This document shows, in pieces, positions 1 to 28,243 of a DNA stretch of 28,243 bases. A program made the translations under genes and the position numbers. The notes under the pieces are model-generated. The model was not told the origin of the DNA. It saw only the letters and a program-made list of their open reading frames with translations, and made no database searches. Within the stretch, counting starts at the first letter, position 1, and each line of letters opens with the position of its first letter. This DNA is from a virus: positions 1 to 28,243 of IMG/VR virus record IMGVR_UViG_3300025128_000240; one strand, 5' to 3'.

Positions 1-110
1 GGTTTGAAGAATGGTTTACCATTAAAAGTATATTCTGGAGTTGGTGCTCCATGGCTAGGGTCAGCTTTTTTAACTAACTCTACCCAAGAAAAATCTGCTT
101 GTTTTGTCAT
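1..110 (-). CDS. Partial CDS, N-terminus of an unidentified late protein
   Basis: The minus strand opens an ATG at 108-110 that overlaps the TGA of the gene before it (ATGA overlap). It reads 36 codons without a stop to the window edge, beginning MTKQADFSWVELVKKADPS and ending in ...NGKPFFK. Such translational coupling is the norm in this operon, so the frame is probably real. Nothing in the visible residues identifies a family. It is hydrophilic, with no signal peptide or membrane segment in the visible part. From its place it should be another virion or tail protein, but that is inference only. Confidence 0.6.
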   Translation of the reverse strand, partial: MTKQADFSWVELVKKADPSHGAPTPEYTFNGKPFFK

Positions 111-604
111 GTTATATATATTGAAGGCAAGAACTTTGGAGCTTTTTCTGTTCTATCTGGAGCGAGTGGTATCAATGTTAATACTCCTGTAGCAATACTA
201 AAACTAAATGTCTGACTTGCATGTGGCTCATACCCTATACTATCCCATGTGCTTGTAGCCGCATCCCACGTTCCAACATAATCATCCCAGTCGTTAGCGA
301 TTATCGTAACAGCGCCAACACCCGGACTTATGTATATGTTCTCTGATGGGTCATATACTGCTGGGACAAAACCTGTAAGGGTTAAGCTAGCTGTACCAGG
401 AACATCTTTAAATACTACATCAGAACTAGGTACTAATCCGCCTAATGTTAAACTGGCAACTGCTGGTGACTTGTGTACACCTTCAAAGTCTTCAACAGCA
501 TAACCAGTAAGCGTTAGTGTCCCAGCACCCGGAATAAAACTTAGGTCATCCCAAGCTCCTACATAGGCATCCCATGACCCTACAGTAGTATCCCAAGATG
601 ACAC
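107..604 (-). CDS. Repeat-containing virion/tail-associated protein (W-D and PGxxxLTLTG repeats)
   Basis: A 165-residue protein made mostly of short repeats. At both ends there are W-D units such as SWDTTVG, SWDAYVG, DWDDYVG and TWDAATS. Between them lie beta-strand-like units following the pattern PGxxxLTLTGxxP (PGAGTLTLTGYA, PGTASLTLTGFVP and two or three degenerate copies). Repeats of this kind occur in phage structural proteins and suggest a small beta-rich virion protein. It lies in the tail-fibre operon, 4 bases after the assembly-chaperone-like gene, and its stop overlaps the next start. There is no signal peptide or catalytic motif. A fibre or decoration role is inferred. Confidence 0.75.
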   Translation of the reverse strand: MSSWDTTVGSWDAYVGAWDDLSFIPGAGTLTLTGYAVEDFEGVHKSPAVASLTLGGLVPSSDVVFKDVPGTASLTLTGFVPAVYDPSENIYISPGVGAVTIIANDWDDYVGTWDAATSTWDSIGYEPHASQTFSFSIATGVLTLIPLAPDRTEKAPKFLPSIYIT

Positions 605-608
605 TTAA

Positions 609-896
609 TTAGATTCCGAAAGCTGCTGAAATTTCTTCCAAGTCTAGACCTAATGCAGCTAGTTTCTCTTTAGCGCTTGCTAACTTAGCAGCGCGAGCAA
701 CGGCTTCAGCAGAAGGCTCAGGAGCGGGTGGCTCGACAAATGAGAAAACATTTCCATCCCAAGTTCCGCCAATCCTAGCGTCGCTAGTAGCTTTGACCAC
801 ATCGGCCCCATCCATTTCAAATCCAACATCTTCGTCCACCACAATCATGTTTGTTACTGTTCCGCCTTCAACTAAGGCGTAATTTGCATGTGCCAT
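609..896 (-). CDS. Small tail-fibre-assembly-like protein
   Basis: A 95-residue protein. Its N-terminal half (HANYALVEGGTVTNMIVVDED) and the central TWDGNVFSFVEPPAPEP segment resemble small phage proteins encoded beside tail fibres and annotated as fibre-assembly or tail-chaperone-like. The C-terminus is an Ala/Lys helix followed by KLAALGLDLEEISAAFGI. That ending is nearly repeated in the protein encoded at 2340-2609 (KLEALGLTTEEVKEAFGI). The match suggests a shared docking or oligomerisation tail. It sits between the repeat protein and a C1q-like fibre. The specific chaperone role is inferred, since no single catalytic motif proves it. Confidence 0.7.
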   Translation of the reverse strand: MAHANYALVEGGTVTNMIVVDEDVGFEMDGADVVKATSDARIGGTWDGNVFSFVEPPAPEPSAEAVARAAKLASAKEKLAALGLDLEEISAAFGI

Positions 897-905
897 TAAT
901 ATCTC

Positions 906-968
906 CTATAGTCCAAATGCGTCTTTAGATTTAAAACCCAACTGTTCTAATGCGTTTCCTTTGCTCAT
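906..968 (-). CDS. 20-residue micro-protein resembling the fibre-assembly C-terminal module
   Basis: A 20-codon ORF, MSKGNALEQLGFKSKDAFGL, preceded by a good Shine-Dalgarno sequence (TAGGAG, 6-7 bases before the ATG). It fills the gap between two genes. Its sequence follows the C-terminal module of the neighbouring proteins at 609-896 and 2340-2609, which end in ALGLDLEEISAAFGI and ALGLTTEEVKEAFGI. It may be a free copy of that module or the remnant of a deleted longer gene. Expression is not shown. The ribosome site and the sequence match make it more than chance. Confidence 0.5.
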   Translation of the reverse strand: MSKGNALEQLGFKSKDAFGL

Positions 969-969
969 A

Positions 970-1575
970 TTAAACTCCTATTAACTTGAAACCAGACATA
1001 TGAGCGTACTGAATGTCGTCGGTATTAGTATAAATGTAAGCCATAAACTCTACATAATCTGCCGCTGATAAATTTAATATAGCGTTTCCCGTTAAATAAT
1101 GATGATTCGCATCTGGATCAGCGCTTCCAATGACTGTATAGTCGTTCTTCGTCCCGTTTATCAACAACCCCATATACACGTTATTACTGGCATTTATATT
1201 GTTAAATTTAGCACCATACGATATTGAATACTTACCGCCTTCTCCTGCTGGAACAGTGAATTTATTCGATGCGAAAGCGCTATCTGTATCCCAATTTTCC
1301 GACCCTAGCGTTACAACCGTTTCTGTGTTTGCGCTAATACTTTGAGTTGAAGCATTATACGCCGACCACGAAGGCGTGTTGTCTCCACCAGCAGAAGCCC
1401 ACGTCCCATCTCCCCTTAAAAAGTTAGATGCACTTGGTGTCCCCGTTGCAAAAGAAAGAACTTTCGACCCGTTTGTTATTAATGCTGACTTAGCGCTTCC
1501 ATCTGCAGTGGGAAGAGTGAAATCAGCAGAGCCATCTGCTGGGCCTATCTTGTCTGTTCTAATTGTAGATGCCAT
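970..1575 (-). CDS. Tail fibre protein with C1q-like C-terminal domain
   Basis: A 201-residue protein. Residues 1-65 look like a fibre attachment/shaft region, with the motif STIRTDKIGPADGSADFTLP and the widespread phage-fibre motif NFLRGDGTWASAGG. From about residue 68 a C1q/TNF-like beta domain follows: PSWSAYNAS, NKFTVPAGEGGKYSISYGA, ...VYMGLLINGT, ...LNLSAADYVEFMAYI. C1q-like domains in phage fibres usually trimerise and bind host surface ligands. The protein at 2612-3208 has the same layout and the same FTVPAGE-GKY and DLSAADY signatures, so the two are probably paralogues. The start codon is at the very end of the preceding gene (overlap of one base). Confidence 0.8.
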   Translation of the reverse strand: MASTIRTDKIGPADGSADFTLPTADGSAKSALITNGSKVLSFATGTPSASNFLRGDGTWASAGGDNTPSWSAYNASTQSISANTETVVTLGSENWDTDSAFASNKFTVPAGEGGKYSISYGAKFNNINASNNVYMGLLINGTKNDYTVIGSADPDANHHYLTGNAILNLSAADYVEFMAYIYTNTDDIQYAHMSGFKLIGV

Positions 1576-2336
1576 TATTTAAACTCCATTATGAAGCAGA
1601 CGCCGACTGCGCCAACAGCCCCTACTACATAACTTGTAGTGTTATTTCCAGAACCACCACCAGAACCATAGGCTTGTCCTGCTATTGACGCATGAACACT
1701 CGTTTGCGCTTGTAATCCACCACCGCCCCAAAAACTAGCACCAGCTTGAACTTCTCCAGTTGTGGTTGTGCCACCTCCATAACCGCCTAAAATAGAAATT
1801 CCCTCATTATTAGCTCCAACTGTTCCTGCTGCGGGAGTTGCCGGAGAAGCCCAGAACTTTCCACCTTTTCCTCCGGGTGCTGTGATTGTGCTCATAGAGC
1901 CGCTTCCTGATCCTGAAGTATGGGTAAACGTAGAATTTCCCCCATCTCCACCAACGCCACCTTCTGCACCAGCAGCGCCAGCGGCACCTATGGCAACAGT
2001 TATAGTATCGGCTGGAACTACACTTACCCTAGCAATAACTGTTGTTGCTCCAAGTCCGCCTGATCCGGGTTTTCCTGTGGTATTATCACCACCAGCGCCT
2101 CCGCCACCACCGCCTGTTATGAAAACTACGAGTTTACCAATACCAGAAGGAACGGTGTAAGTCCCGGTTGCGGTAAATTTAGCTACATCATCAAACCCCG
2201 GAAAGCCGCTTAATGTTCCTGAGTTTGTAAGGGTAACACCAGAAGGCACAAGTAACTTATCACCACTGACTCCTAGTGTGGTTGTTCCGGTAGCTACTCT
2301 TGGAGCTACTACATCAACTTTTACTGTAGATACCAT
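1575..2336 (-). CDS. Glycine-rich tail fibre protein (paralogue 1)
   Basis: A 253-residue protein. A short N-terminal segment (STVKVDVVAPRVATGTTTLGVSGD) precedes a beta strand FTATGTYTVPSGIGKLVVFITGGGGGGAGG. A long glycine-rich region follows with many GGxGG blocks, ending in AVGVCFIMEFK. The order FTATGT(W/Y)T-(hydrophobic strand)-GGGG-(Gly-rich body)-WEFK-type end is shared with the proteins at 3654-4361 and 4361-4993. In phages such glycine-rich domains (as in T4-like gp38-type adhesins and glycine-rich fibre tips) usually form receptor-binding tips. This exact role is inferred. The three genes are interspersed with C1q-like fibres in one operon. Confidence 0.78.
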   Translation of the reverse strand: MVSTVKVDVVAPRVATGTTTLGVSGDKLLVPSGVTLTNSGTLSGFPGFDDVAKFTATGTYTVPSGIGKLVVFITGGGGGGAGGDNTTGKPGSGGLGATTVIARVSVVPADTITVAIGAAGAAGAEGGVGGDGGNSTFTHTSGSGSGSMSTITAPGGKGGKFWASPATPAAGTVGANNEGISILGGYGGGTTTTGEVQAGASFWGGGGLQAQTSVHASIAGQAYGSGGGSGNNTTSYVVGAVGAVGVCFIMEFK

Positions 2337-2339
2337 AAT

Positions 2340-2609
2340 TTATATCCCGAAAGCTTCTTTAACTTCTTCTGTTGTGAGTCCAAGAGCTTCTAGTTTAGAT
2401 TTAGCTGAGGCCAGTCTTTCTTGCTTTGCTATTTGCTCTGCGTCATACTCTGCTTGCCATTCCGCATGAGCGATTTCAATGTCTGCTGTAGTTGGTTTTG
2501 GTTTATCAGACAACCACTCCTTTATGTAGACACCATCGCCATCATTTTGAAGAGTAAAATCTGTTGTTACCTCAAACCCTAATTGGATAAGTCCATTTGC
2601 TGTAATCAT
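2340..2609 (-). CDS. Small tail-fibre-assembly-like protein
   Basis: An 89-residue acidic protein beginning MITANGLIQLGFEVTTDFTLQND. It carries the segment VYIKEWLSDKPKPTTADIEIAHAEWQAEYDAEQ, typical of small phage tail proteins found beside fibre genes. A helix and the ending LASAKSKLEALGLTTEEVKEAFGI match the end of the protein at 609-896. It lies between a glycine-rich fibre and a C1q-like fibre, as expected for a dedicated assembly factor or small fibre subunit. No enzyme motif is visible. The chaperone assignment is inference from context and sequence style. Confidence 0.7.
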   Translation of the reverse strand: MITANGLIQLGFEVTTDFTLQNDGDGVYIKEWLSDKPKPTTADIEIAHAEWQAEYDAEQIAKQERLASAKSKLEALGLTTEEVKEAFGI

Positions 2610-2611
2610 TT

Positions 2612-3208
2612 TTATACTCCCGCCAACTTATATGCGCCCCAAGAATTATAATCTATGCCAGCATCTAAGGTCATAGTTCCTGAAGAAAAGGTTATCCAGA
2701 TATACCACTCTAAATAATCTGCAGCAGACAAATCAAATACACTAAAAAATGTTTGAGTCATAGCGCTTGTACTATTCGCCGGTGCGCCATGATAATTTTT
2801 TTGATTCGCAACTCCGTTGAGATATATCCACTGCCCCATATTTGCCACAACGATCCCCGCAGTATTGCTAACAGTGGAACGAGTCCATACAGCATACTTA
2901 CCCGCTTCTCCAGCAGGGACAGTAAATTTTCCAGTTGATGTGTCATGGCACCCACCAACGTCATATATTTCAGTTCCGGCGGTTATTTTATTATAGGTTG
3001 CGGTTGATAATCCTGTCGAAGCCGCATAAGCAGAGAATGAGGGGTTATTACCCCCAAATCCAGTTGCAGTCCCACTATTTGCTAATGTTCCCCCAGAGGC
3101 TACTGCTAATGTAGCTCCAGAAGGAACTGTTAAGGTGTCTCCAGACTCTCCTAATGTTATTGCAGTCCCTGTTGCTGGAACAATCTTTCCAACTTCTAAT
3201 GTACTCAT
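2612..3208 (-). CDS. Tail fibre protein with C1q-like C-terminal domain
   Basis: A 198-residue protein. The first 50 residues are a Gly/Ser/Thr-rich shaft-like segment (LEVGKIVPATGTAITLGESGDTLTVPSGATL). The rest, starting NPSFSAYAAS, is C1q-like: GKFTVPAGEAGKYAVWTRST, a small bonding loop, VFDLSAADYLEWYIWI, and a C-terminal GAYKLAGV. It matches the domain order and key phrases of the protein at 970-1575 but differs in loops, as expected of diverged receptor-binding tips. The ATG overlaps the end of the preceding gene by 4 bases. Confidence 0.8.
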   Translation of the reverse strand: MSTLEVGKIVPATGTAITLGESGDTLTVPSGATLAVASGGTLANSGTATGFGGNNPSFSAYAASTGLSTATYNKITAGTEIYDVGGCHDTSTGKFTVPAGEAGKYAVWTRSTVSNTAGIVVANMGQWIYLNGVANQKNYHGAPANSTSAMTQTFFSVFDLSAADYLEWYIWITFSSGTMTLDAGIDYNSWGAYKLAGV

Positions 3209-3654
3209 ACGATGCTCCAGTTACCGTTGACAGTAACTATGTAAGTATCTGCAATGGTAATTGGTCCTGCGCTCATTGCATTCTGTGCAGCCGTTACTGT
3301 TATGTTTTCAGATATTGTATTTCCGTTGTAACGCATAATGGCGTCAGTTCCTAAAGTCTCGTCAGGCTGGATTGTATCAGCCCTTAGACCTAAGAAGATT
3401 ACCTCCATACTGTTAGTACCTACTGGATCGTCTGCAGCGGGAGCTCCTCCAGTCATCGTAAGAGTCGTACCGTCTACGCTGTAAACATTAGTCATCTGCT
3501 TTACTCCAGCCAGCGTCACCAGAATTGATGCGCTGTTCGATGGAGCGTAATCCATTGTAAATACTGTCTTTGAACCATTAGGCCCAGTAGCAGTTCCTGC
3601 AAATATCTGACTTGGGTATTCCCCAAATGTTGGTTCAAATCCTAAATAAGGCAT
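3205..3654 (-). CDS. Tail fibre N-terminal/attachment-type protein
   Basis: A 149-residue protein with the layout of a phage fibre attachment module: MPYLGF...PSQIFAGTATGPNGSKTVFTMDYAPSNSASILVTLAGVKQMTNVYSVDG, then a second small segment about Asn-rich beta strands (RYNGNTISENITVTAAQNAMSAGPITI). The phrase ILVTLAGVKQMTN-YS parallels TLIVTINGVKQHTNAFSFSG in the long fibre at 5359-6564, so both carry the same module. Here it ends after about 149 residues, without a long shaft. It may act as an adaptor between the tail and the separately encoded tips. The function is inferred. Confidence 0.72.
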   Translation of the reverse strand: MPYLGFEPTFGEYPSQIFAGTATGPNGSKTVFTMDYAPSNSASILVTLAGVKQMTNVYSVDGTTLTMTGGAPAADDPVGTNSMEVIFLGLRADTIQPDETLGTDAIMRYNGNTISENITVTAAQNAMSAGPITIADTYIVTVNGNWSIV

Positions 3655-4361
3655 TATTTATACTCCCAAACTAATACTAGACCTGGCCTGCCAGCTGCTC
3701 CTGTGCTAGCGTCTGCTGTTGCAACTTCTCCACCGCCATAACCAACAGAAGCAGTTGTCGTAGCGGTAGTGGATGACACAGCGCCATAACCATGAGCCAC
3801 TTGCCCCGCGCTACTAGCCCCACCTCCGCCGCTACCAGCTATATACACCCCATTCGCCGGACCAGTTGGAAGCGCTGTAGTTGCCCCAGCAGTATGATTA
3901 GCATTACCACCCCCATTACCACCGATACACTCTATCTCTGTGAATGATCCCGTCCCAGTTGCATAGGTAAACTTAGATGTACCACCCGCTCCCCCAGCGC
4001 CAGAAGCACCAGCAGCGCCAGCAGCGCCAACCGTTGCCGTAACCGTTGTTACAGTGCTTACATCTAAAAATACTTTTGCATAGGCTCCAGCACCACCAGA
4101 ACCACCAGTATTTGCTCCCGCTCCAGAACCACCCCCTCCTGCAATCACCTCAACAACTATCTTGGTTGGGTTGTTTGTAGCTTTCGTCCATGTTCCGGTT
4201 GCTGTAAATATAGTTAACGCTTCCAACCCTGCCGCAGCACTAGCCCATGCATTATCTCCGCGAAGGAATGTAGTTGCTGATGCGGTCCCTGTCGCTCCTA
4301 AATTGGCGATACCTACGGCATCATCTTGAATAACTCCTGATCCTACTTTAGTTAATGCCAT
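3654..4361 (-). CDS. Glycine-rich tail fibre protein (paralogue 2)
   Basis: A 235-residue protein. The N-terminus MALTKVGSGVIQDDAVGIANLGATG and the motif TTFLRGDNAWASAAAG are standard fibre linkers. Then come FTATGTWTKATNNPTKIVVEVIAGGGGSGAG, a Gly/Ala-rich body, and the ending RPGLVLVWEYK. It is closely related in layout to 1575-2336 and 4361-4993. The FLRGD-x-x-WAS linker is shared with the C1q-like fibre at 970-1575, which shows that modules have been shuffled between neighbours. Probably a fibre tip or adhesin. Confidence 0.78.
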   Translation of the reverse strand: MALTKVGSGVIQDDAVGIANLGATGTASATTFLRGDNAWASAAAGLEALTIFTATGTWTKATNNPTKIVVEVIAGGGGSGAGANTGGSGGAGAYAKVFLDVSTVTTVTATVGAAGAAGASGAGGAGGTSKFTYATGTGSFTEIECIGGNGGGNANHTAGATTALPTGPANGVYIAGSGGGGASSAGQVAHGYGAVSSTTATTTASVGYGGGEVATADASTGAAGRPGLVLVWEYK

Positions 4362-4993
4362 TATTTAAACTCCCAAACAATTATGATCCCAGCGCTTCCT
4401 GCCGCACCATTTACGCTGTATCCTGCACCTCCACCAGCACCATATCCTGACCCAGCGACAGCAGCTTGTTCTCCAGTATAACCACTCCACCCACCAGTTC
4501 CCATCTGGGAATCTCCAGCAGCCCCAGTAGAACCATTGCGTCCATCACCACCTTTTATGTTTATATCTCCACCTGTTGCGGAGCCTCCAACAGCCATTCC
4601 ATAACCAGCATAAGCACCTACACCTTTAGCACCAGTTACTGTCGATGACCCACCGTGCGCTGTGTCTGTCCAAGAACTATCTCCTCCATCAGAACCAGCC
4701 GCGCTTGTTGTAGCTCCCGCTCCTCCTGAACCTACTAAAAGTACAGATTTAGTAACACTGGTAACATCAATAAACTTCTTAGCATACCCCCCACCAGAAC
4801 CACCAATTATATAAGTTGCCGCACCGCTTCGACCGCCGCCGCCACCACCGCCTTGTACTTCAACGATAACTTTAGTAATGTCCGTTGGTTTTGTCCATGT
4901 AGACGCTGCAGTAAATACTTGCCTAGAGGTAAATCCTGTAGAAGGCACTGCCCCCGTTGCTATGTTTGATGCTTCAATTTTCGTGGTTGCCAA
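4361..4993 (-). CDS. Glycine-rich tail fibre protein (paralogue 3)
   Basis: A 210-residue protein starting at a TTG codon (MATTKIEASNIATGAVPSTGF), with AGAGGA 8-9 bases upstream. It has the same core as its two neighbours: VFTAASTWTKPTDITKVIVEVQGGGGGGG, a glycine-rich body, and the ending SAGIIIVWEFK. No upstream ATG is available in frame, so TTG is the best start. It overlaps the end of the small membrane-protein ORF at 4974-5144 by 20 bases, consistent with translational coupling. Role as a fibre tip is inferred from family resemblance. Confidence 0.75.
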   Translation of the reverse strand: MATTKIEASNIATGAVPSTGFTSRQVFTAASTWTKPTDITKVIVEVQGGGGGGGRSGAATYIIGGSGGGYAKKFIDVTSVTKSVLLVGSGGAGATTSAAGSDGGDSSWTDTAHGGSSTVTGAKGVGAYAGYGMAVGGSATGGDINIKGGDGRNGSTGAAGDSQMGTGGWSGYTGEQAAVAGSGYGAGGGAGYSVNGAAGSAGIIIVWEFK

Positions 4994-5144
4994 AATAACT
5001 TCCTCTGTATTTGTCTGAGATGTATGCTTTTGCTTCTGTTAAGCAATTAGGTAGCATATCGTCTGGCGCTATTGCCATCCATATAATCAAGAACGGGATA
5101 AGAAACCAATGGGCTATCCTTGCGATTCCAACTATGAAACTCAA
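4974..5144 (-). CDS. Small single-pass membrane protein
   Basis: A 56-codon ORF that fills the otherwise empty gap between two tail genes. It reads SFIVGIARIAHWFLIPFLIIW... from a TTG at 5142-5144 that overlaps the preceding TGA (TTGA). Residues about 5-27 form one strong hydrophobic segment. The rest, APDDMLPNCLTEAKAYISDKYRGSYFGNHEN, is soluble. Coupling on both sides and sensible composition support it as a gene. The TTG start and the lack of a strong Shine-Dalgarno sequence lower confidence. Function unknown. A membrane protein inside a fibre cluster could be holin-like, but nothing proves that. Confidence 0.5.
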   Translation of the reverse strand: MSFIVGIARIAHWFLIPFLIIWMAIAPDDMLPNCLTEAKAYISDKYRGSYFGNHEN

Positions 5145-5359
5145 CGAATTTCAACAGGAGGATTCGCCCAAGGATCAGGCATAACAACATCAGCAGGGTC
5201 GCTGAATATGTCAGTTACATCCCTAAGATCATTGCGGTAAGTCTTCATAACTCCATCCAATTCTACTCCCGCTTCCACTGCTATGAAGAATGCCCCATCG
5301 CTCATCTGTAAAAGTTGATCGCGTACTCGTCGTACATCTTCCCAATTATTAAACGCCAT
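5141..5359 (-). CDS. Phage tail assembly chaperone-like protein
   Basis: A 72-residue protein when started at the ATG 5357-5359, which has GGAGAG at a good distance and overlaps the TAA of the fibre gene (TAATG). A longer reading adds a hydrophobic N-terminus but lies inside the fibre gene and is unlikely. The sequence NWEDVRRVRDQLLQMSDGAF...VMKTYRNDLRDVTDIFSDPADVVMPDPWANPP follows the pattern R-x-x-R-[DN]-x-L-L-x-x-[ST]-D...YR-x-x-LRD...P, typical of small phage tail assembly chaperones (PF16778-like). Its place just after a long fibre gene fits that role. Confidence 0.75.
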   Translation of the reverse strand: MAFNNWEDVRRVRDQLLQMSDGAFFIAVEAGVELDGVMKTYRNDLRDVTDIFSDPADVVMPDPWANPPVEIR

Positions 5360-6564
5360 TACATACTCTCCGATGATTGCCACCCAAAGCACGAACACAG
5401 ATGGGAATACGATGAATGTGAATAATCTGTTCGCCACCGCACATTTCTACTTGAATCTAAAGGAACGATTGAATGCCAATTCGATCCTGCCGCATAATTG
5501 TCACGGTCTTGTGTAGCTCCCGGCCCTGCAAAATAAATTGTTGAATGCGATCCAGCAAAAGCACATATAGCGCCAGTGCAAAATCCATCTGGACCAACAG
5601 GTGCAGGAACAGTTGTTGCTGCTAACGGACTTGAAGTCCAAGATGTTGGTTGAGAGGTGCCTGAGTTATTAACAAACAGTTCAATATATGAACTGCTGAA
5701 GTTAGACCCCATAAGCCAGCCGTTATTTGTGATGCCGCTTGTATTCTCGTTGATGAAAGGCCAGATATTACCGCTACCATCGTTACGCCACGCAAAGATA
5801 CAGCGGTCATTACCGTTGTACCATGTCTGTTTTGTTGAATTAAATGTTGGGGCGGTAGTCGATTCAGTTAGTTGAGACGCGGTGATTACTGCACTTCCAG
5901 AAGTAACAATCGCAGAATCATCAAGATACAGGTAATACCAAGTATCTGCCGTAGTTCCTGATTTCGTATACGTTACATCTTCGCCATAAACCATTTGGGT
6001 TGTCGTACCCTCATGCAGATACCGAAACCCAGAATTCAATATAATTGTGGTCGTGGTTCCCCATTGAAAAAATGGACGTACACGATAACCACGCAATTCA
6101 GTTAGAGCCATCCCGCTACTAGGGGCAGCAGCCCAAGCAGCATCTGTGCCATCACTTGTCAACAGATAAGTTGATGCGCCCAGAGCTAACGCGGAAGGAT
6201 CACCAGAAGAATCACCAACAATGATCTTGCCTCTTGCGAGTCCAGCCATCTTGGCTAGGGTTACAGAATTATCACCTAACTTAGAAGTAGTAACTGATCC
6301 ATCAACTGGGGTTAATGAGTTACCTATATCATTAATACCGACAACCTCTAACTCATCTGTTGTAACTAATGCAGCTCCTAGAGTAAGAACACTCCCACTA
6401 AAGCTAAATGCATTTGTATGCTGCTTTACGCCATTAATAGTAACTATTAAAGTCTGTTCACTTGGCGGTGTCCACCCTATGTCATGCGTAGCAGAGGTGG
6501 AAGAAGTGACATTGAAGACTTGGACGTTACTAGCTTTTCTATCTACTTGTCCTAAATATGCCAT
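5359..6564 (-). CDS. Tail fibre protein, long
   Basis: A 401-residue protein and the longest fibre here. The N-terminus MAYLGQVDRKASNVQVFNVTSSTSATHDIGWTPPSEQTLIVTINGVKQHTN is a known type of phage fibre attachment domain. Next comes a linker, VDGSVTTSKLGDNSVTLAKMAGLARGKIIVGDSSGDPSALALGA, ending in a STYLLTSDGTDAAWA motif. The C-terminal 250 residues (WGTTTTIILNSGFRYLHEGTTTQMVYGEDVTYT..., rich in Trp, Tyr and Asn) are a beta-rich tip. It probably mediates host recognition. A chaperone-like gene follows at once, which is the usual fibre/chaperone order. Confidence 0.82.
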   Translation of the reverse strand: MAYLGQVDRKASNVQVFNVTSSTSATHDIGWTPPSEQTLIVTINGVKQHTNAFSFSGSVLTLGAALVTTDELEVVGINDIGNSLTPVDGSVTTSKLGDNSVTLAKMAGLARGKIIVGDSSGDPSALALGASTYLLTSDGTDAAWAAAPSSGMALTELRGYRVRPFFQWGTTTTIILNSGFRYLHEGTTTQMVYGEDVTYTKSGTTADTWYYLYLDDSAIVTSGSAVITASQLTESTTAPTFNSTKQTWYNGNDRCIFAWRNDGSGNIWPFINENTSGITNNGWLMGSNFSSSYIELFVNNSGTSQPTSWTSSPLAATTVPAPVGPDGFCTGAICAFAGSHSTIYFAGPGATQDRDNYAAGSNWHSIVPLDSSRNVRWRTDYSHSSYSHLCSCFGWQSSESM

Positions 6565-6575
6565 TGTTTAATCAC

Positions 6576-6935
6576 CTATGCTGTCATTACCAGAACGCTT
6601 GCCACTGCATCAATTGCAGATCCAACTGAAGCTTTTGCATATAACGCTCTTGAGCTCGCTGCAGTACCGCTACATACCAAGTTGATTGGCTTCTCTATAA
6701 CTAGAGTGCTACTTGCTGGCACAGGAACTTTATATAAAATATATCCACCTGATAAGATAACTGGTGTTGCCGCGTTATTATAAAGTGTTAAATAAACATC
6801 CACCGAAGAAGTAGTTATGTTTGAAAAATATATGGCGTGAACAGTTTGATTGGTCGATGCTGTGTTGATACCCGGAACAAGGGGAAGAAACCCAGTCCCT
6901 AACTGAACTGCTTGTGTTTGAAAGTCATTAGCCAT
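6576..6935 (-). CDS. Small beta-rich virion protein, unknown
   Basis: A 119-residue protein (MANDFQTQAVQLGTGFLPLVPGINTAS...) predicted to be nearly all beta strand: VHAIYFSNITTSSVDVYLTLYNN, VILSGGYILYKVPVPASSTLVIEKPINLV, SRALYAKASVGSAIDAVASVLVM. That pattern suggests an Ig-like or jelly-roll small structural protein that decorates the tail or baseplate. No family is recognised with certainty. It is preceded by a Shine-Dalgarno sequence (GGAGGATAACC) and lies in the tail cluster. Confidence 0.75.
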   Translation of the reverse strand: MANDFQTQAVQLGTGFLPLVPGINTASTNQTVHAIYFSNITTSSVDVYLTLYNNAATPVILSGGYILYKVPVPASSTLVIEKPINLVCSGTAASSRALYAKASVGSAIDAVASVLVMTA

Positions 6936-6938
6936 AGG

Positions 6939-7160
6939 TTATCCTCCGAGGGCGATTGCCATGGCTACGGCTGCCGCATTAGGGTTGGTGTTTAATGTTG
7001 CTGCATCTGCAGTAACTGCTGTAGTCCCAAGGTTAGTAAACTGAGACTGTAGAACAGACTTGATTAAACGCAAATGTTGATCGCCCTCTGAAACAGGGTC
7101 TGTTCCTAGCGGCCAAGTGCTCGTAAGTTGTGAAATATATGTGGCTGATTCGATTCCCAT
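6939..7160 (-). CDS. Small phage structural/tail protein
   Basis: A 73-residue protein: MGIESATYISQLTSTWPLGTDPVSEGDQHLRLIKSVLQSQFTNLGTTAVTADAA. The phrase YI-QL-x-x-(S/T)WPLGTDP-(V/I)S-GD-H(I/L)RLIK-VL is a recurrent module in tail-fibre N-termini and in free-standing small phage proteins. It is thought to attach fibres to the tail, but its precise role is unproven. Here it is free-standing, with no shaft. AGGAGAGATAAA stands upstream of the ATG. Confidence 0.78.
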   Translation of the reverse strand: MGIESATYISQLTSTWPLGTDPVSEGDQHLRLIKSVLQSQFTNLGTTAVTADAATLNTNPNAAAVAMAIALGG

Positions 7161-7170
7161 TTTATCTCTC

Positions 7171-7614
7171 CTAACTTAACTCAAAGATGCCATTGGCATT
7201 TGGAGTTATAGTCAACGTATTATCTTGCGTCAAAGTAAAATGAGATGTCGATAGTTTGGAAAAGCAAACCAAAGCTCCGCCAGACTTATAAATAATAGCG
7301 TATTTGATGTTAGATATATCACCACCTGTCGCTGTCCAAACTACAGCCGTAGCATCCCATCTGTACTTATTCGTTGCTGTAGAAGCCCACGTCCTTCCAG
7401 ATACGGACAATCCTCCAGTAGCATAACCGTTGCCATTAGCCACTTCGTTTGCGATAGACGCATAAGTAGATAACGCTACATTGTTAGCGTTGGTGCTGGC
7501 GCTATTAGTAAATAATGCCAATCTGAAATTGGGAGTACCGGCGTCTAGATCAAATACCGCATTCCCTAATTTTTCTTTAAAACTATTGTAAAAACTCCAT
7601 GCAGTAGCCGCCAT
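7171..7614 (-). CDS. Virion structural protein, unknown
   Basis: A 147-residue protein: MAATAWSFYNSFKEKLGNAVFDLDAGTPNFRLALFTNSASTNANNVALSTYASIANEVANGNGYATGGLSVSGRTW... This is a family I associate with phage tail regions: a short helix, then an LALFTN strand and a GYATGG loop followed by beta strands ending in TLTITPNANGIFELS. Enzymatic motifs are absent. The gene follows the MptE-like gene by one base and is followed by the small fibre module, so it is part of the tail set. Specific role unknown. Confidence 0.78.
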   Translation of the reverse strand: MAATAWSFYNSFKEKLGNAVFDLDAGTPNFRLALFTNSASTNANNVALSTYASIANEVANGNGYATGGLSVSGRTWASTATNKYRWDATAVVWTATGGDISNIKYAIIYKSGGALVCFSKLSTSHFTLTQDNTLTITPNANGIFELS

Positions 7615-8481
7615 CTATGCCGCCTCCTTTAATGCGTCAGGGCTTTGTATAATGTGGGATATCAATCCCTCGCCATGAATTATCATTTCGTAATGGTCTC
7701 CAGTAGCTCCAACCATTTGAACGAATTCCTTCGCCTGATGATAATGCGCCACAGTACACAAAAATTGTTTTCCAGCAACATGAACTTCTATCTCCTTTTC
7801 GCCATCATTCTCAGGCTGAGAATATGCGTGATGCTTATCCATGATGCAACTATCAAAACCAAATATTTCAAATTTGGGAAACCCTAACATCCTCATCAAA
7901 TGAATAGCTCTTAGGGTTACAGTCGAGCCTCCTAATACAGGGAAGAAATCTTTGTGGATCTCCCCATATTTATCCTCCAGTATATCTTGGTACTGGTCTT
8001 GTCCAGCGCAATGCCACAAATGAGTTTCATAACCATCCAGCTTATCTAAAACAGAAGGATGACATTGCGAACATATAAAATACTTACACTCTTTATGAGG
8101 TGGGTCGACAAATCTATTGTTGAACTCCCTGCTGTCGAGCATTATAAAAGCAGAAGGCCTGATCCCTCTATCCATACAATATTTGTATGAGCCATTTACT
8201 GTAACTACAGGCATTCCTTCTGCGTGTTTTTCTTTTAAAATATCCAAAGTGGAATCTAACGATGGTCCGCCAACAACCAAAGCAACAACTTTATCCCACT
8301 GTGTTTCATATGGAACAACCTGTGGGATATCTCTATCTATGTTGGAAGATATATTACTTCTAATATCTTCGTCATCTGCATTAACAGCGCAGAATATATC
8401 TGGTATTGGGACTAATTTAGGCCCAACGTTTACCGATGGAGAGAAGGAATTAACTGAGATAGTTAAACTAGATTGATCCAC
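7615..8481 (-). CDS. MptE/DUF115-like protein (Rossmann-type, possible glycosyltransferase or pyrophosphokinase-like)
   Basis: A 288-residue cytosolic protein starting at a GTG that overlaps the previous TAG. The core is VVALVVGGPSLDSTLDIL (GGPSL at residues 71-75), then VVTVNGSYKYCMDRGIRPSAFIMLDSRE (Asp116), then FFPVLGGSTVTLRAIHLMRMLGFPKFEIFGFDS. These are the signatures of the DUF115/MptE-like superfamily: 6-hydroxymethylpterin diphosphokinase MptE and the flagellin-modifying Maf proteins. Homologues occur in other phages. The substrate cannot be read from sequence. In a tail operon it might modify virion or host-surface glycans, but that is inference. Confidence 0.78.
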   Translation of the reverse strand: MDQSSLTISVNSFSPSVNVGPKLVPIPDIFCAVNADDEDIRSNISSNIDRDIPQVVPYETQWDKVVALVVGGPSLDSTLDILKEKHAEGMPVVTVNGSYKYCMDRGIRPSAFIMLDSREFNNRFVDPPHKECKYFICSQCHPSVLDKLDGYETHLWHCAGQDQYQDILEDKYGEIHKDFFPVLGGSTVTLRAIHLMRMLGFPKFEIFGFDSCIMDKHHAYSQPENDGEKEIEVHVAGKQFLCTVAHYHQAKEFVQMVGATGDHYEMIIHGEGLISHIIQSPDALKEAA

Positions 8482-8783
8482 TACCTTACCTTGGTTGCTA
8501 GAATCTTATCTAGCATAGCTTCAATAGTCTGCAATCGATATAGCATAACATCCAGATTCTTCACAGACTCCTGCACCTCTTTCTGATCCCCTGTGAGTTT
8601 CTTAAGATTATGTATCTCTATACCACACTGCTTAGCTTCTGCTTCTAGGGCTGGTATAGCACGTCCCTGGATGCCTGCTAAGCGCTCTACCTCAGAAGAA
8701 AGTCCAGAAGCCCACCAGATTGCTCCGCATGTCTGAACAATAAGAAAAATTATTGCACCAAAAAATTTAGCGTCGATGTTCAT
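8481..8783 (-). CDS. Membrane-anchored coiled-coil protein (i-spanin-like architecture)
   Basis: A 100-residue protein using the ATG at 8781-8783, which overlaps the preceding TGA (ATGA). An earlier in-frame start would run far into the neighbour. Residues about 5-25 (KFFGAIIFLIVQTCGAIWWAS) form one membrane segment. The remainder is helical and heptad-like: LSSEVERLAGIQGRAIPALEAEAKQCGIEIHNLKKLTGDQKEVQESVKNLDVMLYRLQTIEAMLDKI. A short N-terminal anchor plus external coiled coil is the shape of inner-membrane spanins. It directly follows a lipoprotein gene, which fits spanin pairs. No sequence-level spanin match can be claimed, and it could be another virion membrane protein. Confidence 0.7.
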   Translation of the reverse strand: MNIDAKFFGAIIFLIVQTCGAIWWASGLSSEVERLAGIQGRAIPALEAEAKQCGIEIHNLKKLTGDQKEVQESVKNLDVMLYRLQTIEAMLDKILATKVR

Positions 8784-9163
8784 TCTTTTTTCTTTCGCTC
8801 TAATGGCCCTGGTAAGATCCACCCAAGTATCATAGGCGCAACGATTACCAATATCAATAACCAACCTCCCATACTAACGAGGTCTCCCAATAATGTCCAG
8901 AAATTATCTGGGGCACAACTAGCCGCTGTAGGCATGTTTCCTCCTTTCGATGGGGTCATCACGTCCGCAACCACACTCGTCACAGAGGCACCTACCGTAG
9001 AGGCCAGTAGTACAGGCGCAGTCCCCGAACTCGCAACTGACGCAATTGCACCTGGAACTAGGGCTCCCGCTCCTATCAGTCCCGCTTTTTTCAGACTCGT
9101 GCATGCTGTTAAAAATACTACCCAGCAAATAGCTGCCAAAGAACGGAAACAACTATAATGCAT
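8780..9163 (-). CDS. Predicted lipoprotein with C-terminal membrane segment
   Basis: A 127-residue protein from the ATG at 9161-9163 (a longer reading from 9199 is possible). A signal sequence, SLAAICWVVFLTAC, ends in the lipobox L18-T-A-C21, so Cys21 would be lipidated. A Gly/Ala-rich stretch follows (LIGAGALVPGAIASVASSGTAPVLLAS). Near the C-terminus there is one strong hydrophobic segment (GGWLLILVIVAPMILGWIL) and a basic tail, ERKKKE. It sits between a 29-residue membrane peptide and a coiled-coil membrane protein. The group resembles a lysis or envelope cassette, but no endolysin is visible nearby. Role uncertain. Confidence 0.65.
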   Translation of the reverse strand: MHYSCFRSLAAICWVVFLTACTSLKKAGLIGAGALVPGAIASVASSGTAPVLLASTVGASVTSVVADVMTPSKGGNMPTAASCAPDNFWTLLGDLVSMGGWLLILVIVAPMILGWILPGPLERKKKE

Positions 9164-9207
9164 CCGATTACAGCTAACATTTTGTTTTCTTTTGCCCATT
9201 CTACCAT
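9118..9207 (-). CDS. 29-residue single-pass membrane micro-protein
   Basis: A short ORF, MVEWAKENKMLAVIGCIIVVSVLWQLFAG, with a strong ribosome site (GGGAGAG, 7 bases upstream of the ATG). It overlaps the beginning of the lipoprotein gene in another frame. Residues 10-27 are a membrane-spanning helix with a short polar N-terminus. Its strong ribosome site, which the lipoprotein lacks, suggests that the micro-protein is translated first and the lipoprotein by coupling. It could be a mini-holin or antiholin. That is only inference from size and context. Confidence 0.55.
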   Translation of the reverse strand: MVEWAKENKMLAVIGCIIVVSVLWQLFAG

Positions 9208-9208
9208 A

Positions 9209-9418
9209 TCAATCTCTCCCGTGTTCTACTCTTATTCGTGTCCTTAAGCTGCTAAAAACAGCGTGTTTCCAAATAGAAAATCCTAAGAAATTGTCCTTGT
9301 ATAAAGTATTGTAATAACTCATAATATGAGAAAAGCTCTCAATTAAATTATTTTTATTTTCTTCAACGCTATTCTGTACTGTGTCATCAAGTAAGGACAA
9401 CTCTCTGGATATATCCAA
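9209..9418 (-). CDS. Hypothetical small protein
   Basis: A 69-residue ORF (DISRELSLLDDTVQNSVEENKNNLIESFSHIMSYYNTLYKDNFLGFSIWKHAVFSSLRTRIRVEHGRD) starting at a TTG just after the stop of the preceding gene. It is mostly helical and charged, with no signal or membrane segment. The stop falls between the Shine-Dalgarno sequence and the start of the 29-residue membrane peptide, a typical coupled layout. The start lacks a strong ribosome site, so the N-terminus is uncertain. No family recognised. Confidence 0.5.
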   Translation of the reverse strand: MDISRELSLLDDTVQNSVEENKNNLIESFSHIMSYYNTLYKDNFLGFSIWKHAVFSSLRTRIRVEHGRD

Positions 9419-9420
9419 AA

Positions 9421-9600
9421 CTACAAATCTGTTTTAAATTCAACCACATCCATAATACGGCAATTTAACATATTTGAAACCTTCCAAAAAGCTAACCCAT
9501 AAAATTTATCTTCATCTGTCGATATAGAATTACAGTATCTTTTTAGTATAACTCCATACTCATTTGGTATCTCAAGGGTTACTCTCTGGACCTCCTCCAT
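9421..9600 (-). CDS. Hypothetical small protein
   Basis: A 59-residue ORF from the ATG at 9598-9600, which overlaps the TAA of the fibre-type gene (TAATG). It reads MEEVQRVTLEIPNEYGVILKRYCN...FYGLAFWKVSNMLNCRIMDVVEFKTDL. It is a mixed alpha/beta soluble small protein with no motif I can name. The clean start-stop overlap and the absence of any competing frame support a real gene. It lies between the fibre N-terminal-type protein and the membrane-protein cluster. Confidence 0.65.
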   Translation of the reverse strand: MEEVQRVTLEIPNEYGVILKRYCNSISTDEDKFYGLAFWKVSNMLNCRIMDVVEFKTDL

Positions 9601-10178
9601 TATTTAAAGGTCATCCTTAACTCTAATCCTTTTGCACCAGTTGATTTGGTGTCAACGTCTATTCTTAAAACGTCTGCTGTATTTACTGTGTTGTTTGCGC
9701 TTATAAGAGGGGGGGTGCCTGAAGTGCTTGAGTCAGTTTCAGACACCTCTATGATTACTCCCGTTGTCAAGATATCAACACTCTTGCTCTCATTATACAG
9801 CATAATCGTATTGTTGCCAGAACTCCCAGCAGTAAATACATGCGCCCCTATGGAGTTCAGCTCTAATCCATCAAGTGTGCTAGGCACTACCATCCTAGCA
9901 ATTCCATCTCCAGTATATAATTCAATAGTATCTGGGATGGCTTTTATCGCCATAGCTCTTTCAATAAAGCTAGAGTTGCTGGCTAGTATCTTCTTTGTTG
10001 TGTTAGATGCAGAGTCAAGGTACAGTATAAAGTCTGCACTCTTGTTCATACTTACACCGGTATCTGCAACATTCTGTATGAGCTCTATCTTACCATCATT
10101 AAGGTTAATGAAGTTATCATCTACCTGATCATGAGTTAATGGTGAACCCTTTCCCGCTCTTGTTGTAATGCTTGCCAT
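9600..10178 (-). CDS. Tail fibre-like protein with TTRAGKGSPLT attachment motif
   Basis: A 192-residue protein. It begins MASITTRAGKGSPLTHDQVDDNFINLN, a hallmark of fibre and short-fibre N-termini in many phages (TTRxGKGSPLTxxEVDxNFxNLN). This region is thought to contact the tail tube or baseplate. The rest is beta-rich: IELYTGDGIARMVVPSTLDGLELNSIG, then VIIEVSETDSSTSGTPPLISANN, ending LELRMTFK. The C-terminal half may be a small receptor- or carbohydrate-binding domain. It lies about 180 bases after the large terminase. Confidence 0.78.
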   Translation of the reverse strand: MASITTRAGKGSPLTHDQVDDNFINLNDGKIELIQNVADTGVSMNKSADFILYLDSASNTTKKILASNSSFIERAMAIKAIPDTIELYTGDGIARMVVPSTLDGLELNSIGAHVFTAGSSGNNTIMLYNESKSVDILTTGVIIEVSETDSSTSGTPPLISANNTVNTADVLRIDVDTKSTGAKGLELRMTFK

Positions 10179-10180
10179 AA

Positions 10181-10360
10181 TTAATCTACTACCGTATACC
10201 CGTCAACCCAATAGTAATTTTGGACATATGGAAATTTAACATCGTAAGCACCTTGATTATCGCCACGCTTCTCATAAAAAATTCTTCCATTGGTCATCCT
10301 GTATGCAGGGCGCATTGGCTTGTATCTTTTCCTTCCTCCAACTCTAAACTTTCTAGCCAT
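10181..10360 (-). CDS. Small basic protein, unknown
   Basis: A 59-residue ORF, MARKFRVGGRKRYKPMRPAYRMTNGRIFYEKRGDNQGAYDVKFPYVQNYYWVDGYTVVD. Its ATG overlaps the TAA of the terminase gene (TAATG). The first 25 residues are rich in Arg and Lys, suggesting nucleic-acid or virion contact. The second half is Tyr-rich and beta-like. It fills the whole gap between terminase and the next fibre gene. No family recognised. Confidence 0.68.
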   Translation of the reverse strand: MARKFRVGGRKRYKPMRPAYRMTNGRIFYEKRGDNQGAYDVKFPYVQNYYWVDGYTVVD

Positions 10361-12021
10361 TAAAAGGAAGCCTCTGCCATTGGTTCAAGAACTCTGCTTC
10401 TTCTTAACATAGGAGGAGCTGGGTCCATATCGTATATTCTAGATAAAGCATCTAAAAAGTCTGGATGTATAGTTGGAAATAATCTGTACTCGTTCTCTCT
10501 CATCCAGCTTGTTAAGTCGTATATCTTATTATTCTCATCTTTGCAAGATATTTTCTTTGAGTTAAGAAACTTTTGTTTCTTTTCTATCATGTCTTGCTGA
10601 GTAGATGTTAACCTGGATTCATCAGTTGGGTAAGGAAAGAAGAAAGAACCATCCTTTAGATCAGGCTCTAGTCTTTGTATCCTATCCTTTTTCGACTGCG
10701 GACCCCCTCCTCCAACCCAGTTAATCTCGTATATAGGAAATGAACTTCCCTCTATACGCATCATCTCTTTGAAGTGCTCTATGTCACTCTGAGCGCCATA
10801 CCTTTCATAACCAACCTTTACTTCCCTTACGCCAGGAGCCCTCTTCCACTTAGCTCTAAGCTTCTTCAGATGATCCCACCTTTCTGATAAAGAAAGCCTA
10901 TGACAAACACCATCTAGTAAGTATTTGTTATAGTTAGCATCGACCCCAACCACAGCCATTGCCGTTCTATTAGAAGCTTTCTTTTTAGAATGAGCTGGGT
11001 CACACATCAAGTAGACATTCATTGTATAAGGTCTAACTTCCCACTCTCTCCACCACTCATCCTTGAAGTGCACATCCGAACCAGCAATAGGATTTAGAAG
11101 CTGTTGACAAGCTACTATATAAGTAGATGTTGTCTTTTTTATTTCTTCCCATCTTTCCTCTTCAAGAAAGACTGGTTCTCCGTCCATCCTTCCATCCACG
11201 GTAGCTGGATGTATTCTTGGCTTTACCGCTGCTCTTTGAAGGATAGTTCCGTAAGTATCCCCATATGAGTAACGAGTTCCTGCATACTGAAACCTTGGGC
11301 TATGTGTAGATCCCAAGTTAAGAGATAGCTCCCACTGAGTAGTTGTTTTCAATATCTGCTCTGGAGTTGTTATTGCTTCCTGCACAACAACATCATCATA
11401 AACTATAAGCTGAAAATGTCTACCAGTTGGTTGACCATCCACTAACCCATGAGCCTCTATGGTCTGCTCTTTAGGATTGGACTTTCTCTTTACGCATATC
11501 CCCTCGTTTTCCGCCCATTTAGGCGCTTGCGTTCTAGGCTTCTCCCATAAAATATCAGGATACAAATTCATTAGCTTTTCATTGCCTTCGAATTCATGCA
11601 TAACCTGTCTAAGAAAAGGCTTTGCCTGCTTTGCTGAAAAGGAAAGGATACCTATTGTTATGTCTGGATCACATAATACTTCTTGAACGCAGCCTAGAAA
11701 TGTTATTATTGAGCTTTTATAATGGAATCTAGCCCATAAATCTAGGTGACTATCCCTATCTGACTCAACCTCACGACATCTTTCATATATCCAAGGATGA
11801 AGCATATCGTGCCTGTTACACAGGAAAACGCCAAGGTAATACCTATCAAGCTGGCCCAGAGTCCTAATAAAGCTATCATCAATGTTAGGATCGTCATGAC
11901 AGCTGGCATAAGCTTTAATAACTTTATCATATTCTGCAGTCTGCGCCCACAGTGCAAACTGTTCTGCAGCCTCAGCATTTGATGTTGTAGATAATACCGT
12001 TTTCGATACTGGTGGAAGCAT
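10360..12021 (-). CDS. terL: Terminase large subunit
   Basis: A 553-residue DNA-packaging motor: N-terminal ATPase and C-terminal nuclease. In the ATPase part, FHYKSSI (residues 99-105) stands where the Walker A-like loop occurs and LIVYDDV (205-211) is Walker B. The RNase H-like nuclease shows VYLMCDPAHSKKKASNRTAMAVVGVD (Asp341), GYERYGAQSD (Glu406) and HPDFLDALSRIYD (Asp521/Asp524), three clusters of acidic residues as expected. The classical GKT/S is lacking, as in many phage terminases with a degenerate Walker A. It translocates DNA into proheads and cuts concatemers, together with the small subunit encoded at 15237-15683. Confidence 0.93.
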   Translation of the reverse strand: MLPPVSKTVLSTTSNAEAAEQFALWAQTAEYDKVIKAYASCHDDPNIDDSFIRTLGQLDRYYLGVFLCNRHDMLHPWIYERCREVESDRDSHLDLWARFHYKSSIITFLGCVQEVLCDPDITIGILSFSAKQAKPFLRQVMHEFEGNEKLMNLYPDILWEKPRTQAPKWAENEGICVKRKSNPKEQTIEAHGLVDGQPTGRHFQLIVYDDVVVQEAITTPEQILKTTTQWELSLNLGSTHSPRFQYAGTRYSYGDTYGTILQRAAVKPRIHPATVDGRMDGEPVFLEEERWEEIKKTTSTYIVACQQLLNPIAGSDVHFKDEWWREWEVRPYTMNVYLMCDPAHSKKKASNRTAMAVVGVDANYNKYLLDGVCHRLSLSERWDHLKKLRAKWKRAPGVREVKVGYERYGAQSDIEHFKEMMRIEGSSFPIYEINWVGGGGPQSKKDRIQRLEPDLKDGSFFFPYPTDESRLTSTQQDMIEKKQKFLNSKKISCKDENNKIYDLTSWMRENEYRLFPTIHPDFLDALSRIYDMDPAPPMLRRSRVLEPMAEASF

Positions 12022-12158
12022 TACTTTTTCTTATATCCAGAAGCATACGCAGCCGACGCTTGCTTTTCAGCTTGCTTTTTAGTGGGATAACATTTCCCTT
12101 TGCTTCCCCACTTCCATCCAGACTTTCCAGTTTTTAATTTGCATTTCTGTATAGGCAT
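12021..12158 (-). CDS. Small Lys-rich phage protein
   Basis: A 45-residue ORF: MPIQKCKLKTGKSGWKWGSKGKCY..., then KKQAEKQASAAYASGYKKK. This small basic type, with the GKSGWKWG-x-x-GKCY core and a Lys/Ala helix ending in YxSGYKK, recurs beside terminase genes in many phages. Its function is not established. Two cysteines in the core could bind metal or form a disulfide. Its TAA overlaps the terminase start (TAATG), so the two are translationally coupled. Confidence 0.75.
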   Translation of the reverse strand: MPIQKCKLKTGKSGWKWGSKGKCYPTKKQAEKQASAAYASGYKKK

Positions 12159-12164
12159 TACTTA

Positions 12165-13778
12165 TTATGCGGACATAGCTGGAGACCAGAGTTGACGAAT
12201 ATCATTTGCCGTCATGTTTCTAGGGTCCATAGATCTCATTTGCTCGTTGCTTATTTTCAATTTCAATAAAGCTGGATTATCCATGTATGCTTGGATCTCT
12301 TTAGCCGACATATCCTTAGCCCACTTATATTGCTTTCTAAAATTACTGATAGCTTTGACCCTTTCCATTCTTGTGCGATCATCTTCACCAGTAGACACAT
12401 CCATCTCCATCGCTTCTTGCTGTCCTTGAGATTCGAGTTGAGATAAAGCATCTTTAGCTCTTGATTCAGGAGTGCTTGGCGGAAGGCCTAAAATTGATCT
12501 TGCAAGATCGTGTGCTAGCCAACCTCTATTCTTTGCTTCTTTGGGGTCTTGTATGGCTTGGATTAAAGCTCCAACGGTCTGATCTACTGTAGCTCCTGTA
12601 GGCATGCCAGAGTAATCTTCGTTCTCGTCTTCTATATCTATATCCTGTCCAGTAGCTTGAGGTCCCCCAGACCACCCTTCCAAAGCATCTGCTTCAGCTT
12701 GTGACATGGTAGTTCTATCTCTACCAAACATCCTATTCGCTTCTTCTTCCCTGAAGGCTGTTGCTGCTGCATCCCTTGGCGCTGTAACATCTCTAGCAAG
12801 CGCCATGGCGTCTTCTGCCTCAGCTGACCTCATTCCTTGCAGCCCTGATTGATCCAATCCATATGGATTATCTCTTGCTAGTGCCATAGCATCTTCTGCT
12901 GCAGCTGCTTCAGCATCCCGCTCTGCCTGAGCTTGAGCTGCTAAACCATCAAGAGTCCCCTCTTGAGCTGCTGTTGCGGGAGCGCTGTGCATTCCATATC
13001 CCATTGGATTTCCAATTCCAGTAGCTACCCCATAACCAGGTGGATTACCCATTTCTCCTAAAGCTCCAGAACCATACCCAACACCAGGTCCTTGTTGCGG
13101 GCCTTGACCTCCAAAAGCTTCAAGCCCTGGATCTGCGCTATAACCTCCAAAAGCTCCAATTCCGGGAGCTGCTACACCGCCTTGAGTTGTCCCTCCGCCC
13201 CATCCGCCTGGGCCATAACCACCGAAAGCACCAATTCCTGGGGCCGCACCAGCTAGTCCATACCCTCCGAAAGCTTCCATTCCTGGAGCTGCTATCTGTC
13301 CCTCTGCGTAACCCATTCCTGGTAAGTTCCCAGCTGCTCCTACAGGAGACTCTTGTGTACCGTAAGTAATGCCACCCGGCTCAAGGTTTGGCATGCTTCC
13401 AATAGCAGCATCGAGCGCGGCAACCGCATTAGAGAATGAATCTCCAGCTGATCCTGCATGTTGACCACCAGGAACATTACCTTGACTTCCAGGTACGCCC
13501 ATACCACCAAATTCCATTCCACCAGCAGAATCAACTAGACCACCTGACAGAGCTGCGGCATTCATATCTGCAGCCTGATCCATCATATCTGCGGTTGGAC
13601 CTGCAGCTTGTGTACCGTGAGGACCTACCCCAGCACCTCCTCCGTACCCGCTATAGCCTCCAATATCTCCGCCATAGCCAGTTCCTTCTGCCTCTCCTGG
13701 CCCAGCGCCTGGAGCATTTCCAGCCGTGCCTCCTACTGCGCCGCCATCTGGATCTTCTCCGCCATCATTCCATGACAT
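12165..13778 (-). CDS. Large glycine-rich low-complexity protein with AFGGYG repeats
   Basis: A 537-residue protein of unknown function. Residues 1-270 are Gly/Ala/Pro-rich and contain four copies of a PG-(M/I/L)-x-AFGG-(Y/Q) unit at about 165-225 (PGMEAFGGYG, PGIGAFGGYG, PGIGAFGGYS, PGLEAFGGQG). Residues 280-350 form an Ala/Glu/Asp-rich helical region in which AEDAMALARD occurs twice. The last 140 residues look like an ordered helical domain, with NRGWLAHDLARSILGLPPSTPESRAKDALSQLESQ and a helix ending NDIRQLWSPAMSA. GGAG precedes the ATG. It might be an internal virion, scaffold or ejection protein; placement upstream of TerL does not decide. The Gly repeats could make it prone to phase separation. 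Confidence 0.75.
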   Translation of the reverse strand: MSWNDGGEDPDGGAVGGTAGNAPGAGPGEAEGTGYGGDIGGYSGYGGGAGVGPHGTQAAGPTADMMDQAADMNAAALSGGLVDSAGGMEFGGMGVPGSQGNVPGGQHAGSAGDSFSNAVAALDAAIGSMPNLEPGGITYGTQESPVGAAGNLPGMGYAEGQIAAPGMEAFGGYGLAGAAPGIGAFGGYGPGGWGGGTTQGGVAAPGIGAFGGYSADPGLEAFGGQGPQQGPGVGYGSGALGEMGNPPGYGVATGIGNPMGYGMHSAPATAAQEGTLDGLAAQAQAERDAEAAAAEDAMALARDNPYGLDQSGLQGMRSAEAEDAMALARDVTAPRDAAATAFREEEANRMFGRDRTTMSQAEADALEGWSGGPQATGQDIDIEDENEDYSGMPTGATVDQTVGALIQAIQDPKEAKNRGWLAHDLARSILGLPPSTPESRAKDALSQLESQGQQEAMEMDVSTGEDDRTRMERVKAISNFRKQYKWAKDMSAKEIQAYMDNPALLKLKISNEQMRSMDPRNMTANDIRQLWSPAMSA

Positions 13779-13788
13779 ATCTTATCTC

Positions 13789-14271
13789 CTAAATCTTAAT
13801 CTTCTTTCTCTTAGGCTTCACGTATTTGACTGACTTAGAGGGCTTAGGTCTCGGCTTGGAACGAATTTTTGGATTTATGCTGCCGCTCGGACTACCAAAC
13901 CCGCCACTACCGCCCGACCCACTACCTCCAGACCCACTGCCGCCATACCCGCCGCCGCCGCTAGGTCTTCCGCCGCCAGAACCAGGATTTCCTTTGCCAG
14001 GCCCCTTGACAGTATTATTGCTAGGTGGCACGAACCCGCGGCCACCACCAAGGGTTCCAGTCCTAGGTTTATCTGTTCCTGAACTGCCGCCAGAAACAGC
14101 TCTTTTAACTGCAGCCTGGTTTGCTTTTGCTCTTTTAATTTGTGCAGTGTATTTTTTGGTAGTGGCTATTGCAGCTTTATGCTTTTTAGAACCAGCGCCA
14201 TGTGCTTTTGCAACCGCCTTCTGCCTAGCTACAGCTTTTGCTCTTCCCGCCCTTGCTCGTGCTTCTGCCAT
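13789..14271 (-). CDS. Histone H1-like Lys/Ala plus Gly/Ser low-complexity protein
   Basis: A 160-residue, very basic protein. Residues 1-60 (MAEARARAGRAKAVARQKAVAKAHGAGSKKHKAAIATTKKYTAQIKRAKANQAAVKRA) form an Ala/Lys/Arg helix like those of histone H1 or bacterial Hc-type proteins. Residues 61-130 are Gly/Ser/Pro-rich with GGSGSGGSG runs. The tail, KPRPKPSKSVKYVKPKRKKIKI, is strongly basic. Such composition fits nucleic-acid binding or condensation, possibly packed in the virion. Gene context is a run of small structural and membrane proteins ahead of TerL. No family identity is claimed. GGGAGC precedes the ATG. Confidence 0.75.
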   Translation of the reverse strand: MAEARARAGRAKAVARQKAVAKAHGAGSKKHKAAIATTKKYTAQIKRAKANQAAVKRAVSGGSSGTDKPRTGTLGGGRGFVPPSNNTVKGPGKGNPGSGGGRPSGGGGYGGSGSGGSGSGGSGGFGSPSGSINPKIRSKPRPKPSKSVKYVKPKRKKIKI

Positions 14272-14272
14272 A

Positions 14273-14557
14273 CTATCGCTCCCTTCTTACGCCTAAGCTG
14301 TCTATCTTGACAGACAAAGATTTAAGCATGTCTTTGATTTCACTAAACTGCTCACTATGCCTTTCGTCAGTACGGTCCATTCTTTCAGAAAGGCTTTTTA
14401 ATTCCATCTTGTTAACTACAGTTTCTTGCTCAATTCCTGTAACGTATGTGAAGAACCCAACAGCAATGGCAATAGTGCTAAGTAAATGCGAAACGCTTAG
14501 GCTTTTGCTCATATGCCATCCGCCGCCACGCCTATCCGGTCCCGTATACTCAGACAT
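14273..14557 (-). CDS. Membrane protein with C-terminal coiled coil
   Basis: A 94-residue protein. It starts MSEYTGPDRRGGGWHMSKSLS, a short polar segment seen in small phage membrane proteins. One transmembrane helix follows (VSHLLSTIAIAVGFFTYVTGI). The rest is a coiled coil (MELKSLSERMDRTDERHSEQFSEIKDMLKSLSVKIDSL). The shape resembles i-spanins or small phage virion-associated membrane proteins. Its start overlaps the end of the exported-protein gene by 8 bases and has AGAGG upstream. Function unproven. Confidence 0.75.
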   Translation of the reverse strand: MSEYTGPDRRGGGWHMSKSLSVSHLLSTIAIAVGFFTYVTGIEQETVVNKMELKSLSERMDRTDERHSEQFSEIKDMLKSLSVKIDSLGVRRER

Positions 14558-14918
14558 CTGTTTTATCCTCTGGCATTTTAGCTGGGAGGCTTTCTGTTTT
14601 AATAGTTTTCAAACAAGCCTCAGCCGACCAGAATATACATGTTTGATTTAATTTGCTGTTGTGTAAAAAAAGAGTAGCGCTAGGATTGTTGCAATTCTCC
14701 GTGATATACATCTGGATAGTTGGCGTCAACATTAAAGCATGAACAGGCTTTTCGTTATACTTATCCAGTAATTCCTCGATAATTTCTCCTGGGCCGCCCA
14801 TAGTGCAGAGCGCTTGTATAGGAGCCACGGTCCTAAAGAAATTTGGATTTGCTGCTTCAGCTGGAGAGAAAGCAAAAAATAACCACAAAGACAGAACTAT
14901 AAATTTTAGAGCGCCCAT
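14550..14918 (-). CDS. Exported (periplasmic) small protein, unknown
   Basis: A 122-residue protein with a clear Sec signal peptide (MGALKFIVLSLWLFFAFSPAEA, likely cut after AEA). The mature part has four cysteines (ALC, ENC, QTC, EAC), suitable for two disulfides, and a short conserved-looking core: GGPGEIIEELLDKYNEKPVHALMLTPTIQMYITENCNN. No enzymatic motif is evident. A phage-encoded periplasmic protein in the structural operon might act in superinfection exclusion, lysis or adsorption control. That is inference only. Confidence 0.72.
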   Translation of the reverse strand: MGALKFIVLSLWLFFAFSPAEAANPNFFRTVAPIQALCTMGGPGEIIEELLDKYNEKPVHALMLTPTIQMYITENCNNPSATLFLHNSKLNQTCIFWSAEACLKTIKTESLPAKMPEDKTDV

Positions 14919-14926
14919 CTTAACTT

Positions 14927-15043
14927 TTAATAAGCCTTAGCCGAAGACTTCTTAACTTTCTTTCCAGTCTTAGATGCGTAAGTTTTAGCTTTTTTCTTGC
15001 CAGCTACTGTATATGCAAATTTCTTATTACCGACTTTAGGCAT
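14927..15043 (-). CDS. Small Lys-rich protein (MPKVGxKKFxYT type)
   Basis: A 38-residue ORF, MPKVGNKKFAYTVAGKKKAKTYASKTGKKVKKSSAKAY. Its ATG overlaps the TAA of the DUF6356-like gene (TAATG). Small basic proteins with the (M)PxVxxKKF-YT-x-x-G pattern are common next to phage packaging and head genes. Their role is unknown, and DNA or RNA binding is a reasonable guess from the Lys content. Confidence 0.7.
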   Translation of the reverse strand: MPKVGNKKFAYTVAGKKKAKTYASKTGKKVKKSSAKAY

Positions 15044-15237
15044 TAGTTACCCCTTTCAATGATAGTATTTTTTATATTTTCAATCTTCTTGGAAACAACG
15101 TCTACCATAACAAAAGGTAATACTGCGTGAATCAAAGCAACGTATGACAATATTCCAAGCATGACAAACAGCTTTAGACTAACAGCCATATGCCCAAAGT
15201 ATGATTCTTCTACGTCATGTAGGTGACTAAAGTTCAT
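15043..15237 (-). CDS. DUF6356-like membrane protein
   Basis: A 64-residue protein: MNFSHLHDVEESYFGHMAVSLKLFVMLGILSYVALIHAVLPFVMVDVVSKKIENIKNTIIERGN. The SYFGHM...(A/L)IHA-(V/L)-LPF pattern and one long hydrophobic helix match the small proteobacterial and phage membrane protein family DUF6356. Function unknown. It overlaps the small-terminase gene end by one base and the Lys-rich gene by three. The family is usually bacterial, so presence here suggests exchange with a proteobacterial host. Confidence 0.75.
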   Translation of the reverse strand: MNFSHLHDVEESYFGHMAVSLKLFVMLGILSYVALIHAVLPFVMVDVVSKKIENIKNTIIERGN

Positions 15238-15683
15238 TAGTGTATTTGCTCCTTAACGAGGTCAGCTTCAACCTTCTCAAGTATAGATCCAATATCTACT
15301 GACTTCTTTACTTCTATCTTATGTTCTTTAACCTCTTTAACATCCTTCTCCTGCTTGGAGTAGGCGGACCTGTAGTTAAATTTATTAACCATAAGAAAAG
15401 AATATAGTGCTGTATTGAAGGATTTATTCTCTACGTTATCTCTTCCAAGTTGCACCCAGTAAGCCTCGGAGGATTCCAATCCTAGCTGAGCTGCTTCCTG
15501 AAAGTCTTTTTTCCTCTCGTCCTTTAGCCACCTATACCAGGTAGACTTATTAATCCCCAAAAATTTACAGACCTCTACAATAGAAGCTCCCTTCTCAAAC
15601 ATCTCACCTATAGCTTTCTTGTTCTTTGGGTTCCATACGGAAGAGTGGACAATCTCTCCCTGTCTTTTTCGCGGCTTATTCAT
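15237..15683 (-). CDS. terS: Terminase small subunit (helix-turn-helix)
   Basis: A 148-residue protein. After a basic N-terminus there is a helix-turn-helix, KKAIGEMFEKGASIVEVCKFLGINKSTWYRWLKDERKKDFQEA, like small terminase or transposase-type HTH domains. Then comes a helical oligomerisation region (YWVQLGRDNVENKSFNTALYSFLMVNKFNYRSAYS). The Lys/Glu-rich C-terminus, KQEKDVKEVKEHKIEVKKSVDIGSILEKVEADLV, probably contacts the large subunit. Gene order (near TerL, HTH protein of about 150 residues, followed by small structural genes) supports DNA recognition for packaging. A pure transcription regulator is the alternative. Confidence 0.8.
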   Translation of the reverse strand: MNKPRKRQGEIVHSSVWNPKNKKAIGEMFEKGASIVEVCKFLGINKSTWYRWLKDERKKDFQEAAQLGLESSEAYWVQLGRDNVENKSFNTALYSFLMVNKFNYRSAYSKQEKDVKEVKEHKIEVKKSVDIGSILEKVEADLVKEQIH

Positions 15684-16132
15684 CAGTTAGTTATAAAATC
15701 TATAATCAGTTTACCATCTAAATGATCCATCTCATGCTGGACACAATATGAATCTATATCATCAAATTCCTGCTTAACCTCAACTCCATTAATATCCGTA
15801 TATTCCACCACTATAAGTTCTGCCCTGGTAACTGGTATTCTCATGCCAGGCACAGACAGACATGCCTCTGATGTTCTGGTCTTGCCAGTACGGTTAATAA
15901 TCGAGGGGTTAAGCATTATGTATAAATCATCTCTATTCTCAGATGTATCCATCACAATCATTCTTTTGTGCTGGTTCACCTGAGTCGCGGCAAGGCCTAT
16001 ACCATCATTAGAATACATAGTATACGCCATATCGCCTGCAAGCTTCTCGATATCAGAAGATATCTTTTTTACCTTACTTGCCTTCTTCCTAAGTCTTGCA
16101 TCAGGAAACTCTAATATATCAAGCTCCTTCAT
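15683..16132 (-). CDS. def: Peptide deformylase
   Basis: A 149-residue enzyme that removes the formyl group from N-terminal methionines of new proteins in the cytosol. All three metal-site motifs are present: GIGLAATQ (residues 44-51, GxGLAAxQ), EACLS (89-93, catalytic Cys91, a variant of EGCLS) and HEMDH (133-137, HExxH with His133, Glu134 and His137). It lacks the long C-terminal helix of bacterial enzymes, as other phage deformylases do. The start overlaps the Fe-S carrier gene by 4 bases (ATGA-type), so both are translated together. Context suggests support of fast phage protein synthesis. Confidence 0.93.
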   Translation of the reverse strand: MKELDILEFPDARLRKKASKVKKISSDIEKLAGDMAYTMYSNDGIGLAATQVNQHKRMIVMDTSENRDDLYIMLNPSIINRTGKTRTSEACLSVPGMRIPVTRAELIVVEYTDINGVEVKQEFDDIDSYCVQHEMDHLDGKLIIDFITN

Positions 16133-16431
16133 TTATTAAACTGAAAGGATGTGCCACAGCCACAAGAACTGGTATCTTTCACCTTAAAATTAAAGCTTGG
16201 TTGAAACATATCAGTCTTCCAGTCCAGAGTTGCCTCTGATAAATACACCTCCGAGATGGAATCTACCGCTATGTTGTGAGTTACCCAGATATCTTTTGGA
16301 TCTTTCTCTATTTCTTTCTTCATTCCTATCTTGAAGCCGGAACATCCGCCGCCATCCACACTTATCCTTAAAAATTCCGAATCCTTTAGTATCAAGTCCA
16401 CCTGATTCTGTGCTTTCGCGGTTATATCCAT
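16129..16431 (-). CDS. A-type iron-sulfur carrier protein (IscA/ErpA/HesB family)
   Basis: A 100-residue protein with the family signature: GGGCSGFKIGM (Cys30) and SSCGCGTSFQF (Cys90, Cys92). Together these are the three cluster-binding cysteines in the usual C-x(n)-C-G-C arrangement. The fold length of about 100 residues is normal. It would hold and pass Fe-S clusters to apoproteins in the host cytosol. It is the first gene of the leftward unit, 180 bases behind an extended -10 promoter. Phage copies of this family are known but not common. It could supply a phage Fe-S enzyme not in this window or support host metabolism. Confidence 0.92.
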   Translation of the reverse strand: MDITAKAQNQVDLILKDSEFLRISVDGGGCSGFKIGMKKEIEKDPKDIWVTHNIAVDSISEVYLSEATLDWKTDMFQPSFNFKVKDTSSCGCGTSFQFNK

Positions 16432-16611
16432 TCATACTCAATAATATTATTACAGTAACTTAAGTATACTCTTACTCTTAGGGACTCTATATTTATATAT
16501 CAGCCCTATTATTAATTATATCCCTATCTACCAGAGGAATCCCTCCCTTCCTATAATACATACTAGCCCTATCCTCCAATAGGAGAGTGAGGAACATACG
16601 CCCTCATTAAC
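16432..16611 (-). other. Leader region between the leftward promoter and the Fe-S carrier gene
   Basis: About 180 untranslated bases lie between the -10 element at 16612-16620 and the first leftward gene. It holds a small hairpin CTCC-AATA-GGAG at about 16573-16585 (plus-strand reading). One 34-codon ORF occurs on the minus strand at 16493-16597 (MFLTLLLEDRASMYYRKGG...), with GAGGG close before its ATG. That ORF is too short to support as a gene and could be a leader peptide. No terminator or riboswitch was recognised. Confidence 0.4.
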
Positions 16612-16620
16612 ATTATACCA
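16612..16620 (-). promoter_or_regulatory. Extended -10 promoter for the leftward (terminase/tail) operon
   Basis: On the minus strand the sequence reads TGGTATAAT, a perfect extended -10 element (TGnTATAAT). The -35 region has no good TTGACA, as is usual for extended -10 promoters. Transcription would start near 16605 and run left through the Fe-S carrier, deformylase, terminase and tail genes. Host sigma70 holoenzyme could use it. Strength and timing cannot be read from sequence. Confidence 0.55.
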
Positions 16621-16875
16621 TATTAGGGTGTTTTTATAGGGCCAATTGTCAACATTTTTAAAATTAATTTCAATTATTTTGCAATTAAGTAGATATTTAA
16701 GTAGAATCCTACAAAAAATTGCTAAAAAAATTTAATACGGGGTAGCTTAATGTTACATTAGAGAGCTCTGTGTGCATGTGTACGCGGGTTTTTATTAATA
16801 TGTATGGGGGGTTGCATCGTTCCGTCAGAAAGCTGGATCGCCTCAGATGAAGGTGTCGGAGTACCTTCCAAATCG
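16621..16875. other. AT-rich divergent intergenic region
   Basis: A gene-free stretch between the two divergent promoters. Its left part (about 16650-16740) is very AT-rich, with A/T runs and the direct repeat TTAAGTAGA found twice close together at about 16685-16710. A possible hairpin, GAAGGT-8nt-ACCTTC, lies at 16849-16868. Such a layout would suit regulator binding or an origin of replication. Nothing proves it, as no iterons or DnaA-box arrays were recognised. A minus-strand ORF at 16758-17015 covers part of this and the early promoter and is judged spurious. Confidence 0.35.
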
Positions 16876-16902
16876 AAAAAACCCCACAGGTTGCAGGGGT
16901 TT
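16876..16902 (-). terminator. Leftward intrinsic terminator
   Basis: Read on the minus strand, AAACCCC - 10-base loop - GGGGTTT is followed by more T (six T in a row after GGGG). This is a GC-core hairpin with a U-tract, typical of factor-independent termination. It faces left, so it would stop any transcript entering from the early region towards the terminase operon. It thus insulates the leftward promoter downstream of it. On the plus strand no U-tract follows the stem. Confidence 0.6.
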
Positions 16903-16940
16903 ACAGGCAGGGTGTTGTTTTTTTGCCACATCGAAAGTTC

Positions 16941-16969
16941 TTGACAAACCTGCCAAACGTCCGTATAAT
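16941..16969 (+). promoter_or_regulatory. Consensus sigma70 early promoter
   Basis: TTGACA at 16941-16946 and TATAAT at 16964-16969 with exactly 17 bases between: a perfect match to the bacterial vegetative promoter. Transcription would start near 16976 and run right into the early genes. The 5' leader contains a small hairpin, GAGTG-TCG-CACTC, at 17005-17017. It leads to a GGAGA ribosome site before the ATG at 17062. Such a strong host-type promoter is typical of immediate-early phage transcription. Confidence 0.88.
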
Positions 16970-17061
16970 GGGCACCAATGATGATGAATGATACTCTAAT
17001 AAGGGAGTGTCGCACTCATCTCGGGAGAAGTACTATATAGCAGATTAACTGGAGAAAATCA

Positions 17062-17322
17062 ATGGACGCTTTATCTAAAGCTGAGGCTTTGACCGCCTAT
17101 AAAAACGAGCTTTTGGATTTGGTGTGCGCTTGCCTACTCGATGAAGAGGAAATACCCGCTTTGATAGCTGAAAAGCAGGTTGAACTTGGGATTGACATGG
17201 GAAAAGCACAACGCATCAAACAACCGCCTCGAATTTATATGGGTGTCAATGGCAAGCCTAGACCAGCCATGAGTAACTTTGTGGGAAGCTACACCCTACG
17301 GGCCGCCCATGGAATGAGATAG
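17062..17322 (+). CDS. First early protein, unknown
   Basis: An 86-residue protein (MDALSKAEALTAYKNELLDLVCACLLDEEEIPALIAEKQVELGIDMGKAQRIKQPPRIYMGVNGKPRPAMSNFVGSYTLRAAHGMR). It is the first ORF behind the consensus promoter and has a GGAGA ribosome site. The N-terminal two thirds are helical and acidic, the C-terminus is basic and loop-like. No family recognised. First-expressed small phage proteins often target host functions, but nothing here shows what this one does. It is followed by the structured RNA region. Confidence 0.72.
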   Translation: MDALSKAEALTAYKNELLDLVCACLLDEEEIPALIAEKQVELGIDMGKAQRIKQPPRIYMGVNGKPRPAMSNFVGSYTLRAAHGMR

Positions 17323-17334
17323 TGGCAAGATATA

Positions 17335-17843
17335 CAATCCCTTACATGGGGTAGGGGATTGCAATCTAATCACTAGGATAGGGGGTGTGACTCAAAAGAG
17401 ATAACATATTGAATGCTGTGAATAGCGGTTATATCAGTGTGGCCTGATTAGGCCCAGGCCGCACAAATATACTCGTTGTTTGAGTGTACGGTAGTCGCCC
17501 GAATCTGGCGCAGTCGGAAAGTACCGACCTACCGTTAAAGAGCCGGAAAGGCCGCGTGGAGAGATCTGCGGAAAATGTGATTCATGGCACGGACAAGCCA
17601 TGTCTGTGGTTGATGTCAATGAGCCGCTATGCTTGCTGTATTGTGGTTGTGCGGATGACCTTTTTGATTGATGCTACTCATGACATGGTGGAACGGGCGG
17701 ACCTGGGCTGAGCCAGGCCGAACGGTGGGCATCTGCGGGGCAGGCTGACAACCTGACGCCCAGTACGGCACCTCCGGTCATGCTGAACGCGTATAAGTTG
17801 ACAAGCCACTCTGTGGGATACGCCTATTGTAAAGACCTTTTTT
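17335..17843 (+). ncRNA. Candidate large structured non-coding RNA (about 510 nt)
   Basis: No convincing ORF fills this stretch, yet it is dense in stems. (1) An 11-pair hairpin at 17335-17345/17351-17361 (one G-U). (2) GTGTGGCCTG/CAGGCCGCAC at 17437-17446/17455-17464. (3) A seven-pair stem at 17468-17474/17482-17488. (4) A three-way junction: CGGTAG/CTACCG (17489-17494/17529-17534) encloses CGCC/GGCG (17496-17499/17507-17510) and GTCGG/CCGAC (17513-17517/17524-17528). (5) CATGGC/GCCATG at 17583-17588/17597-17602. (6) CCTGG/CCAGG at 17702-17706/17713-17717. (7) GGGC/GCCC with an inner CAGG/CCTG at 17727-17761. (8) A 3' stem running into TTTTTT. It is visibly richer in G and C than the flanking genes. 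Large phage RNAs such as GOLLD and ROOL have similar size and setting, but I cannot match it to either from memory. Confidence 0.68.
17776..17843 (+). terminator. 3' stem with U-tract ending the structured RNA
   Basis: GGTC (17776-17779) pairs with GACC (17834-17837). Inside, GCGTAT (17789-17794) pairs with ATACGC (17818-17823) and a small CCAC-TCT-GTGG hairpin sits at the tip (17806-17816). Six T follow directly (17838-17843). The U-tract after a closing stem is terminator-like, but the closing stem is only four pairs with unpaired bases within. It may therefore be a leaky stop or a processed 3' end. Downstream early genes would need read-through. Confidence 0.5.
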
Positions 17844-17852
17844 CCTTATGGG

Positions 17853-17868
17853 AACAGAATGTTCTGTT
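17853..17868. promoter_or_regulatory. Inverted repeat upstream of the second early gene
   Basis: AACAGAA-TG-TTCTGTT is a 7-base perfect inverted repeat with a 2-base centre, 31 bases before the ATG at 17899. As DNA it looks like a dimeric repressor operator. As RNA it can form GGAACAG-AATGTT-CTGTTTC, a hairpin just ahead of the ribosome site. It does not match the E. coli LexA box or the GAAC-N4-GTTC type (spacing is 5 here). No cognate regulator is known from this window. Confidence 0.4.
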
Positions 17869-17898
17869 TCATTCAACCCTTAAGGGAGATTTAGTCCT

Positions 17899-18441
17899 AT
17901 GAGTAAAATTGGTGATAATTCAATCATGAAAGCGGATGAGTTGCGCGATGCGATTGATGCAAGATGTGATGTGCTCAAGACTTCCATTGATGACATCCAG
18001 GAAGTGGCTATCCACGCTGTTCTTCATGTGGTGGAGCACGGTGATACCACGTTTGGTACTCGCATTTTTCAGAAGTTACCTAAAGGTGTAAAGAGCAATG
18101 ACTTCAAGAACTGGTTTGAGGATCACGCAGGATGTGAGTGGGATAAGGCGTCCTTCAAATTGGTGAAAGGCAAGGCTCAGACCAGCAACTTCATCAAATT
18201 GGGTGCATCTCTGTGGTATAAGTACAAAAGAGATACGTCCTCCCAGGCGTATGATTTTGCCAAAGCCTGTAGTAATCTGGCTAAGGCCATGGTAAATGAA
18301 AAGAAGTCTCCATACGTCAATGGTGCGGACTCAACCCAACAGGATGCTGTTTTCCAGTTGATTTCAGCTATGAATGCTGCGGGTTTTTCTGTTAATCCGT
18401 CTTTTGATTCCGTTGTAACCAAAGATGCTGTATCATTCTAA
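17899..18441 (+). CDS. Early phage protein, unknown (LPKG...WF motif family)
   Basis: A 180-residue soluble protein: MSKIGDNSIMKADELRDAIDARCDVLKTSIDDIQEVAIHAVLHVVEHGDTTFGTRIFQKLPKGVKSNDFKNWFEDHAGCEW... The segment from EVAIHAVLHVVEHGDTT to LPKG-x-x-x-N-x-x-x-x-W-F recurs in early-region proteins of diverse phages. I know no function for it. An Ala/Lys-rich helical middle (SQAYDFAKACSNLAKAMVNEKKSPY) and a Ser-rich end complete it. The start has AAGGGAG 11 bases upstream. It stands between the structured RNA and a run of tiny genes. Confidence 0.8.
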   Translation: MSKIGDNSIMKADELRDAIDARCDVLKTSIDDIQEVAIHAVLHVVEHGDTTFGTRIFQKLPKGVKSNDFKNWFEDHAGCEWDKASFKLVKGKAQTSNFIKLGASLWYKYKRDTSSQAYDFAKACSNLAKAMVNEKKSPYVNGADSTQQDAVFQLISAMNAAGFSVNPSFDSVVTKDAVSF

Positions 18442-18447
18442 TAATAA

Positions 18448-18475
18448 GGGGGCAACCTAGCAATAGGCTGTTCCC
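18448..18475 (+). promoter_or_regulatory. GNRA-capped intergenic hairpin
   Basis: GGGGGCAACCTA - GCAA - TAGGCTGTTCCC folds into 11 pairs (two G-U) with a single A-C mismatch, capped by a GCAA (GNRA-type) tetraloop. It fills the gap between two early genes, 22 bases ahead of the ATG at 18498. No U-tract follows, so it is not a standard terminator. It may protect mRNA ends or tune translation of the next gene. Confidence 0.5.
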
Positions 18476-18497
18476 ATAAGGGAAAAAGGAGATAAGA

Positions 18498-18698
18498 ATG
18501 TCAGTTAAAGACAAGGTAGAGAGCCGTTCCAGGGAATTCCTGGAGAGTTTAGTACCTTTGCTTGAGGATGTGGAGTTAGCGGTTTATGGCAATCCTTTCG
18601 ATTGGAGGTATATTGACGGGAAAAGCCTTTGGGCAATGCACTGTCTTGAGAAGGCTGTTGACTCAATCCAGGAGGAGATTTCACGTTTGGAGAAGTAG
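18498..18698 (+). CDS. Small early protein, unknown
   Basis: A 66-residue acidic helical protein: MSVKDKVESRSREFLESLVPLLEDVELAVYGNPFDWRYIDGKSLWAMHCLEKAVDSIQEEISRLEK. AAGGAGATAAG precedes the ATG. Two helical blocks flank a Trp/Tyr-containing turn. It has no membrane segment and no recognised family. It lies in a file of short genes that use similar ribosome sites, so it is probably expressed early with them. Confidence 0.68.
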   Translation: MSVKDKVESRSREFLESLVPLLEDVELAVYGNPFDWRYIDGKSLWAMHCLEKAVDSIQEEISRLEK

Positions 18699-18710
18699 TT
18701 GTTTAATCAT

Positions 18711-18726
18711 AAGGGAGAAAGGCATG
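18711..18726 (+). repeat. Repeated translation-initiation leader, copy 1 of 3
   Basis: AAGGGAGAAAGGCATG, including the start codon of the gene at 18724. The identical 16 bases occur at 18976-18991, and one-base variant AAGGGAGAAAGGTATG at 19261-19276. All three start a small early gene. The flanking coding sequences are not alike, so the leader itself seems conserved or copied. Confidence 0.75.
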
Positions 18727-18963
18727 GGCTGGTTCAAAGGAGTTAATGGAGTGGCTGAGTCAATCTCAGGTAGTTTTCCTATCGAGATAACTATTGCTCG
18801 CGCAGGGTACGAGACTAGCCAAGTTGGAGTCTCTGACCAGGAAAAACTTTTGTCTTCTGAGGCTGTTCGTTGGTTGTGGTATAATCAACCTTCGGTGTAT
18901 TGGAGCCTGGTTTGGCTTGCCGCTCAGCAGAAGTGGCGTGATTTGTACAGGAGTAATGTGTAG
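18724..18963 (+). CDS. Small early protein, unknown
   Basis: A 79-residue protein when started at the ATG 18724-18726, which has the repeated leader AAGGGAGAAAGGC. A longer frame reaching back to 18586 overlaps the previous gene and is unlikely. The sequence MGWFKGVNGVAESISGSFPIEITIARAGYETSQVGVSDQEKLLSSEAVRWLWYNQPSVYWSLVWLAAQQKWRDLYRSNV is mixed, with a Trp-rich amphipathic C-terminal helix. No family recognised. Confidence 0.68.
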   Translation: MGWFKGVNGVAESISGSFPIEITIARAGYETSQVGVSDQEKLLSSEAVRWLWYNQPSVYWSLVWLAAQQKWRDLYRSNV

Positions 18964-18975
18964 AAGTTACATCTT

Positions 18976-18991
18976 AAGGGAGAAAGGCATG
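18976..18991 (+). repeat. Repeated translation-initiation leader, copy 2 of 3
   Basis: Identical to the 16-base copy at 18711-18726, here starting the gene at 18989. The strong GGGAG core is an ideal Shine-Dalgarno sequence 8-9 bases before the ATG. Confidence 0.75.
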
Positions 18992-19246
18992 ACTAGAAAA
19001 GAAGCTGCACTCGCCTACTTGGACGCTTGCAGGTACTCCACCTATGAGATCAATCGTCTTTGGGATAAGTTTTTTCCCGGGCTTGTGGACTATAGGCCTA
19101 AAGAATTACAGCCAAAGTTGAATTCTATCGCTCAAGCTATTGCATTTCCGGGTTGGGTGGCGTTTCCAGAAGGGGTTGATAGAGTAGAGGATGAGGAAAC
19201 TGGATTTAGGCTAACGAATGATGTGAAAGATTACTTGAGAAGTTAA
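18989..19246 (+). CDS. Small early protein, unknown
   Basis: An 85-residue protein from the ATG with the repeated AAGGGAGAAAGGC leader. A longer reading from 18794 runs inside the previous gene and lacks a ribosome site. MTRKEAALAYLDACRYSTYEINRLWDKFFPGLVDYRPKELQPKLNSIAQAIAFPGWVAFPEGVDRVEDEETGFRLTNDVKDYLRS is helical at its start, with a later mixed part. Function unknown. Confidence 0.68.
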   Translation: MTRKEAALAYLDACRYSTYEINRLWDKFFPGLVDYRPKELQPKLNSIAQAIAFPGWVAFPEGVDRVEDEETGFRLTNDVKDYLRS

Positions 19247-19260
19247 TTGAAGTAATGTAA

Positions 19261-19276
19261 AAGGGAGAAAGGTATG
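19261..19276 (+). repeat. Repeated translation-initiation leader, copy 3 of 3
   Basis: AAGGGAGAAAGGTATG, one base different (C to T) from the two copies at 18711 and 18976. It starts the membrane micro-protein at 19274. Confidence 0.7.
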
Positions 19277-19420
19277 ATTGAAGCTGAAGTTATGTTACAC
19301 AAGAGGCATAGACGATGTATCATTTCCTTGTCTGATATGAGGAGTGAGCGTAATGCGTGGCTGTGTTGGTCGCTTGTGTTATTGGCCCTTAATGTATTCC
19401 AATACTCTACAGGGTGCTAA
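19274..19420 (+). CDS. 48-residue membrane protein, unknown
   Basis: MIEAEVMLHKRHRRCIISLSDMRSERNAWLCWSLVLLALNVFQYSTGC, preceded by the repeated AAGGGAGAAAGGT leader. Residues 29-44 (WLCWSLVLLALNVFQY) form one membrane-inserted segment close to the C-terminus. The first 27 residues are basic and should lie in the cytosol. The gene ends 2 bases before the next ATG. Small early membrane proteins in phages can act in exclusion of other phages or host takeover, but no evidence selects a role. Confidence 0.62.
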   Translation: MIEAEVMLHKRHRRCIISLSDMRSERNAWLCWSLVLLALNVFQYSTGC

Positions 19421-19422
19421 CT

Positions 19423-19551
19423 ATGTCAGATGTCAATGTTGTTACCGTGGAATATCGGGAAGATGGGTTTTATTATGTGTTAGTAGATGGAAAAGAGGTG
19501 ATCAAGACTGTAAGGTATGAAGATATTGAGGGATTAGATGAGCAAACCTGA
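19423..19551 (+). CDS. 42-residue early protein, unknown
   Basis: MSDVNVVTVEYREDGFYYVLVDGKEVIKTVRYEDIEGLDEQT: an acidic, beta-hairpin-like small protein. It starts 2 bases after the previous stop and overlaps the next gene by 14 bases. The strongly amphipathic strands (VVTVEYREDGFYYVLVDGKEVI) look like a folded small domain rather than noise. No family recognised. Confidence 0.58.
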   Translation: MSDVNVVTVEYREDGFYYVLVDGKEVIKTVRYEDIEGLDEQT

Positions 19552-19762
19552 GCAATTTACTAAAAATGTGACTGTCCTGGGTAATAACCTCACTGCTTAT
19601 GGGGTTTGGAGGCCAGAAAACAAGGTTTTGGACGTTTATTTAGATGATTTGGAGGGTATTAAGCACTTATCTGAGGGAAATATCAAGTTTTCCTCCAGGA
19701 AAGCGGCTAAAGAGTGGTTTATGTCGGCCCCTTTCTTCAAAACTGACGTTAAACTTCTATAA
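19538..19762 (+). CDS. Small early protein, unknown
   Basis: A 74-residue protein: MSKPEQFTKNVTVLGNNLTAYGVWRPENKVLDVYLDDLEGIKHLSEGNIKFSSRKAAKEWFMSAPFFKTDVKLL. A beta-rich first half is followed by a helix (SSRKAAKEWFMS). Its ATG lies 14 bases inside the end of the preceding gene, which suggests translational coupling. No motif recognised. Confidence 0.68.
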   Translation: MSKPEQFTKNVTVLGNNLTAYGVWRPENKVLDVYLDDLEGIKHLSEGNIKFSSRKAAKEWFMSAPFFKTDVKLL

Positions 19763-19780
19763 ATAAGGAGAAATTCACCT

Positions 19781-20131
19781 ATGAAAGCGGCAGAAAGCCG
19801 TGTTAATGCAGAAAAATACGATGTTATTTACATTGGATTTTGGGAAAATGATGGGGAGTCATTCAATATTGACGCTCCCACTGAGTGTGTAACCTTGAAT
19901 CTTGTTGATCCAGAGTCTTATGCAGAGCATATGGCTGAGTGTGGCATCACATGCATTATTGAGCCGCATGATGGATCGTTAGATGTACAGCTAGAGAGAG
20001 CCAGGACTGTAAATCTTATACTAGAGACTCTTCTTATGGTGGTTAGGCGTAGGAATCTAGGTTTTATGGCTCATTTTATTAAACCTCTAGCTTATTTTGA
20101 GGCTTTAAGGTCGAAACTTTTCTTGAAATAG
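19781..20131 (+). CDS. Hypothetical early protein
   Basis: A 116-residue protein: MKAAESRVNAEKYDVIYIGFWENDGESFNIDAPTECVTLNLVDPESYAEHMAECGITCIIEPHDGSLDVQLERARTVNLILETLLMVVRRRNLGFMAHFIKPLAYFEALRSKLFLK. AAGGAG precedes the ATG. The first 60 residues look like a small alpha/beta domain, the remainder is helical and basic at the end. No family recognised. Confidence 0.68.
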   Translation: MKAAESRVNAEKYDVIYIGFWENDGESFNIDAPTECVTLNLVDPESYAEHMAECGITCIIEPHDGSLDVQLERARTVNLILETLLMVVRRRNLGFMAHFIKPLAYFEALRSKLFLK

Positions 20132-20141
20132 GAGCATTATC

Positions 20142-20444
20142 ATGGAAATTGAGAAGAGAGTTCACTTTATTAGTCATTATGTGGGGATGTTAGATCCAGA
20201 TGAGGTTGATTGGCTTCATAGGCTGATCTGCCTTGATATTGATTTTGACATGCCTCCCTGCATAAAGAAAACTAATAGCGCGACCTCTCGTGGAGGTGTT
20301 GAAATGATATCAGTAGATGAAGATCTTTATTCTATAAAGAAAACTAATATCATCCACAAATTGACGCTGTGTCAGTTAGCAAATAAGGATTTTTCCAGGG
20401 ATTACCAAGGTGTTGTGCATCATTTGAATAAAAATGAAGATTAA
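20142..20444 (+). CDS. Hypothetical early protein with an internal repeat
   Basis: A 100-residue protein: MEIEKRVHFISHYVGMLDPDEVDWLHRLICLDIDFDMPPCIKKTNSATSRGGVEMISVDEDLYSIKKTNIIHKLTLCQLANKDFSRDYQGVVHHLNKNED. The IKKTN motif is encoded by an exact 16-base repeat occurring twice, 72 bases apart and in frame. The first 30 residues look like a helical element. TAGGAG precedes the ATG. Function unknown. Confidence 0.64.
   Translation: MEIEKRVHFISHYVGMLDPDEVDWLHRLICLDIDFDMPPCIKKTNSATSRGGVEMISVDEDLYSIKKTNIIHKLTLCQLANKDFSRDYQGVVHHLNKNED
20262..20349 (+). repeat. In-frame 16-bp direct repeat pair
   Basis: ATAAAGAAAACTAATA occurs at 20262-20277 and again at 20334-20349, exactly 72 bases (24 codons) apart, both encoding IKKTN. 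It may be a short duplication, or a site prone to deletion that would remove 24 residues without shifting frame. Confidence 0.7.
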
Positions 20445-20904
20445 ACCTATGGCTAGGCCTCCATCTAATGACTTAGATGTAATATTTATCGAGGATGAGG
20501 GAGCTATACAGGGTCTAACTTGGCCGGATAATTGTTGCACAGTGGGACATACCTCTATCCATGGCAAGTTTAACCCCGCATCATTTAACTGGATGAGGCA
20601 GCATATTGTGGGTGGATATTCCACACAACCAACATTCCATATGTCTTCTTCCTGGAAGGGAGGGAACAATGATGAGAGTCATTTTCAATATGTTTGTTAT
20701 TACTCTGAGCTGAAGGGGTATCGTCCATTTAATAACACAAATGCAGCAACTGGAGAACCTTCTGTTGTTCCTTGTTTATTTTCTTTTTATTTCGAATTCA
20801 ATGAAGAGAAGAACAAAGCGTTACTTGTTAGGTTGAGGATTGAGGGAATGCCTGACAGAATAAAAGAAAACAAAAGGTGGGTTGATTTTGATCGCGTCCG
20901 CTAA
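20434..20904 (+). CDS. Hypothetical early protein
   Basis: A 156-residue protein starting MKIKPMARPPSNDLDVIFIEDEGAIQGLTWPDNCCTVGHTSIHGKFNPASFNWMRQH. It overlaps the previous gene by 11 bases. A second in-frame ATG at 20449 is also possible, as neither start has a strong ribosome site. The middle (SSSWKGGNNDESHFQYVCYYSELKGY) and end (SFYFEFNEEKNKALLVRLRIEGMPDRI) are beta-rich. No signal peptide and no recognised family. Confidence 0.65.
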   Translation: MKIKPMARPPSNDLDVIFIEDEGAIQGLTWPDNCCTVGHTSIHGKFNPASFNWMRQHIVGGYSTQPTFHMSSSWKGGNNDESHFQYVCYYSELKGYRPFNNTNAATGEPSVVPCLFSFYFEFNEEKNKALLVRLRIEGMPDRIKENKRWVDFDRVR

Positions 20905-20933
20905 TCCAGGCGGCGTATAACTGGGAGGTAAAT

Positions 20934-21137
20934 ATGTCCAATAGTTCTGTTGTATCTGCGCTAGAGGTATTGCTTAATACTAAGGCGATCTCTCTTGAAG
21001 ACTGGAAGTCTGCTGTAAAAAGGTCTAGCAAAATAAAGAGAGAGCATTCATTTATTGACAGTTGCAAGGAAGAGTCTATGAGAGTATCATGTGATCAGAC
21101 TTGGGAGAAGGTTAAGAATGAGTGTTCGGAAACGTAG
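20934..21137 (+). CDS. Small early protein, unknown
   Basis: A 67-residue helical protein: MSNSSVVSALEVLLNTKAISLEDWKSAVKRSSKIKREHSFIDSCKEESMRVSCDQTWEKVKNECSET. It has a good ribosome site (GGGAGGTAAAT). Its end overlaps the next gene by 20 bases. No recognised family. Confidence 0.65.
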   Translation: MSNSSVVSALEVLLNTKAISLEDWKSAVKRSSKIKREHSFIDSCKEESMRVSCDQTWEKVKNECSET

Positions 21138-21303
21138 TATTCCTGTGTATGAAATGATGGGCTGTGAAGAAATCATAGTCTATCGATGTAGCAGTAAAGA
21201 CAAGTCAGTTCCTCTGTTTGTCTCAACCAAGGATAACGTTAGGATATATATATCTAGGTCAGCTGTATCATCTATGATGCCTAAAGCTATCCAAAAACTT
21301 TAA
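21118..21303 (+). CDS. Small early protein, unknown
   Basis: A 61-residue protein from the ATG at 21118, with GGGAGAAGG upstream. An in-frame GTG at 21091 is less likely because it lies before that ribosome site. MSVRKRSIPVYEMMGCEEIIVYRCSSKDKSVPLFVSTKDNVRIYISRSAVSSMMPKAIQKL has a basic start and amphipathic beta strands. It directly precedes the AAA+ ATPase gene by 11 bases and may belong to the same functional group. No family recognised. Confidence 0.62.
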   Translation: MSVRKRSIPVYEMMGCEEIIVYRCSSKDKSVPLFVSTKDNVRIYISRSAVSSMMPKAIQKL

Positions 21304-21314
21304 GGTTTAATACA

Positions 21315-22319
21315 ATGACAGTAAAGGTCTCAGTAAGTGAGTTACCTTCCTATTACGACTCTTGCCTGGGACTGCCTATGCTGGTCACTGGTGAATCTGG
21401 TATTGGGAAGACTGAAATCACTAAGCAATGGACTGCATCCAGGTCTCTTGCCTGTGTAGATGTTAGGGCTTCTCAGCTAGATCCGAGTGATGTAAAGGGA
21501 GTTCCATATAGGGAGGGATTAGCATCACGCTGGGCTATTCCTGACTTTCTACCTCAAGTAGACAGAGATGGGGAAGAAGGTGTATTAGTATTAGATGAAT
21601 ATTTAGACGGTGATGAGGCTGTTTTCTCTGCCTTTCAACAGTTAATACTGGAGAGAAGGTTAGGGGATTACATTTTTCCAGACAAGTGGATGATCATTGC
21701 GTTAGGTAATAAGAAGGAACATGGTGGTGTTAACCGTGGTCTTTCTTCTGCACAACAAGATAGATTCGTTCACTTAGAGGCATCACTGGATCATGATAGT
21801 CTAAAAAGTTACTTCATCAAGAAAGGGATTAGTCCGTTAATCACATCATTTATACATACTCATCCAGACCTGGCGCATAAAAGGCCAGAGCGTGGTTCTG
21901 GCGAATGGGCGTGGCCAACCCCAAGGTCTTATGAAAGAATTGATTCTATTCTTAAGAAAGATCCAGACAAATCTATGAGATTTAATTTGTTTGCTGGTTT
22001 GATTGGAGAGGGTGCGGCAACATCTTTGGATGCACACATTAAATTTGCATCTGATGTTCCAGATCCGCTTGATTGTATCAAAAGCCCTGAGTCAACAAGA
22101 GTTCCAGAGAATGCTAGTGCTAAGTATGCTATTACTTGTAGCTTAGCCAGGTATTCCAAGCCTAAAAACTTTGCAAATGTGATAAAATATGTAGATCGTT
22201 TGGGTGCAGAGTTCTCTACGTTGTTAATGATGGAGTCTAAGAACATAACTCCAGAGTTAATAGAGACTGATGCGTTTGCTGATTGGGCTATGGAACATTC
22301 AGATGTATTACTAGGATAG
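21315..22319 (+). CDS. CobS/MoxR-like AAA+ ATPase
   Basis: A 334-residue ATPase of the AAA_5/MoxR class: Walker A GESGIGKT (residues 26-33), Walker B LVLDEY (91-96) and a sensor-1-like segment IALGN (128-132). The segment SQLDPSDVKGVPYREGLASRWAIPDFLP matches the MoxR/CobS pattern in which a substrate-loop region follows Walker A. The C-terminal 150 residues are helical with PTPRSYERIDSIL, typical of the lid subdomain. MoxR-type ATPases work as rings that remodel a partner with a VWA domain. Such a partner is encoded two genes on. A close relative group is the CobS-like proteins of marine phages. The substrate is unknown. Confidence 0.87.
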   Translation: MTVKVSVSELPSYYDSCLGLPMLVTGESGIGKTEITKQWTASRSLACVDVRASQLDPSDVKGVPYREGLASRWAIPDFLPQVDRDGEEGVLVLDEYLDGDEAVFSAFQQLILERRLGDYIFPDKWMIIALGNKKEHGGVNRGLSSAQQDRFVHLEASLDHDSLKSYFIKKGISPLITSFIHTHPDLAHKRPERGSGEWAWPTPRSYERIDSILKKDPDKSMRFNLFAGLIGEGAATSLDAHIKFASDVPDPLDCIKSPESTRVPENASAKYAITCSLARYSKPKNFANVIKYVDRLGAEFSTLLMMESKNITPELIETDAFADWAMEHSDVLLG

Positions 22320-22327
22320 GAGGCTAC

Positions 22328-23230
22328 ATGAGTCTATCAAAAAAGGCTGTGTTGTTTAATGTAACTTTCTCTTTACCTTCGGGAACAAAGGTAGACAAGA
22401 AAGAATCGAGTAAGGTTGCAACAAATCATCTTGTTCCAGGCGGGCGTAGATCAGCAGGAAGCTACCAAAAAATCATAATTGATCCTTCACTCTTTAAGGA
22501 GGTAAAGAAGTTAAAGAGGAATGTTGAGGGATATTTCAATGTAATATCAATAGCTTACGCTCATGATAAGATGCCAGTTATAGTACCAAATGGTAAAATC
22601 TTGGAGGCTACCTCTTTCATTAGGGAGCATAAAAGATTATTTGATAATGAGATTTCAGCTATTAAATCTGCTTATGACGCAAAGAAAGAGGAAGCAAAAA
22701 CTAGGCTGATGACTTTGTATAATGAAGATGACTACCTAGATCACGACGAATTTATAGCTAGGTTCTCTTTTGATTACTGGATGCGTCCGATACCTGAGCT
22801 AGATAGCATGGACTTAAGATGGACAGTCTCAAGAGAGGAAGAGAGGCTTATGAAGGAGTCAATGCAGAAAGAAATGGATGAGAATCTTGGTGAATCTCTG
22901 GGTCAAGCATTGCGAATGATGTCTGATCATATTAAACATATGAAGGATGTTGTAAGTAAAGACAGTCCAAGGATTCATGATTCAATGATAGAAAAGATTC
23001 ATGAAATAGCTGAGTCAATGCCTGGGATTGTTGGGTTAAGCCATGATCCTAATTCTAAAGTGTCACAAACCATACAAGATATATGCTTAGACCTTAGACA
23101 GATTCAAGCTGATGATCTTCGCGGGAGTGGTCTTTGGGAGGCTGACAACAGAGATGTTGTAGCAGACCAATCAACTGAAATGATAAACAAATTGGAGAAT
23201 TTATACCATGGATGTGAAGCGCAAGATTGA
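22328..23230 (+). CDS. Uncharacterised middle protein of the AAA+/VWA trio (DUF3150-like setting)
   Basis: A 300-residue protein from the ATG at 22328, with TAGGAGG directly before it. Its frame can be extended to a TTG at 22283, but that lacks a ribosome site. The N-terminus (LFNVTFSLPSGTKVDKKES...VPGGRRSAGSYQKIIIDPSLFKEVKKLKRNVEGYF) is mixed. The centre (FIREHKRLFDNEISAIKSAYDAKKEEAKTRLMTLYNEDDYLDHDEFIARFSFDYWMRPIPEL) and the end are helical. Proteins of this size and style, such as DUF3150, stand between CobS-like ATPases and CobT/VWA proteins on plasmids and phages. I infer an analogous adaptor. The next start lies 23 bases inside its end. Confidence 0.75.
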   Translation: MSLSKKAVLFNVTFSLPSGTKVDKKESSKVATNHLVPGGRRSAGSYQKIIIDPSLFKEVKKLKRNVEGYFNVISIAYAHDKMPVIVPNGKILEATSFIREHKRLFDNEISAIKSAYDAKKEEAKTRLMTLYNEDDYLDHDEFIARFSFDYWMRPIPELDSMDLRWTVSREEERLMKESMQKEMDENLGESLGQALRMMSDHIKHMKDVVSKDSPRIHDSMIEKIHEIAESMPGIVGLSHDPNSKVSQTIQDICLDLRQIQADDLRGSGLWEADNRDVVADQSTEMINKLENLYHGCEAQD

Positions 23231-24350
23231 AGCTTCAAGAGCCAGGGCGCTCATGGATTACCCGTTCTTTGGTACTATCCTGTGCCCTTTACCACTTAAA
23301 GAGTCTAAAGATATCGCTACATTGGCAACAGATGGGAAAAGTATTTTTTATAATGAAGAATACCTGGAAGATTTAGAGCCTGATGTAGTGATGGGGTGTT
23401 TGTTACATGAAGTATTACATCCTGCATTCTTTCATATATCTAGGAGAGGTTCAAGAGATCATAAGCTGTGGAATATTGCATGTGATTACGCAATCAATCC
23501 TATCTTGATAAATGAGGGGGTGAGACTTCCAGAAGGGGCCTTGTATGAAGAGAAGTATAACGGCTGGGAAGCTGATAAAATTTATGAAGACCTTATAAAG
23601 GAAGGTATAGATGCTGGTGACTTTGTGTTATTAGAGGGAGAGTCATTCGATATTGGAGGTACTGGCATGTTTGAGGACTCCTCAACAAGCACATCAGAAA
23701 GAAATGAGATGGAAAATGAGTGGAAATCTAGGCTGGTAGGGGCTGCCGAAGCTGTTAAGTTTAGAGGTTCAGTCCCATCCGACCTCAAAAGTTTGATAGA
23801 CAGCTTCCTATCTCCCTCTATTTTATGGTCGGACAAGCTTAAAGAATATGCCAAAGATGCTGTAAGGAAGAAGTATTCTTTCCTTAGACCGATGAAAAAA
23901 TATATCGACCAAGGGATATACCTGGGCTCTAGCGTTAAGAAGAAGGGTATACGAACCATGGTTGCCGCTATGGATTCAAGTGGATCAGCCTACCATATGG
24001 CTCCGCAGTATGGAGCTGAGTTAACAGAGATAATGACAGAGTGTGACGTTGATGAGATGCATGTGTTGTGGATTGATACTAAAGTTCACAAGGTTCAAAC
24101 CTTTACCAAAGAAAGTTTACCTATCGTTTTAGAAGTAGAGGGCTGTGGTGGTACAGCTTTTGAGCCAGCATTTGATTGGGTTGAAGAGCATAATATAGAT
24201 CCATCATTGCTCATATATTTCACTGATATGATGGGCAGTTTCCCAAGTTATGAGCCTAACTACCCTGTGATATGGGTAGCTTATGACTCAAGGAAAGAAT
24301 ATTATGAGAAAGATTGTACGTTTGGAGATGTTGTTGAAGTTAATTTATAA
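23208..24350 (+). CDS. VWA-containing metallopeptidase-like protein (DUF2201 type)
   Basis: A 380-residue protein. The N-terminal domain carries LLHEVLHPAFFH (HExxH at residues 67-71, with His76), then SRDHKLWNIACDYAINPIL. That is the typical metallopeptidase-like pattern of the DUF2201 N-terminal domain, with Asp93 as a possible third ligand. The C-terminal part is a von Willebrand A-like domain with a MIDAS motif, MVAAMDSSGSA (DxSxS at 256-260), and later VLWIDTKVHKV and LIYFTDMMG. VWA proteins of this class act with MoxR-type ATPases. The gene overlaps the previous one by 23 bases. Whether the HExxH site is active is unknown. Confidence 0.86.
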   Translation: MDVKRKIEASRARALMDYPFFGTILCPLPLKESKDIATLATDGKSIFYNEEYLEDLEPDVVMGCLLHEVLHPAFFHISRRGSRDHKLWNIACDYAINPILINEGVRLPEGALYEEKYNGWEADKIYEDLIKEGIDAGDFVLLEGESFDIGGTGMFEDSSTSTSERNEMENEWKSRLVGAAEAVKFRGSVPSDLKSLIDSFLSPSILWSDKLKEYAKDAVRKKYSFLRPMKKYIDQGIYLGSSVKKKGIRTMVAAMDSSGSAYHMAPQYGAELTEIMTECDVDEMHVLWIDTKVHKVQTFTKESLPIVLEVEGCGGTAFEPAFDWVEEHNIDPSLLIYFTDMMGSFPSYEPNYPVIWVAYDSRKEYYEKDCTFGDVVEVNL

Positions 24351-24361
24351 CAAAAGGAGAT

Positions 24362-25210
24362 ATGAAAGTGCCATTTTATGAATCTTATGGTGAAACTATT
24401 GGTAGCATTGCCGTCGCGAAGGAGGTATTTGAGCGAGAAAGGAATGTTGCCAGGTTGCCTAGAGAGGTTGATCTTAGAGAAGGTGAGGATGGATCTTATG
24501 TTATTAGCAAGAGAAAGAGTCGGTACAACAAAGATGATTCTGATACTACTCTGATAGTATATACAAATGATAATTGTATTCATATGAATTTAAGTCGTGT
24601 AACACTCTTAGGTTATGGGATGATGGAATTATACAATCAATATATACCAGACTCGTCTCTTATCTATGAAAATAATCAAGATTTGTTTATGATCTATGAG
24701 CCTGGCAAGAGTGTTAGGGGGTACTATGACAACAAACATATAGATAAAGTTTTTAAGATTGATGCCGGAGCAACCACGAATGCCCTTGTAAATGTATCGT
24801 TGCTCCCTGACGGAGAGGTATTAGGGGCTAAAAAAGTAAAGCGGGGGCCATCAACAGAAGCCGACCCTAAGCCTCTTAAAGAACACCTTGAAAAAAAGCA
24901 TTACACAAAGATGGCAAAAGCTAGATTAGATAACGATTTAAGGGTTGAGTATTCAAGAAAATGGGCTACATTCAGAGGCATTTCATTGGGGTTATACCAT
25001 TACTGTATTGAGCTTTGGTCGCAAAAGGAATATGCACATGGTAGAGGCCCAAACAGCGGCCTAATAAGAAGGTTGTATGTGGGTAGGTTTATAGATGACT
25101 GTGATCAAGCAAGAATGGATGACCTTGCTGTTAAAATCCTAAAGGATATACCGCTTAGCTCACTTAATGGAAAGATACATGATCTATGTTCATCGGCCAG
25201 GGGTGCTTAG
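24362..25210 (+). CDS. Uncharacterised protein following the VWA gene
   Basis: A 282-residue soluble protein with AAGGAG before the ATG. The N-terminal 45 residues are followed by a basic SKRKSRYNKDD segment. A beta-rich part (DTTLIVYTNDNCIHMNLSRVTLLGYGMMELYNQY...LFMIYEPGKSVRGYYDNKHIDKVFKID) comes next, and then a helical, basic half (EHLEKKHYTKMAKARLDNDLRVEYSRKWATFRGISLGLYHYCIELWSQ). No motif recognised. Position within 11 bases of the VWA gene suggests one transcript and perhaps a shared task. Confidence 0.72.
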   Translation: MKVPFYESYGETIGSIAVAKEVFERERNVARLPREVDLREGEDGSYVISKRKSRYNKDDSDTTLIVYTNDNCIHMNLSRVTLLGYGMMELYNQYIPDSSLIYENNQDLFMIYEPGKSVRGYYDNKHIDKVFKIDAGATTNALVNVSLLPDGEVLGAKKVKRGPSTEADPKPLKEHLEKKHYTKMAKARLDNDLRVEYSRKWATFRGISLGLYHYCIELWSQKEYAHGRGPNSGLIRRLYVGRFIDDCDQARMDDLAVKILKDIPLSSLNGKIHDLCSSARGA

Positions 25211-25221
25211 GGTGAGGGTTG

Positions 25222-25485
25222 GTGAAGCTAAACAGTGTACCCCTACATAGGGTAAGTGTTAAACGTCCCGTCACGGGCCTATATGGGCCTCTCAGGGGCA
25301 TATATTACAGGGATAGAGTAATGACTTACAGAAGAAACGTCGGCAAACCACAGAAAGTCAGGTATAATTATGATATACTAAAGAAGGGTGGTCGACATAT
25401 AGAGTCTCGCAAGAAGGAGCGCCGTGATGCGAAGCGTGAGATTAACGATGAAATCATAAAGGAAAAGGACAATGACAGAGAATAG
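25222..25485 (+). CDS. Small basic protein, unknown
   Basis: A frame of 87 residues from GTG 25222 (or TTG 25219), with GGTGAGGG just upstream. An ATG at 25321, with AGGGA 8-9 bases before it, would give 54 residues and may be the true start. The C-terminal half (YDILKKGGRHIESRKKERRDAKREINDEIIKEKDNDRE) is a very charged helix, probably coiled coil or nucleic-acid contact. The next ATG lies 14 bases inside its end. No family recognised. Confidence 0.55.
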   Translation: MKLNSVPLHRVSVKRPVTGLYGPLRGIYYRDRVMTYRRNVGKPQKVRYNYDILKKGGRHIESRKKERRDAKREINDEIIKEKDNDRE

Positions 25486-25660
25486 CGCGGTAAAAGATGA
25501 GCATAGAATATTATTTACAAGGCTGGTTGAGTGTGCTAGGTGGTGCTTGGACAATAATATTATATCAGTAAGCCAATTAGATGACATGCGGAGGGTGTAC
25601 AATGCCGCTAGGGATTCATATGACAACCAGGTTGCGGCTGGCCTTCGTGAGAAAGAATGA
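25472..25660 (+). CDS. Small helical protein, unknown
   Basis: A 62-residue protein: MTENSAVKDEHRILFTRLVECARWCLDNNIISVSQLDDMRRVYNAARDSYDNQVAAGLREKE. It is all helix with two amphipathic segments. Overlaps of 14 bases upstream and 4 bases downstream (ATGA) tie it to its neighbours. It might act with the methyltransferase-like protein that follows, though nothing proves this. No family recognised. Confidence 0.65.
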   Translation: MTENSAVKDEHRILFTRLVECARWCLDNNIISVSQLDDMRRVYNAARDSYDNQVAAGLREKE

Positions 25661-26217
25661 AAACAATCTTATCTTTATTCGATTACTCAGGGTCCTGGTC
25701 TAAGCCATACCGTGATTCTGGGTACAACGTGGTTCAGATAGATATAAAACATGGTGATGACATAAGGTGGTACTACCATATGGATGAAGAGGTCCAGGGA
25801 ATTCTTATGGCCCCACCATGCACTGCATTTGCTGTTAGTGGTGCCCAATATTGGAACAAAAAGGATGAAGATGGTAGAACCTTAGAGGGAATAGCACTGG
25901 TAGATGCAGCATTAAGGTTTGTAGCTATCTATAATCCTACTTGGTGGGTGCTTGAAAATCCTGTTGGTAGGTTAAGGCGCTGGCTTGGGCCTCCCACTCT
26001 CATGTTTAATCCATGTGATTATGGTGACCCATACACAAAGAAAACATTATTATGGGGCAAGTTCTTTCCACCTAAGCAAACCAAGGTTGCTCCAGTAAAA
26101 GTATGTGCACAAGGAAGTTGGGTACAGAAATTAGGTGGTAGTTCAGAGCGCACTAAAGAACTACGCAGTATGACACCGCCTGGATTTGCGAAAGCATTTT
26201 TCGACGCTAACCCATAA
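25657..26217 (+). CDS. Minimal C5 cytosine methyltransferase-like protein
   Basis: A 186-residue protein with remnants of DNA C5 methyltransferase motifs. Motif I is ILSLFDYSGSW (residues 4-14, normally LSLFxGxGG), with an acidic residue at Asp29. Motif IV is APPCTAF (PPC at 53-55, catalytic Cys55) and motif VI is WVLENP (Glu100). The later region YGDPYTKKTLLWGKF stands where motif VIII normally lies. The usual target-recognition domain is missing, and the protein is about half the normal length. It may methylate phage DNA to evade restriction, alone or with an unseen partner. A degenerate, non-catalytic protein is possible, as GxG is replaced by YSGS. Confidence 0.8.
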   Translation: MKTILSLFDYSGSWSKPYRDSGYNVVQIDIKHGDDIRWYYHMDEEVQGILMAPPCTAFAVSGAQYWNKKDEDGRTLEGIALVDAALRFVAIYNPTWWVLENPVGRLRRWLGPPTLMFNPCDYGDPYTKKTLLWGKFFPPKQTKVAPVKVCAQGSWVQKLGGSSERTKELRSMTPPGFAKAFFDANP

Positions 26218-26219
26218 TG

Positions 26220-26228
26220 TGTTATAAT
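26220..26228 (+). promoter_or_regulatory. Extended -10 promoter ahead of the primase-helicase
   Basis: TGTTATAAT is an exact TGnTATAAT extended -10 element, just after the stop of the methyltransferase-like gene. No good -35 is seen. Transcription would begin near 26235 and give a leader of about 80 bases before the helicase ATG at 26317. This could allow separate control of the replication genes. Confidence 0.55.
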
Positions 26229-26266
26229 GTACGTGCGCGTTTTATATTAATAGTATAGTAATAGTA

Positions 26267-26298
26267 ATATATTCTTTCTGTTAAGAAAAAGAATATAT
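26267..26298 (+). promoter_or_regulatory. AT-rich leader hairpin before the primase-helicase
   Basis: AATATATTCTT (26267-26277) pairs with AAGAATATATT-type bases (26288-26298): 11 pairs around a 10-base loop. It stands between the extended -10 element and the ribosome site (AGGA, 26306-26309). As RNA it might slow or tune translation. As DNA it is an AT-rich region that could open easily. It has no U-tract directly after it. Confidence 0.45.
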
Positions 26299-26316
26299 AT
26301 TATATAGGATAGATAT

Positions 26317-28074
26317 ATGAATACATTTAGTGACTTTGGGATTAGGATACCAAGGGCAGTAACAGGGCAAGCAAACATCCCTTGTCCGGAATGCTCTAGT
26401 CAGAGGAAGAAGAAGCGAGCCCCTTGCTTGTCTGTAAATACAGACGATGGGGTATGGAAGTGCCATCACTGTGGGTGGTCAGGTTCTTTGGCGCAAGGAA
26501 TAGATGGTGCTAATAATGTAATGCATTGGAGGAAGCCGAAGTATAGAAAGCCAGATAATATTCCTATAGTTGACCTACCACCTGAGATGATGACATGGTT
26601 TGAGAACAGGGGCATTAGCGCAGAAACAGTTAAGGATAATAATATATCCTGGAAAAAAATATATATGCCTCAAGTTGAGGACATTGTTAATTGCATTGCC
26701 TTCCCTTATTTTAGAGCGGGAGAGTTAATCAATGTTAAGTACAGGGATAAGGACAAGAACTTTAGGTTAGAGGCTGGAGCAGAGAGGTGCTTCTATGGCA
26801 TAGACGATATCAAGGGTGAAGAAAGCACAGTGACTATTGTAGAGGGGGAGATAGATAAGCTGGCATTGTGGGAAGCTGGTATAAGAACATCGATTAGCGT
26901 ACCAGATGGCGCACCTCCAGTTAACTCATCAGACTATAGCGCAAAGTTTAACTACCTTAATGATCCTTACATATCACAAGACAAGTTCAACAATATAAGC
27001 AAGTTTATAATTGCAGTAGATGAAGACGAGCCTGGACTCAAGCTAGAAGAAGAGCTTTCTAGGAGACTGGGTAAGGAGAAATGCTTAAGGGTTCGTTGGC
27101 CTGAAGGAACGAAGGATGCAAACGAAGTTCTTCTCAAGTATGGTAAGGATGTATTGCGTGAGTGTGTTGAGCATGCTGAGCCATACCCAATCGAAGGAAC
27201 CTTTGAAGCTAAAGAACTATCCAATGCCCTTGACAAACTATACCACCAAGGGCTAGACAAAGGTGTTAGCACTGGTTGGCGCAGTATAGATAGAAGTTAT
27301 TTGGTAAGGCCAGGTGTGCTCACAGTTGTTACGGGAGTACCAAGCAGTGGTAAATCTAACTGGATAGACGCCATGATGGTTAACATAGCAAAGAATGAAG
27401 GGTGGAACTTTGCTATCTTCTCGCCAGAGAATCAACCATTGGAAGATCACATGGCAAGAATCCTAGAAAAATATATTGGCTCTCCGTTTATGGATGGGCC
27501 AACACCAAGGCTAAGTTCCGAGGACCTAGACAAAGGAAAAAAATGGTTGACAGATCACTTCACCTGGATACTTCCCAATGATGACAAGGAGTGGTCCTTA
27601 GATATAATTTTAGACGCTGCGAAAGGACTCGTGCTTAAAAAGGGAATCAGAGGATTGGTTATTGACCCATGGAATGAGTTAGAACATAACCGTGTAGACT
27701 CCCAAACAGAAACAGAATATATTTCCCAGGCACTTAAGCGTGTCAGGCAGTTTGCTAGAAGGTATGGCATACATCTTTGGATAGTTGCTCATCCTGCTAA
27801 ACTGTATAGAGATAAGAACGGAAAGATTCCAATACCTACACCATATGATATAAGTGGGTCCGCAAGATGGAGAGACAAAGCAGACAATTGCATCACTGTA
27901 TGGAGAGACCTAAGCAATGATGACAAGTGTGCGGTAGAGGTTCACATTCAGAAGGTAAGGTTTAGGCAGGATGGAAGGATAGGTGTTAACGAATTATCCT
28001 ACAATTGGGCAACAGGAACATATCATGAAACACATAGAGCAGTGGAAGAAATACCTCCCACGTACAGCATATAA
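26317..28074 (+). CDS. DNA primase-helicase (Twinkle / T7 gp4-like)
   Basis: A 585-residue replication protein. Zinc-binding domain: CPEC (Cys23, Cys26) and CHHC (Cys49, Cys52). TOPRIM primase core: TIVEGEID (Glu176-Asp180) and IIAVDEDEPG (235-237, the DxD-type motif). RecA-like helicase: Walker A GVPSSGKS (340-347), Walker B LVIDPWN (447-453) and a downstream RRYGIHLWIVAHPAKL motif H3-type segment. The order zinc ribbon, TOPRIM and helicase matches T7 gp4 and Twinkle and is of near-typical size. It unwinds DNA and makes primers at the phage replication fork. It overlaps the nuclease gene by about 50 bases. Confidence 0.92.
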   Translation: MNTFSDFGIRIPRAVTGQANIPCPECSSQRKKKRAPCLSVNTDDGVWKCHHCGWSGSLAQGIDGANNVMHWRKPKYRKPDNIPIVDLPPEMMTWFENRGISAETVKDNNISWKKIYMPQVEDIVNCIAFPYFRAGELINVKYRDKDKNFRLEAGAERCFYGIDDIKGEESTVTIVEGEIDKLALWEAGIRTSISVPDGAPPVNSSDYSAKFNYLNDPYISQDKFNNISKFIIAVDEDEPGLKLEEELSRRLGKEKCLRVRWPEGTKDANEVLLKYGKDVLRECVEHAEPYPIEGTFEAKELSNALDKLYHQGLDKGVSTGWRSIDRSYLVRPGVLTVVTGVPSSGKSNWIDAMMVNIAKNEGWNFAIFSPENQPLEDHMARILEKYIGSPFMDGPTPRLSSEDLDKGKKWLTDHFTWILPNDDKEWSLDIILDAAKGLVLKKGIRGLVIDPWNELEHNRVDSQTETEYISQALKRVRQFARRYGIHLWIVAHPAKLYRDKNGKIPIPTPYDISGSARWRDKADNCITVWRDLSNDDKCAVEVHIQKVRFRQDGRIGVNELSYNWATGTYHETHRAVEEIPPTYSI

Positions 28075-28243
28075 GAAAATGGATAAAAGCTGGAAGAAAT
28101 TTGAAAGGGATATAGCTAAGGAGTTAACAGCCCTGGGTGATCTATCCGAAAGAGTACCTATCACTGGAAGGACTAGAGGTAGCGCCCCAGATGTAGAGAG
28201 TTTAATATTTTCTATTGAATGTAAGTATAGGCAGTCCATTCCA
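28025..28243 (+). CDS. PD-(D/E)XK nuclease, likely Holliday-junction resolvase (partial)
   Basis: An ORF from ATG 28025, with AGGAAC 9 bases upstream, runs off the right edge with 73 codons visible. The sequence shows helix ...WKKFERDIAKELTALG, then RVPITGRTRGSAPDVESLIFSIECKYRQSIP. The charged motif Pro-Asp-Val-Glu...Ile-Glu-Cys-Lys matches the PD-x(n)-(D/E)-x-K catalytic core of phage and archaeal resolvases. A second in-frame ATG at 28079 is possible. Next to the primase-helicase, it would process branched DNA during replication or packaging. The C-terminal part is needed to settle the identity. Confidence 0.78.
   Translation, partial: MKHIEQWKKYLPRTAYKKMDKSWKKFERDIAKELTALGDLSERVPITGRTRGSAPDVESLIFSIECKYRQSIP

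Follow-up and report, generated by a model that had tools for sequence, protein, structure and literature searches.

What kind of element fills the space between the first and second early genes of an uncultured phage, and how is it connected with the gene that follows it? The question was addressed in the window, i.e. the whole stretch of 28,243 bases that was analyzed, which is an IMG/VR-type virus record and whose numbering is used throughout. Terminase and tail genes read leftward in the window. From 17062 onward, the genes read rightward and include those for an ATPase, an HNH-type protein, a methyltransferase, and a primase/helicase. The rightward ATPase gene (21315-22319) is ~30% identical to N4 gp24-like proteins of N4-like phages. 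Comparison of the early region DNA with a phage collection matched no similar record, and a search of bacterial genomes for a relative of the primase found none. The start of the early region is laid out as follows.

16941-16969, + strand: early promoter, TTGACA-17-TATAAT, agreeing with the sigma-70 consensus at 12/12 positions
16990-17011, + strand: 5' hairpin of the transcript, AAUAAG in the loop, then GC (GUCGC motif), from comparison with L021 and L009
17062-17322, + strand: g1, the first early gene, 86 amino acids, no family (gene calling and family searches)
17320-17898, + strand: predicted structured non-coding RNA region, the whole conserved element (folding, conservation, and compensatory changes)
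17899-18441, + strand: g2, the bracketed gene, 180 amino acids, phrog_1448 family (profile/family match)

The RNA thus lies just after the first early gene, as the original prediction had it, and behind the consensus promoter. Promoter-like sequences were also read by eye at the equivalent place in relatives. The stem of the 5' hairpin is GAUACUC/GAGUGUC in the window, GCGGCAC/GUGUCGC in L021, and GACAUC/GGUGUC in L009. Several relatives are missing g1, and their RNA begins directly 3' of the 5' hairpin.

Searches with the g1 or g2 protein alone yielded no relatives. Relatives were gathered with the primase and ATPase as anchors, and g2 was then found in a subset of them by iterative profile search. 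Members of the family are metagenomic sequences throughout and were assigned to group A (the window, L024 with the near-identical L178/L179, and L002), group B (L107, L112, L128, and L186), group C (L124 with near copies, L188, and L189), group D (L009), group E (L017), group F (L021), and group G (L031/L032). In each of these, g2 is preceded by ~350-800 nt in which no gene is annotated or convincing; the contig of L017 begins inside this stretch. L021 is the other end of the 59.5-kb L006 contig. Because the ends of this contig overlap by ~140 nt, it is probably a relative's genome in complete and circularly permuted form. A separate observation concerns the gap between the divergent operons, where ~85 bp at 16793-16877 (TTTTTATTWATATGTATGGGGG...CTGGATCG...GGAGTACCTTCC) are conserved in L024, L112, L124, L128, L188, and L031 and more weakly in L021 and L009. 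A consensus fold was absent from this segment, which is possibly an origin, a packaging site, or a leftward control element.

The RNA had been placed at 17335-17843. RNA does occupy these positions, but its extent had been underestimated: the conserved element begins at the g1 stop codon, where hairpin P1 has its base (17320), and extends as far as the start of g2 (17898). It is richer in G+C than its surroundings, as had been claimed (0.50-0.56 versus 0.43-0.47). The claim that no convincing ORF is present also held, as the open frames are without family match and neither L024 nor L002 preserves them. Neither a 75-amino acid GTG frame (17484-17711) nor a CxxC-bearing open frame (17495-17668) matched a protein family; the latter resembles a zinc ribbon and was rejected as coding and ascribed to chance. 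A conserved reading frame among the relatives was looked for and was not present. A kept frame is ruled out because the indels in the RNA are of 1 and 4 nt, the gaps between the window and L024 being 1, 1, 1, 1, 1, 4, 4, 1, and 1 nt. The RNA of the window is 91-96% identical to that of L024, its nearest relative, versus 73% for g2. The RNA of L002 is 71% identical to that of the window, and the g2 DNA of L002 is beyond alignment. Two blocks, 17572-17637 and 17782-17894, are retained in L002, which has an additional hairpin of 22 nt. Comparison with relatives marked two further sites within the element.

17388-17413, + strand: variable spot, at which ~238 nt are inserted in L024, L178, and L179
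17606-17640, + strand: most conserved internal block (CTGTGGTTGATGTCAATGAGCCGCTATGCTTGC region)

The insert lies inside the RNA at L024 3617-3854 and contains an 82-codon open frame (KIFVDAIEHDNYPEIDCELL...) with no clear start codon. This frame had no match in Pfam, and the insert has the look of a coding fragment hosted by the structured RNA.

Folding and comparison with relatives identified the following helices.

17320-17375, + strand: hairpin P1, pairing UAGUGG/UCACUA, AGAU/AUCU, and CAAUCCCUUAC/GUAGGGGAUUG
17583-17593, + strand: 5' strand of a long-range helix, pairing with 17773-17782
17773-17782, + strand: 3' strand of the same helix, pairing with 17583-17593
17789-17823, + strand: conserved stem GCGUA/UACGC (17789-17793/17819-17823) around the hairpin CCAC/GUGG, with one compensated pair

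Against dinucleotide shuffles, the folding energy of 17323-17860 gave z -3.6 and was reached by 0/100 shuffles; 17335-17843 gave z -2.9. The reverse strand of the region was also below its shuffles (z -2.3), and the RNAs of several relatives folded no better than shuffles (L021, z -0.8; L031, z +0.4). The 5' foot of P1 is the g1 stop codon in the window, L002, L107, L112, L128, and L186; the stop codon of L024 is six bases further upstream. The geometry of P1 recurs with unrelated sequence in L002, L107, L112, L128, L186, and L009. The long-range helix is formed by CAUGGCACGGA/UCCGGUCAUG in the window, CGUGUCACGGA/UCCGGACACG in L024, and CGUUGU-CGGA/ACUGACGACG in L002; 29/30 cells are paired over these three sequences, and four pairs have changed on both sides.

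For groups A, B, and C, the consensus folds had better energies than those of column-shuffled alignments (z -2.6, -5.1, and -4.5, respectively; 0/40 in each case), each alignment consisting of three or four sequences only. Pairs changed on both sides exceeded every shuffle in group B (28; maximum 25) and group C (23; maximum 19). In group A, which includes the window, the 21 covarying pairs were within the range of the shuffles (mean 17, maximum 27). In slid controls, the paired fraction fell from 0.91-0.94 to ~0.4. When the substitutions of L024 were placed on the predicted fold of the window, 16 were disruptive versus 22.5 expected (p ~ 0.02), a result that lends the fold weak support. This single-sequence fold is clearly wrong in places. 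It does contain the clean three-way junction described in the original prediction, but conservation of the junction was not upheld, as two pairs of its outer stem (17488-17493/17530-17535) are broken in L024 and no compensating change restores them. Judged by comparison of sequences, the designation of 17320-17898 as a structured non-coding RNA is well supported, as is the long-range stem around g2 described below.

Does the element belong to a known RNA family? Searches of the window and eight relatives gave no Rfam match at the gathering threshold, and hits at E <= 10 were noise only. The same sequences had no match to the core of a group I or group II intron or of a ribozyme. A tRNA search of the window was negative. 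The suggested kinship with GOLLD or ROOL is unsupported because no Rfam model matched, and the window is without tRNAs. What stands of the initial description is a large structured phage RNA, possibly of a new class, that forms, in physical terms, the leader of the gene starting at 17899; the likeness to GOLLD/ROOL and the terminator-like end found no support. GOLLD and ROOL are large, structured, phage-encoded RNAs with variable peripheral regions (Rfam; Nature 2025, PMC12286853), are often found near tRNA islands, and form a homo-oligomeric cage in cryo-EM. They are the nearest kind, and the RNA described here is likewise large, structured, and encoded by a phage, with a variable periphery. 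It differs in heading an early operon, in having no tRNA island, and in the complementary arms on either side of the gene that follows. Across the seven groups, k-mers or motifs shared in the RNA body were not above shuffles. Homology between the groups therefore rests on synteny and position, on architecture, and on these arms, which were located as follows.

17836-17857, + strand: arm A, CCTTTTTTCCTTATGGGAACAG, containing six T, complementary to arm C over 22 contiguous positions
17863-17887, + strand: arm B, which can pair locally with A, covering the g2 ribosome-binding site and the bases immediately 5' of it
18448-18475, + strand: hairpin D:C after g2, with a GNRA tetraloop (GCAA, 18460-18463)
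18468-18489, + strand: arm C, CTGTTCCCATAAGGGAAAAAGG, beyond g2, complementary to arm A

The original prediction had closed the RNA with a stem plus six T and taken this for a terminator-like end at 17843. The T run exists (17838-17843), but it is the 5' part of arm A, which pairs with 18468-18489, and terminator prediction scored no site nearby. An intrinsic terminator at 17843 was accordingly rejected.

In the window, the A:C pairing comprises 52 hydrogen bonds; 0/200 shuffles reached this value, and the best had 31. Each of the 13 related metagenomic phages, which together represent the seven sequence groups, had a contiguous A:C helix of 13-24 bp, a value reached by at most 1/200 shuffles in each case. 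The shortest contiguous stem noted was that of L031 (13 bp). The arms differ in sequence, being CTGTAGGTTGATTGAGGGATTAC/GTGATCCCTCAATCAACCTGCGG in L021/L006 and ATGTTATTTGTGAGAATCACACT/AGTGTGATTCTCACAGATAACAT in L124. Their spacing is nearly fixed: in the 13 phages, A ends 31-42 nt before the g2 start, and C starts 24-29 nt after the stop. The complete ribosome-binding site, the ORF, and the stop codon of g2 all fall inside the A:C loop, and a long, nearly perfect duplex of the kind expected of an RNase III stalk brackets the segment in 13/13 phages. Other genes of the window, tested for flanking arms, had at most 12 bp. With local hairpins melted, pairing of the flanks gained -8 to -20 kcal/mol, but some shuffles matched this gain in several phages (including L128, L124, and L031); thus, contiguous length and not energy discriminates. 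RNAduplex energies of flanks were noisy, two other genes scoring low through scattered pairs, and contiguous helix length was therefore used as the measure. The A:B and A:C pairings are predicted to be mutually exclusive. The hairpin of arm C carries a GNRA loop in 12/13 relatives.

The g2 product itself gave little indication of function. An AlphaFold2 model (pLDDT 73) predicted a mostly helical fold, which matched no solved structure, and the homologues are all uncharacterized phage proteins. The phrog_1448 family is an early gene in many Autographiviridae. Cultured Melnykvirinae have a first early gene, an unannotated gap of 430-580 nt, and a phrog_1448 gene (gaps in L196, 302-865; L197, 202-748; L193, 266-799; and in L202-L205 and L208). 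These gaps resemble the window in gene order, and some of them fold better than shuffles, with considerable variation (GY3, z -3.8; 6937, z -0.65). They are unlike the window RNA in having promoter-like sequences inside, no sequence similarity to it, and, in those tested, no A:C stem. The g2 homologues of seven cultured phages (Paso, LKA1, Vibrio G1, GY3, BUCT609, MA13, and 6937) were without an A:C stem, and no usable consensus emerged when the Melnykvirinae gaps were aligned. We regard kinship of these gaps with the window RNA as a lead.

Our preferred explanation, held tentatively and at a little less than an even chance, is that the element is an early-operon leader RNA and that the stem around g2 is an rRNA-like processing stem, with RNase III as the probable nuclease. 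The strong host-type promoter would give a single transcript carrying the 5' hairpin, the optional g1, the folded RNA, g2, and more early genes. Initially, the transcript would fold into the local hairpins A:B and D:C, which would rearrange after C has been transcribed. Arms A and C would then pair over 13-24 bp and close off g2 as a loop, like the stalk of an rRNA precursor. RNase III, assumed to be the host enzyme and specific for double strands, would cleave the A:C stem, so that the upstream RNA would end at a defined 3' position and g2 would be freed as a self-contained mRNA. The RNA body possibly has g2 as its partner or acts as a free RNA. Processing is preferred because the feature shared by the phages is a stem with a translatable g2 in its loop, i.e. 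the geometry of an rRNA stalk.

Other readings account for parts of these data. Mutual exclusion of A:B and A:C would also suit a translational switch in which A:B hides the g2 ribosome-binding site until C is made, the large RNA serving as sensor or timer. Predicted accessibility of the site in group A agrees with this, rising from 0.01-0.08 to ~0.35 when C occupies A. The rise is small in group B, however, and there is none in groups C (0.55 to 0.32), D (0.08 to 0.01), E (0.18 to 0.18), F (0.27 to 0.28), and G (0.18 to 0.17), yet every group retains the A:C stem; we consider a switch unlikely. We give the same low standing to the idea that the 5' hairpin, P1, the body, A, and C form one RNA with g1, the L024 insert, and g2 in peripheral loops, similar to ORFs in intron loops, its skeleton organizing or protecting the early mRNA or acting on the host. 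The optional g1 separating the 5' hairpin from the body, the 238 nt with an open frame within the body of L024, the extra hairpin domains in L128 and L186, and the GNRA loop 3' of g2, which suggests tertiary docking, all fit such a skeleton. Against it, Rfam intron and ribozyme families did not match, exon joining is not apparent, and the docking receptor is only putative.

A leader causing antitermination or modifying RNA polymerase in the manner of put would be well placed where the long early operon begins, with a strong promoter upstream, but the length of the RNA and the absence of a common motif make it improbable. About as improbable is an effect at the DNA level, with the arms as recombination or binding sites, g2 as an exchangeable cassette, and the RNA structure as incidental. 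It would explain why g2 differs greatly among phages next to a downstream flank that is 96-98% identical in L024 and L002; but the GNRA tetraloops in 12/13 and the G-U pairs kept in the arms indicate RNA, and recombination between inverted arms would flip g2, the orientation of which is constant in all relatives seen. Decayed coding sequence that folds by chance hardly deserves consideration. The CxxC-like frame is protein-like in look, but it lacks a family match, and the DNA is conserved above the neighboring genes, with non-triplet indels and compensatory changes.

Complementary flanks of rRNA precursors (the stalks) and at RNase III sites of T7 early mRNA pair over ~20 bp. The arms around g2 are similar in pairing length and, as in T7, would belong to an early polycistronic phage mRNA. 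They differ in bracketing a single protein gene and in forming a long-range stem with competing hairpins. The put sites of phage HK022 consist of two short hairpins; they too act in an early-operon leader RNA, and nothing like their two-hairpin arrangement was seen here. A literature search did not find the arrangement of RNA plus bracketed gene described. The element may represent a new class, which we consider possible but rather doubtful. Its members would combine an RNA body that diverges quickly with a protein gene closed off by a long-range stem that is conserved, as a scaffold with genes in its loops, and would occur in at least seven uncultured phage lineages.

To our knowledge, only a few large structured RNAs have been described in phages, and their functions are unknown. 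The one described here has a defined operon position, one adjoining gene family, and a precise conserved stem, from which cleavage sites and rescue mutants can be predicted. Such placement and such a stem therefore make the purpose of large phage RNAs directly testable. The phrog_1448 gene behind long unannotated gaps in cultured enterobacterial phages may offer a laboratory system. The locus would thus provide a new kind of phage RNA, matching no described RNA family, that is open to laboratory test.
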